Below, in pieces: positions 1-64,000 of a DNA stretch of 64,000 nt. Origin of the DNA: Cymbomonas tetramitiformis (Eukaryota > Chlorophyta > Pyramimonadophyceae > Pyramimonadales > Pyramimonadaceae); NCBI GenBank assembly GCA_001247695.2, contig LGRX02025931.1, positions 40,939-104,938 of the forward strand, read 5' to 3'. Under the pieces are notes generated by a model. It did no database searches. It was not told where the DNA came from and worked only from the letters and a program-made list of their open reading frames with translations. Position 1 is the first letter of the stretch, and each line of letters opens with the position of its first letter. Made by a program: the position numbers and the translations under genes.

Positions 1-561
1 TACATACGTCAGCGTTATCACCTGGCTTGTGGATGTGCGTTGACGTGGCCGGGGTTTCTGGACTTATATTTAATATTGCTAATGGAGTGCCGTGGACGAA
101 GCAGACGGATTGAATCTTAACGGTTTCTTGCGAATTACACAAAACATCCGACGTTGCATTTAGCCAGAGCGACGGGAGAAGTTACGATGCCCCACGACCC
201 GATCAGGATCTACAATCTCGACGCGTCTCACCGACGCTCGTCGGAGTCTCGGAGCCGATAATTACATTAGCCCGACGGAGCTAATTTTGAATAGAGACCG
301 CCGCCAAAAAGGACACACTGTGTGCCAGCTCTCTGAGTGCCAGCGCTCTGTTACTTTTCCCAAAAGAATGTTTGAAAAACACCCACGATTTCTGTGCGGC
401 GTAGCTGGCACTGAAATTTTGCATGCGGAGCCGGCAGTGAGATACTCCATGCCGTCTATTGGGTAGCCTGCAAACAGCTGGCGGGACTGGCCTGGCCCGC
501 CATGCTACAAGATGTAGGCGAAGGTGCGCACTTTCTCCACTCACTCGACTTTTTTTTTTCT
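1..561. other. Upstream region, no gene recognised
   Basis: No convincing exon or repeat is visible. The short open frames here lack codon structure or recognisable motifs. A pyrimidine tract (551-560, mostly T) lies immediately before the start codon of the transposase gene. I looked for a long terminal inverted repeat shared with 3685-3989 and did not see one. Confidence 0.4.
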
Positions 562-3500
562 ATGGCTCCATCAACCTGCCAAGAGTACTCTCCTGGAGAG
601 AAGGAGGAAAACGCTGTCCTGTCCATGTTTCAAGGCCCATCCCCGATTCCTCCTGTTCCTCCGCGGAGCCCGCTGAAACCAATCTCTGAAAATGAGCTCC
701 TTCAGCAAAAGATAATGAACGAATGGGGCAAAACTAATACAGCTGTCCAACATTCTTCCCCTTCGGACAATTGTTTTGTTTCGGGCGAACTCGCTCAAGC
801 CGCAACTAAGCTCGCTTCCTCACAGGATGAAGATACGGACTTCCAGCCCACGAAGAAACGCACTCGGCCGGACGCCTTGAAGTTCGTCCCAAAGGTGAGC
901 ACTCCTATCCTTCCCCTCTCTCATCGTGTACCTGCTATTTTCTTTAAAAAAAACTTGTACAGAATAGATCTGGCTGTTTTGTAATTGTGTTGGCAATATG
1001 TGTTTTCTTTCAGGGCAAGCCCGGGGAGTGGCGGCCGTTTCACCCTGCGTTCAGCGCGAAGGCCCTTACCTTTTCCTCGTGCTCCGACGGCTTAAAATAT
1101 CTGAAGCGTGATCCCTGTCGATGGCTGCGCATCGCCCCTGGAAAACGATCCCGTATTTACGGCTGTGATTCCCACCGGGGTGAAAACGGGGAACCATGCC
1201 CTGCGAAAGTCAAACTCCAGCAGAATGTTGACACCGGAAGGTGATACCCTCCCTCCTGTTCAGTGTGTTTCCTGTTTTATCAAATTTCAAAAAAAACCCC
1301 GTCGGGTTCCAAGTTCAGACATTATGTTTATGTTAAGGGATACCAGCACACCCTGCTTTGCGGGACCGACAGCCGGGTAACAACCGGGACAGCTGTGGAC
1401 CCAGTCATGTATCATGGAAACCCGCCTTGGTCGGGCAGTGTTAGTTTCGGAATGGGGCGCAGCGTAGCCGGGGTAGTCGTAATGTCTGAACGCGGTTTAC
1501 CCACGGATTATTTCTGCGGTTACTAACCTGCGTATGGTTTGTGCACACGCAGTTGGGACGCCCTTGACAACTCGGTGGCGCATGCAGCCAACGACAACCC
1601 TGTGGTGCAACACTCCGTCCGGTTCCGTGAAAACCGCAATGCTGTCGTGAAGCTTATTTCCACACACAGTGGCAAACCGGTGTTCAGCAGAAACAAACAC
1701 TTGGATGAGGCCTGGGATGGGACCGCGGAATCTCGCAAATACTTTCCAGACGCTGATGCCTCCCGGAAATTGGCACGTCAGCATCATCGGCAGACTGTTG
1801 GGGAGCAAGGTCCGGTGGACCTTGTGGTGGGGCTCGAAGAGTTCATAGATCAAAACTCCCCACCTCAAGAACGTGCAGCATTCCTTGACTGGCAGAGTAA
1901 ACAAAACCCGGTCACCCCTTTTGTGATGATGTACGAAAGGTACTGAATACCTTCTTTGCCCTCCCATATTCTTGCCTACCCTGTTATTATTCTTGTAGTA
2001 TTCTTATCTTGTTGATGTCTTGTGAGTATCATCTGACCAAATAAAAGCGAGTTCCGGTTATTCACTTTTCAATAGGCAATCAATGTATTGAATGCGTATG
2101 TATTCCTCGCAGGTCCGATGAATTTGGTCCGTGCGTCGTGATGTCCAACACTGCCGTGGCTGAGAACATTCTTTTCGAGTGGCGATCCCATCTTCCCGCC
2201 AACATATTCACTTGCTCTGCTGACGGCACGTTTGGTCGGGAAGATGGTTCATATACACACTTGGACTTCGGCACCAACTCCATTGAATTTGAGAAGCCGC
2301 ATCTATGGGATGATTTCGAGGACAAGCGGAGATGTCCGCACATGACGTTCCGTGTGTTTCTGTATGCCACTGCTAAGTCGGAGTCCACCTTTGCTTACAA
2401 GATTCCTTTGCTGGCTATGATAAGGTGTGTTCATACCCTGCCACTTGCCCAACTATTATCCCACTTTCACTTGCAATATGTATTCCATGCTTGAATACTA
2501 GACTATTGTTTCTGAGAATATGTTTCCGATTTGTTTGACAGATATGCACGGCTGCGTTGGGATCTGCAGCTTCCTATCTCTGTGGCCATTGGGGACCCGA
2601 TGCGTTCTTTGTCCGCTGCCTGCACTTTGATCATTGAGGAGAAGTTCACCACTTCTGGTGACCTTGTGAAGGTTGTCAACCCAAAGGATCGTGAGCATGT
2701 TCGGCGTCTCTGGCAAAAGGCGATCGAGAAGCACACACAGCCTGGCGCCATCCGTGAACGCTTCTTGCGGGATCACAACCTACTCGTGCGCATGCCAACT
2801 AAGGAGGCCTTCGACTTCACTTCGCGCGTTGCGGTAAAGTCTTACCGTCGACAAATGTACACCGCGATCGTGACCGATTGCCATAACTTCCTGAAAGGCA
2901 TCCACACTGGCTATTTTCTCGGAGCGACCGAGATTCCTGGGGTGACACCTGAAAGTCAATCTGAAGAGCGCCTTCACCGAGAAGATCATAGATATGTGAA
3001 AGCGGGTGCCTCTCATCTTGTCGTCCTCACCCAGTCTTTCCCCACACTCTTGAAGCTGCGCGCTTGGGATGGGATTGGAGTGAGCCACAAGCTGCTCACG
3101 ACACCGCTCCCGTACATCGCCCTTGCGCAAGCTTTGGTGCGAGCTGAATGTGCCGTCGAGTTTTCTCAAGCCCGCTTGTACAAGTCGCGGGAGGGCTATG
3201 ATTTCTACTACGTGAACAAGGAGGCCCTCCTCGACAAGCCGATGTCGGAGTTTCGAATCAAGAAGTTCCGGACCATCCTGAACGACTCAGGTATGCACTC
3301 CTCCCCTTGTGTTAGACTATCTTATCCTTCCCATCCTGCCTTCTTACTTGTTGACAATCTTCTTGTGTTGCATTGTGCACTAATATATTGCGGGGTGTCT
3401 CAATAGAGGACACGACTGAGCTATTCAAGGACACCTCCGTGGTGGAGAAGTACTTCGACAACATTGTCGAGGTGTGTCTGTCTGTGGATGACACGGGGAA

Positions 3501-3684
3501 CATTTTAGACGGCACCTCCTGCACCTGCGAGTGGTTCCTTCGGTTCCGTGCCCAGTGTGGGCACATCCTCTGCGTCCGCCACCTGATGCACGAGGTGGAT
3601 GTTTTCACCATGACCGCGGAGGCCTTCCCCAAGAACAAGCCGAAGACCATGGCACAAAAACGGGCTTTTGAAGCTAACAAGTAA
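562..3684 (+). CDS. Mutator-like (MULE) transposase, seven exons, SWIM zinc finger
   Basis: Proposed exons are 562-894, 1014-1240, 1319-1408, 1553-1939, 2113-2424, 2542-3290 and 3407-3684. All introns are GT-AG, all phases agree, and the total is 2376 nt (791 aa plus TAA). Intron 3 has a TACTAAC branch-like site at 1521-1527; its donor at 1409 is the least certain because I chose it to restore phase. Exons 2-3 hold a GCM1/FLYWCH-like zinc finger (GCDSH, CPAKV, GYQHT). Exons 5-6 hold a MULE-type DDE-like core: SADGTF carries the likely first Asp and IGDP the likely second. Exon 7 has a SWIM finger, CTC then CGH. Zinc finger, DDE core and SWIM in this order is the MULE arrangement. The start is the first ATG after the T tract. 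With no stop inside the exons, this may be an active or domesticated transposase. Confidence is high for the family, moderate for intron 3. Confidence 0.75.
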
Positions 3685-3989
3685 ACGTAGTTGTGTAGAG
3701 TTGACTTGATTCTGCTATGTAGGATCCGTGCGCGTTAGATCCTAGATATTAAAAAAAACATCTATATGCTCCAATATGAGCTGACCTGTAAAACATGCAA
3801 GCTCTGATATGAGCTGCAATTAAAGCCTTTGATAGTATCTTATTGCTAAATGCTTTGTCTCAATTATATTCCTTTATTAACATGCTCTCAAGTGTCTTTC
3901 TATATATTTTGGCACTGTGTATTCATCGTGCATTCTTTAATCAGTCAGTTTTTGGTTATCAGCAATTTCTGGATTTTGCGGTCCGACAC
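3685..3989. other. 3' flank of the transposase gene, AT-rich, no gene
   Basis: This is AT-rich DNA with no supported exon. It contains two diverged copies of a short phrase resembling GCTCCAATATGAGCTG (about 3768-3822). No transposon end was identified. Confidence 0.4.
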
Positions 3990-4168
3990 TTTTGTAGCTA
4001 CAGCTACAAAACGGGCCAACCCGGCAGCTTTTGTAGCTATAGCTACAAAACGGGCCACCCCGGCAGCTTTTGTAGCTATAGCTACAAAACGGGCCACCCC
4101 GGCAGCTTTTGTAGCTAAGCTACAAATCCGGGTAGCTACAAAAATGGTAGGGGGTAGCTACAAAAACG
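3990..4168. repeat. 39-bp tandem repeat built on a TTTTGTAGCTA palindrome
   Basis: TTTTGTAGC starts at 3990, 4029, 4068 and 4107, an exact 39-bp period. Each unit holds a near-perfect palindrome (TTTTGTAGCTA followed by its complement) and a GGGCCA-CCCCGGCAG spacer. Two more GTAGCTACAAAA motifs follow at about 4133-4165. Similar GCTACAAAA motifs recur at 15365-15425, on the far side of the Ty3-like element, so these could be subterminal repeats of an older DNA element that was later interrupted. Confidence 0.85.
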
Positions 4169-4186
4169 TCGTGTTACCTGACACCT

Positions 4187-4352
4187 GGCTTCGGGGTACG
4201 GACTCTTCGGCTGACCGAGATGGACGTCGGGCTCTCATCGACATCATCAATGGGAGCGTGCCGGCAGCCCTACGCGAGAGCCACCAGCAGGAGCACGCGG
4301 CTCTTCGTTATCCCGCAGGCGTTGACCCGCAGCCGATCTTGGCTCGTGACGC
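4187..4352 (+). pseudogene. Fragment of a Copia-like gag (same family as the ORF at 43.7-46.0 kb)
   Basis: In the plus frame this reads TGTDSS-type sequence through DGRRALIDII, an ALRES-QQEHAALRYPA stretch and VDPQPILA. It matches closely the Gag core encoded on the minus strand near 45.4-45.55 kb (DGRRALIDIIKG, EEHAALRYPA, VDPQLILA). Only about 55 codons remain. The match stops abruptly at about 4352, where the antisense reverse transcriptase of the Ty3-like element begins. Confidence 0.8.
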
Positions 4353-6586
4353 ATGGGCTCACCCACCAAGCCCTTGTAGTAGTTCATGAGCCCAAGGATG
4401 GAGCGTACCCCAGTCTTGTCCTCGGGCTTGGGCAACTCTTGGATTGCCTTGCACTTGATGTCCTGCGCACCAATGGTGTTGTAACCAATACGGTAGCCCA
4501 AGAAGTCCACAGTGGCTGCCCCGAAGGTCGATTTGCCCGAGTGCAGTCGGATCCCTGCATCCCCCAAGGTGCGAAGCACGGCCTCTACATCCTTGATGTG
4601 CTGCTCAGCAGTGTCTGAGTATAAGCACACGTCGTCAACGTACGCCACCGTACAGTGCTGTAGGTGACGCAGCTCGTAGTCCATGATCCTGATGAAGGCG
4701 GCCGTCGCTCCAGCTGCTCCAAATGGCATGGAAGTGTAGCGATGGAGCTGATTGCCCCACCAGAACGCTGTCTTGTCCCTGTCCTCCTCGGTGGTCATGG
4801 GAATCTGGTGAAAAGCCTTGGTCGCGTCCAGAGTTGTCTTGAACTTGGCCTTGGCCACGCGCTGGTAGAGCTCCTCTGGTCGGTGAGGCAGCGTGTTGTC
4901 CTTCAGCGACAACCGGTTCGTGTTCCGGAGGTCGACACAGAAACGTGTAGAAGTCCACTGTCCAGTTTCATGGTCCTTCTTCCCTGCGACCACCACGTTG
5001 CTGGCGTGTCGACAGTGCTGTGAAGCTGGCTCGATGAAGCCGTACTCCAACAGCTCCTTGCAGTGCAGGTCGATAATATCCTGCTCTCCCGGGCTGTACT
5101 TCCTCGGTCGCTGGTAAGCTACCTTGGTCTCGTCCTTGAAAGGGATGGCGAAAGTCATCGCATGCGCTGCCCCTCCATGGTAGCCCTTGATGTCCTGCGG
5201 TCTGTTGGCGAAGCAATAGCTGCACCTTCTAACCACGTCGCGCATTTCTTCCCAGTTCTCCTCGGTGAACTCAGGGTGTCCTCCGAAAGTGGCGTTGAGC
5301 TCCGTGTCCAACCACGCGGCCTCGTCCTTGGTGACTTTAGTGGTCCCCCCTGGCTGTAGCGTGTCTAGCACCGTGTGCGGAAGCACCTCGTCTCGCTCCG
5401 CCACCATGGCTTCCCACCCCGTGTCCCACTGGCGTGAGGACCTCTGGTCGTCCCAGGTGGTTCTGGAAGAACTCTGCAGCGGGTCAGGGCACGAACCCGT
5501 AGCGGGTAGACCCTGAAACCCTCCAGGAGCCACGGTGGCCACCCAAGCAGCAGCCGCAAGCAGCAACAAAAGTTTTAAAATTCTGCTGGCTCCCATAGGT
5601 TTGACTGGAGAGTGCAGGGTCAGTATGCAAGTCAGCATCCTCCACCCCCCGTGCATACGGCCCAAGCTCCCTCCTGCCGAGACGTAGATCACCCGTGCCA
5701 AGACCAACGCCACGTAGGCGAAATGGGCCACCCTGTAGCAAGTGGCTGCGAGCTGCAGGCGCCGAAGGCGGGCTGCAAAACGCGGTTTCTGCATGCGGCG
5801 CGGGATGGCCGCCAGCGTGGCTGGACCCGCAGCAGAGACCCGCTGCGCGATCGCCAGAGCGCGGCTCACTCGGGCACGAAGTGCGATGAACCCGCGCCCT
5901 CCGCTCGTTGCGCGGAAGCCCAGCAACCCATGCCTGCCAATGTGGATCGTCATCACCAAGACGCACCCCAGTGAAGCGACTGCCGCCTCGAAGTGCGCGG
6001 CGATGATGGCGAGTCCAATCCGGAGCAACGGTACGTACCATAGGCCATTCCGGACATGGTGGAACCCAGCAACCTGCCAGACCACCATGCCCATCAGAAG
6101 CGAGTGCCTCGCTAACTCCAACAGTATGTGAAGGTGCAGACGGTGATGCGTCCACTGTTGATGTGGCGCCATTCGTATGGCCCACAAGGTGCGCGCCATG
6201 GCCCTGCGAGTCATGCTGGAATGATACACCCAGAGCGCTGCCATTTCTCCAAGGCACCTCATGGCCTCCATGGTCATCCATATGACCACCACCGTCCAAT
6301 GAGGCAGCTGCGGCCACCGTAGCCGCGCGAGCACCCCCGTGAGGAGGAAGCACGTCTGCGCATGCCTCGCCCACCGTCTGGCGGCAGGCTGTGCACCCGG
6401 CTCAATGCCGGGGCTGCTTCTCAGTAGCGGGCGCGCCGGGCTGCAGCGGGCCCGGTGCCCGACTGCAAACGCTGCAACCGTGCAATTCTCTTCTGTTCCT
6501 CCGTCATCTCGTCGTGCTCTGGCAGCACGCCTGACGCACGTGATGCGCCCCTGTCCATGCGTCCGCTGTGCGCGGCCCCAGGACAC
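4353..6586 (-). CDS. Reverse transcriptase region of the Ty3-like element, with hydrophobic N-terminal part (partial)
   Basis: The C-terminal half is a Ty3-type reverse transcriptase. RFCVDLRNTN, then TTLDATKAFHQIP (catalytic Asp), then the MPFGAAGATAAF motif, then VAYVDDVCLYSD (YVDD at about 4631-4642), then FLGYRIG and LGLMNYYKGLVG. The frame runs past 4353 only through foreign sequence. The N-terminal half has several hydrophobic stretches (WTVVVIWMTMEAM, LLRIGLAIIAAHF, ILKLLLLLAAAAWVATVAP) that could span membranes, unusual ahead of an RT. It overlaps the preceding frame (6421-7686) by about 165 nt in a different phase. RNase H and integrase are missing, so this copy cannot be autonomous. 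Confidence 0.8.
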
Positions 6587-7686
6587 TGGGACCCCTCTCC
6601 AGGGCTCGGAGATCTCCTCCTGCGTTGTCCACTCCGTGGAGAGCGTTGGTGGGCTGGTTCAGGGGTCGAGTTCGTGCGACGTCCATCTTGATTGCCCCCA
6701 CGCTGGGCACTGGCGCCCGCGACACGCACATCAGCCGGTGCTGGGCTGCTGGGCGCCATGAGGCCAAGGGTCGGTGGTGACCTGGATGAAACAACCTCCT
6801 GGTCCTGTGCGGCTGAAGGGCACAGTTCAGTCTCTTGGGTGCAGATAGAACCTGAGACAGAACTCTCGGCTGCACGCAGGTCTATGACCGGCTGGTGCTC
6901 GGGTCTCTGAGCAAGGTTTACCTCTAAGCCCCCAGAACGCAATCCACTGAACAAGTCGTTGGCGTGGGACTCATCCCCAGGCTGCGAGCGCGTGTCCTCG
7001 AGACCAGCGTCTCTGGTGGTGCCCTGTCCGATCCTAACGGAAGGACGAGCGGTGGGTGGTCGTTCTCTGTACTCCCTCAAGGTCTCATTGTGTCCACGGA
7101 TGATCGCCTCCCTTTCCGCGATGTTGGCGCGCAACTGCGACATTCTGCCGCAAAGCAAAGCCTCGAGTGTGTCACCAGCCCCCACGCTGTGCTCCACGTC
7201 GTGACCCTCCGAAGCAGAGCGCTCTGACGGTGGTGATGGTGACAGCGTGCGGTGCGGGTCGGGAACCAAGTGCTCACCAAGTGCAAGGTCGGGCGAGTGC
7301 TCCGAAGCGCTGTCAACCTCCTCATCGTCACCTCCCTGTCCGCGAGGGGCGTCGCCATTTTGTCTGGCTTGGCTCGGGCTGGGCGATGGTGGTGCCCCTG
7401 AGACCTCGGGGGTGACCCCCTCGGTGGGTGTGTCCAAGCAGCTCATAAACTCGCCACACAGCCGGGCGCGCAACTCAGCTTGCCGCACTTCTTCCAGCAT
7501 CGCAGGCCCCACGAGAGCTGCGAGCGCGGATAGCGGCGCCCTGTGCATCACGGCTGCCTTTTCCCACGTCATACAAGTGCACCGCTCGAACTTGCGCGTC
7601 CTGGAGGAGAGGTACTCCAAGGTGAACACGGCTCCATAGGAGCCCCGCGTGTGGTAGTAGCCGTAATCCTCACAGAGGCAGTACAC
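6421..7686 (-). CDS. Charged, low-complexity linker frame of the Ty3-like element
   Basis: About 420 codons lie between the protease and RT regions. The start is not a true ATG; the frame opens further upstream, through about 7750, reading a plausible EPPEDLIDGPQRGTL stretch. The body is Ser/Pro/Glu/Arg-rich with RRRRSPSPG-like runs and a predicted coiled segment (AEREAIIRGHNETLREY). I recognise no enzyme domain. It overlaps the RT frame and is out of phase with both neighbours, so expression would need frameshifting, or the copy has decayed. Confidence 0.5.
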   Translation of the reverse strand: MYCLCEDYGYYHTRGSYGAVFTLEYLSSRTRKFERCTCMTWEKAAVMHRAPLSALAALVGPAMLEEVRQAELRARLCGEFMSCLDTPTEGVTPEVSGAPPSPSPSQARQNGDAPRGQGGDDEEVDSASEHSPDLALGEHLVPDPHRTLSPSPPSERSASEGHDVEHSVGAGDTLEALLCGRMSQLRANIAEREAIIRGHNETLREYRERPPTARPSVRIGQGTTRDAGLEDTRSQPGDESHANDLFSGLRSGGLEVNLAQRPEHQPVIDLRAAESSVSGSICTQETELCPSAAQDQEVVSSRSPPTLGLMAPSSPAPADVRVAGASAQRGGNQDGRRTNSTPEPAHQRSPRSGQRRRRSPSPGEGSQCPGAAHSGRMDRGASRASGVLPEHDEMTEEQKRIARLQRLQSGTGPAAARRARY

Positions 7687-7826
7687 GGCCTTGGAACGGA
7701 GGTTGGCTCTTGTCCGCAGGACTCGCAGAGTGCCTCGCTGCGGACCGTCGATCAGGTCTTCAGGTGGCTCTTGGCTATCTCCACCAGATCCTTGCTTGTG
7801 CCGAGGTGCTCCACGTGCATCTGAAT

Positions 7827-8905
7827 TGGCTACTATCCAAATTCATGGTCCTCCCACAAGGACCAACGCGCGATGACTATTATGAGTGCCACATGGATCT
7901 TTGAGGCGTATACGTGCTTTTGGCATCATATGTATGAGTCAATTGAATAATTTCCCCTACAAGATCGTCCACGCGTGTGCTAGAGGGGCGTGCTTAAAGG
8001 GTGCGCTTTTGATATGTTTTTTATCGAAATCGTCGAAAAAAAGATGGTCCTCCCACAAGGACCATAGTCTTTAAGCGTCCTAGCGGTTGCATGGTGCGCG
8101 GTGTTGGCCGCTCATGGTCGCACACCTTGAGTTTATGACCAAATATGAAAACTTAGTTGGATAGTCCACACTCTAGTCGCCATCTGAGCTCTCATTTACC
8201 GTGGCGGGTGATCAATCCCGAGTGAAATAAGGATTTTGTGATTTTTACACTTCTAATTTTCACTTCGCGTCAAGCTAACGAGTGCACATCGCTCACATAC
8301 TTGCCCATATGGCTTATGTTAAGCTTTCAAAAAATCATTTTATGGATATACTTCAAAAGTTTAAGCACCATACGCTCCTACCACACTGTGAATGCAATCT
8401 AGCGGGCATCGTGGATAATGGGTCATATTTGCACCGATTATCCCATTCCGGCTAAAAAACCGACTAAAAAGGTGTACGGTTGTTAATAAGCATTAGAGAT
8501 GGCCAATATATGCACTCCAACATGACGTATGACCCAAATATGATGAGGACATGTGTATAAGATCGATAATTATGATCGCATGGACGCAGGTGTAGCCTGC
8601 ACATACTATTCCCAAAAAATTATTGAAGATATCGTATCTTTTTGTGCCTTTTTGAATTTTCAAAAAAATGCAATCTGAAAATTTTGAGGGTGCTTGTCGC
8701 AAATGCGAACGCCATGGATATATTGGGTGGATCCAGGCCGGACCAAGCATCGAAGTAATTAATATATGTCCCATTGATACTAAAAATCATTGGGCGCGCC
8801 TTCTAGATCCGAACCAATGCCCAATTAAATTCTTGCAACATTGGTCCTTGTGGGAGGACCATAATCGATTATAGTCCTCCCACAAGGACCATGGGATAGT
8901 AGCCA
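7827..8905. mobile_element. 1.08-kb non-coding TIR element nested in the Ty3-like element
   Basis: The ends are inverted: TGGCTACTATCC at 7827 and its complement ending at 8905, followed inward on both sides by ATGGTCC. A hairpin-forming motif (TGGTCCT, CCCACA, AGGACCA) occurs near both ends and at about 8044-8063 and 8845-8864. GAAT flanks both sides (7823-7826 and 8906-8909), a possible 4-bp target duplication. Removing the element and one GAAT restores an open retrotransposon frame (GLLGT-IQMHVEHLGTSKD). No coding capacity is seen, so it is a non-autonomous DNA element or MITE. Confidence 0.7.
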
Positions 8906-11420
8906 GAATGGTGCCCAGGAGTCCACCGGTACAGCCTCGCGACTGCCCCCCCAGAGGCAAGTACTCACCCCGCTGTCCCACTACCGCAGAGGAGGCGTAG
9001 CAGTGCATCATCCTGCTGGTGAGCTCGCACGTGTGTAGCCCCTTTCCTCGTTCTGCATAGGGCTTCCCCAGCTGGAATTCAATTTTGCCCTTGAAGCATC
9101 GGTAGGGGACGAGGAAGACAGTCTGCCCGTCCAGTTCTGCGAACTCCGCGATCTCCCTCGGGCTCAACCATTCGGACCTCTGCGTGGTGTTCTCGCTGTT
9201 GGTGTCCGATTCGGGTTCGTAGGAGGTGCCCTGGAACACCGATGGGTGATACTCCTGGTTCTGAGGGTCAAAATCCCCATTGGGCCAGGTCTGATGCCTC
9301 AGGCGCAACGGGGCTGAGGTTGGTTGCGGCACGGAACCAGATGGCCCTGCACTGTTCCCCCTGTGGGTCTCGCCTGCCGCATGGCCAGATGGCCCCGCCT
9401 CACCCCTCCTGATTGTCTTATGCTTGGGGGCTGGCGGTCGAGGTGCTGGGTCTCGCCTAGCTCCATATGTGTCAAGCTCGTTCCGTGCTTTGTCTTCTGT
9501 CTTGCACGCGGCGAGCATCACCCTGCCCTCCCCCAAGTGCAGAAACTCCAGGGCGGCGGCGTTGGTGCTGAACACTTCACCATTCCCCCCTTCTCCATCT
9601 GTCACTGGGTAGAACTTTCCCCCTTTCTCCGTCACATCTGCCAGCGTCAGCAGCGGGATGGCTTGCTCACCAGCCACCACCTCGTCGTACTTCACCCTCA
9701 GGCGAGCTCGGAGGTTGGCAATGTCCACCCTCTGGACGTACTTCAGGGGCTGATATCGCCAGCGCTGGTCCCTCTCGTAGTAGAAAGGCAGCTGGAACTC
9801 GCCAGTCACCCTGCCCATGGGGCTCATGCTGGCACTGCCAGTCATGGTGTGACGTACCATCTTCTCCATGAGCTCCCACTGCACACGAGTCTTTTCGCTG
9901 AGCACGCAGAACTGACGTGCCCTCCTGTCCCACATGAGGGTGCCAGTCACGACTCTCGTGGGGTATACCTGCTGCGCAATGAGGGCTTCCTGGACGTCCG
10001 CCATGGTGTACCGCCCGGCGTCTCGATGGGCCTGGCAGTCAGGAAGCGAGACCTGGTCGTGGTCCTTCCGCCAGCTCGCACGCGTAGCCCAGGTGTCTGA
10101 GGCCACTTTCGTCTCCTTGTTGACCTTCTGGTCCACCAACGTGAAGTCGGGCCACAGCAGCTCCGTCTCCAGGACGTCTTTCTTATCCCCACAGCGTGCG
10201 AACGTGACGCGCACGAAGCCTGCTCCGGGTGCGTCCTCTCCGTCTTCCTCGCAAAGTGTGCACAAGCGAGCATAGCCAGTGCGATCGACATACAAGCGTT
10301 GCTGAGACCAGCTGCTCTCCTTGTCCTCACTGTCCCATGAGTTCACTGCCATGCCCGCCCACGGTTGCGTGCTGGCCGACATATACTCTGTGTCACTCCC
10401 GATTTCCTGCTCCTGCGTCAGATCTGGGTAGCGAGGGTCGGTCTGGGTTGCCATCAGCCTTGCCGGCGTAATGGGCGTCGCGCTCACTGGCTCCTCAGCA
10501 TCTGACCATTCGCCCCTGGTCGCCACATTGGCCTCCCGTTGGCTGAGCGATGTTGCTTGCAGCAAGCCCAACATCTGGTCCGTCACGGATGTACCAGGCG
10601 CAGGTGGTTTGAACCTGGAGCTCTCGGCGTGTAGGCTGATTCGCCCAGTGAGCTCGGCTTGCATCAGGGAGCTGGGTCGTAATACACCTGCTTCCACCAT
10701 GGACTGGCAGCGTGCGTCGAGCATCTCCCGCTCCTCCTGGTTGAATCTCTTAAGTCTGAGCTCCTCCAAGAACGACTCCAGGAGGTGAGCTAGCTCAGGA
10801 TGTCCTCGTGAGAATGCACACCGCTCTCCTGAGAGGGCCAGACGATCCTCTCCCATCGCCTCAGCAAGCGCAGCCTCGTGTCGTGGCGGAGCACGGTCAT
10901 CAAAGATCTCCGTCGCCAGGCACACCCTGGGGTCCTCGTTCCGTTTGCTCTTCACGTCGGCGGGTGGCGTCAGCTCAATCAGTGGTAGCGTGACTTTCTC
11001 CCTCATGCCCAACGACACCGCGGCCTCAGAGGTGGCGATTCCCCGGTAGAGGTCGATGGTGAGCTTCAACGCGTTCTTCAGGGGGGCCGTGCCTACCAAG
11101 AAGTCCCACGTGGTGTCGTTGGTGAATGTGACGAAGGCGTGGAGCCGGTGCAGTGTCATGTAGGGAGTGCCCGCAGCGAGGATGACGACCACGTAGCAGT
11201 ACTTGGTGAACTTCGCGGGGCTGCCGTCGCACCTGGCCACCCTGGCCCCTGTCTCCGCATCAAAGATGGTCAGGCCGAGCCGGTTGACCGTCCGGATGGG
11301 GATGATGTTGCAGTTGGCTCCAGTGTCTAGAAGCAGGGCCTTGTACAACATGAGCAACCCACCAGAGGCCACGAGGGCCATCCCTTGCGCCAGCGTCTCG
11401 TTCAGGAGCTTGCACACGGG
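8906..11420 (-). CDS. Aspartic protease and following region of the Ty3-like polyprotein
   Basis: It reads in frame from the codon after the TAG at 11421-11423. About 35 codons in is LLLDTGANCNIIPI, the active-site loop of a retroviral-type aspartic protease, followed by TWDFLVG, typical of the family's second half. After about residue 150 there is a long region I cannot assign, rich in charged residues, with tryptophan-rich stretches (YERDQRWRYQPLKY). The frame was interrupted by the nested element at 8905. No ATG begins it, consistent with translation from the Gag frame. Confidence 0.75.
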
Positions 11421-12266
11421 CTAAACCTGCGCCATCGCTGTGAGCTGTTCCTCCGTGAGGCCACTGAGCATCTTCCTTTTTAGTAGCTCGTAGGCCTTGG
11501 CCTCCATGGTGCCCGCGTGTAGCTCACCCCTCTCACTGAAGTCCGTCACCCCGAACTTGTCCTGGATGGTAGCTGCCGCTGCGGTGACGTACACAGTAGC
11601 TCTTTCCTTCTTAGGCTGATCCACCATGTCCTCCGGCATCTCGTCCAGAGGGATCTCTTCCTCGTCGCTGTCATCCCCGGACTCCATCCCCGGGCAATCA
11701 TCGTCTTCGTCGTCACTGTCATCACCAGACTCCATGCCCGTGCAGGCATCGTCTTCGTAGTCATCACCATCAGCTTCGCCGTTGCTCTGACGGTCTGCTG
11801 ATAAGGCGGTTGGCATGGGGAGCTGACCGGTCTCGGCCAGTTCTACCAACGTCTCCACACCCCTGGGGGCTGTTATCCTGCCCTCCGCTACGAGCCCAGC
11901 AGCCAGCTTGCGGAAGGCCGCGCCCAGACTCTTGATCACAGAGGCCATGAGCTGCACTTTCCTCTGCATCTCGTCCGCTGCCGGCGCCAAAGGCACCTGT
12001 GCCTCAGCTTCGTACTCCTCGGGTGTCTTCACTGGGAACCCCCTCATGTGGTGAGTGCTGCCCAGCGCCACTGCCGGTGCGGCCATGACTTCGGACTCGC
12101 CCCCAGTGTTCAGTGCTTCGGGGAGTCCCCCCAAGCCTAGAGTGTTGAGCGCGTCGGAGAGCACCTCCTCGACCATTTCTTCAGCCAGTGCTGAGAGCAC
12201 GCTGGCAGAAGAGCCGGATGGCAACCCTGGCCCAGCGATCTCGCGGTGGTTCACCTCGTGCACGTC
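11421..12266 (-). CDS. Acidic region between Gag zinc finger and protease, bounded by in-frame stops
   Basis: 282 codons lie between the in-frame TGA at 12267-12269 and the TAG at 11421-11423. The middle is very acidic, with two near-identical GMESGDDSDDE blocks around 11.66-11.76 kb and an EEIPLDEMPEDMVDQ stretch. It ends with a helical-looking segment (KRKMLSGLTEEQLTAMAQV). No enzyme motif is visible. Because it shares the frame of the coding blocks on both sides it reads as one segment of a single polyprotein. Confidence 0.6.
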   Translation of the reverse strand, partial: DVHEVNHREIAGPGLPSGSSASVLSALAEEMVEEVLSDALNTLGLGGLPEALNTGGESEVMAAPAVALGSTHHMRGFPVKTPEEYEAEAQVPLAPAADEMQRKVQLMASVIKSLGAAFRKLAAGLVAEGRITAPRGVETLVELAETGQLPMPTALSADRQSNGEADGDDYEDDACTGMESGDDSDDEDDDCPGMESGDDSDEEEIPLDEMPEDMVDQPKKERATVYVTAAAATIQDKFGVTDFSERGELHAGTMEAKAYELLKRKMLSGLTEEQLTAMAQV

Positions 12267-13085
12267 TCAGATGTATACCTCCCTCTCTGCGGCGCTTGAG
12301 GTGAGCGGCTCCTCGTCCGAACCTTCATCCTCGGAGAGCACCTGTGACTTCACACTGCCAGCACGACTGGCAGTCTTTCGGGCGGCCACCATGCCCTGAT
12401 ATTCAGTCTTCAGCGCGTCAGCGTTACCAGTTGGGTTCTTCTGCTTGTCCGCTGGTGGCAATTTAGCACGGTACTTGTCCTTCTCGTCGTTGGACAGCTG
12501 CTGCCAGTCGGTCACCAGGATGCCCCAGTCAGAGTTCTTGAAGCGGTTCTTCAAGTTGTACATCCGTAAGGCGGCGTTCTCGGCATCCCACCACTTGCTG
12601 GACCCAAGCCTGCTCTCATGGAGGTACCCCGCTGGCAGCTTGACGTGCTTGTAGCCACTCTTGCACTGCTCGGGGGTGGACTCATGCCAGCCTCCTCCGA
12701 AGCAGCGCAAACACTTGGGCTTATCGTTGGTACGACTGCCCTCTGCCGGTGGAGGTGTCTTGTTGTACGCGGGTTTCTTGGCCCTCTCTGCGACATTCAC
12801 CTCCTTCTTCATCTTTTTAGAAGGCGATGCGTCCGCCTTCTTGCTGGTCTCAGGGTCGCCTGCCTGTCCGTCCACGGCTGACTCCATCTTCCTGATCGAG
12901 TTTTTTATGGCCTTGAGGTCGAGGCCATGCTGCCGGGCTTCCCAGGTGGAATACTGGCAGCCGCACCGCCTAGTGATCTCCTGCAGGAAGGTGAGGATCC
13001 AGGACTCCGCATCGTTCTTGAGCTTGTCCTGTACCTCGATGATAGCCTCCAGGTCCTTCCAGGTCACCCGGTTGGGTGGCGGGAA
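12267..13085 (-). CDS. Gag/nucleocapsid-like frame with CCHC-type zinc finger
   Basis: This follows the TAG at 13086-13088 in the same frame and ends at TGA 12267-12269. It contains CLRCFGGGWHESTPEQC, a Cys-X2-Cys-X5-His-X6-Cys finger resembling a retroviral nucleocapsid knuckle with longer spacing. It is preceded by a lysine-rich stretch (SPSKKMKKEVNVAERAKK), as expected for RNA binding. The product probably belongs to Gag rather than standing alone, since no ATG initiates it. Confidence 0.6.
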   Translation of the reverse strand, partial: FPPPNRVTWKDLEAIIEVQDKLKNDAESWILTFLQEITRRCGCQYSTWEARQHGLDLKAIKNSIRKMESAVDGQAGDPETSKKADASPSKKMKKEVNVAERAKKPAYNKTPPPAEGSRTNDKPKCLRCFGGGWHESTPEQCKSGYKHVKLPAGYLHESRLGSSKWWDAENAALRMYNLKNRFKNSDWGILVTDWQQLSNDEKDKYRAKLPPADKQKNPTGNADALKTEYQGMVAARKTASRAGSVKSQVLSEDEGSDEEPLTSSAAEREVYI

Positions 13086-13208
13086 CTAAGCCCTCAGCTG
13101 CTCTTTCACTCGTGTCTGGAAGATCTTGATGCGGAGGTTCTCGACGCAGTCCTCGACGAAGGTGCGCAAAGCCTCGTCGCTCACCACTTTCCCAGTGTTG
13201 AGCTGCAT
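13086..13208 (-). CDS. Short Gag segment starting MQLNTGK, in the frame of the downstream polyprotein
   Basis: An ATG at 13208 opens a 40-codon frame ending at the TAG 13086-13088. It overlaps the tail of the upstream Gag frame by 28 nt in a different phase. The peptide (SDEALRTFVEDCVENLRIK) looks like genuine protein. It joins the upstream Gag to the downstream frames either by a -1/+1 shift or as a relic of an indel. Confidence 0.5.
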   Translation of the reverse strand: MQLNTGKVVSDEALRTFVEDCVENLRIKIFQTRVKEQLRA

Positions 13209-14011
13209 CGTTCTCCCTGCGTTGACACATTTTCATATACGTTAGCCCATCTTGCCCCAGTTCTTGGGGCTTCTATCTGGGTCAACAGATCAACTTTCTC
13301 CTGTGTTCCCTTCATCATGAACTTTTTGTCAAGCGCAGCAATAAAGCCCCTGAGGGCGTAGAAGTACTGCGTGTCATGGGTGCCATCTTGCCCCGTCAAA
13401 CCCTTCAGCGAAGTTCCATTAGTTTGATACTCGTTGGAAACCTCCCCTTGAGCGTCCTGGTTCGTTGCTGGCCTCGCGATCACCCACGTTGCACCAGCAT
13501 TCATCTCGTTGAAGGGGGGCCTAGCACACGGGATGGAACCCTCGAGTGGACCATGTACGCTGGTGTCCTTGAGCACCCTATCCATGTTCGAAGCCACTAT
13601 GCCCCCGCTTTCATAATTCTCACGCCACCAGCTGAGGCTTTGTGAGTTGTCGCCATCTAAACATGCGGGAATGATGTCCCACAATGTCTCCCAGTCAGGA
13701 GGTGTATCCCTCAGGGCTTTCTTTTGCTCTTCAGTGAGACTGGCGCTCGTCACGGACCTGAGCCTCTTCCTGATGTTGGCGTTGTGCTGGCGCCTGAAGT
13801 TTTCGCACATGAGGGCGAAGTCCCTCAAGAACTTCGGCCGGTCTTCTTCCTTGGTGCCCGTATATGTGGGCAAAGTGCCAAGGGAAAGGCGAGTGGAGTC
13901 GCTGTAATCCATCTCTTCCTCAAATATCACCGTAGGCTCCCGGGCTTCAGCCTCGGGCTGTCCTCCGCTGGCTGCTGACTGTTCTTCCAGCTCGGGAAAA
14001 TGCTGGCTCAC
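13181..14011 (-). CDS. Gag capsid-like ORF of the Ty3-like element
   Basis: About 276 codons, with the frame already open from about 14125. No upstream in-frame ATG is seen and the first internal ATG is at MDYSDSTRLSLGTL, so the start is unsettled. The sequence (TLPTYTGTKEEDRPKFLRDF, then helical segments such as RRQHNANIRKRLRS) resembles a retrotransposon capsid in composition and position rather than by any diagnostic motif. It lies directly downstream of the leader repeats. Confidence 0.55.
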   Translation of the reverse strand: MSQHFPELEEQSAASGGQPEAEAREPTVIFEEEMDYSDSTRLSLGTLPTYTGTKEEDRPKFLRDFALMCENFRRQHNANIRKRLRSVTSASLTEEQKKALRDTPPDWETLWDIIPACLDGDNSQSLSWWRENYESGGIVASNMDRVLKDTSVHGPLEGSIPCARPPFNEMNAGATWVIARPATNQDAQGEVSNEYQTNGTSLKGLTGQDGTHDTQYFYALRGFIAALDKKFMMKGTQEKVDLLTQIEAPRTGARWANVYENVSTQGERCSSTLGKW

Positions 14012-14119
14012 CCGTGCCGCTCTCTGGGTACGTCTCTCGGCTCGTTGCTGCTTCTGGAGGTCAGTAGTCGACTCCGTTGCTAATTTCCCGGTAGTGGGAA
14101 GGTGCCAAGGTGAAAGCCC

Positions 14120-14790
14120 TTTTCACTCCACACTTCCAAGCTTACCAGTACGGATAAATCCGTCCCTGGTCTCGCCTTTCAATGCTTCGCTCTAAGTAGC
14201 AGTCACTGCAAGGACATACTCGCTCATAAATTAAGTGGTGAGTCTCGTGGGTAATGTGACCCCTGTCTTGCTCCACTCCTTCCAGATAGCCAGCACAGTT
14301 AATTTCACTCCTAGTATCACTGGTCAGTGCTGTGCTTCAGCAGGATGCTATCTCCCAGAATAAGCCAGAATGCCGCAATGAACGCTGCCGTGATAATAAA
14401 CACTGACAATCCCGTTTCGCTCTACGCCTTCAGGCGTACCAGTACGGATAAATCCGTCCCTGGCTTTACCATCCGGTGTTTCGCTCCAGCAGGATGCCAT
14501 CTCCCAGAATAGTCCAGAATAACATCATAAACGCCGTCACAATATTGAACAATGAGACCCCGGTTCCGCTCTACGCCTTCAGGCGTACCAGTACGGATAA
14601 ATCCGTCCCTGGCTTTACCATCCAGTGCTTCGCATCACCGGGATAGCCCAGGATACGCCCATAATCGCTGTCGCTGTGTCTTGCATGGCTGCTGAACCTC
14701 GAGTGTCACAACAGTCTGCTTCCCTCAACCTCTTCCAAGCTTACCAGTACGGATAAATCCGTCCCTGGCCTCACCCTTCGGAAGCCTCGT
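14120..14790. repeat. Leader repeats with ACGGATAAATCCGT palindrome
   Basis: The phrase TACCAGTACGGATAAATCC followed by GTCCCTGG occurs four times (about 14142, 14439, 14581 and 14742). The middle two lie in units about 142 bp apart that also share CTCTACGCCTTCAGGCG. Each contains the perfect 14-bp palindrome ACGGATAAATCCGT, and outer CCAG/CTGG extends the hairpin. They lie between the primer site and Gag, so they would be in the 5' leader RNA. Confidence 0.75.
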
Positions 14791-15001
14791 TCTTCAGGAC
14801 TGCTGTTTTACTCTCGGAATTACAGACGACATGTCTGTAATTAGGCACATTTTTGTTTTGTAAAAGACTGAATATCATAGTTCTGACGCCAGTGCGCAAG
14901 CACGAGTGCACAAAATGTACAACTTCACAAGCAAAAGAATATCATATATCATAAATTGCTATATCATAACACTGCTGTTTTCGCGGTCTGAGCGAGTACT
15001 T

Positions 15002-15018
15002 CCTATTTCGGGACCCAC
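15002..15018 (-). promoter_or_regulatory. Candidate primer-binding site
   Basis: On the minus strand, one base after the LTR end, the sequence TGGGTCCCGAAATAGG begins with TGG, as expected for complementarity to a tRNA 3' CCA end. The matching tRNA was not identified. Confidence 0.45.
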
Positions 15019-15251
15019 TGTTACGAAGGCAAAACAAAAATGAGCGTCTGCCTCATCCTGCTACGCCGCCCTACTTATCTCCCAGTTGCTGTCCTCACAC
15101 AAAGTGTAACACTCATCCGTACTTCCGTACCCTGTCACTGTTGTCACCACTCGCGCGTATCGTACTGCGCGTGTCATATGTTCGTCACAGAGACTACTGT
15201 CCTCAGTGTCACAACCCGGCTGAGGTACACGACAAGCCGTGGGTTGTGACA
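15019..15251 (-). repeat. 5' LTR of the Ty3-like element (233 bp)
   Basis: The segment begins and ends with TGT...ACA (TGTTACG at 15019, GTGACA ending at 15251), with the primer site immediately inside. The minus-strand first 45 nt (15251-15207) form a strong hairpin with an 11-bp outer stem (TGTCACAACCC) and GGCT/AGCC inner stem. The partner LTR is lost, so the boundaries rest on TG/CA ends and primer-site position only. Confidence 0.5.
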
Positions 15252-15364
15252 TGGAACGCTTGGTTCTGAGTGAGGATGTTGGAAGATTTCTTCAGAATTT
15301 TCCCGATTCTCCTATAAGGGAACGAAGGAAATCCGGGAATTTTCAGAGGATATTCTTGGCCAGT

Positions 15365-15425
15365 TCTAAAACAGCTACAAAAATGCATCGAAGCTACAAA
15401 AGGTCAGGGGGTAGCTACAAAATGG
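15365..15425. repeat. GCTACAAAA repeats, right-hand counterpart of the 4.0-kb block
   Basis: Three copies of GCTACAAAA occur within about 60 bp, the last as GGGGGTAGCTACAAAATGG, nearly the same as the motif at 4145-4165. Orientation relative to TTTTGTAGCTAC at 3990 is inverted, consistent with subterminal or terminal inverted repeats. Confidence 0.6.
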
Positions 15426-15490
15426 AGATGCTATCATGAGCGACGCTCGCTTCAACTGCTAATCACCTTGCAAGCATTGTTATCTACAGG

Positions 15491-15498
15491 TATAAAAG
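15491..15498 (+). promoter_or_regulatory. TATA-like box upstream of the 15.5-kb ORF
   Basis: TATAAAAG lies 23 bp before the ATG at 15521. The spacing would place transcription start almost on the start codon, giving a nearly leaderless mRNA or a downstream start. Confidence 0.3.
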
Positions 15499-15520
15499 CC
15501 TGTAATATCGTGGCCACGTT

Positions 15521-15928
15521 ATGCCTTCAATTCTACGATTCGGAGTTTATGGGTCACGCGATCGTGATGCAGACGCTATCAATCGACATGGAATGGTCCA
15601 CCTGCGATGTACTCAATGCAATGTAGACAGGTGGATGCTATATACGTTCTCAAACAGGCCTTTCGAGGACAGATATGCCCGACAGGACTTAGCGAACGCT
15701 TGGTGGCGCTACACCCGGAGAACTCGGGAATACATGCTTTTTGACCTAGTATCAACGGAACAATATCCCGACCAGACCCCAATAGGGAACGAATGGCTCA
15801 CCCCAAGGACAATGGTCATTCCAGTCGACGTCATTTGGGCGCTTATTGTTCCGCGGCATCAACGAGATGAGGCAATCGACCTATGTTGCGTGCAATGCAA
15901 TTGCCATGACCAAAGCTCTGCCATTTAA
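15521..15928 (+). CDS. Hypothetical protein, 135 aa
   Basis: A single uninterrupted ORF with ATG start. The product has two cysteine pairs (CTQC near residue 28 and CCVQCNCH near the end), which could bind metal, and aromatic-rich stretches (ANAWWRYTRRTREYMLF). I do not recognise a family. A TATA-like box precedes it. It sits just outside the Ty3-like element and could be a cellular gene, a viral-type gene or cargo of the element suggested by the flanking GCTACAAAA repeats. Confidence 0.4.
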   Translation: MPSILRFGVYGSRDRDADAINRHGMVHLRCTQCNVDRWMLYTFSNRPFEDRYARQDLANAWWRYTRRTREYMLFDLVSTEQYPDQTPIGNEWLTPRTMVIPVDVIWALIVPRHQRDEAIDLCCVQCNCHDQSSAI

Positions 15929-17618
15929 ATTCTCCGATAGAGCGTTAACATTACCGTCAACGTTACCTCGCTGTCGCGGCAATTGAAACCTACAAGTGCC
16001 GCGGCTTCTACAAGTGCCGCAAATAATGATGGATTGAAGATATAAATTCCAATGTATCAGCAATATAATAGCCTTAGCACTGTGAAATGAATCGAAATCT
16101 CTTGCCGAGAAGACTTCATAGATATACAATTATTTGGCGTATGTTGGTTAAATTTGTATGATTATGTATGTTTGTGTATCATATGCAAGTACCCATCTCA
16201 GTTGCAACTTGTTTTCTGGGAATTGAAGCATCTGAATATGCATATCCATAAACGTGTACCGTGCATGCTGTCCAAAATTGCACGTGGATGTAGCCACGTA
16301 ATTGCATACTTGTACATGCTATGCATGCATATGAACACACATGCAACAAAGAAATCTACCGGGACTCGCCGAGTACGAAAGCATCATGCACAAACAAAAC
16401 ATTTGAGTAATATTTTGTAATAAAACTTGCGCGGGACGACTTACGTGTCGCTTACGTGTCGCTTACGTGACGCATTTCAGATGACGTGGCAATAATTTTA
16501 GACGACGAAAATTGTGTCAAATGAAGGTTTTAAGACGATGATCAAGATTCATTTATTCCCAATAGTTTGTTTCTACGCGAAGGAGTTGACGTGCAAGTAC
16601 CTGAAAGTAAAGACATACACGGACACTAAGGAGCGAAGACCGCGGAAAGGTTTTGACAGCGAAAGCGGGAGCCTTCTGGGAGAACGCATCCGATACGCTG
16701 TCAACTGAGCCCTTTAATAGTGCAGAGATATTGCTAGCGTGGAACATCGCTGCTGACGAAGCAAAATGTTGTATCCCAAATGAGCAGCATGGGCAACTTA
16801 TAGTCGCACTGCTTGCGCAAAGAGCCAAGAAAAGACGAATTGATAACGGGCAAAATTAAAAGAAACAGAAGGCGATGACGAAAATAGCGAAAACGAGGGA
16901 AATGAGGAAGTGCCGACCTGTCCAGACCGGTCCAGACCTGACCAGACCTGTAAAGACCTAGACGACGGTAGCGATGTTGAAATGTGAATATAATTAGCTT
17001 ACTTAGACGCACAAAATAGATGTACATAATGTAAATACGTTTACAAGAGAAATATGCTATGGCAATTACTCATTTCTTTCGTATGCCATGCTCACTACCA
17101 TTTTCAACACCGACAAGACATTGCATGCTTCACCGTGCCTTGAAAACATTTTCGTCCGTGTCTTGTAATTTTACCGTTGCGGAGGCCTGCGAGCAAAAAT
17201 ATTTTCAACATTAAAAATTTCAGCATTTATATTTTCTAAATATCGCCAAAAACAGCTAATGTCAATTATCTACCCTAATGGCAATTTCATCGAGTAGCGT
17301 GTTGCCCCCCGCTGGAAGGTAGCTCCGGCCGAAACATGGTTGTGAATTCGCTGTAGATTCCCATGTTTTGGCTTTGGCTGGTTGGGCAAAAGACGCCGGT
17401 GCCGAACGCCCGGGCGGAAAGGCACGCTGCCGCGGCGCGTTCGTGGTGGGAATTCGCGAGGAAGCTGGTTGCTGCGTCGCACCTTATAATCCCCACCGGA
17501 ATTCAGAAAATGAGTTGGGGACAAAGAAGACGACGCTGTCGTACGGAAAAAGCGGGACATGTCGAATATCACGTGAGCTTACACAGGAGCAGCGTGGCTG
17601 CAATACACGCAAACACCG
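15929..17618. other. Intergenic region with one weak coding-like stretch
   Basis: No secure gene. CTTACGTGTCG-like 11-mers are repeated three times at about 16438-16475. A plus-strand open stretch at about 16620-16859 reads protein-like sequence (GAFWENASDTLSTEPFNSAE, ending KKRRIDNGQN) but has no clear start or splice context; it could be an exon or a transposon relic. Confidence 0.3.
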
Positions 17619-17875
17619 CACACACGCACACGCACACGCATACGCGCGCACACTGAACGGCATGAGATCGGCCAACACAAGCCAGCCCACCATCATCCCA
17701 GTGGATGTGAGAAGCAAATCAAGAGCAGGGCGGGGCCGTGACAAGATACCACAAACGCATACATATTCCGTCCCAACCCAAATGCAAAGCAGCATGGAAA
17801 GATGATACGATGTGACTGATCGTCGCCAAACAACTGTTGGTCTCTGGGTTACGTAGTAAGCGGACCCTGATGGCG
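17619..17875. repeat. CA-rich microsatellite plus copy 1 of a dispersed ~220-bp repeat
   Basis: ACACACGCACACGCAC-type sequence leads into a unit starting TGAACGGCATGAGATCGG and containing CATCATCCCAGTGGATGTGA and GGTTACGTAGTAAGCGGACC. The same unit occurs in the 24920-26559 intron of the host gene. Confidence 0.8.
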
Positions 17876-19091
17876 TACACATACACACCCACGATTTCAC
17901 GAGACACTTTTGCGCGCCTGTACTTCGCTCGTCATGAATTCGGCCTTACTTTCGGCTTCTCGTTGGCTGAGCGTGCTCCTGCGTGCTTGACTGTCGTATG
18001 CGAGAAGTTATAACAATAACGACATAACAAGCAGCGTCTCGGACACACCTCAAATGTGTAGCACTTCGGCCTTTTCGAGTTGTGAATTGCCGCGGAGTTG
18101 CGCTGACGTGAATTTACGCTTATGCGTTTAGGCAAGGTACACGCGAGCGTGGATCCATATTCGTGAAAGCAGGCGTGAAGCTTCGCGGGTTGTCTAGACC
18201 AAGTACGCCGTCCCTGACTGATTCAACGGATTCGGTACAGCTTGCGGGTGAATTCACAGTGTCGCTGCAAATTCGGCAGTAGTATACAATATAACAAAAA
18301 CTTACGCACGACCAATATGATTTTGAAAGGTTCGGAGTTCTCATCATCAAACTTTTCGCACAGTTCAACTTTCCTTCCTTAAGACTACTTCCCTAGCAGT
18401 GCTACGTGAACTTTAGCGACTCTTCGGTTCGTGATGCTTCGTTTCTCCAATCAGCGAGCTAGTTGCTAATCTGAATCGCTGCGAAGTCTCATTAGCCCGT
18501 GTTGGCGGAACTTGGGGTTACAGCGATTCTCCCTCATGGAAATCGCTGGTACGCTGTGATGTCATCGTTGGAGATGAAGCGTTAGTCGCAGGGCTGCGCG
18601 CGTTCCCGCGCTCAGAGATGTTTCGCGATACTTGGGCTGGGAGGCGTTGTCACGGGGCGTGGAGCGGGTCATCGGTTCGTCGTTGCTATTGTCACGTGCG
18701 ATCTGGTGCAGGGCGTCGGCCGATTTGTCCACGTGGCGTGGCCGTTTCGGTGAATGACGCATCTGACGATGCTCGTGCGATGCTGTTTGCGTCCGGTGAT
18801 GGGTGCCATGTCGCCGGTCGGGTCTCTGCGACTTCCGGTCGAGTTGATGACGGTGCGAATACTCGTTGTCTCGTTTCTACCAAACAGAACTTGGAGGAGA
18901 ACTTTTGCTGTTGTGAGTTTCGGAGTGGGGCTTGCTCCTGTCGTACATGATGACGTGACTGCCTCGTGGTCGAATGACTGAGTTGTTAACGATGTGTGAA
19001 TCTGTGTCGCGGCTGATATGCTGTGGGCTGAACTTTAGTAACTGTCGCTACGAGGTTGTGTCGTGGTGTCGCGACCGGTCGTACACGGCAG
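17876..19091. other. Intergenic region, no gene supported
   Basis: I found no supported exon, repeat array or element end. The region is moderately GC-rich from 18.5 kb onwards, with only short unsupported frames. Confidence 0.35.
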
Positions 19092-19595
19092 TGGTCTTAT
19101 GCTTGTCGTGGTGTGACTGAGGGTGGAATACTTGGCAGGATTTGGCATTGCGACTGTCGTGCCGTGTATAACTAATGGTGTGGTCGGTCAAATTGATTTG
19201 AGGTTTGCTGAAAGCGTATGGGGGCTAGAGTGCTGAGTTGAGCGCGGCACTTGTTGGAAGGGGCGTTTCGTGTGCCGCGACTGCTGTTTGAGAATTGTAT
19301 TGAAAGGTGAAGGGAGGGTGGTGACGGGTTGTGGTTGGCTGGTAGTTTATAGCCTACGTTCCCATGTCTGGCGTGGTGTGACTGAGGGTGGAAAATTGGC
19401 GGGATTTGGCGTTGCGGCTGTTATGCCGTGTATAACTACTGATACGGTCTGTCGAGTCGATTTGTGGTTTGACAGTGTGAGGGAGTTTGGGCGCTTGGTT
19501 GGGCACACCACTTGATGGAATGGGCGTTTCGCGTGCTGTGTCTGCTCGGGATCGATGAAGGGAGGGCTGTGACCGGCTATGGTTGGCTGGGGTAG
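19092..19595. repeat. Two diverged direct copies of a ~280-bp sequence
   Basis: Copy 1 begins at about 19092 and copy 2 at about 19367. Each starts GTGGTGTGACTGAGGGTGG, continues through a TGCCGTGTATAACTA phrase and a GGGCGTTTCG phrase, and ends near a GGTTGGCTGG phrase. Neither has a convincing ORF. Confidence 0.7.
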
Positions 19596-20261
19596 CGGAT
19601 CTTTTTTGTCGCATGGAAGGTTTTTTATGTCGCAAATTATTTTGTCGCAGCTACGACAACAATATACCGGTGGGTACATTTCTTCGCAGCTGCGACAAAA
19701 TATGTGTCAAGGGGGTATTTTGTCGCAGAAACTTATCAGAAATTTATTAAAAATTTACAGCAGGAATAACAGTTGAGTCACGGGAGTTGGCGGTTAACAC
19801 TGACCAAATCTCCGTGCACGAAACGTGCAAAATAGAAGCACGCATTGGATTTAACAAGCTAGCAAAGAGAAATTGAAGCAAGCATTGGAACGCACACGAT
19901 ATCATAGAAGCATGCAACGATTGCATAGCAAAATAACATGCAAGCAATGTTTACCAAGGCACTTAAAATGAATACAGCAATACCATCGAACGTGAATAGT
20001 TACAGCAATAGCACTGATATAACATCCTACATAAGGCACGCCTAAAACTATTTGACATTCGCCAGTGTTGCCGCAGTCATCTTCAGTCAAAGCAATTCCT
20101 GCTTGTACAAATCTACATGGTCGGTCATAACGAGTAGTATTGCAACCCCGCGAGGTCACCAGGAATCACAAAACAGTACAGCAAACAGGAAAAAAACAAC
20201 AACAAGCAAAGTCGCAGTGAATTCTCCTGCAAAAATACACAGTGCGTTAGTTAGTCAGAAG

Positions 20262-20330
20262 TGTTGGGGATCGAACCCACGCCAACGGGCAGAATGCCAA
20301 ACGGCCTCCAAGCACTCTTATCGAATATTA
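20262..20330 (-). repeat. SINE-like repeat, copy 1, with tRNA box-B-like motif
   Basis: On the minus strand the copy starts near GAGTGCTTGGAGGCC and includes GTGGGTTCGATCCCC, which fits a Pol III B box (GGTTCGANNCC). It ends near CTGACTAACTAACGC. A complete tRNA cloverleaf is not formed, so a tRNA-derived SINE relic is more likely than a tRNA gene. Confidence 0.4.
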
Positions 20331-20511
20331 TCCTTCAGGCACGTTAATCGAATAACAGAACTAACTAACAGCGCGGTTATGTACAGGCGAACCGGATCAA
20401 CACAGTCAGTTAGTGGAACCACATTAACTGCATATTGCAAACAGAAAGCGTTATAAATGTGGTCGCTGGTGGCCGGCGTCGCAGGAGTACGCTATTCCGG
20501 GCAAAAAAGCA

Positions 20512-20597
20512 TGGCGCTAGCTAGCAGGACTGTTTGGGATCAAACCCAACCCAACGGGCAAAAATATGCCCGACAGAATCCAAGCACTCTAAAATAA
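20512..20597 (-). repeat. SINE-like repeat, copy 2
   Basis: On the minus strand this diverged second copy shares GAGTGCTTGGA, a TTTGCCCGTTGG phrase, GGGTTTGATCCCA (degenerate B box) and a CTGCTAGCTAGCGC tail. Confidence 0.4.
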
Positions 20598-21046
20598 ACC
20601 GAGTAACCAAAACAGCTGCATTCCATACTATCCAACGAAAAGAGCTGGTTTGCCGACGGCGCGAGAACCTGCAAAACCGAGCTAGCAGCGTCAGGATGCT
20701 GCAATACGAGATTCGGGAAAATTGAGTTGGAAAACATATGAATGCTGAATATGAATGCTGGTACGAGCATATCAACGAAAACAAAGAAAAACCTGCACAC
20801 TCAATATTAGAAATGTACACAGAAAAATGGGAAGCAAAGCCACACACAGCACTGTCGCTTAGTACGCTTGAAGTAAGAATGAACTGGCGGTCAAGCTTAA
20901 GGCCTAAGGTCAAGCTTACAGTTAACAGTAGAGTCTGATGGTCACATAACTGTCCCGCCACGGTCCGCAGCCGTCACGCACGTTATCGCGACAGCGAGTC
21001 AGCGACACTTGCGAGATGCGACGATAAGAATCTGTCATCCGACGGT

Positions 21047-21410
21047 CCGATCGTTCGGTCGACGATTCGATCGGTCGATCGAAAATTAGTTGATGTATGA
21101 TTGTATTGGATTCAAGATCTTAGCGACAACTTGAAGATCTTGTCTTCGGAAACGAATCCATTAGCACGCGAAATCGGACAGCCCGATCGTTCGGTCGACG
21201 ATTCGATAAGTCGGTCGAAAATTAGTTGATGTAGGATTGGAGTGTATTCAAGATCGTTGCGACAACTTGAAGATGCCCTTCTTCAAGAATATGTCATCTG
21301 ACTGCCCGATCGTTCGCTCGACGATTTGATCGGGCGGTCGAAAAATAATCGATGGGGGGATGATGTATCTTCCAAAGGCGTGCGACAACGCTGAAGATCA
21401 CAATTTGTCA
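21047..21410. repeat. ~120-137 bp tandem repeat, three copies, CGATCG-rich
   Basis: CGATCGTTCG(G/C)TCGACGATT starts at about 21047, 21184 and 21306. Each unit continues with CGGTCGAAAA, a GATG(T/G) phrase and GCGACAAC near its end. It lies inside the 2.0-kb TIR element. Confidence 0.75.
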
Positions 21411-21656
21411 TGTGGAAAAAAAATTGGGCAGTCTTGACAGTGTTCCGATGACGATGTCGTTTCGTCCCTCCATTTTTTTTTGGTGAAATCGTTCTTTGTC
21501 CCTTTAAGGGAACGAGCCCCGTTTCTGTTTTTTCTTCTTCTCAGATTTTTTTTTTGACGTGCGACAGAAACATTTTCTTGCGACAGCGACAAAAATGACC
21601 ATGCATGCGACAAAAAAGACCGGGTTCCCTACCTTGTCTGTAACCGGCGTGGATGG

Positions 21657-21842
21657 GCTATCGCGGCACATCATGCCGTTCGTAATGTGTTGGTATCGAT
21701 GCTGAAGCAAGTCTTTGATCCAGCCTTTGTCATCGTGGAGGATCGCAATCATCATGGGTATTCGCCTGATTGGAAGCCCGACGACATCACAGTGCTCAAG
21801 CATGATGGACGAGGCAGACATATCGTGACGATTCCGACGTAA
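21657..21842 (+). pseudogene. Remnant of an element-encoded endonuclease-like domain
   Basis: 61 codons with no ATG, ending at TAA. The peptide has the pattern HHAVRNVLV ... VIVEDRNHH ... WKPDDITVLKHDGRG ... VTIPT. This resembles the C-terminal PD-(D/E)XK-like domain found after the zinc knuckle of some algal retroelements (H-x2-VR-x2-L, then a PD and a terminal hydrophobic strand), but it is short and I cannot confirm it. Confidence 0.35.
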
Positions 21843-23125
21843 GCCTTATTGCATTCCCTTGTTGTGCATCGTATTTAGACCGGGCTGCTCGGGAGCCGCT
21901 GCGGGCTGCGGCGGGACATGAGCGAGCCAAGAGGGCATTGTACGAACCAATCTGACCTCATGCGCTTGTGCCTTTTGCGATGGAGTCTTTTGGAGGTTTG
22001 GGGAAATCGGCGCGGAAGTTCTTCGACAGTTGTACACAACGCAGGCAAAACCGATTGTTTCAGGAGGAGGAGGATGCAACATGCAGCACGCGGAGCTTTT
22101 CGACCTATTGCTGATTGCAGCGGATAGTGGTTGCCTTGCACGGCTCGCAGGGCTACGGGATTGCTTGCAGGGCTAGTCATGATTATCAACATGGGTGAAC
22201 GCTGGGAATTTGCATGATGTTTTTCTAGGAAGTTGTTTTGGCATTTGAATGAGTTTGTTTGTTTGCTGTGCCTTCGACATTTCAATTGTGAGATTTGAAC
22301 CGCACAATAAAGTTTCTGATACCTCTTTAGATATATATTGTTGTTTCCCTCACAAAGGGGGGTATACTGAGTTATGACTACTGTCGCAGTATGCCAGGTC
22401 ATAGCTCTAGCTAGTCAGACACACCGTATATCTTTGCTCTGTTTAATCAGATGTTTAGTTTTCTCACCCGAAACGTTCTGTCTCACGGTGATATATCCCT
22501 AGTAGCTGTTAGGGTATATCTCAGTTATATTTGATGTTACAAATGTGTTGGGAAAATGTTCAAAGTTCCAACCCGCTGCTTTTAATCTTTCCGAGTCGTT
22601 GTCAAAAGTCACCAATAATGTTATCGAACGCATCATGTTTGAGAATGCACCATTACAGCAAAATCAATGTAAGATTCTTTTCATTTCACATATCGGATTT
22701 TTACTTTTTTCTCATTACTCGTGCACATCATAAGGGCCGCGGGTACTAATGAACTCAGCACCTACCCCTTCTTTATTTGCACACCACAACTTCAAGGCTT
22801 AGGAAATTCACCAGGCAGACTACTGCACGTAAATGCCACCTATTAATTACACACATACTGTTGTCTGATTATCACATCGTGATGCACAAAACCCGCGAAA
22901 TATTGCTGGAGGAGAAATCCATGTGTCTATTAAGGAAAATCCACAAATATGAGAGTGGATACATTCTCTTACGCATAGTGCCTCTAACACTGGCGAGGAT
23001 GAGTATTATCTCCAACTCTGCGAATGCCCTATCATACACCAGCAAGTCAGTGTGGCATATCATAACCGAGATCCACTTCTCTGAGCTAAGTCCACTGAGA
23101 TCGAATTCAGCTCTCTCTCAGTGCT
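21843..23125. other. Intergenic, AT-rich, no gene supported
   Basis: Short open frames only, without splice context or recognisable motifs. Nothing else seen. Confidence 0.35.
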
Positions 23126-23565
23126 CATCTTTGGACCGATTTGTTTGGCACCATCTAGCCACAGAAGACTGGCTGCACTTATATATCCATTCACAGGAAA
23201 AAATCATTCAGCATACACTTCGGGCCGCTCATCTGGATTTTCCGGAGCTCACCAATGGAGAACGGGGCCCCTAAGCCTCACTAAGTCACCTGAACGCCTA
23301 TGTGACTGCTCTTATTGCTGTGCCACGGCCACTCTCTCTCTCTCTCTCTGTGGCTTATCCTTGGACCGATTCCTTTGGCACCATGTAGCCACAGAAGACT
23401 GGCTGCACTATGTACCCACACCGGGGCGGGATCAAAGGGTTCACGTGTGCGTGGGTGCGTGGCTTATCCTTGGACCGATTCCTTCGGCACCATGTAGCCA
23501 CAGAAGCTGTGTGTGGCTTATCCTTCAACCAATTCTTTTGGCGCCACGCAGCCATAGAAGCTGTG
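23126..23565. repeat. ~50-bp repeat in four irregularly spaced copies
   Basis: The phrase CTTGGACCGATTCCTTTGGC followed by ACCATGTAGCCACAGAAG occurs at about 23130, 23360, 23467 and 23520 (the last diverged). A (TC)n microsatellite lies at 23333-23351. Open frames through the array are by-products of the repeat. Confidence 0.7.
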
Positions 23566-23716
23566 TGCGTGTGTGTCTGCGCGCGCGCTTGTATTCAGAG
23601 CGTTCTTGTGCACGTTTATATCATCGGAAGAAAGGCAAGATCACGCTCATTCAAATCAGCCACAGATTTCCCTTTGTTCCCAACCACTTCCTGTCATAAC
23701 TTCGAGGAGCCGCTTC

Positions 23717-26700
23717 TCATAGATCTCCTGGGCTGAGCAGCTCACTAGCTGGCTGCGATGCAGGCGGCGCTGCTGGAGAAGGCATCACTTTTGCTGGCTT
23801 TGTTACACTTGGCTTTTTCAGGATCTGCTGCACCGCAACGAAGCCCAGCAGTGCGACAGTCAGACCGGCTCCAACGATGAGCACCAAAACCTCGGTTGGT
23901 CCGAGGGACACAGCGTCGCTTGTGGAGGGCGGCGGTCCAATCAGTGGAACGAAAAATTCCTCCGACTCGGGCTCAGGCCCTTCTGGATAAGGTGGTGGGC
24001 GGGGACTCGGGCTGGGAGGAGGAGGCGATTTCACAGGTGGGGCAGCAGGTGGGAATAATGGAAAGAAGGGTTGTAGTGGGGGCGCTGGAGGCAGTGGTGG
24101 CCTGGGAGGTGGTGAAGGGTTTAAGGGTGCACCCGGCGGGCCATAGGGATAGTAGGGTGGAACCGCGGGAATGCGTGGGTTGGGAGGAGGAGGGGGACTC
24201 CTCGGAGGGGGGCGAGGTGGGGGTGGGCTTGGAGGTGAAGGTGGAAACCCCAGAAAGACTGCGGATGCGGAGTCCAAACAAACAGAGTTGTACTCCGCCA
24301 GGGTTCCATGCTCCCCGGCAGCCAATAGGGCGAGCTGAGAGCATGAACTCTGAGCTTGATTTCGGCCCCAAATCTGCACCGCCCTCAGGTCAAACCCGCC
24401 GTACCCGTTGTTCTCCTCCCCAAGCATTGCGGTCCAAGTCTGACCTCCGTTCTCACTCCAGCAGATGGACCCGTCTTCACCGACCAGGAAGCCGACGCCG
24501 CTGGACTCGTCCATCACCAGGGAGCTTACATCCACCGAGGTAGCACTGTCCAGGTCGAGCCATCCCACCCCACCGTCCCCCGAGTACAGAAGCCGACCTT
24601 GCGCCCCAGCAGCCCAACCTGCGCGCCCATCTGAGGTGAAGAAAACTGTGTAGAGCGGCGTTGCTGGCGTATAGCTTGACCACTGCCAAGTCTCTCCACC
24701 ATCTTGCGTCCTTAGAATTTTCCCCGCCTCCAAACTCCCGAGATATCCACCCACCACCCAGCCAACACTGGAATTAAAGAAGTGCAAGTCTTGCATCTCC
24801 ATATTTAGAACATTTGGCTGCTGAATAATCCATGTCTTCCCACCATCTGAAGTTTGGACGATGATGCCGCCGGAAGCGGTGTCGCCACCCACCGCAAATA
24901 CTGTTGAGGCATTTATCCACTGCATGCACACACACTGAACGGCATGAGATCGGCCAACAAAAGCCCACCATCATCCCAGTGGATGTGAGAAGCAAATCAA
25001 GAGCAGGACGGGGCCGTGGCAAGATACCACACACTCATACATATTCCCAACCCAAATGCAAAGCAGCATGGAAACATGAAGGATGTGACCGATCATCACC
25101 AAACAACTGCTGGTCTCTGGGTTACGGAGTAAGCGGACCCTGCTGGCATGCCCCCCAGTGGCTCACGGTCGTTGGATGGGACCCGTTGGTTAGCACACTG
25201 AACGGCATGAGATCGGCCAACAAAAGCCAGCCCACCATCATCCCAGTGGATGTCAGAAGCAAATCAAGAGCATGGCGGGGTCGTGACAAGATATTCCCAA
25301 CCCACATGCAAAGCAGCATGAAAAGATGATACGATGTGACCGATCATCGCCCAACAATAGTTGGTCCCAGGGTTACGGAGTAAGCGGACCCTGCTGGCAT
25401 GCCCCCAAGTGGCTCACGTTCGATGGATGGGACCCGTTGGTCCATGGTTATGCCATGAATGCAGTCACACCACACAGCATGGACACCCCATGTTAAACAC
25501 TCGTGCCATGCAACTTACATCAGTGTTCAAACTGCAAACATTTGGGCAAGTGAGGGGTTTGGTCACACCCGTCACCCGTATCCACCCGGTGAGACGCGGG
25601 CCTAGCCGAAAGAAGCCTGAACACTGCCATACAAGCCACACGGCACAAGTGATGGATGCTCCCAGCAAGGCCGCCCGACCACCAATGCAGCAGCAAAGGT
25701 GTTCCGGGAAAAGGAAAACGATTGCATCCCAGCACCCGTTTCCTCCTGCACAACAAATAGGCCACACCGAAGGGCATGAGGTCCACCAACAAAAGCCAGC
25801 CCACCATCATCCCAGTGGATGTGAGAAGCATTCAAGAACAGGGCGGAGCTGTATCAAGATACCGCCGATGCACACACCTCTAAACCAATGCAAAGTATCA
25901 TGGATGGATGAATGGACATATGTATGTACCAATCTCTGCCAATGGATGGAACTTGCTGGTTGATGAATGCAAACCAATGGTCTGCCATTGGAAGATGCAT
26001 GAAAGCATACACCAGAAGTGGGCACAGAGGCGCTCCCCGCAGAGATCAAGGGAGGACAAAGAGCGAGGCGTTCACGCCACCCTGCCTCTCCTTGCAAAGA
26101 AAGCAGACTAGTCTGCCTTAAGAGGCAGCGGCTGGCAGAAAGGCACCACCGCGATAGCCACACCCCAGCACCCACATCCATCCCGTGGCCGTCCCCGTTC
26201 ACAACGAGGTGCCAGTGCTTCATATCGTGGCTAATGACGCAGACACACACCGAAGGGCATGAGATCCGCCAACAAAAGCCAGCCCTCCATCATCCAAGTG
26301 GAGTGAGAAGCATTCAGGTACAGGGCAGGACCGTGGCAAGATACCATCCACTTTGACACATCCCAAACCAAGCGCAAAGCGAACCCACCACAAACACGAA
26401 TCACAGCCGGAAATGTGGGGTAGCTGGGAGCTCACACAGCAAGTGGTGTGAGGCACGCCAGCCGAAGCCAGCTGGCACACCAGCCCCCCAAAACAAGTTC
26501 CGTAACACCCTTTGATGTGTATGGAAGAATCTGCAGAACTGCTCTGCACGGGGTATCACCTGAACAGCACGCAGGTTCGCATCGGCAGTGAGGCCCACGT
26601 CTATGGGCTCCCACGTGGTACCTGCGGCGACAAACCCCGAAACAAGCGCGCGCTGACGTGGCCGTGGCGATGCAACTGAAGCACCACAAGCAGCAAATGT

Positions 26701-29700
26701 GCTGCACGCTGTAAGCATGCCTCACAGGCTAAAACCCGATGCACGCTGTAAGCATGCCTCACGGGCTAAAGCCCGATGCACGCTGTAAGCATGCCTCACG
26801 GGCTGAGACCCGATGCACGCTGTAAGCATGCCTCACGGGCTAAAGCCCGATGCACGCTGTAAGCATGCCTCACGGGCTGAAGGACATGCAGTTGCCTTTT
26901 GGAAACAGCGCGCAACGGACAGCACGCTCGGGTTTACAATGCCACTTGATTAAAACGTGGGGGCGCGCTCTTTCTTTGCCACACCTCCATTGTTGGTACG
27001 AAGCACGCGGCCGAAGTCCCCCACCACCCAGCCAGTGTTGTGGTCTCGGAAGCTCACGCCTCTCCAGTGGTAGCGCTCGCATCCGGCGCAGGGCTCGGCA
27101 AGCCCACTGCCGTGAAATGTCCAGCTCTTCCCCTGGCACGAGTTCACCTCCTTCACCTCAGTCCCGCGAAGGCGAAGCGACTGCAAGCGAAGCGCGCATC
27201 ACTGCCATCCCGAATTCACCGTCAACGAGGTTCCAGAACAGCAGCTCCAGCGAGCCCCGACAAAGGGACACAATTCTCACCCCTTCAACAGAGCCCCGGC
27301 GGATGCAGCTATAGTCCAATTGGCTTCCCCCTCCCGTGAGATTCCCCAAGCCCCTCAACATCGGCATCCCTCCCAGGGACGCTCCACCACCAAGACCAGG
27401 TAATGATCAGTGAGGCTCGGTCCCCACGAGGTGCACATCACGCAAGCCATCAGATACCTAAACAAGGACGGGTGAACCCAAACAAAAAGCCGCCACTTCG
27501 ACGAGCGCACAGTTGGCGGTGTAAGATATGTAAGCCCAGAGTCAACTCCATAACCACGAAAAATAACGTATAGTGGAAACACCCTCTCATCGGCCTCCAC
27601 GCCTGCAGATGCCCCTTCCGCAGGGAGGCCTTTCGACGTGAGGGGAACAACTGGCGTGGCGCGCACCCGATCAACAGTATGCAGAATGGTGTCGAACTCC
27701 CCTACAACCCAGCCCTCCGCGTCGTTGATGATGGAGATACTGTTCAAAGTGCTTGACACACCGTAGGAACTTGCGTCCGACCAAAACGGCAAGGGCGGCA
27801 GTGCTGCGCCACACAAGCCTCTTTCAGAGCGCTGTTTCAGAGCCACGCGCCCGGCCAGGGGCTCCTGGGCGCCGCGCTCAACACTTTCAGCTGCGAGGCG
27901 CTATGTTTCTGCCTGAACGGCAGAGCACAATTCCTTTCCGGCAGGCTGCGTCGAGGCAAATTGGCAGAGAAGCCAAGCCCGCATGAACCGATTTGCATCC
28001 CGAAGTGCGATGCCTAACAGAGGAAGCACAAAGTGCCAAACGCATCGAAATAACAAAAGGGAAAAGCAGCAAAGGTTGACTTACGTGGGATAGGCGGTGG
28101 TGGCGGCGGGGGAGGCAATAACGGAGGTGGAGGGGGAGATGGTGGCGGAGAGGGCGGAGGACTTGGAGGGGGAGACGGAGGACTTGGAGGAGGCTGAGGA
28201 GGCGGCGGAGGACCGTTGGCAACCCAGACGAAAGTGCCGTTGCCACGATACTCCCAATGACTGATACCGTCGTATGGAGGAGGCGAAGGAATGCCGCACA
28301 GGTCGGGATGGAAGCTATAACTAGTGTTGGCAACCCCAGACGCTGCAGTGGACAGACCAGCAAAGGTGGGATCTCAGCCGAGAAAAAGTTCGAGCGGCAC
28401 AACGCTCTCAAACCATACAATTGACGCAGTCAGCGCTTGCCCTGAAAACCTCTGCACACTGTTGACGCTTGCTCGAAACTTGAAACGTGGGATCGTAACG
28501 AACAAAGGATGACTGCATGCGCGTACAGCTTTGAAAGCACCGGCTCGTGCACCGGCGCGAGGCCCTCGCGTGTTTGCTGTGGTAACCGTGCCAAAGGCTG
28601 GCGCAGTTCCCAGGTGAGCCTCACCGACACACCCGATCAAAATACTTCACGGTCAAGAATCTTAATAAACGAAAGTGGCTGCCCACCTGCTATCGTGAAG
28701 TCTTCTAATATATAGCATCCATCCCAGCGACGGATGCTCAAGCTAGCGTCATGCCAGCCGTCCTGATACAAATCGAAGGCGGTAAAGGTGTACTGGCGAG
28801 TGTCAACCAGACAGAAGACGTGAGTGTATGTAGAGGAATCATTATACCCAGATGCATTGGCAACCACGGTTCCGAATCCGTCGTCCATCAAAATCCATGA
28901 TATTTCAAAGGACCACATCGTGGTCTTTAACTCCAGGGTCACGTTGCCAGTGCACGGTGTGTATGAAGGGGCATTAGTGGGTGCAGAGGAAGTGGGAGAT
29001 GCAGACGGGGGGGTGGTAATGACAGTCGGTGTCCTGGACGGTGATGAGGTAGGGGGTGCACTCGGACTCTGTGTCGGAGTCAAGGTAGGCTGCATGGTGG
29101 TGGGAGGTTCTGAACCCAGCTCCTCACCCAAATCAATGCCGGATGTGACATGCGGTGCACCTGAAAGCTGCCTATTTGAAACATGAAGCCAGAGCGCAGC
29201 AAGCGGAAAGGTCGAAACGCAGCAGCACAGTAGCTTCCACACTCAGACAAGATGTCTGCGCGGGAAGTGGTCCTCACCTCAGAAATAAGTAAAAGGCAAA
29301 AAAATAAGTAACGGGAGAGAACGAATAAGGAAATCTCAATATTTACCAAGTTAGCATGGAAATTTGCTACACCGGGCGCGTCAGGCGAGCATCCTGGAGC
29401 CGTGCAGTTGTTTCGAGAAGCTCTAGTGCAAGCCCTACAGAGTTGTCCGGTGTCAGAAATGCGGAGACTGCACTCAGAACCAAGGCTAGTTTCGGCGCTT
29501 TAGGTCCTATCGGTTTGGGAAAGCCCATCGTCAACTTGATTATTTCTTGAGCACCTTGCACAAGACCCGCACGAATGCCCGGTATGAATAGGTGCGCACT
29601 TCTCACAAACCCTGGAGAGTCTTCTTCTCATGAAGGGACGTCGGGCTGTCTTCTTACGTGTTGTGGGGACTTCGGTTGTTGGCGCTTTAGTTGGCGCTCC

Positions 29701-30711
29701 CGTAGCTGGCGATACGGTGGCTGGCGAAGTGGTTGGCGAGAGCGTTGTGGGCGGCTGAGTCGCCGGCGAGGTGGATGGTGCGAAAGTGGTTGGCGCTGTG
29801 GTTGGTGAGATGGTCGTCGGCGATTGGGTTGGGAATCGGGAAAATGTTGGCATTAACGTTGGAGGCGTGGAGGGTGAGTACGTCGGGGCAAGAGTGTTTG
29901 GTGACAAGGTGGCCGGCGAGTTGGTTGGACTCGCAGTGGCCGGTGACTTGGTCGGCGATATCGTTGCTGGAGACCTGCAGGCAAGAGTGGCACATCTAAA
30001 CAAGAGCGCGTGAGCTCAAAACCAAATACCTCAGGGAACCGGGAGGACAAGCTTGGGGCTGGGTTGTTCCTCACGATTCTTTCAGCACGACATACATTCC
30101 ACAAAAACAGTGGAGAGGGTGCCTGGGCCTGATAGTAACGTCGTACATTCGGTATGAGGGAGTTTTGTGGAAGATGCGACCTGGTTGCTGTTGGGTGGTT
30201 GGTTATCGTAGGCGTTGCAGTTGTCGGAGTAATTGTGGGAGGATGTGAGGTAGTGGGGGTTGTGGTTGGATATAAACTGGCAATTCGGATCTGATTTAGG
30301 CGTCGCGCCGGTTTCTGCACCAACTGCGCCACACCAGTTCTCCACAACTTGTGCACATTCAAAACCTTGAGCTGGGTCGTCAAGCACCGATCTTAATATG
30401 AGTTTGACAATTTTGAAACGCGTGACGAAATGGGAACGGAACGTGTCAAAATGTATGAATAACTTTCATTTTGAAACCCGCAGAAAGGATAACCAAGTAG
30501 CACCGATGAGGACGAAACCTCGAGCGTTTCAACTCGTCATAAACCAAAATGGCTCAAACGAAAAAGGAAGTATAAGGTTGGGATATGAAGGTGCTTTGAG
30601 CATATAAGCTGTCACCTCTGCTGCTTGTGGGGTTGATAGAGCATATGCGCTTTCCTTTGGGAAGGTGAGGAAGACAAGGGCGAGAACTTGAATGAGTCCC
30701 CGACTCCACAT
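23717..30711 (-). CDS. Secreted/membrane mosaic protein: Thr/Pro stalk, Ycf48-like propeller, Pro-rich stalk, one TM helix
   Basis: Nine exons (minus): 30711-30616, 30314-30181, 29974-29658, 29160-28687, 28372-28085, 27803-27667, 27180-26985, 26621-26560 and 24919-23717. All introns are GT-AG and all phases agree: 2907 nt, 968 aa. Residues 1-24 are a signal peptide (likely cut after SAYA). About 45-183 is a Thr/Ser/Pro stalk (SPTKSPATASPTNSPAT). About 225-340 is a domain with DDGFGTVV and FDLYQDGWHDASLSIRRW. About 395-440 is polyproline. About 455-770 are Ycf48/BNR-like repeats (GWVVGEF, GWVVGDFGRVLRTNNGG, TSDGGKTW, GWVVGG). Polyproline (PPSPPSPPPPRPPP) follows, then a TM helix at about 912-935 (VLVLIVGAGLTVALLGFVAV) and a 33-residue tail. 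The order suggests a cell-surface propeller on hydroxyproline-rich stalks. Ycf48 homology need not mean a photosystem II role here. The exon 5 acceptor could instead be at 28342. Confidence 0.85.
24920..26559. repeat. Intron made of dispersed ~140-220 bp repeat copies
   Basis: Intron 8 of the gene above. Copies begin at about 24935, 25197, 25761 and 26245. Each contains a GGCATGAG(A/G)TC phrase, CATCATCC(C/A)AGTGG and a CAAGATA phrase. The first two also share the GGTTACGGAGTAAGCGGACC stretch. The same family is present at 17653-17875. Open frames in this interval are repeat by-products. Confidence 0.8.
26706..26882. repeat. 37-bp minisatellite, five copies, in intron 7
   Basis: ACGCTGTAAGCATGCCTCAC begins at 26706, 26743, 26780, 26817 and 26854, an exact 37-bp period. 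Each unit ends with GGGCTAAAGCCCGATGC or a close variant, a small hairpin. Confidence 0.95.
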
Positions 30712-31772
30712 ATTCACCTATGCTTTACAAGCGCCCTTGATATCCCATATCTCTCTTGCCTCAGATAAATATCCAAATCCAGAAAACAAGAGAAAAATTC
30801 CTCAGCAACACTTCACTCCCATTTGATGAAGGATGATTTCAACGTGGCTATTCGAAAGTGCAGACTGTTCACAAGAGCCGACCAAAAAGTAATAGTTGGA
30901 CAAGTGACGGTCAACATTGTATCCTTATGCTGCCATGTCACTCTCTAATATTATGACATTAACATAACTCACGTCGCCAATCTACAAACGGCGAGTCCGT
31001 GAGGTACAAGTATATGCACATGACGATTAAATCATCTTCGCGTTTGGTATGTGCACTGCTCACAACAAGCGATGGACGAAGGACGGTCATTATTGTTTCA
31101 ACCTCAAGCGAAGGACAAGGTATTAAAATTAATATTAGTCTATGTTAGTCCCTAGTCTGAGTCTTTGGAGTTGTCATCAGGATCATGATCAGCTAGTTTT
31201 GAGTCATACTGATACTCTAGTCGATAGTGGACTATAAATAGAGATCTTGAAATCGATTACGTCTAGTAAAGTCTTTTCCCCCAATTTTATTATTTTGATC
31301 CACGTCATCGTCACCCTGTTCGATTTGGTGTTCATATGTTCGTCTAAAACAGTGAACGAAAATCAAACATCAAATCGAAATGCTTCAGCTTACTCATCGT
31401 CATGCTGGATGCTGGGAGGCCTGCGCTGGGACAGGAAGCGGGTGTACAAGTTCGAAGTATTGTATGCTGAGACCGAATCGTCTATCGTGTAGCTACTGCT
31501 ATCGTGAATCTCTCAGTCGAGTGCTGATATAATAAGAAACATTCACGCACGAAGATAAAATTCAGGCTTCCTGTCGTGTGAACCGAAAGTGAGAAATTTG
31601 AAAATAGGTGTTTTTCATCCGCTAAAATCATTTGCAATCTCACGCAGATAGCTTGACATACATACGCCCGCCTCGCAAAGCTCAATAGGCTTTTACATAT
31701 AACTTAATTTTTACCGGTGGAAAAGTGCATAGTTCTAGTATTCCTTTCGCACATACTTTAGAAGGCTGCGAG
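30712..31772. other. Intergenic region between divergent genes
   Basis: The secreted-protein gene starts leftward at 30711 and the MGCIVSK gene rightward at 31773, so this roughly 1.06-kb interval probably carries both promoters. AT-rich; a TATAAATAG-like sequence is seen at about 31233. No exon supported. Confidence 0.4.
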
Positions 31773-32565
31773 ATGGGTTGCATCGTTTCAAAGTCTCAGC
31801 CAGTAGAATCTAAGGACAAACCATTTGTTGAGCCCGAAAAACCAGAAAAACCAATTGAAGCGCAGCCGAATTTGGAGGAGCAGCCGAAGGAAGATGTAGC
31901 CACGTCAGAAGAGGAACACGTCTCAGTTTCAAGGTGCCGAGTGCGAGGGTACCAACAAACCTGTAATCGCGGCATGACAGCAGCAGTCATATGCACCCCA
32001 AATTTCATATTCCTCTTCATTTGAACCTCATTGGACAACCTTCTAACAGCTTCCTAGGATTGGTGTAGCAGCTCACTGGGGCTCGTTCCGGCAATAATTT
32101 TAAGGGACAAGAATTCTACAGTTCTGTGTGAAAGGACGGGGACGGCGGAAATATTAGTTGAAATTTCAGCGAATAGTCAGGGGGCCTGTTTTTTTTTTTG
32201 TCCTTTCTAGTTCGACAACAATTCATTTTTTTTTTAATGTTGTGCTCTCCCTCTCTGCTCCCGCCAGGCAAGTATCTGCGGTATGGCAGTTCGAGGGGAA
32301 CGACCGAAATCGAAGCAACGTCCCAGATAATGATGAGACGCAGGTGGAGAACTTTGTCACCACTGAAGAGACGGAAGGTGCCGCCCCATGCAAGTCCACT
32401 GTCATGCAGACTGCATTCATGTACACGAAACGCGCCACGCTTGAGGTTGGCGCGCGACTGGAATCGACCGTACTCCCACACCTTGCAAAAGGGACTTGCC
32501 AGTCGCGTCCTGATCCGCCTGTACACTTCGAATTTGCTCTGCCTCAACTCGCCTCCTTCCAATAG
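31773..32565 (+). CDS. Small acylated (MGCIVSK) protein, two exons; possibly the 5' end of the LRR gene
   Basis: Exon 1 is 31773-31933 and exon 2 is 32268-32565. The junction is GT-AG with acceptor CTCCCGCCAG, the phases agree, and together they give 152 aa and TAG. The N-terminus MGCIVSKSQ matches the N-myristoylation plus palmitoylation pattern MGCxxS, predicting attachment to a membrane. Residues 12-45 are Pro/Glu/Lys-rich and probably disordered (EPEKPEKPIEAQPNLEEQPK). The rest is not recognised. An internal donor at about 32376 could instead splice exon 2 into the LRR exons that begin at 33.08 kb; phase does not settle this. Confidence 0.55.
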
Positions 32566-33079
32566 GCATTGCGCGCACATTGCGATAAGCGCAGCGAGCT
32601 CAACGATTCTATATGTGACGTTATGTCTGCGGTTGCCTCACAGTTCTGGAACAACACGTGCACATAGTCGGTTTGCTTGAATCCAATATTACTGGGCTCC
32701 AAGCGTCTCGAAAAGCGAATTTTTTCCTCGTTAGTATGCTCAGTGCAGTGTGACAACACACCAACATGACCATAACTGCCTGCTAGCCATCCACTGTCAA
32801 AGCAAAGAGGGCTGCTCTATGACAAGGGCCTGATTCCGGTGATTCCGGCGAGTACAAAGAGAGTCCCGGGCCTCCACAACCACAGTCAGATTGAGTCGTC
32901 CTGCGATGGCCTAGGCTGCATCACGCGTCTGCCGAATCCACCTCGTTTTCACAGAAGCACCTCAGTTGAGTTCCCGGACAGCAGGAGGTTGCATTGCAAT
33001 ACACAAATCACTTACATCGGGAAGGAGTTTTGGCTTTGTTCCGGCACTCGGGCTAAAGTGCATAAGGATGTACGTGCAG

Positions 33080-35314
33080 GTGCTGTCAGCCCCTCGGTCA
33101 TGTCACAAGTACAGGTCGTGACCACCATGGATCTGAGGTTCAAGGACGTCTCCGTCGAAGAAATGGTCGGGGTCGGTGATATGTTGTCGGTCAATAAAGC
33201 ATTGACCTGTCTCATGTTGAGCGGAAACAATATCGACGATAAGGGGGCCGCTTCAATCGCCAAGGCTCTTGAGAAGAACAGCACGCTCACCAAGCTAGAA
33301 ATGTTCAGGTGGCTTGACGTCGCCTCTTTCTCGGATGCGCTTAGCTTATGCGTCCACGATGCTCCTCCAACGCGATTGCACTCAGTTGTTTCAGACCGAT
33401 GTGAGACTCTCCAAACTGTTCAGAAAGTCCACACGAATAATTAAGCGCAACAAATTCAGCAATAGCATTTTTGTGGGTTGCGTGAATATCGCTCTCGTGA
33501 TAATCCTGGCAGGTGTCAGATTCGAGTGGAGGGCGCGCGATGCCTCGCGGAGTCTGGCCTCGGCGTCATCACGACCGCAGACTTCGAGGAGAACACTCTC
33601 GGTGATGAGGGCGCCGAGGCATTTTGTGAGATGCTGAAAACCAATACTTGTCTTTCTGACCTTAACCTATCTTGCAATATGATCGGTAATAAAGGCACCC
33701 GCATGCTTGCGGCCGCCCTCGAGAAAAACGCCACCATCAAAACGCTCAGCATCCGTCAAAACTACCTCGGCGAAGGTAATTAGTGGACGCGGATATAGGC
33801 CCAGTTACTGCGAGCCTCCTTCTGGCTCCTGCGAGGAATCCACAGATGCTGCGCCGAACTCACAAGGCGCCGCCGACGCAGTTCCTCGCAGTTCCAACGT
33901 TGCTCGTTTGGCGCGTTAGTGTTGTGAAATACATGTGGGGCATTCCACGTCAAACATGCCGTTATCAAAGACCACTTTCAAGAATGGCTCTGCACCTCCA
34001 TGGCGTCCTGTGTTTCAGCACGCCATGCTCGCTCATTTGGATGGAAGGATGGCAAGCATGTGTGGGCCACAGGCACAGCAGCGACAGGCTGGTGTGGGTG
34101 AGCGGCGAGCAGGTGGGGCAAACGCTTTGGGGGACATGTTAAGCGTCAATTCGACATTGTTGAAGCTGGACTTGTCAGCTTCACCACTTTGTATTAAGAT
34201 GGATGCGAAGAGTGTCGGCCTTTTTGCGAAGGGTGCGGCGCTGCCTCCTGCTGCCGGTCAAAGTGACCCTGAGTTTTGTGCTTGATCGCCAGCATCCGGA
34301 GTACGATTAGAAATGTTTGCCCGGGAGTGGCGAGTACAAATTCTTCTGTTTCTAGGCTCGCTGCTCGCGGGGGGTCACCTTTTTTGCCGGATTTTTGAAG
34401 GGCTTTTTGAAAGACTCGAAGATCTTAAGCCGCCGTGCCGCCTCAGGGCAATGGTAACATCCATGCTCTCTTCGTAATACAGGGAATATGCGAACACTTG
34501 CAAGTTTTATTTCTTCATGACAGCGAGTTTATCCGATCTTGGTGGGTAACTGAGAGGTGATTTCGAGTCTGCGAAAAGCGCCACGTAGGCTCACTGCATT
34601 GAGTTTTCTCTTGACAGGTCTGACCTCGAACCGTGGACTGAAGGAGCTCGACCTCTCCTGGCATGAGATCGGAAATGACGGTGCCAAGGAGCTTGGGGAC
34701 GCCCTCAAGCGCAACGACACGCTCGAAGTGCTGAAGCTGAATTACGGGTGGGTTCTCACAGCTAACTGCCTGCACGCAATGTTTCGCTCCGCAATTGTCC
34801 AAAATCGAGCCTTCCGACTCGGGTTTTTTTTGTTGGAAGGGGCTCTGTCATGTGCGTGTCTGATGACTTCTGTCTGTCGATTATGAATGTGGCAGTCCAG
34901 CGGCGGGCCGTGCTTGGGATAACTTTGACTGAAGTTTTTAACGGTGTGCCCTGTGAAGTGGGTCCACCTGGCACGCCCAGGGGGGTGTACCTGAATCTCT
35001 GGCCAGTGCGCTCGGCCTCAGAATAGGCGCGGAGGGCTTCAGGCAGCTTCAGTCTGAGGGCGTCGCGGACTCTGGTGCATCGTCGAAGTGGGACTCTGGA
35101 AGCTGCCGACCTTGTGGGTAGTCCCTGGAGAGGGGGGAGCGTTGGGCTGGGCAGGGGTTTGGGAAGTGACACCGTAGATTTTGAGAGCGACACGCGTGGG
35201 TGCCTGTGGTGCTTCAGGAACATCGGGCTCAAGGGAGTCACGGCACTGGCGAAACAACTAGAAGACAACACGTCACTCACTGCGCTGCATCTTGGTGGCA
35301 ATAATATCACTCTG
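33080..35314 (+). CDS. RNI-type leucine-rich-repeat exons, 5' group
   Basis: Plus-strand exons with consensus splice sites encode LRRs of the ribonuclease-inhibitor/NLRC3 type (N-x-I-x2-x-GA-x2-LA-x2-L-x2-N-x-L-x2-L-x-L). Best supported are 33080-33308 (NNIDDKGAASIAKALEKNS), 33581-33775 (TLGDEGAEAFCEMLKTNT then NMIGNKGTRMLAAALEKNA) and 34618-34747 (GLKELDLSWHEIGNDGAKEL). Shorter LRR pieces lie at about 34112-34190 (NALGDMLSVNSTLLKLDLS) and from 35218 (NIGLKGVTALAKQLEDNTSL). Phases of neighbouring exons do not all match, so some exons are missed or some have decayed. Such proteins are scaffolds or sensors; no NACHT or kinase domain is seen. Confidence 0.6.
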
Positions 35315-35363
35315 GTTCGTTCGCGCACTGCAGTATACACTCATTGTGTGAGGCTGTCAAGAA

Positions 35364-35572
35364 TCGCTTCTCGGTGTCTCCGGAGCTGACCTATCTTATA
35401 GCCTTCGGCTCACCCGCTCGCCTGTCACTCGCTTCTCGTTGTCTCCGGAGCTGACCTATCTTATAGCCTTCGGCTCACCCGCTCGCCTGTCACTCGCTTC
35501 TCGTTGTCTCCGGAGCTGACCTATCTTATAGCCTTCGGCTCACCCGCTCGCCTGTCACTCGCTTCTTGTGGC
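35364..35572. repeat. 65-bp minisatellite, about 3.2 copies
   Basis: TCGCTTCTCGTTGTCTCCGG starts at 35364, 35429, 35494 and 35559, an exact 65-bp period. It lies between LRR exons. Confidence 0.95.
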
Positions 35573-35679
35573 CACGTGGCGGAGGGCGTGGGGTGGAGTC
35601 CCTGTGGCACGTCGAGGGCACCAAGTGATAACCCTGGGGACTGGAGTGGGGCGGTAATGAGGCGCGCAGGACGGAGCGA

Positions 35680-35795
35680 TGGTTTTGGGGGACATGCTGG
35701 TCAAGAACGTTAGCCTGAAAGTGCTGGAGCTGTGGACCACGGAGGACGGCAACCAGGCCGGCAAGGCTCTCAATGGCGTTATCAGTAACAAGTAT
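35680..35795 (+). CDS. LRR-like exon, boundaries uncertain
   Basis: Reads VLGDMLVKNVSLKVLELW then TTEDGNQAGKALNGVI, fitting the consensus for one repeat of the same LRR family. Acceptor and donor are not clear. Confidence 0.4.
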
Positions 35796-36468
35796 ATGCT
35801 CGCCACCCCCCCTCAGCATATGGCACCGTCCAGCTCAGTGGGGAGGGTAAACATCATTGATTTGTGCAGGCAAAGACACGAAAAGCTCAGACGTATAACA
35901 GTAACAGTGCATGCATGGGTCGTGCAGGAATGACAAGGCTCGCATGCTATCTCAGAAGGACGAAGGCGAGGACGACACGCAGCCAAAGGTTCGTTCGATG
36001 CAAACTCGAGTTAGCAGCTCAGGCTCCGCTGGCGCACGCGGTGAGAGGGTGCAGGCTCTCTGTGGGTCGAGCCGAGGGATCAGGGCTCGTCGAGTGATAA
36101 GCCAAAACCATGTACTTTGATTACGCTTTCCATATTTAGGATGACAATTCGTTATGTGTTAAATAAGGACGTGGGTTTGACGCAACACTGGAGGAGTCTT
36201 CACCCCTCAGGAGGGGCCGTGCAGTGTGCGCAGCTCCCTGGTGACGGGATGCTGAGGGATTGAGAAGAGCTGTGGTCCCCACAGCCGAAGCCTATCCCGC
36301 TAAACGATATCAAAGGTACCACCGGGGTGCTATCGGTTGACCTTTCAAACCAGGTACAGCACCTTCACTCTATCCATCCCTGCCTCCCTCCTTGGCCTAC
36401 CGTAAGGTAGCTCGCAGCGATGCGTAATGCGCCCGTTTGGCATCCCATCGTTGCGATCTTGCCACAAG

Positions 36469-36954
36469 GACGCCTCCATGGCCATGCCTCCAAATCACTG
36501 ACGGGGTTTCTGTGGAGGATGGGATGGTTGGGGGGAGGGAGCCTCCATGGCCATGCCTCCAAATCACTGGACGGATTCTGTGGAGGATGGGATGGTTGGG
36601 GGAGGAGCCTCCATAGCCATGCCTCCAAATCACTGACGGGGTTTCTGTGGAGGATGGGATGGTTGGGGGGAGGGGCTTCCATGGCCATGCCTCCAAATCA
36701 CTGGACGGGGTTTCTGTGGAGGATGGGATGGTTGGGGGAGGGGCTCCATGGCCATGCCTCCAAATGACTGACGGGGTTTCTGTGGAGGATGGGATGGTTG
36801 GGGAGTGGGAGCTCTCCATGGCCATGCCTCCAAATGACTGGCGGGGTTTCCTGTGGGAGGATGGGATGGTTGGGGAGTGAAGCTCATGGCCATGCCTCCA
36901 AATCACTGACGGGGTTTCTGTGGAGGATGGGATGGTTGGGGGGAGGGAGCCTGC
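36469..36954. repeat. 66-70 bp minisatellite, seven copies, abutting an LRR exon
   Basis: GGCCATGCCTCCAAAT-like phrases recur at about 36480, 36549, 36615, 36683, 36750, 36820 and 36888. Each unit continues with GACGGGGTTTCTGTGG and GGATGGGATGGTTGGGG. The array runs directly into the acceptor CCTGCAG of the exon at 36957. The long proline-rich minus-strand frames here are repeat artefacts. Confidence 0.95.
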
Positions 36955-36956
36955 AG

Positions 36957-37232
36957 TCGCTCAAGGCCACGGACGCGGCCTTGCTCAGCAAGCTCCTGCC
37001 GGTGAACACAAGCCTGACGCAGCTCAACCTGAGCCAGAATCGCCTCGGGGAGGAGGGGGGGAAGCTGATGGCGCAGTGCCTGAGTGGCTGTGAGAGCTTG
37101 AGCAGCCTCAACCTCCTGTATAATGACCTTGAGCAGAGCGGCGCAGAGGCGGTGCTGGCGGCCTTCGACAAAATGCGGAACCTGAAGACACTGTGCGGCG
37201 TGAGCCCGGAGCAGAGTGTGATTCGTTTGCAG
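36957..37232 (+). CDS. LRR exon (three repeats)
   Basis: A 276-nt exon with acceptor CTGCAG and donor CAG/GTGAGG. It encodes SLTQLNLSQNRLGEEGGKL, LSSLNLLYNDLEQSGAEAVL and a further partial repeat ending CGVSPEQSVIRLQ. This is the clearest LRR exon of the locus, in the same class as the exons on either side. Confidence 0.75.
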
Positions 37233-37386
37233 GTGAGGCAGGGGGGAGCCGCATATAGGCGAGGGTGAATCGCGCTGCCCCAAGCCTAGGCGTGCGCACA
37301 GGATCCGAATACGATCATCGTAAGTGAGATCCGTGGACATAATTTGGTAGTCTTTCGCGATGAAGAAAGGTTCGCAGGGGGTGGCG

Positions 37387-37583
37387 GTGGGGAGGTCATG
37401 CAGCACAAGGAAGATGTTCACACGCGGGGGCGCGGTGGGGAGGCCATGCAGCAATAAGGAAGATGTTCACAGGGGGATGGGGAAGCCATGCAGCACAAGG
37501 AAGATGTTCACAGGAGTGGGGATGGGGGAGGCCATGCAGCACATGGAAGATGTTCACAGGGGGGATTGGGCGGCCATGTAGCA
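37387..37583. repeat. 42-48 bp minisatellite, five copies
   Basis: CATGCAGCA-type phrases recur at 37397, 37445, 37488, 37533 and 37575, each followed by AGGAAGATGTTCACA (absent from the last). Intronic, between LRR exons. A partial LRR-like peptide (ADIRFNPNLTEVDLSC) follows at about 37620-37668. Confidence 0.9.
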
Positions 37584-37668
37584 CAACGGGCTGAAGCCCT
37601 GGGATGGCATGCTCATCGCAGCCGACATCCGCTTCAACCCGAATCTCACAGAAGTGGATCTCTCATGT

Positions 37669-38824
37669 GCGCACCGAGCACTGTGCTCTCATAACCTACT
37701 GCCACCTGGCGATCCTCCCTTGATCATCATCCAGCTGGAATGGTCATTCATCTCTGCCCACAGGGGATGTGCTACTGCTGGTGGGACTGTGGAGTCTCCG
37801 CGGAGCGATAGCGGCGAGCGGCTCCCGGGAGGCGCCCTCGCGGAGATCTTCCCAGGGCCCTCTCATTGGATTGTAATGTATGGGGACTTGCTCTTGATAC
37901 TTTACCCATGCTAGCTGAGTGCTGGATTGGGTGAAGCAGCCATGGTTATTGCGGGTTGAGGCTGCGTGGCGGGATCGACCGGGCTCCTGCCACCGCTGCG
38001 ACGGGCCTGTGCAGACAACTCACACGTTTCTCAAACGGACGCGATGAGTGGACACGGAGTCGGATGCCCTCGCGCATGGCGGGGGCAATGGAGGAAGGGA
38101 GTGCGGCGATGTTGGGCGCGGCCGAGGGAACTGAGTTCAAGGAGGGGGGCTGCGATGAGCAGATAACAAAATCGGATACGGTGCCAACTCCGTCATCGAG
38201 TCCGTGAGGCAGCGGGTACTGTCTTCCCGCCTGCCCCATGTGTTCACATCAGTGAGATCATTGACATTCATCTCCGTTGGCTCTCGTCGGTAGTGCGTGT
38301 CATTTGAGTCAACCTTGCGTGCTGCGTTCCAAAGGGGCTGCATCGGCCGATGTTCGCAATTGCGGAACGGTTCGTGTCTGGCTGAGAGGATGGTGAATCT
38401 GTCTCCGTTCCTACGGCGGGTCCTTCCCCGTATGTTTAAGGCGAGCGGATGGCGTCTTGCGTGCCCGAAAGCTTGCTCGGGCGGTAGACTAGTAAGTGGA
38501 ACTGGTGCGATGGTGCTATTGCCTACCTGATGAGGCGGGGTTGCACGACTGAATATTGGAACATGGATGGCCCATCAAATTGCTTGATTTATTTTTCAAA
38601 TGGCAAACTCTGGCGTCCGGCGGCTGTGAAATCGGATGACATCAGCTTTGGTGAACCATGCACAATGCATTGCTCGGGTATCACTTGTCGGTGTGTGTTT
38701 TAAAGATATCCTAAGTCGGTGGCAAATAGGCTTGATGCAAATCTCCGTGTGACAATTCCATGATGTATGTCGAACAATCAGTGCTTTGGCCAAGCAGCTG
38801 TAGAGTTGAGGATGCATTCGGACT
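37669..38824. other. Intron-like sequence, no exon supported
   Basis: I found no LRR consensus and no repeat array here. The interval lies between the LRR-like peptide at about 37.65 kb and the 30-bp repeats at 38.83 kb. Confidence 0.35.
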
Positions 38825-38922
38825 GGTGCGCGTAGCACCCCCCTGGCGTGGTAGGGTGCGCGTAGGACCCCCCTGGCGTGGTAGGGTGCGCGTAGGACCC
38901 CCCTGGCGTGGTAGGGTGGCCG
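38825..38922. repeat. 30-bp minisatellite, three copies
   Basis: GGTGCGCGTAGGACCCCCCT begins at 38825, 38855 and 38885, each followed by GGCGTGGTAG. Confidence 0.95.
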
Positions 38923-38959
38923 ATGGATCCGGACTGATGGCGGATCATTCTTGAAAGCT

Positions 38960-39197
38960 TGATATATATGTTACACGCCAATCCCGCGGCGCGATTAATT
39001 GCGCCCCGTTCACGCCAATCCCGCCCGGCGTGATTGGCGTTGTGAAAAATGTCACGCCAATCGCGCCCCATAGAGCCTACAAACTGTAAGGTATATACTT
39101 CAACCATGTTCAACAAAGAAAACGTAGAAAACCATACTTCTCTGACATTTGTTTGGCGCGATTGGCGTGGGGCGCGATTGGCGTGTAGCATATATCA
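38960..39197. mobile_element. 238-bp MITE with inverted ends TGATATATGYTACACGCC
   Basis: The left end (38960) TGATATAT-ATGTTACACGCCAATC is matched by the complement of the right end, with small differences. Internally CACGCCAATC and its complement are repeated (38.97, 39.03, 39.05, 39.155 and 39.17 kb), giving a multi-hairpin structure. No ORF. Confidence 0.7.
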
Positions 39198-39333
39198 GAT
39201 GTGATGACAAGGTGAACCAGCGGTGCCATGACACGATTGTCTCCAGTAAGGGGGCGGCGAGGGTGGCAGTGGGCACATGTGATGTGGAGGAGGACTTAAT
39301 GTGTGGAAGGGGGTGATGGAGTGGATGATTGCA

Positions 39334-39545
39334 GGACACCGTAGTGATCCTAAAGCTCGGTGGAAATGGAGTTGGCGACCCGGGAGCTGCGGCACTGGGA
39401 GAGGTGCTACAAAAAAACACGGCCTTGAAGGAGCTTGAACTGTGGAATACGTGGGACAGTACCGATATGATAGGCGATGGCGGCGCCCACATGCTTGCGG
39501 CCGGGCTCTCCACCAACTCCACGCTGCAGTGCCTAGACCTTCACG
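39334..39545 (+). CDS. LRR exon (two to three repeats)
   Basis: Acceptor ATTGCAG at 39333, donor CACG/GTGTGT. It encodes TVVILKLGGNGVGDPGAAAL, EVLQKNTALKELELW, GDGGAHMLAAGLSTNST and LQCLDLHG, fitting the RNI-type repeat. The same gene as the other LRR exons is assumed from strand and spacing. Confidence 0.7.
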
Positions 39546-40170
39546 GTGTGTCCCGTCTGCAGTTTCAACAATCGGGCACCCTGTCCACCGCAGGCAGAGT
39601 CAACCCCACGGTTGTGAACACTTGCGCAGGTGAGGGGCCATGCACCGTGCGCGCAACCCTCAGCTGGGCGCAACTCTCTGCTTTTCTTTCTTTCTCCGGC
39701 AACGTTTTGGAGCACTGTGCCTCCATCAGAGGGAGCGCCCCAGCTGCCAAAACTCAGCATGTGCTCACCACAAGTGGTGCATGCCCCCAGCCTCAGGAGT
39801 GTTCACGCGGCCGTGTGCCGGCTCAGGGTGTGCATGGGGACCTTATTTTGGGGGGGATTAACGTCGGACTCACTGTGTCCCCCACAGTAAGGTGCTTCAA
39901 AGTGTGAGGTCCGGCCAGGTTCCCATTCATAGATTGAGTGAAGTTGTGGTTGGTGAGATGGGCTACAGAGAACCGGCTTTCATACGAGGGCATCCTCGCC
40001 CTCTCCTCAGCTTTGGAGCGCAACTCCTCCCTCCTCTCGCTATGCCTTCGGTAATGCTCCGTTCCGCCTCCCCACCCTGTCACTCGCCGCCTGCGTGAAA
40101 CTGTGGTCTCTCACGGCACTTGACAGATTGTGCATTGCATCTTCTCAGGAAACTTGCCTTCTCTTGTCAC

Positions 40171-40262
40171 GCACCTGACAGATCTCCCTCACCCACCTGA
40201 CAGATCTCCCTCACCCACCTGACAGATCTCCCTCACCCACCTGACAGATCTCCCTCATTCCG
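40171..40262. repeat. 22-bp minisatellite, four copies
   Basis: ACCTGACAGATCTCCCTCA begins at about 40173, 40195, 40217 and 40239. Intronic. Confidence 0.9.
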
Positions 40263-40540
40263 GCTTCTCTTCATCCCTCACCTCGGATCAGTGAGTTCCT
40301 CTCTCCAGAATTCAGTGTGAGCCGTGCATGGGCACTATGTTGTATGCGCTCGTCACATATGAGCTTCATGGCAGGGGACCTCTTCTCCTGCGAAGAGATA
40401 TTTTAGCACCCTGTTGACAAACGGGGGCGGAAGGGGTGTCTTCTGCTTTGAACGACTCTTGTCGTTTTCATGCCGGACAGACAATGCTTTCCCGGTTTGC
40501 CAGTGATCAAACGTATTTGGGGCGGCTTCGAAATCCTCAG

Positions 40541-41500
40541 AACAAATGAGATTGGTGACGAGGGAGCTCAAGCACTTGCAGACATGCTGATGACCAATTC
40601 AACTCTGCAGGTACTGCCTGGCAATATATCAAAAGCGCTTAAAGCAGTTCTTCAGCAGTTTGCGCGCTCGCATGTTTTCATTGGCAGTGTACGAGACGCT
40701 GAACGGCTGGGGGGGTTCCCGGTGCGGCTCTGATACTTGCCCAGGAGCTGGACCTCAATGGTGTAAATTCAAATGTGAAGTTGACCAGCGTTGGGGCCTG
40801 TGCATTATCCTCCGCCCTGGTGGGCAACAAGGGTCTCACGCTTCTGGACTTATGTGGTAAGGGCATCCAAACGGAGATCCTCCAGCTGGCCCCATATGGG
40901 CACAAGGGAAGATTATCTAATCTGTATAATTAATCAGCCTCCGTGTGAATGTGAGCGAGGTCCTGAGTTGCCAGAAAGTAGGAAGCAGCTCAATAAGGGT
41001 GCTTCCGTCACCAGGAAGGTGATGGCATGCAAGGGGTGATACATGCTGACAATGATGAAAATATGTGCCCTGTTTCACAAACAGCACAGTATTTTGCAAA
41101 TTGTGCAAGGAATGTGGGCTGCACAATCCGCTGATAATGTAGAGGGGATGTGGGACGGGTTGCAGAAAATCACATTGATGACATGGGAGCAAAAGCTTTG
41201 GCGTCTGCATTGGAAGTCAATAAATGCCTTACCAGCCTCAATTTGTCATGTATGTCCTATCAAAAGCTCAAGAGATTTCTCATGCGGATATGACCGCTCT
41301 CATGGCTCTGCTCTGGTTGCCAGAACTCCTGGCATAGCAGAAAGGCTCACGTTGGATCTCACATGTCGATTTGCTTTTGCTATTTGTTGATGTCAAACAA
41401 TAAATTATGCCAAACTTACTTTGCTGTTTGTTTGTGCGGGAACAGGGAATTGTATCAGTATCGATGGGGCCAATGCATTGACAAGTGCATCAGAAGTACA
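40541..41500 (+). CDS. RNI-type LRR exons, 3' group
   Basis: Exons are 40541-40610 (TNEIGDEGAQALADMLMTNS), 40745-40856 (ELDLNGVNSN, then ACALSSALVGNKGLTLLDLC) and 41166-41249 (NHIDDMGAKALASALEVNK, then CLTSLNLSC). A last partial exon starts at 41446 (NCISIDGANALTSA). The 41166 exon is exactly 84 nt, one 28-residue repeat, and both it and the 41446 exon begin two bases before an Asn codon, so repeat units coincide with exons. The last one degenerates after about 12 codons. I did not find a clear stop, so the 3' end is uncertain. Confidence 0.6.
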
Positions 41501-42993
41501 TCAGCCACAGGTTACCATAACCTATTAGATCGTGGTGAATACATAACATTGAGTGTGTTTTATGATGAGGTGTCAATCCAAAGACTTCTGGTGTAACTGT
41601 TCGGCTTGCCAAAGAAGGTTATAAGTTTCCCTGAGGATTTGTGTTTGCTGGGAGGGAATTGCTAAGAGTCCGTTTCCGGTATATGACCAATTGTGTGGCT
41701 CGCTTAGGCTTGAATAGGCCGTATTTATCATAGACATGTAGGCAAGTCCCAAACTTTGATGTTATAACGAGTTTATTATGAAATGCTGCACATAATCAGA
41801 ACGTCAGAGTAATAAGAATGTGCAGTTATTATGGCCATGTGTAGTATAGACTGATTGCATGCTACCATGATATTATTTGTGTCAAGGGAAGCTCTGGGCT
41901 ATAGCGGTTATAAGAGTACCATATGCGCCTTACTAGTCATCAGGGAGGATTTTGTATGTTGATGGTTTATAAGGGTACTATATTATATACGACAGTTGTA
42001 TATATGTAAGCACATATTAATCACTTGAGCACAGGCTACTTTGGGCTGATCATTTTGCTGACGACGACCTCAATATCGTGTAGCGAGGGTACCCCCCCCC
42101 CCGACTTCCACATCGCGCAGCAGTCGGGGTAGCGCGCAGATACCATCATCACGCGCGCGGGGGCGGGAGTGCCCCACGCGCGGATGCCGCCATGCATGAC
42201 CAGAGGAGCTTTGAAGAGTGCTTTGCTGAGGTGAAGTTGACGGACGTTGAACTCTCACAAAAGAATGGATATCCCGCCGCAGGCGCCGAAAATTTGGCAT
42301 TTCTCATGTGGTTTGAGCAACTCTAAGCGGTGATCGGTTGCGATTAGGGCTGAGTACCCCCCCTCCCCTCGCGCGATTCTCGACGGATAGCAATGAAGAG
42401 CAGCTCGTAACTCCTCGAGCCCTCCGGCCTCCCCTGAAAACTAAAAAATCTATTAAAAAACCTACCGCCGGAGAGTAAGGACACGGTTACTTGGCCAAAA
42501 TAAGTCACCATAATGGGCTACCTCCCGGGAAAATACAGGAAGATTCTGGGTACAGTTGGGGTGCATCAAAAGAGAATAAACCCACTTTTTAAAAAAACTG
42601 TCCAGAATGTGCAGACACCACACTATAATCAGGCGTGACGCCTTTCTGAATAGTGACTTTAGAACGGTGACCACTGACCCTAGGTATGCCCTCTACTTAA
42701 CCATGATCACAGATGTGACAGAAGAGAAAGCAATTCAGCAAGCAGATGCTTTCCTGCAAACACTTTTTGAACGAGTGACGCTTACTTTTGCCATTGCCCC
42801 GGGGGGGTGGGGGGCCTTTGCTCCCTGCTCCCCCACCTCTTTAGGGGGAGGATCCCCCTCCCCCTCCACCCCAACCTTCCCGCCTCTCCACCGACATCCC
42901 GTTTCATCACCATAGCCGCAGCCCCACACCACCGACGCGGCCACAGCTGTTGCTCCGCCAGCATGGCTTTTTAGCGCGCTGCTTTTTATATTA
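41501..42993. other. Intergenic, mostly AT-rich; one LTR-related motif
   Basis: No gene supported. At about 42367-42406 (minus strand) a roughly 40-bp stretch containing GTCGAGAATCGCGCGA is about 90% identical to 52709-52748 in the leader/LTR of the large Copia-like element, suggesting a relic of that family. A C/T-rich tract lies at 42.80-42.90 kb. Confidence 0.4.
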
Positions 42994-43152
42994 TTCTGGG
43001 AGCAAATTTTGATTGTACCGGGAACAATCAACTCTTGCTATACATTTCAGGAACAATGGATACTTATGTAGCAAATATTGATTGTTTACGGTACAATCAA
43101 TATTTGCTACAGAAATATGCACTTCCTTATATATTTTCGGAACGATGAATAT

Positions 43153-43406
43153 TACCGGAATATCCTAGTTCACTAGATATCAGAGGGTCCCGAACTCTGT
43201 GGATAAACTCTCATAAGAAATAAACCCTAAGCTAGATATACCCGGAACGGTCTCGCAACGGTCTCGGGAACTAGCCTACCTGTGACACAGCGTGTGTCAC
43301 AGCACGAACCTATAGATCAGTCAGCAGTCCAGTGTTGGTCCTAGGGGTCTGTCATAGGGGCCTGCACCGGGACTCCCAGTCAGGGCTGCCTATATAGATT
43401 CCAGCA
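43153..43406 (-). repeat. 3' LTR of element A (254 bp)
   Basis: On the minus strand it starts TGCTGGAATC and ends CCGGTA. A purine-rich GGGGTGGTG tract lies immediately upstream as a polypurine tract. Confidence 0.9.
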
Positions 43407-43732
43407 CACCACCCCAGCACTGTGGGTGGTGACTGACAGGTAAGTCAGAGAAGTCGAGACAAGTTAGGGTAGGAGCTAGGGTGACAAACCTAACTGCTAA
43501 TTCAACTGTGCTATTCTGATACACAAATTGAAACCCTCTAGCCGGCACAAGAGCAGAAACATACAGGCACTCAGGTCCTGCTAAACTACTGAAAAGCACT
43601 GTGCCAGCAAGTCAGACTGAAGAATTTAAAGGTGTCAAAGTAAAATCATAAACCAAATTGAAGACCATGTTGAGGTCAAAGCACATCTCAGTACACCACC
43701 AGAGTGGTGCACTGCCAGAGCCAGAAGGAAAG

Positions 43733-46009
43733 CTACTCGGGGTCAAAGTCCAGAGGAGCACCGTCACCACAATGTTCACGGTAGTAGCTTGCAGCACTGC
43801 TCTCCAGTGGGTCAGGCGGCCGGTGAACCACCGTCGCAGCACCCAGGGAGTGCAGTACTGCATCCAGAGTGACGGGGTCCAGCTCGGATATATCGGGGTA
43901 GATGCATAAGTCTCCCCTGCACAGCACAGGCTGCGGTGCAGCCCGACCCGATACCTGCACAGAGTCGATGTCATTGGCCGCCGTGTAGGCGGCAGCTCCC
44001 ACTCCCATGATCGAGATCAAAAGAACAAGGGAGAGAAGGTAATGAAACCCCCACGGGCCCGCGTGTGCGGGGAAGCCCCATGGCGGCTTTCCACATCCGT
44101 AGGTGCGGGAAGCACCACCAGACACAGGCACGTGGGTTGCGGGCTCCGACGCATGATTTGCCGAAACGGCCGGAGCCCGCGGCTTCACGATGAAGCTGCC
44201 GTCGGCGAGGTCCTCGTAATCCTCCGTGTCGTAACCCGTGAGATCAACCTGCCCGATAGCGGCGTGGATCACGGTCTGAACGAACCCAGCGAATTCACCG
44301 TCCGCGTCCGCTGTGGTGGTTACCCGCGCCGATTGCAGTGGCGCGGGTTTCACATCCTTTCCCTGCGAGACAGGCATAGCAGGGGCCGGCACGGCGGATG
44401 CCGATGCCGCCGCACCACCTGCCGGAACCTGCTCCTCCGGCGTGGTCCCCGCTGTGGCGGGTCCGCACACCAGAGCCGAAGCCTGCCGCTCGGCACCGTC
44501 AGAAGGCGGGAAAGATGCGTGGGTGTAATGTACCTGCGGGTTGGCCGCGGAGTGAACCTCCGCGGCAAGATCGTCGAGTCGGCGGAGAATATCATCTCCA
44601 TCGGAAGCCGGCTGCTGCTCCGCCGTGAAGCCGTAGGCGGACACGTCGATGCCGCCCACCGCTCCCGCACAAAGCACCGCGGGCGGCCCGTACACGGCGG
44701 CCGCACGTGCGAAGGAATCCGCTCCATCATCTGCTGCCTGCTCGAACAACGCGCACATGGCGAGCGCGTGCACCCCCTCTGCGTCCTCCTCGTCGATGGG
44801 AACACAGAATGCTGCAGCAGAGGTGGGCGGGTGTTGGCGCCCGCCCAGCGGGCAGTCGCGGTAGAAGTGATAGTTCTCACCTTTGCCCGCCTTCTTGCAC
44901 CTACCGCAGAACGGCTTCGCCTGCTGATCGTCGCGGTCGAACCCCACCGGTGGGGCCTTGTGGGTCCCCACGCGGAATCCTCGCGGCTGCTGCCCCCGCT
45001 GCTGCTGCTGCCGCTGCTGCACCCGCTCCCGCTGTTGCCGCACCACCGGAGCGACCTCACCGTGCTGCCGCTGCACGAGCTCCTTGAGCTCAGTGATCTT
45101 CTGCAGCAGCGCGTCGTACTCGCTGCTAGACAGGTGCGCGGAAATGCCGCCCGCGCCAGAAACCGCCTTCCCCCCGCCCGTCTGTGCCCAAGCCTGGTAA
45201 ATTTCCACAACCATGGAACGGAGCGAAACCAACGACACGTGGGTCAAGTCAGCGGCCATGGGATAGCGGACCTTCACCGCAGCGTAGAATACGGGGTCGA
45301 TTCGGGTGTAGAGGGATAATTTCCTCGTGGCCTCGGTCGGTGTCCAGTCGGAAGCTCGGTTATCCCGCACCAAACGTTGCTCCTTAGCCAAGATCAGCTG
45401 CGGGTCAACGTTTGCGGGATAACGCAACGCGGCGTGCTCCTCCTGCTGCGACTCTCGTAGCGCCACTGGAACACAGCCCTTGATGATGTCGATAAGGGCT
45501 CGCCGTCCATCTCGGGCAGTCGAAGAATCGGTACCAGTCAGCCAGACGAACGCGTTGCTGTGCTTCTCAATCACCAGAGCCAGAACGTCGTAGAGAAGTC
45601 CATTCACCCTGTTGACCACGGGTGCCAGAGGGTCGTCGAGGTCAAAGGCACGTAGCTCCAGACCAGCCGACTGAAACTCCGTACGCAGCTGCACCACCAG
45701 GTCGGACAGAAGACCAGCGTCGTCCGTACCGCGAAAATGATGTTTCTTGTCGCCAAGAATATCCTCACGGATACTCTTGGCCCAAGCTCGATGTAGTCGC
45801 GCCTTGTAGATCTCGTCGACGAGCTTGGATCGCTCCTGCAGGTAACGTCTGACGGCCACGCCCGCGTCCTCGTTCGATGCAGGGTTGGGGGTAGGAACAG
45901 AAGGCGTAGCTGCCGTTGGTGTGTTCCGTACCCCGTCGATCAACCTCAGAGAGGCGTCGATGTCGCTGTCCCTCGTGAGGGACTTCTTGGATCTCGTAGT
46001 GACTCCCAT
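43733..46009 (-). CDS. Gag-like protein of element A with zinc knuckle and C-terminal hydrophobic segment
   Basis: 758 codons from the in-frame ATG at 46009 (MGVTTRSKKSL). The open frame extends upstream to 46276 but without an ATG. Helical Gag core: DSDIDASLRLIDGV, TARDGRRALIDIIKG, LRYPANVDPQ, paralleled in the 53.9-kb polyprotein (DGRRAWLVI, EDVDPEPYI). A glutamine-rich basic stretch (RQQRERVQQRQQQQRGQQ) precedes a knuckle-like CGRCKKAGKGENYHFYRDC (Cys-X2-Cys-X9-His-X4-Cys). Near the C-terminus, FHYLLSLVLLISIMGVGAAA is a strong membrane-helix candidate, unusual for a Gag. A 55-codon homologue lies at 4187-4352. Confidence 0.8.
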   Translation of the reverse strand: MGVTTRSKKSLTRDSDIDASLRLIDGVRNTPTAATPSVPTPNPASNEDAGVAVRRYLQERSKLVDEIYKARLHRAWAKSIREDILGDKKHHFRGTDDAGLLSDLVVQLRTEFQSAGLELRAFDLDDPLAPVVNRVNGLLYDVLALVIEKHSNAFVWLTGTDSSTARDGRRALIDIIKGCVPVALRESQQEEHAALRYPANVDPQLILAKEQRLVRDNRASDWTPTEATRKLSLYTRIDPVFYAAVKVRYPMAADLTHVSLVSLRSMVVEIYQAWAQTGGGKAVSGAGGISAHLSSSEYDALLQKITELKELVQRQHGEVAPVVRQQRERVQQRQQQQRGQQPRGFRVGTHKAPPVGFDRDDQQAKPFCGRCKKAGKGENYHFYRDCPLGGRQHPPTSAAAFCVPIDEEDAEGVHALAMCALFEQAADDGADSFARAAAVYGPPAVLCAGAVGGIDVSAYGFTAEQQPASDGDDILRRLDDLAAEVHSAANPQVHYTHASFPPSDGAERQASALVCGPATAGTTPEEQVPAGGAAASASAVPAPAMPVSQGKDVKPAPLQSARVTTTADADGEFAGFVQTVIHAAIGQVDLTGYDTEDYEDLADGSFIVKPRAPAVSANHASEPATHVPVSGGASRTYGCGKPPWGFPAHAGPWGFHYLLSLVLLISIMGVGAAAYTAANDIDSVQVSGRAAPQPVLCRGDLCIYPDISELDPVTLDAVLHSLGAATVVHRPPDPLESSAASYYREHCGDGAPLDFDPE

Positions 46010-46415
46010 CTCTAGATAAGCCTGAGGGGAGGCGGTACCCTGCAGCACGTTTGGGTAGGGTCGCGGGGAAAATGTGACGTCACAGATACGGACGGAACGG
46101 TCGAGCCATGCGAGCGAGGGGCAAAGGAAGATGTCGTCGAAGTCAAAGGTGCCAAGGTCACCAGCCCAAAATACGGTAGCAAGCGGGATCAGAGCGTGCA
46201 GAAAACCGTGAATGAAGCAATGAACATTGCGACGACGAAACCCAATCCAAGCCGGCACCCCATAGCTGCGGCTCAAAGACGCTCACCGCAAGCTGCTCAT
46301 CTCATAATTCCCACTGATGCCCAAACGCGCAAACGCGCACCACCTCTCCGAGCGGCCTTTTAGCCAATCATGGCCAAACTAGCAAGTGGAATAAAGCGTG
46401 GATGGGGCCACGACC

Positions 46416-46670
46416 TACCGGAATATCCTAGTTCACTAGATATCAGAGGGTCCCGAACTGTGTGGATAAACTCTCTCAAGATAATAAACCCTAAGCTAGA
46501 TATACCCGGAACGGTCTCGCAACGGTCTCGGGAACTAGCCTACCTGTGACACAGCGTGTGTCACAGCACGAACCTATAGATCAGTCAGCAGTCCAGTGTT
46601 GGTCCTAGGGGTCTGTCATAGGGGCCTGCACCGGGACTCCCAGTCAGGGCTGCCTATACAGATTCCAGCA
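46416..46670 (-). repeat. 5' LTR of element A (255 bp)
   Basis: On the minus strand it begins TGCTGGAATCTGTATAGGC and ends TTCCGGTA. Just inside, the conserved sequence TGGCCCCATCCACG (shared with element B) is a primer-site candidate. Confidence 0.9.
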
Positions 46671-47088
46671 AATATTCCTGATGCAAAAGTTGATTGTACT
46701 GGAAACAATGAAAAAACTTATAGGTTTCCGGTGCAAAACCGTAGATTCTAGAAGCATAGCTGGCACTGGCGGTGGGGGCGGTGCGCGGGTGGTACTCGGT
46801 GGTACTCGGGCTGTGCGTGGGCCGATGGGTGGGTGCTGGATGGATGGGGGGGAGGGCGCGTACACCTCCCCCATTTCCTCCCCTCGGCCAACGCACCGCC
46901 CGAGTACCACCCGCGGACCGCCCCCACCGCCACCGCCAGCTATGCTTCTATAATCTACGTTTTTGCACCGGAAATACACGACAAAACTTTTCATCGTTTC
47001 CGGTACAATCAACTTTTGCACCGGAAATCCGCGCTGGAATGGAGGTGTCATGGTTTGCACCGGAAATTATCAAAATTTGCTCCCAGAA

Positions 47089-48063
47089 AAATTAAAACCT
47101 TTTTATCTTGCTGCGGTTTCCCTAGTCGATACGTTTTGGATGCGCCCTCCGACGAGGCGCGCTATGAGTTAAAGAGTAGCCCCTATTGTTTAGCAGTTGC
47201 CTGCTCAGCAGGATTGCGGCACTTGTATGACATTGTTAGAGTCTCACTGAAATGACACATGTCATAATTATCATAATATGACAGGCATATGTCATCGGTC
47301 ATCAGTATGTCATGTATCATATTATGGCATTGGTCATCAGTCGTCGATAAACTATCATATTCATATGACATGCCGCGGTCATTAATGACAATGACGTGCG
47401 GTAGACCGGTAGTCGTGGTCGCATTCAAATGCAAATATATCCTCGACTGGCTAGCGCATCGGTCGAGGAAAGCGTCTGGTGTGTGTCTGTGTGAACACCA
47501 TGCGTTTGCGAATTCACCTTCCCATAAGGTACGATACGTTCGTACTATTAGGAAGGATGAATTAGCGAAAGTATGGCCTCGCTGAGTAAACCATACGGGA
47601 GTCAACAGAATAGGACGTCCCACATCAATGCACACACGTGTGGAAGAAACGATCGGGAATCGTATATCTCACTAATGTGCTTGCGCACATCCTAGACTGA
47701 CGACGTGACGAGTCGTTTACTCCGATGCATGCTGGGATCACGTACCCCGATGATGGTGCCTTGAGAAGGTGGCATGCATTAAACCATTGATATAAAATCG
47801 GGACTTGTTGTAAGCTATTCGCTTTTTGGTGAACCGCAAACAAAACCACCAGTCTCTTCCGTCCCGAATGCACGCGCCATACATCCCGACTCACGCGCGA
47901 GTCGTAACATACATGGGCATCTTCACTCAGCGTACGTGTTTTATTATTGCAATTCTAAAAAGCCCAAGTGACATGCTTCGTTGTTCCGGAACTCGCAATG
48001 CAGCGAGTTGATTATTGACTCATCGCATGAAGTCGTGATGAGTTTATTGATACCAGAAGACAA
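47089..48063. other. Spacer between the two LTR elements
   Basis: No gene supported; rich in ATGACA/TGTCAT inverted words around 47230-47390. Left of element B the sequence ends GACAA, half of its target duplication. Confidence 0.4.
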
Positions 48064-48317
48064 TACCGGAATATCCTAGTACACCAGATATCAGATAGTC
48101 CCGTACTCGTGTGGATAAACTGTGTAAGATAAATAAACCCTAAGCTAGATATACCCGGAACGGTCTCGGACGGTCTCGGAGTCTAGCCTACCTGTGACAC
48201 CGCGTGTGTCACAGCACGAACCTACAGATCAGTCAGCAGTCCAGTGTTGGTCCTAGGTATCTGTCATAGGGGCCTGACCGGGACTCCCAGTCAGGGCTGC
48301 CTATACAGATTTCAGCA
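48064..48317 (-). repeat. 3' LTR of element B (254 bp)
   Basis: Same TG...TA ends on the minus strand as element A, preceded by the same GGGGTGGTG tract. Confidence 0.9.
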
Positions 48318-48642
48318 CACCACCCCAGCACTGTGGGTGGTGACTGGCTAGGAGAGTCAGAAAATGTAAAGCTGCAAGTGTTAGGGCAGGAGCCAGGGTG
48401 ACAAGGCCTAACTGCTAATCTAACTGTGCAATTCTGATACACAAATTAGAACCCTCTAGCTAGCACAAGAGCATAAACTCACAGGCAATTAAGGTCCTGC
48501 TAAACTACTGAAAGGCTCTGTGTCAGCAAGTCAAATTGAAGATTTCAAAGGTGTCAAAGTAAAACCATAAACCAGAAAATTGTTGAAGTCACCGGAGTTC
48601 CGCACACCACCATGTCGGTGTGCATCCAGAGTGAACAAGAAG

Positions 48643-49140
48643 TCAGCCGACGGCATCGTAGTAGCCAGCGGTGGCCTCTCGGAGATCCATACCATAGTAG
48701 GATGTAAAGAAACCAGCTCCATAATAGTGCTCCACATCGAGAGGACCGCTCTCATGTAAGGCCATGCCGTAGTAGTAGGCCATGCCAACCCCCAAATCTG
48801 CCTGAGACAAATCCTGAAAGGCTAGCAGGCTCAGAGTGTCAGGAGGCTCGGGCGGCTGAAGCGGCGGCACATCGTGAGCCAACAAGAAACCCTGAGCCGG
48901 GTTCATTGACTCAACAAAATCATTCGTAGAGTAAAATGACGGAGTCCCCCAATCGAGATCGCCACCAGGCGAAGGCATCTCCGTAGCCGGTGCACATGCC
49001 GACACAGCAGAAGCTGTGGAAGCCGAAACAGCTACACCTGCAAAAGAAATGCACAAGAGAGAAAGCATGGCGAGAGCGCCGATTGCCGGCGCGCCAAAGC
49101 CGAAAGGCGGCACACCGCACCCGATAGCACCGGCCGGAGC
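48643..49140 (-). pseudogene. C-terminal hydrophobic domain of Gag-like protein, element B
   Basis: Reads AIGCGVPPFGFG, then ALAMLSLLCISFAGVAVSAS, then an acidic, tyrosine-rich tail (YYYGMALHES). It aligns to the C-terminus of element A (TYGCGKPPWGF, LLSLVLLISIMGVG). It is one frame away from the N-terminal ORF of this element, so the deletion fusion is out of frame unless frameshifted. Confidence 0.6.
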
Positions 49141-49576
49141 TCGCGGCGTGTTGGTCGACTAGGTGCTTCCGCAACGCGACAGCGGTGTCGGAGTTGCTGG
49201 AAGCAGCAGGGGGCACCACAGGTGGGGTGCTAGCGGTCGGAGTGTCCCGAACCGCATCCAAAAGCCGTATTGAGGCATCCAAATCGGAGTCCCTCAATAG
49301 GCGTTTGCGAGCTCGTGTAGATGTCGCCATACTTTTGAAAGCCATAGAAAAGATGATGCGCGGTAGCACGTCTGGGTGTTGTGGCGGAAACGGAGCGAAG
49401 ACGTAACGGCAGAACGTGCGGAGCGGCGAAAAGAGCGTGGGGCACTTGCAAATGTCGATGTGGTCGAAGGTGTCCGGAGCACCAGCCCAAAATACGTAAA
49501 CCAGCGAGATCAGGGCAGGTAAAGTAACGCAAATGAACATTGCCAAAACCGAGCAATAGCAACGCGCGGTGCCCAT
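48920..49576 (-). CDS. N-terminal hydrophobic leader plus Gag start, element B
   Basis: An in-frame ATG near 49576 (MGTARCYCSVLAMF) begins a hydrophobic segment (ICVTLPALISLVYVFWAG). The frame continues through the Gag start MATSTRARKRLLRDSD and RLLDAVRDTPT, matching element A. It loses homology at about 49150 (RKHLVDQ), the deletion junction, after which it is out of frame. Here the hydrophobic leader and Gag are one frame, unlike element A. Confidence 0.6.
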   Translation of the reverse strand: MGTARCYCSVLAMFICVTLPALISLVYVFWAGAPDTFDHIDICKCPTLFSPLRTFCRYVFAPFPPQHPDVLPRIIFSMAFKSMATSTRARKRLLRDSDLDASIRLLDAVRDTPTASTPPVVPPAASSNSDTAVALRKHLVDQHAASSGRCYRVRCAAFRLWRAGNRRSRHAFSLVHFFCRCSCFGFHSFCCVGMCTGYGDAFAWWRSRLGDSVILLYE

Positions 49577-49728
49577 GACTCGCAGCCGCAAGAGACGTCT
49601 ACCGTAAAGTCATGTCCAAATCCTAGTCGCACCCAAACGCGCAAGTGCGCACCACCTCTTCAAGCGGCCGCTTAGCCAATCATGGCCAAGATAGCAAGTG
49701 GAATGAAAACGTGGATGGGGCCACGACC

Positions 49729-49983
49729 TACCGGAATATCCTAGTACACCAGATATCAGATAGTCCCGTACTCGTGTGGATAATCTGTGTAAGATAAATA
49801 AACCCTAAGCTAGATATACCCGGAACGGTCTCGGACGGTCTCGGAGTCTAGCCTACCTGTGACACCGCGTGTGTCACAGTACGAACCTACAGATCAGTCA
49901 GCAGTCCAGTGTTTGGTCCTAGGTATCTGTCATAGGGGCCTGACCGGGACTCCCAATCAGGGCTGCCTATACAGATTTCAGCA
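49729..49983 (-). repeat. 5' LTR of element B (255 bp)
   Basis: Near-identical to 48064-48317, with the candidate primer site TGGCCCCATCCACG just inside. Confidence 0.9.
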
Positions 49984-50399
49984 GACAATGCCCGCGATAG
50001 ATGAACCGTTCCCCGAAAACCTGAAGCATCGAATTGTGCTAACTACGTATTGTACACTCGAGACAATCACACGGTCATACAATTCTACCACCCTAGGAAA
50101 CCTGATTATGGTATGATATGAGACACTTAGATAGAGCTCGGGCAGATCTCAACACACGCACCTTTGTACATAGTGGGTGCGTGACACTTTCCAACGGCCA
50201 GCTAGCGTTCGCACCTCTCCCGAAAAAATTACAGCCGCCTCTATGTTAATTTTATCTCGGTAATTTTATGATACAGAGTGGCTTATTTTTTGTTCGTATG
50301 GTATTCTTACTGTATTTTATGGGAGTATTTTGATACGCGTCTTGCGACGAGCAGAGTTCAGTATGGTCAAAAAATCTGGTCGTAAAACTCATCCGTCTG

Positions 50400-51156
50400 A
50401 ACCGCTTTTGCGAGTCTAGAGATACAGCTTCGGCAGGTAATAAGCAGTGCGACATCTGCCTTGCATCTGCTGAGAATCTCGAAAGGGACCTATACCACGC
50501 TCTCAGTCGACTACGTTAGCTGCAGTGCTGTGGAATCGCTTTCTGACGCGCAATTTTTGTCAAAAAATCTGCTCGAGACCATCAAGCTAGTGGAGACCAA
50601 GGCGCATGCAGTGGTTGCCACAGCTGACAGAGTCCTCATCGCACAACAGGAAAGTACAATCACTGAACGCACAGACACGACAGGCGCGAAAGGGACCACA
50701 CGCAGTAGTGGGCCCAGCGTCCAAACAGTCCGACGCAGAAATCTTCGAGTAGCACAGAAGGCAAGACAATTTTCAGGGGATAAGGGCCCAGTGGCAACAG
50801 ATACTCACAAGCCTCCTGCAGCGACTGAAACGAAAGCCCTCAGCGTCAGTGCGCAAGTGAAATCCAAGGGAACTCGTGGCAAAGCATCAAAAACGCCACA
50901 GACACCTGGGAACTCCTCGCCTGGTAAAGCTCTTGCACCTCGATCCACTGGACAGAAGCGCGCAAAAAACAGCACAGGGGAGAGGGGCAATCGCAAAGAG
51001 CCCAAGGCTCGAAGATCCATATTGTGGAACGAGGGAGTCGCAGACAAACGCTCTGAGTCACAGCCAGCGGCGGCATCGCCCAAGGAGGGGGCACAGCAGC
51101 GTTCGTGCTCCCTGAGCCCTGAGGGGCGAGAAATGATCAAAGTTGAATATGGATAG
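50400..51156 (+). CDS. Basic, low-complexity open frame without ATG (possible exon)
   Basis: The frame is open from a TGA at about 50397 to TAG at 51154-51156, over 240 codons, but the only Met is near the end. A possible acceptor (TTCGGCAG) lies at about 50437. The first part is helical (AVESLSDAQFLSKNLLETIK); the rest is Lys/Arg/Ser/Thr-rich (KSKGTRGKASKTPQTPGNSS), as in a disordered nucleic-acid-binding tail. I do not recognise it. It could be an internal exon or an element relic. Confidence 0.3.
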
Positions 51157-52079
51157 CCTTTCAATCTTAGTGGAGACACTCAAATCAGACAGCGCGTATT
51201 ACCCTTGATCGAAGCAGGCTACTGTGAAAATCGGAGGGCTTCAGCAAAGAAGAATGAATCACGTGCTGCCAACCTAGATAGAGCCGCTTTTTCCTGAAAA
51301 GGTTTTTTCTTAGCGGCGGAATCTCTGTTGTTTTATGCGGTGAAATAGTGGGGCCGCGGGATACGGCTTGCCCGAAGATCCTTTGAACTCGATCCTTAAC
51401 CGGGTGGGGCAACTCCCTCCTGTAACTGAAGTCGGGGTTGAGACTCTCGCAGACTGCCTAGGATCCCACACAGCCTAGAGACCACTTGCAAGCCGACTCC
51501 TCATAGTAGAATACTGGCTAAGTCCTTACCTGTTTAAAGTTCATCCGCACCGCATCCGAACAATACACTGTGCCACGGCGGATCGGATAACTGTCTAGCC
51601 TTAGCCGTCGGCTTCAGGGGGGGCCGCAACACAATCCTGCCGACCGGGTTTCCTGCTTTACAAAATTGTGCAGTACTGAATCGGACAACTTAATAGTGGT
51701 AATAGGTAGAAAGGGAAAGGCTCCCTTATAAATCCAGCCCACACCAGTTAAATGGTGTCTTTATTTTATTTTATTTTGGGTGCGTGATCGAAGCAGGTAG
51801 AACAATAAGGGTTGCAAGATGCTCGGCAAAAATAGCCGACTTTCTACCGTGCTACTGTGATGAAATAGGGGGAGGCGCGTACGTTTGTTGTTGTTACGTA
51901 TGTTGGGGGGGGTAAAGTGTTAGGGGGGTGGGGATCTTGGGAAGCCCCCTTAGGTTATGTGCTGCTAGGGGGGGCAAAATAATCCCTTGTCCGGGATTGG
52001 GGACCTCCCCACAACGAAAGTAATGATTGTTCGTAGCCCCCCCTAAGGACCTATTGCGTGCACCTTGATCACCCTAGAG
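51157..52079. other. Spacer, no gene seen
   Basis: G-rich tracts at about 51.88-51.98 kb and a TTTTATTTTATTTTATTTT tract at about 51.76 kb. No element end or exon is secure. Confidence 0.35.
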
Positions 52080-53250
52080 TGTTAGGTTTAGCCCAGGCAG
52101 CCCTCCCGGGAGTCCCGGTGTAGGCCCCTCGGACTAGACCCCTAGTCCGATCTGACTCGGGTACCGCTGCCCGTGTGTGTCATTGTAGTGTCACATGCCG
52201 TTAGGTTCCGTTCGAGACTTTCGCCTAGGTTATAGGTTTCAGTATCTGATATCTATTCACACTTTATACATATTCTGAATACAGTCAACCAATAACAGGC
52301 TCACTCCGAATATAGCGGTTGGGGTATATTCACTACTGTAAGCCGCGCGCCGTCGGCTGCGGGTGCAAGCTGTCCAAGCGATTCGAGCCCAAGACACGGA
52401 CAAACCCGAGACCGATTTGACACAGTAAGGGGGTAACGCCACGCTAGCGCTACGCGTCAAACGTGACCCGCTCGCGCTGACCGATCGCGAATTCTGCTCG
52501 GCCGCGTAGCGGCCGCTCGGGGAATTTAATATCTCTGGCGTCCGGGGATGAGACGGTCGGCGTCGGGTGTCGGTAGCCGGCGCCCGCAACGTCTCAGCGT
52601 CAAGGTCAAGCCTAGTAGCCTACCCTACTCTGGCTGAGACCAGAGCCTCCGGAAAGCGATTTTTTCACACTTAAGATCGATTTTTTTATTTTATGTAATA
52701 GTCCGTACGAGCTGCTTTCCATTGCTGTCTGTCGAGAATCGCGCGATCGGCCGCGCAGCGGCCGAAGCTCGTAACCTCTGGCAAGCCAGAGTACTGCTAC
52801 TGTAAGCCTGAGACTGTGACAGGAAGTCCAACAGGCATCCTAAGTCAAGGATCACACGTTGCCCCTCAAGGCGGCTAAGTGTCTCTTCGTAAAACTCCGG
52901 GATGTGGTAGTGGGAAGTCTTCCTTTTGGTTCCTGGGCTTGCCTGTGCTGAGATTCAGTAGTTCAGTATCACGTATGACGTATGACAGTGACAGTGACAG
53001 TACAGTGACTTCCTACCTGTACTCAGTAGTTCGACTTCGGTAGCTTAGACTGTGACACACGATATGATTGCCTAGTGACGGCCTCAGAGCTTAGATAGCC
53101 TGAGAGTCGTGTATTCATTTCTATCTTTTGATATACCCGATTGCCTCGCTCAAACCCTACGGCGTTCAGCGTTTTCACTGTGTCACTAGGACATTCTAGT
53201 AGGCTATAGGCCCACCACTTGCCTAAAGTGGTTTTGATTCAAAGCCACTA
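52080..53250 (+). repeat. 5' LTR/leader region of the large Copia-like element
   Basis: From 52080 (TGTTAGG) a stretch resembles the minus-strand LTRs of elements A and B: AGGCAGCCCT, GGGAGTCCCGGTG, AGGCCCCT, GACCCCTAG, then GTGTGTCA and a late GATATCT. This places it as the 5' LTR of a plus-strand relative. The LTR end and primer site are not clear. Two GC-rich hairpins with CGGCCGC/GCGGCCG arms lie at about 52498-52516 and 52748-52767. The 3' LTR is not in the window. Confidence 0.5.
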
Positions 53251-53870
53251 AATGGCTGGCTAAAGCTGTAGAGGGGCGAGCGTGGCTGAGTAGGTAGAAT
53301 GTTGCGGGGTGCCGCGTTTTCGCGGCACAACTGACTGCGTGGATGGAGAGGTAAGCGCGACGAGTGGCGGAGGAGAGTACGGAGAGATGGGTCAGAGAGC
53401 GCTGGGGCCCCCGATGGTATGCAGCATTGCGCAGAGTTTGGTACTGAGTGGTTCGCGACACGTTAAAAAGGCCATGACCTCGGACATCGACAAGCGCGGA
53501 GACCTCGACCCTACTCTCCTACTTTCCGCCCACCCCCGCCGCTCCGCATTTTTCCTCACTGCTCTATACGTCTTTACCCGTATCATTTTACCTTAATTTG
53601 CCACGCTTGCCGCTTGTTTGTGAACTTTGAGCGGATCTTGGAATCTTGCGGGCGACTTGGCCGTTTTTGACCGCTTATTACTTGCGTTCTACTTGGACTC
53701 AGACATTTTCCTTTGGAGGGTGTTTTTACTTCGCCATTACCGGCCGTGTTACCGAGTTTCGTGGGCATCGGAGCAGATTTTGAATTTATCTTGGATTTGG
53801 CCCCTTCCTTGAAGGGGGCTCACCCTTATCGTTAGGGTTTCATCCCTTCGGTGCTTCGCTTTCGGTTGCC

Positions 53871-56800
53871 ATGGCTGCCGTGGATCCTTCTGATGGATTC
53901 ACCACTCCGGTTCCGGCTGGGATCGACACGAGGAGGGCGCTTCCCTTCAGCGACGGCCCTGAGGAGCCTGTGCCCCCTACACCTGTGAAGAATCGCCCAC
54001 TTGCGGGTGATGAGACAGGCGGTGCTGTGATTGTCAGGGAGTTCCTTAAAGACTGCCAGACTATTCTCCGCGAGCCTGGTCACCGAGCCAGCATCATCCA
54101 GCAAGTTCGTGACCAGTGCCGGCCCACTCACATCAAAGCCTCGGAGTGGGTTTTCGACATCGACAAGATCAAAGGCCAAGTGCCTCGGGAAATTGCATTG
54201 GACCGCTTCACTCAAGCGGTAAAAACCCAGCTAACTGACTTCAATCTCCAGTTTGCCACGGTATTCCACCCGACAGACCTCACCACGACTGTTCTTCCTG
54301 AGGCCACTCGTATTCTCTACCGCATCCTGACGTCATTGGTGCGTGGATCATGCCTTCGGCTCATTGAGGAGTCGGCTACGGTGTCTCCGGATGATGGGCG
54401 CCGTGCATGGCTCGTCATCTGCCGGGCCGTTGCCAGGCGACGCAGGCCGTGGGTTTCCCATGGCTACCTGTTCGAGACAGCTCCGGCGATTGAGCTGCTG
54501 GAGGATGTTGACCCCGAGCCCTATATTAAGGGTTTCATGCAGCACCACACCGCTGTCCGGTCCGAGCTCAGACCTGGTGTAGAGCCTGACGATGTGTGGG
54601 GTGTGGGGTTCGCCTTGGACCTCCTCACCCTTCGCATGTGCCCTCTGTATTATAAGGATCTTCTGCAGGAGTGGAGTTCTAAAACGGCCGAGGGCAGGGA
54701 GAAGCGGGCTCTCGGGATTCAGCAGTTCACGTTGGCTGTGAAAGCCTTTCACCAACAGAAAACAGAGGAAAAGAAGCTGCTTAAGGAGAAGAAGAAAAAG
54801 GATGGGGTCTCCGCGTTGGCGGCCTCACTTCTCTCTGGGGAGTCCCCTTCTGCCGCCCTTCTGGCCCGTGCGGGCATCCCGCAGACTCGCATTGTTGGTG
54901 GCCGCAGGCGTGACGAGCCCAGACACCCGCCACAGACTCGGGATGCTCAGCCGCAGGCATCCGGACAGGGTGCTCACCGGTCTGGGGGCGACAGGGGTAC
55001 AGCTCCCCGCGCCAGACCGGCCCGCGGCGGGAAGAATCGACAACAGAACATGAAGGGGCACAGGAAGGGCTCTCACCCTTCCCCTCATGCCCCTCCACCG
55101 CGGACTCAGGGGCAGCGGCAGCCTGCATCCGGTGGTTCACCGACTGCCTTGCGGGTGACACGGGATGCACAGGGCCGCCACACGGTCCAGTGTTGGGACT
55201 GTGGCGGCCCTCACTTCCGCCGTGATTGCCCTGGAGGGGTGCAGAGTGCGCATGTGGCGGGGTTCCACCCCGAGGGCACGCCTATTGCGGACATCCTGTC
55301 AGAGCTGGATGCGGCTTTCCTCGATCCGGAGGAGGAGGTGTATGAGTCATGCTTATACTCTTACTCATTGGAGCTCGGGGAGGCACCGCTTGACCTCCCC
55401 GCGGCTCAGGCGGCTGCCGTTGTGCCGCACTCTGCCGTTGACAGTGAGGAGCCGTGGACTGAGTCGGAGTGGGCTATCTGGGACTCATGTGGCCGCTCGG
55501 AGGAGCAGTACTACGACGCTGTCAACCGCTTCAACTCGTACCAGGACCCTGACGATGGGGACTGCCCCGACGGTGAGATGACACCTACTCAGCTCCATGT
55601 TGCCGTGCACCAGCCTTCGGACCCTGCAGTGTCTCTGCAGCACTTCAGTGTTGAGCCACAGCAGCCAGCGGTGCCGGCAGCCGACGTGCAGATCACAACA
55701 ACCAACACCGAATTCCCTGGAGCTGTGCGGCTGGTGAGCACGGCACCGCAGTCCCGGCCCAGGGGTCCGGGTGGCCCGGGCCGCAGGCCCTATGGGGCGG
55801 GTCACTTCATGTACATGAGTCTGCTGTGCATTCTAGCATTCTCTGGCACGGCAGATGCGGTGCAGTCTGGTGGTGCCTCCGGTGCTGTGCTGGAGGTGCA
55901 CCCACGGGCTCTGGTGCTTTGGCATGCTATCACCTGGGGTCTGGCTATCTCGGCCTGTCTTCCTGCCGTTGGTGCCAGGACTCCCGTACGCACCTGGCGA
56001 CACCTTGTCAACCGGCAGTCACCGACGGGCGGGCACCAGCCCTCAACAACCCAGCCTCCGGCGGGTGAGCCCCGTACCTCTCGCCGCTCCTCACCAGTCT
56101 GGACTGCTGTTCTGGTTATCTGTAGCCTGGCCCTGTGTACCTCGGCACTACTGTTTGGGTACTCTCTGGGTCTGCGGCAGTCAGTCAGGCAGTCAGTCAG
56201 TCAGTCAGTCAGTCAGCTTACCCCGCCAGCAGGGGGGTCCGTCGGCCGTTCTGCTGGTCAGCTTTTCTCAGCTGATGGACTGGCTACCGGTGATACCGGC
56301 TTATGTCTGGTCTCTGGTTATGCTGTGGGTACGTATGCTTCTGTGGAGCTTGGTGTACTGTCTGGTCAGCTTGGGTCAGTTACGGTGGTCTACCCTCTGG
56401 TACCCGCTGGCTATACTGGTATTCTGGTCTATGGCAGTGCAGAGTCAGTTCCGTTATATGTGCCCGACGAGGAGTGGGCTGCTTCTGGATTCAGTTCTCT
56501 GGCCAGTGCTGTCCCTGCACCCGTCCGGGTTGACAGGGGCATCGTGTGTGACTCTGGAGCCACATGTGTCATGTGCGGGGACCTGTCGGCCTGCACCGAC
56601 GTGGACTACACCCGTACGGTGGCCTTCACCATGGTCACGGCTGGGTCTCACAGGACGGATGCTACTGTGACATTCCATATGTATGGGGTCTGTATCCAGG
56701 ACGGAGCCATCGACCACTTCGTTCTCCCAAACTCACACTATAAAGCCGGCTGCCGCACTCTCCTGTCTTCTCGGGTTATGCTTTCCCTCGGCTTCGGGTC

Positions 56801-59219
56801 CCCTGACCTTGTGTCCCTCACTTACACCCACCTGCCTACTGGCCGTGTCTATCGGATCATTGACTCTGGCACAGACTATATGTGGGCGGAGGTCCCTGAG
56901 GGGGCGGCCAGTGCACTCACCCAGACTGTCTCACGTGTCCGCACCGGTGAGATCTGTGACTGGATGTGGGCACGCTCAGAGTATGCCAAGTGGGCTTTCC
57001 TGAAGGGCTCGCCTGCTGCCCTGGCCAAGACCGGGGAACACAACTTTGACATCTCCCTCTTCGGAGACGACCTCCCCCCCGGCGTGGGTAACAACCAGAC
57101 CTGCCCGGTCAGGTATTCACTGTCTGATTCCTGCTGGGGTCACCTCTGGGCCGGTGCCTATATATATGGCAACCCGCCCTTTGACAAACTCACCTGTGAG
57201 CGGATGCTCAAGAAGGCCAACCGGGACTTTGCAACCGACCCCGAGCACACGGTATTCCTCTTCTTGATTCCCCAGTCACACCTCAGTACCTTCAGGCAGC
57301 ACCTTATTCACTGGGAGGTGCTACATGTGTATCCGGCTGGCACAGAGGGCATATTCAGCTACCGTCGTGAGCACACCTATGCTGGACGGCCCCTTCAGTC
57401 GGCTGGCTCGGAGGGCGGGGGGGACCGTGTCTTCATTGCTGGTACCCCGTTCCCGGTGGCTATCATCTACCGTGATCAGTACACGTCCATGAGGTTCACC
57501 CCTGAGAGGTGGTGCCATTCCGCATATGCTCATGCTCATGGTCTCAGGCTGGCTCAGCTCATGGACCTTGGTGTTGACATCGCCCGGCCTGGCACTACAG
57601 TTACCCGGGAGCAGCTGCTGTCTCACAGGACCTGTGCTGAGGCCTGTGCTGTGTGTGCCCGTATGCGGACAGTGCAGCCGAGTCCGAAGCACCCTCCGGC
57701 TGACAGATACAGAGCTCAGAAGCCTGGGTCTATGTGGGCTGCTGATGCTACAGGCCCGATCACGCCTATTGGCTATGACGGGTCGAGGTACCGCTGGACC
57801 TTTGTGGAGTTCACTGTGAGGTTTACACTTTGCTACTTCTCTGCTGAGAAGTCGGCATACAGCTTCATCCTGGCTCAGTTCCTGGCAGATGTTGTTCATC
57901 ACGGCTTTGCCTGCACTGGCCTGGTTCTCCGCACTGATTGTGCCCCGGAGCTGTGTGACCCTGCAGCACAGGCTCTGTACAAACACCATGGCATCAAACA
58001 CCTGCAGTCGTCACCCACCCTGCACTGGCAGAACTTCATGGCTGAATATGTGATTGGTAAGATCTCGTCGGTCTCCCGTGCACTCCTGGAGACAGCCGGT
58101 ATGGACCTCACCTACTGGCCTCTTGCAGACAGTCATGCCTGCCTGCTATGGGATATCCTGCCTCATGGGCGGGACGCCGTGGTGCCATTCTATCACCTTA
58201 TGGGCTATCACTTTACCTACTCCCGTATCGAGATATTCGGCACCCTGTGCACTGTGGCCATGGATGCTCAGCAGATGCGGGCCCGCCATCCGGGGGTCTC
58301 CAAGAAGCGGACCCCCCGGGCCTGGCAGGGGCGGTTTGTGGGCATCAGCCTCAGGTCCTCGGCCTACAAGGTACTGGACCTGGAGAGGAACAAGGTTGTT
58401 TCCGAGGGCCGGCCAGACTTCATCAGAAACTACTCAGAGTTCGGGCAGGTGATGTCATCGTTCCCTGCCCCCGCTCCCGACGAGCAGCACTCCGCACCCG
58501 TGCCCAGTGACAGGCCGGAGCCGTGGAAGGACTACACCACTGACATGGTGGTGACAGTCCATTCCGTGGCTGCCTATTATGACACCCGGGACGGTGAGAC
58601 CTATGCCACCGTGCAGTTGCTTGACACTGGTTCAGCAGACACTTTCTGGACCACCGCCCAGCAGTATGTCATGGCTGACCCTGCGGGCACTGCTTGGTTT
58701 GACTTGGTCCACTGGCTGGACCGCCGCAGGGTCATTGACTGTGTCAATCAACACTACCCGCTCTGGACTCTGGCTAAGGCTCAGGAGGCCCGCGGTGATC
58801 CGCTGTATCCGGCACTCATTGTGTCCACGGACATGAGGCGGTCCAGGTCCTATGGGGTGCTCTTCCGGCCTATGGCCTACGGTGATGTGACTGCCCCACG
58901 TGCCTATGCCATGGACCTCCGTGCCAGTCTGGTGGTGTTCCCTGATACCCACAGTGCTTGCCACCTTCCCTTCTCCGACCACCCGGAGCAGGACCAGTGG
59001 CTCCTTCCGCACTATGTGGTCCCACCAGAGGACACGGTCGGTACATTGCCAGCCAGCGGCACACTCAGCTTCTGTCATATCTCTGCTGACCTTGACGGCG
59101 CTGAGACAGTGGGCAGGACCGCCGGGATGGCCGCCGGTCAACGTAACGGTCTCCAACATGGGGGTCGCACACCAACGGGACGGATACCAATGCGGCGCCT
59201 GGGTGTGCTACATGATTGA
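53871..59219 (+). CDS. Copia-like polyprotein: Gag, hydrophobic region, protease, integrase (truncated before RT)
   Basis: 1782 codons from an ATG in good context (GCCATGG). Gag core about 1-330 (VSPDDGRRAWLVI); CCHC knuckle CWDCGGPHFRRDC at 441-453. Hydrophobic stretches lie at about 645-664 (MSLLCILAFSGTADAV), 680-702 (ALVLWHAITWGLAISA) and 746-767 (AVLVICSLALCTSALLF). A (CAGT)n tract encoding QSVSQSVS follows. The Copia-type protease has its DSGA at 894. The integrase has an HRTCAEACAVCARM zinc region and catalytic D1292 (AADATG), D1356 (RTDCAPE) and E1392 (FMAEY), i.e. D,D35E, then IFGTLCTV and WQGRFVGISLRSSAYKVLD, which are typical of Copia. Protease, integrase, then RT is the Copia order, but homology ends near residue 1745 where the next element begins. 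The last codons are probably foreign. Confidence 0.85.
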   Translation: MAAVDPSDGFTTPVPAGIDTRRALPFSDGPEEPVPPTPVKNRPLAGDETGGAVIVREFLKDCQTILREPGHRASIIQQVRDQCRPTHIKASEWVFDIDKIKGQVPREIALDRFTQAVKTQLTDFNLQFATVFHPTDLTTTVLPEATRILYRILTSLVRGSCLRLIEESATVSPDDGRRAWLVICRAVARRRRPWVSHGYLFETAPAIELLEDVDPEPYIKGFMQHHTAVRSELRPGVEPDDVWGVGFALDLLTLRMCPLYYKDLLQEWSSKTAEGREKRALGIQQFTLAVKAFHQQKTEEKKLLKEKKKKDGVSALAASLLSGESPSAALLARAGIPQTRIVGGRRRDEPRHPPQTRDAQPQASGQGAHRSGGDRGTAPRARPARGGKNRQQNMKGHRKGSHPSPHAPPPRTQGQRQPASGGSPTALRVTRDAQGRHTVQCWDCGGPHFRRDCPGGVQSAHVAGFHPEGTPIADILSELDAAFLDPEEEVYESCLYSYSLELGEAPLDLPAAQAAAVVPHSAVDSEEPWTESEWAIWDSCGRSEEQYYDAVNRFNSYQDPDDGDCPDGEMTPTQLHVAVHQPSDPAVSLQHFSVEPQQPAVPAADVQITTTNTEFPGAVRLVSTAPQSRPRGPGGPGRRPYGAGHFMYMSLLCILAFSGTADAVQSGGASGAVLEVHPRALVLWHAITWGLAISACLPAVGARTPVRTWRHLVNRQSPTGGHQPSTTQPPAGEPRTSRRSSPVWTAVLVICSLALCTSALLFGYSLGLRQSVRQSVSQSVSQLTPPAGGSVGRSAGQLFSADGLATGDTGLCLVSGYAVGTYASVELGVLSGQLGSVTVVYPLVPAGYTGILVYGSAESVPLYVPDEEWAASGFSSLASAVPAPVRVDRGIVCDSGATCVMCGDLSACTDVDYTRTVAFTMVTAGSHRTDATVTFHMYGVCIQDGAIDHFVLPNSHYKAGCRTLLSSRVMLSLGFGSPDLVSLTYTHLPTGRVYRIIDSGTDYMWAEVPEGAASALTQTVSRVRTGEICDWMWARSEYAKWAFLKGSPAALAKTGEHNFDISLFGDDLPPGVGNNQTCPVRYSLSDSCWGHLWAGAYIYGNPPFDKLTCERMLKKANRDFATDPEHTVFLFLIPQSHLSTFRQHLIHWEVLHVYPAGTEGIFSYRREHTYAGRPLQSAGSEGGGDRVFIAGTPFPVAIIYRDQYTSMRFTPERWCHSAYAHAHGLRLAQLMDLGVDIARPGTTVTREQLLSHRTCAEACAVCARMRTVQPSPKHPPADRYRAQKPGSMWAADATGPITPIGYDGSRYRWTFVEFTVRFTLCYFSAEKSAYSFILAQFLADVVHHGFACTGLVLRTDCAPELCDPAAQALYKHHGIKHLQSSPTLHWQNFMAEYVIGKISSVSRALLETAGMDLTYWPLADSHACLLWDILPHGRDAVVPFYHLMGYHFTYSRIEIFGTLCTVAMDAQQMRARHPGVSKKRTPRAWQGRFVGISLRSSAYKVLDLERNKVVSEGRPDFIRNYSEFGQVMSSFPAPAPDEQHSAPVPSDRPEPWKDYTTDMVVTVHSVAAYYDTRDGETYATVQLLDTGSADTFWTTAQQYVMADPAGTAWFDLVHWLDRRRVIDCVNQHYPLWTLAKAQEARGDPLYPALIVSTDMRRSRSYGVLFRPMAYGDVTAPRAYAMDLRASLVVFPDTHSACHLPFSDHPEQDQWLLPHYVVPPEDTVGTLPASGTLSFCHISADLDGAETVGRTAGMAAGQRNGLQHGGRTPTGRIPMRRLGVLHD

Positions 59220-60963
59220 CAAGTGGCAGGAATGGAATAGGTCCACCACAGGAGAGAAGTGGGAGTCCTGGATCGGGCTGCATGGGCCCCCGGTGGGCGG
59301 AGAAGCTACGACCTCCAAGGGATACAGGGAAGCCATGAGAGGCCCAATCATGGCGCGCATAGGAGAATTGGAACAACGGGAGCGCCACCACGTGTTCCAC
59401 GGGGAGGGAGAGACTCATGACCCAATCTCCTTCGAGGAGGTGGATGACGAAATCCAGGAAGAGGCCGGCGCGGGGCCAATGCAAGTCGGGAGGAGCCCGA
59501 CCAGGCAGACCCAGGCAAACATGGTGCCAGAAACCCCCAGGCACGCCCGGGAGCTCCCGAAGGTCGGTGAGAAAAGGACCAGGCAGATCATACAAAGCCC
59601 CCAGGCCACAGTGGAGAGCGAGGAGATCAGACCCAGGCCGAACCCGCCTGCGCAGACGCCCCAGAGGGAAACAAGCCCCCACCGGGTCACAAGGGTTAGC
59701 CTGGAAGACGGCAGAGGCACGAAATGGAAAGGGACCGCGGCGCAGATCATGATGCTGAGGACATGGGTCCTCGCTCAATTGTCCAAAGGAGATGTCAGGA
59801 CGGGGGAGTTGTTCCAGCATGCGGCCAAAATCGGATTCCCGAGAGACGCGGTTAGGCTGATGACCACGCACCTCGTAAGCAGTGAACAGGTCGCATGGGC
59901 AACGCACCCCCCTGTTAATGACTGCCGGAGCAGGAACAGGTGGTGGAGGATCGACACCATGGAGCTCTCGGTAGGCGCTGGCCCGACGGTTGCCAATGAT
60001 CCGGAAGTGCTCGAAGAAACGGAGGAGGAACCCCAGGCCGTTGAGGCGTCCGAGAGCACCACAATCCTAGCGGTTAGGACGCACTGGGGAAGCAGGGAAT
60101 ACCTGCTCGGGCCAATTCGCCCACAAGGGGAGGCATGGGTCGAAGAGGACACACTGCTGACAGGAGGAATTGCGGGAATGAACCCGAGCCGGGCCGAACG
60201 AGAGACCGACACGTTCCACAACAAGGAGCGGGAAGCACAGCAGGCTCGGAGACCCACAGAAAGAGAACCGCTGTCAGGAACTCCCACGAGGCATGCCCAC
60301 TACTGGCCGGGGGTCACCAAGCTCAACATAGACACTGAACCCTTTAACCCAGACTGGGACGCAGCACCCTCGGGCAAGTGCACGCTCACGACAGAGACAG
60401 GCAGGCACCACGTGTTCGCACACGACGAGCGGGGCAAGATGGTAGGCGCCCTCAAAGAGGAGGTACTCGATAGGCTCTACGACAGATATGTGGCCGCGAC
60501 GGGCACGAACAGCACAGATCGGACCCATACAAGGGCGGGGGAAGAGCGACGGCGGTCCTTCGAGGAGCGAGAGCCACAGCTGGGCACAGTCCACGGATTC
60601 GCCACAGAAGTGGTCCTCCTGCTCAAAAGATATTCCTGCGAGGAGGAGGAGGAAGTCAAGAAAACTGCACTGCAGAATCACTGGACGCTCCCTCCAGAAA
60701 TTATGCAAGCGCTCCAGGAGGCCTTCGGGATCCAGGCGGAGATATTCGCGTCGCCGCTCAACGTACACAGCCACACGGCGACATACTGCTCCAAGTTCGA
60801 CAGGGACAAGATTTTTGGATCCAAAGGGTCTGCATGGGACACCCACTGGGGAGAGCTGGGCGCCTTCGAGTTCAATCCGGAGTACACAGCGGCAGACCTG
60901 GACAAAGCGCTTCAGGAGGCCCTGATGTCCACCATGGCGAAAACCCGCCGGTACTGGGGGTAG
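59115..60963 (+). CDS. Ulp1-protease C-terminus, linker and first half of a PCIF1-like adenine-N6 methyltransferase
   Basis: The start is partial. HQRDGYQCGAWVC (about 59169-59205) fits the Q-x-D-x3-CG-x-[WF] end of a Ulp1/C48 cysteine protease; the upstream His and Asp are lost. A charged linker of about 480 residues follows, including a winged-helix-like stretch (AAQIMMLRTWVLAQLSKGDV). From about 60690 it matches the catalytic core of PCIF1 (the cap-adjacent m6Am methyltransferase): EIFASPLN, TYCSKFD, IFGSKGS, GAFEFNPEY. The catalytic NPPF of PCIF1 is NPEY here. The frame stops at TAG 60961-60963 in the middle of that domain. Confidence 0.7.
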
Positions 60964-63185
60964 GAATTTACCCGGCCTGGACGAGAACGCCAGCCAAGGC
61001 ATACTGCAGGAGGTATGGAGATACTAGGATACATGAATTTGGGGTGATCCCAAGAAAAAGCTTTACGTTCCTTCCCCCAGACCACTCGGGAGGCACCACA
61101 GTATCAGGCGTCACGAAGAAGGACTACAGCAACTGGGGAGTTAGGATCCTAGTTGTTGCCAACGCAGAGGGATGGCAAAAAATCTGCCCGGACCCAGAAG
61201 GGGCAGCGGAACTAGTCGGGAAGGCCCTGCAGCGCAGCACGTACTGCACGGTCCGTAAGTACCACACGATTCGGAACCTCAGGCCGGCCAACCCGAGGGT
61301 CCACACCTCGGATGCAGTGTCAGACATGGCGGCGGTTAAAAATGCGATGGAGAACGCTAGTCAATACGACATGATCTTCGACCCTCACCCGATGAGAAAA
61401 TGGGAAATACCGAGCATGTCGCGCAGACAGGGATGGGGGAACGAAGGGGGTGAGGTCCCCAAGGAAGACCGCACCCCGGAGGCGGCGAGGGCCATGAGAC
61501 AAACATGGAGCGACAGAGGACTCACCGAGGTCACGATCACGGAGTACCATGCGGCGAACACGGCATGGCCTTTGGACAAGATCAAAGAGGACTCGAGGGC
61601 CAGATGGCTAAAGGCAATGGAGCGCACTCCCATGCTCTTCAGCAGACAAGACAGGGACAGGGGACACACGGAAGTAAGGGAGAGGTTCCCCACGTGTCCC
61701 ATTAAGCACAAAACCGGACGTTCCAGAACCCTAGAGAAAATCAACAAAGCCTGGGATGCAACCTCGTTCCTCTATACGGATGGATCGCGACTGGACCCCG
61801 AGGAAGAAGGGGGGTTACATAGAGTGGGGGCGGCCTACTGGGACCCCAGAGGGGATGAAAACCCCAGAACCTGGAGGGGCACGTGGTCGACGGGTGGACA
61901 CCTCACCATCAACAGGGCGGAACTCCTGGCGATCCACGCGGCACTCAGAGCCAGAGAACGCACAACACCGGGCGAGATAGCAATCTGCACGGACAGCCTC
62001 TGCAGTATGTACCAAATACTCAACATGTTGTCCAGACCCCACACGATGGAGTGCCATAGACACAGGGATTTGCTTGAGGATATACTCTCCCTGGTCGAAC
62101 AGCATAACAGCCAGGGAACGAAGGTCTCACTCAGGAAGGTCAAAAGCCACACGGGGGTGAAGGGCAACGACAAGGCAGATGAGGCGGCCAAACAGGCAGC
62201 AGAAAACCAGGAGGGCACCACCCAAATTGACCCATGGGACAACAGGACCATGTACACGCTCGTGGCCAATGCCCGAGATGGTGAATCGATGAGGCCCCTG
62301 CAAGGGGAGGGGGCGGTGGAAAGGTATGTGGCAGAAAGGATTGCACTAAAAGCGACACAGCACAGGTCAGTGAGAAAATGGCTACAGCCCCCGAGCAGCC
62401 CGTGGGAAGAATGGGGAACCCCCGGCAGGGGAAATCGGGAGGGAGCTCTCTCAGTAGAGGGCTCTATGACGGAGAACCCCACGACCGGCGCCCCAGGGCC
62501 AGCCCAAGGCCCCGACCGGGGCCAACAGAACGTGGAAATGGGGACACCAGGGGAGAATCTCCAGGAGCCGATGCTCCTGGAGGAACTCCAGCACGCTCCC
62601 TGGAGCCAGGGCGACCCGCCGGAGCGCCGGGAGCCGGGCGACCAGGAACAGGTACACCCGCGGGATCAAGTGACCACTCAGGACGAGTGGGACCTACTCT
62701 GGGAATTCGATGAGACGCGGGGGCCGCCTCTGGACATGGACGAGAGGGGGGCCATGAACTCGCCAGACAGAGAGATGATGCAAGCGATAGAGGAGGCAGA
62801 ATGTGAGGACCCAATTGACGGTCTGTGCCGCTCGGTAATGGAGATGGACCTGGGAGAGTCGGAACTCCAGAACCTGACGGACGTTCCACAACAAGCGATA
62901 GACGCCTACCAGGAGGCGGCCCCAGAGAGAAGAAGAAAGAGAAACAGGGACCGGGAGGCCATGCACCGGGGAAACGGAGACAGGGCCGCCACAAGCCACG
63001 CAGACGCTGCCGCAGTCGAGACACACATGGGAAGAAGATTGGAGGAGCCCCCGCGGGAAATTCTCCAGGACAAGTCGATACCAGGAATATCCAATCACTT
63101 CTGGAAGGTTACTCCACCGACGCTCAGGTCCCTGATTCTAAGATGCCGGTTTGGGGTCCTCATGACGACTGCCAGAAAGCACCTC
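60964..63185 (+). CDS. Second half of PCIF1-like methyltransferase, then RNase H
   Basis: The frame (open from 60834) continues the methyltransferase directly: IYPAW, then HEFGVIPRKSFTFLPP and WGVRILVVANAEGWQK, the later strands of the PCIF1 fold. From about 61770 it is a type 1 RNase H: YTDGSR (Asp), NRAELLAIHAALR (Glu), ICTDSLCSM (Asp), KVKSHTGVKGNDKADEAAK (His/Asp). A Pro/Gly/Glu-rich linker follows at about 62390-62900, then HFWKVTPPTLRSLILRCRFG. Useful coding in this frame ends near 63185, where the zinc knuckle continues in another frame; the frame itself runs to 63287. Confidence 0.8.
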
Positions 63186-63934
63186 ATATATGGCCGAACA
63201 AATATCCGGTCCCGGACTGCGCCCTCTGCGGGAGGAGGGACACTCCGGCACACAGGCTGGCTGGATGCAAAGACGAGACCAGCATGAACATGGCCACAGC
63301 CAGGCACAACGAAGTGGCAAGGACCCTTTACGAAGCGATCAGGAAGGGACGAACGGGCGCCAGTCCGATCTGGATCGCGCACCACGCTGGGCTCGACGGG
63401 ACTAACAAATGTACCCGCCCGATACCGGACTTCGTACTCAGAAGGGGTCAGTGCCGTAGGGACGGAAGGGACCACCCGGGGGCGAAGGACCCCCCAGACG
63501 ACATACCACACTTTGTGGATATTGTCATGATCAAGGGTGCAGAGGACGTCAGGGACGCCCCCCCAGGCAGGCCGGAAAACACCCACAGGGAAGATGTGGG
63601 AGAAATCCACCTCATAGAGGTGGCCTTCACGTGGGACACTCGCTGGTATGTGTCCCTTCACGATAAACTCAACAAGTATGAGCCCCTTATGGAGCTACTC
63701 AGATCCAAAGGATATAAGGTGTTCTTTCACCCGATGGTTTTCGGAACCACGGGGTCGGTATATGAACACAACGCAAGGGCTCTCACGCAACACCTCGGCT
63801 TCAACAAGAAGGAAGCGGAGGCCCTCCTCAAGAAAATCAGTAACATCGCGGTGGAATGGGCTGCCAAGATGTTGATTTCACACAGCAGGTCGGAGAAGGA
63901 GAAGGCTCTAAAAAACAGTAAGAAGCCGCCTTGA
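63186..63934 (+). CDS. Zinc knuckle and PD-(D/E)XK-like endonuclease domain
   Basis: It starts in frame with CALCGRRDTPAHRLAGC (Cys-X2-Cys-X7-His-X4-Cys), the knuckle that follows RNase H in many non-LTR elements. Then come IPDFVL (Asp), GEIHLIEVAFTWD (Glu) and HDKLNKYEPLMELLRSKGY (Lys), spaced as in a restriction-like PD-(D/E)XK nuclease, then HPMVFGTTGSV. It ends at TGA 63932-63934 after a lysine-rich tail. It is reached from the preceding frame by a -1 shift. Catalytic assignment is by pattern only. Confidence 0.65.
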
Positions 63935-64000
63935 TTGTGCATGTGACTAGGGGCAGGCGTAACAGCTGTGCACCTTCAAATATCACGCTTCCAGTAGGAA
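63935..64000 (+). other. Start of the 3' UTR of the last element
   Basis: 66 nt after the stop with no tail or terminal repeat visible. The element end is outside the window. Confidence 0.4.

Follow-up and report, generated by a model that had tools for sequence, protein, structure and literature searches.

Structure of the locus

Towards its end, the window (the whole stretch of 64,000 nucleotides analysed here) carries a LINE copy inserted into a copia-like gag-pol frame. The following features were assigned, all on the forward strand:

53784..59092, forward: copia-like gag-pol frame, host of the LINE insertion and outside the element (Pfam)
59093..64000, forward: dual-endonuclease LINE copy, 5'-truncated, frames broken (blastn, frames)
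59093..59290 (end approximate), forward: Ulp1-like (C48-type) protease remnant (box QRDGYQCGAW at 59173-59202)
60592..60945, forward: PCIF1-like methyltransferase (MTase) core, piece 1, with the FASPLN motif and the catalytic loop NPEY (PF12237)
60948..61211, forward: PCIF1-like MTase core, piece 2, in a different frame, with YPAW, HEFG and VRILVVANAEGWQK (similarity to copy L034)
61767..62201 (about), forward: RNase H (Pfam PF00075, E=3.8e-17)
63054..63931 (start approximate), forward: zinc-knuckle-like and R2-type restriction-like endonuclease region, frame-broken (fold of L034, motifs)

In a blastn comparison of the window with other copies, LINE similarity begins sharply at 59092/59093, which together with the preceding copia-like frame marks the copy as 5'-truncated. 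At position 64000, the contig end, it still aligns to other copies, so that the 3' junction is unassembled. Identity to other genomic copies reaches 99.2% (best L021). The window copy is truncated and dead. Its MTase core contains a frame break between 60945 and 60948 and therefore reads in two pieces, the first 99% identical to the core of L034 and the second 98% identical to L034 core residues 119-206.

An earlier note on this DNA had placed a PCIF1-like MTase domain at 60690..61200, inside a mobile element and between a Ulp1-type protease end and RNase H. This order holds, with the Ulp1-like box upstream of the MTase core and RNase H downstream. The location is also right, but the core, running from about 60592 to 61211, begins some 100 bases earlier than proposed. 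The carrier is indeed a retroelement and can be specified further as a dual-endonuclease LINE with APE, reverse transcriptase (RT) and R2-type endonuclease, of which the window holds a truncated copy.

The interrupted copia-like frame (53784-59219, 1811 aa) stays open across the junction into the inserted LINE. Pfam detects SH3_retrovirus above the cut-off (8.9e-8) and rve below it (8.7e-5), and lists no RT match in this frame, as is expected if the LINE insertion cuts the frame off. The window has eight other frames of at least 300 aa, and in the seven scanned with Pfam the sole matches are RVT_1 and PSII_BNR: a further RT frame lies on the minus strand at 4247-6658 (RVT_1, E=1.6e-20), and a 417 aa frame on the minus strand at 23717-24970 matches PSII_BNR (YCF48-type photosystem II assembly factor, E=1.3e-9) and is possibly a host gene.

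Architecture of the carrier element

Intact relatives of the window copy encode APE, RT, the PCIF1-like MTase, RNase H and the R2-type endonuclease. For the copy on contig C1739 (frame of 3530 aa, with its portions L033 and L034 read apart), Pfam finds Exo_endo_phos (APE), RVT_1, LupA/Peptidase_C48, PCIF1_WW and RNase_H in this order, with Exo_endo_phos (5.4e-16) N-terminal to RVT_1 (3.4e-30) in L033 and RNase H at 8.4e-17 (PF00075) in L034. The APE also precedes the RT in P0029, P0033, L049 and P0030. Copy L048 unites APE, RT, PCIF1_WW and RNase_H within one frame of 3184 aa, for which Pfam lists no Ulp1-like match. Among the matches listed, 12 copies have a frame of 3529-3533 aa, and in a second subfamily frames extend up to 5378 aa.

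The domain following the RT in L033 matches LupA just above the cut-off (1.4e-5) and, weakly, Peptidase_C48 (0.013); its PDB matches to such proteases are likewise weak (best 0.0046). It resembles a box situated before the APE in P0030, P0032 and P0033 (27-33% identity, E of 1e-10 or better), and in L049, of the second subfamily, a Ulp1-like box is recognisable by eye before APE and RT. The domain before the APE in L033 itself has no Pfam match, and its best PDB E-value is 0.15.

The C-terminal part of the element shows conserved C, H, R, D and E columns. A model of this part of L034 (mean pLDDT 62.5, zinc-knuckle part below 50) retrieves R2 retrotransposon proteins at Foldseek ranks 1-7 (best E=1.3e-6, six at E≤0.001). 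A sequence search of the same part against the PDB gives no R2 match; its hits are confined to Holliday junction resolvases, the best of them at 0.0053. The element RT matches R2 in the PDB at 1.4e-25, better than chains named LINE-1 (2.8e-14). Since an element with both an APE and an R2-type endonuclease is Dualen/RandI-like, the carrier is a Dualen/RandI-like LINE by domain make-up.

A Ulp1-like cysteine protease is reported for Dualen. The Cymbomonas element has in common with Dualen/RandI the combination of APE and restriction-like endonuclease, RT and RNase H, as well as the occurrence in green algae (PMC4640811, PMC8226300). It appears to differ in adding a PCIF1-like MTase and, in the subfamily of the window, in having a Ulp1-like domain between RT and MTase.

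Some neighbouring sequences deserve mention. A Gypsy-type pol frame of 1064 aa (L034 6479-9670, minus strand) adjoins a full-length copy, as judged by eye. Several copies are embedded in frames that greatly exceed the element in length, which looks like in-frame nesting of elements, and at C17766:19417-19992 the MTase lies within an open frame of 8508 aa. At the end of one protein model of the element family (P0008, residues 880-945), a stretch looks by eye like cytosine methylase motif I; Pfam gives no cytosine methylase match for P0008 at E≤0.1, so that the stretch may be a gene-model fusion.

Relationship of the MTase domain to PCIF1

PCIF1 is a cellular enzyme that methylates the adenine next to the mRNA cap (m6Am); its WW domain binds the Pol II tail and its helical domain reads the m7G cap. 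The earlier note had recognised seven motifs in the order of the PCIF1 core, and all seven were found in the expected order at 60745-61181: FASPLN (60745-60762), YCSKF (60784-60798), FGSKG (60814-60828) and FEFNP (60865-60879, overlapping NPEY at 60874-60885) in frame 1, followed by YPAW (60969-60980), HEFG (61032-61043) and VRILVVANAEGWQK (61140-61181) in frame 3. The kinship proposed from them is borne out by significant profile, sequence and fold matches to PCIF1.

The window frame 58891-60963 matches PF12237 (PCIF1_WW) with E=2.8e-19 and 69.8 bits, where the curated cut-off is 31.1; judged by this score, the match is not due to chance. The second subfamily scores 52-58 bits. The Pfam name of this family is described as a misnomer, since what it covers is a CAPAM-like methyltransferase and no WW domain (PMC7641849, 2020, in part). 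In a phmmer search of the PDB, 299 residues of an intact copy match human PCIF1 (6irv, E=3.1e-11) and zebrafish PCIF1 (6irx, E=1.5e-8), and a profile built from five element sequences retrieves these two structures with weaker E-values (2e-6 and 5.1e-5, respectively). PCIF1 also occupies the top six places in both Foldseek and VIA for the modelled MTase region, which is a weak model (mean pLDDT 55.8; 105 of 421 residues at 70 or above; residues 201-227, comprising most of FASPLN and the following stretch, below 50) built on an alignment that contained one PCIF1 row, P0028. No other methylase family appears near the Z of PCIF1 in the VIA list for this model. The closest fold and sequence relatives of the element MTase are RNA-cap methylases, well above DNA MTases.

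Apart from the fold, the element shares with PCIF1/CAPAM the residues E.FASPLN, FG..G, the catalytic Asn-Pro and the aromatic residue. It differs in reading NPEY for NPPF and in that its MTase is part of a retrotransposon polyprotein, with no WW domain match at E≤1 in the Pfam scans of L033, L034, L048, P0029, P0033 and L049. With respect to the cap-reading helical domain, VIA aligns residues 68-361 of the weak model to 6irv 193-668, with only 198 residues at 5.5 Å.

Catalytic loop and conserved residues

In the phmmer alignment, the element retains the Asn, the Pro and the aromatic fourth residue of human PCIF1, and the third residue is changed to Glu. We searched the whole Cymbomonas tetramitiformis assembly (852 Mb, 25745 contigs) with a degenerate DNA pattern for [FY][EQ]FNPx[YF]T and the preceding residues, which occurs at 756 + 737 = 1493 places; the reversed pattern, used as control, occurs at 0 + 0. 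With Glu-Tyr fixed, 751 + 735 = 1486 places remain. NPEY is thus the element family's own motif: the replacement of NPPF noted earlier is real in the window copy, and a reading of NPEY as a sign that this copy has decayed is rejected.

Among five element sequences from several subfamilies, which are 40-45% identical to the first of them, E.FASPLNVH, RD..FG..G.AW, FNPEYT and FTFLPPDHW are invariant. When the metagenomic PCIF1-like protein P0028 is added, which reads NPPY at the loop and has PCIF1 as its best PDB match (5.2e-45), the invariant residues still comprise, among others, E, the SAM motif FASPLN and N, P and Y of the loop. In human PCIF1, residues N553-C557 form the catalytic loop, F479-P494 the active-site loop and P612-N638 the substrate-binding loop, and APPA or SPPG mutants of the catalytic loop abolish activity (PMC10544176, in part). 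The element stretch aligned to P612-N638 is unlike human PCIF1 and includes the invariant FTFLPPDHW; the substrate-binding loop of the element therefore seems to differ from that of PCIF1 and yet to be conserved internally, with the alignment being uncertain in this region.

The exchange of P for E in NPPF could also be the mark of a pseudo-enzyme, in which catalysis was lost and the domain persists as a nucleic-acid-binding or SAM-sensing module. The near-uniformity of NPEY in the genome would fit such a loss, as would the finding that NPPF mutations lower PCIF1 activity (PMC6318281, in part). However, seven element rows and P0028, wherever they cover these positions, share E.FASPLN, the Asn-Pro of the catalytic loop and an aromatic residue at its fourth position, and the mutants named in a review alter Asn and Phe and not the third residue (PMC10544176). 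Loss of catalysis is in our view unlikely, and we infer that the element MTase is catalytically active, though its substrate may have changed.

Copy number and distribution

Besides the loop pattern, which is present at well over a thousand genomic places, the genome contains at least 151 PF12237 matches, with 150 of 2094 first-look candidates scored. As the MTase could in principle be a chance addition to single copies, it matters whether other copies carry it at the same place, a check that the earlier note had proposed. Choosing copies by RNase H rather than by the MTase gave 20 candidates from the top of an RNase H-ranked list, and the six of them that were analysed all do so, free of stops and with NPEY; in one of them, L056, 139 of the 206 MTase core residues are covered. 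Since these copies are close to L034, they test the presence of the MTase, not selection on it.

A chance insertion in a single copy is rejected by these counts. That a host PCIF1 fragment was captured by accident in one or a few copies and is functionless would agree with the dead state of the window copy itself, but it is extremely improbable given the 1493 places with the motif, its retention in element sequences that are only 40-52% alike and a dN/dS far below 1 in diverged copies.

In the protein collection, searched with a tool that finds relatives sharing exact short words only, every match with a species name belongs to Cymbomonas tetramitiformis (nine such matches in one search, with identity up to 98%). 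Further matches are five EukProt entries (P0002, P0006, P0008, P0012 and P0019), of which P0006 is 99% identical to the Cymbomonas tetramitiformis genome, and two metagenomic proteins. One of these, P0015, was rejected as a copy from another species, being 97% identical to a place in the Cymbomonas genome. The other, P0028, looks like an ordinary PCIF1; used as query for a PCIF1 gene of the alga itself, it has at least 87 matches in the Cymbomonas genome (87 of 1570 candidates scored; best E 3e-8), which cover its MTase stretch only and several of which fall at places already known as element copies. Short-pattern and tblastn scans, by which distant kin may be missed, revealed no viral source in viral contigs (A1, P0028, A3) and no bacterial or phage source in GTDB genome contigs (A3) or a phage collection. 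In the long-read Cymbomonas genome, LINEs are reported to make up 4.2% of a 914 Mb assembly (PMC10675990, in part).

Selection on the MTase domain

Relative to L034, the MTase core has a dN/dS of 0.02-0.05 at a dS of 0.43-0.56 (Nei-Gojobori) in the eight distinct places with the greatest divergence, represented by ten rows as two places are present twice, i.e. few amino-acid changes against many silent ones in the sampled copies. In the diverged rows, the ratio is 0.10-0.12 for the stretch after the MTase, 0.07-0.12 for RNase H, 0.29 for the linker and, in one row only, 0.09 for the C-terminal endonuclease. These loci were mostly ranked by PF12237 score, a biased sample that lowers dN in the MTase domain. 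A stop interrupts the MTase core of L014, which is among these eight copies. Between near-identical copies, the ratios are scattered and reach 0.58 for the MTase core and 0.86 for RNase H, from very few changes.

Between subfamilies, identities are i) 50-52% for the MTase, ii) 44-50% for RNase H, iii) 44-47% for the RT, apart from one truncated protein with 32% over 57 aa, iv) 34-48% for the restriction-like endonuclease, with no counterpart in P0033, the model of which stops short, v) 26-38% for the APE and vi) 27-33% for the Ulp1-like domain, with no match in P0031. By these values the MTase is the most alike of the compared domains, narrowly so in relation to RNase H, in a comparison not wholly free of the same bias since the proteins were retrieved by way of MTase words. 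The MTase part seems to have been held unusually constant by selection.

Putative function of the MTase

The domain is best read as a maintained N6-adenine methylase that would act on the element RNA or on another nucleic acid of the retrotransposition complex. Because it belongs to a polyprotein whose other parts act on element RNA and cDNA, its substrate would most simply be one of these, with RNA as the favoured candidate since its closest relatives among enzymes methylate RNA. Both the altered catalytic loop and the absence of a recognised cap-reading domain suggest that the target may differ from the cap-adjacent Am of PCIF1. A mechanism can be envisaged in which the MTase domain takes up SAM and transfers the methyl group to N6 of adenines in the element's own RNA in cis, either at the 5' end or close to it, or inside the ribonucleoprotein. 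The methyl mark, set before target-primed reverse transcription, might make the RNA more stable, promote its translation or let it escape host RNA surveillance.

That the PCIF1-type amino-MTase, situated between RT and RNase H in this Dualen/RandI-like LINE family, serves N6-adenine methylation, most likely in cis on the element's own RNA, appears to us about evenly balanced. It is a more tentative proposal that the family encodes a PCIF1-derived cap-proximal (m6Am-type) or RNA N6-adenine MTase with a re-tuned NPEY site that marks its own RNA in cis. The enzyme might alternatively target DNA, i.e. adenines of the first-strand cDNA, of the RNA:DNA hybrid or of the target site during target-primed reverse transcription, and methylation would then mark or protect the new copy; with RNA-cap methylases ranking well above DNA MTases among its relatives, we regard a DNA target as somewhat unlikely.

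Comparison with other methylase-bearing retroelements

Judged by titles and the beginnings of abstracts, we found no report of a PCIF1 domain in a retrotransposon among the open-licence PMC papers listed. Iyer, Zhang and Aravind reportedly surveyed adenine methylases in 2016, and such fusions could already be mentioned there. Methylase-bearing retrotransposons as such are already known, with Dam-like enzymes in DIRS and Dnmts in Symbiodinium and Klebsormidium, and belong to DNA-methylase families as far as the consulted parts of these sources describe them. Membership in the PCIF1 family suggests RNA as the substrate. If a LINE does mark its own RNA in this way, it would allow a direct test of chemical transcript control by mobile elements, and a mobile element would be carrying an RNA-epigenetic function. 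The conserved NPEY loop would in addition provide a naturally occurring test of a motif usually regarded as essential.

DIRS retrotransposons carry a methylase (PMC3266345, in part), and DIRS1-like elements resemble the Cymbomonas element in combining RT, RNase H and an adenine-type (Dam-like) MTase, but their MTase family and element class are different. Membership of the Cymbomonas element in DIRS was rejected, as no Pfam match to a tyrosine recombinase was found in the long element frames scanned. SymbioLINE-Dnmt and SymbioDIRS-Dnmt3 from Symbiodinium and KnitGypsy-Dnmt3 from Klebsormidium are likewise algal and protist retroelements that acquired a methylase, for which purifying selection was reported (de Mendoza 2018, PMC5890265); in the parts of that work drawn on here, they differ in encoding cytosine-C5 methylases within another element architecture.
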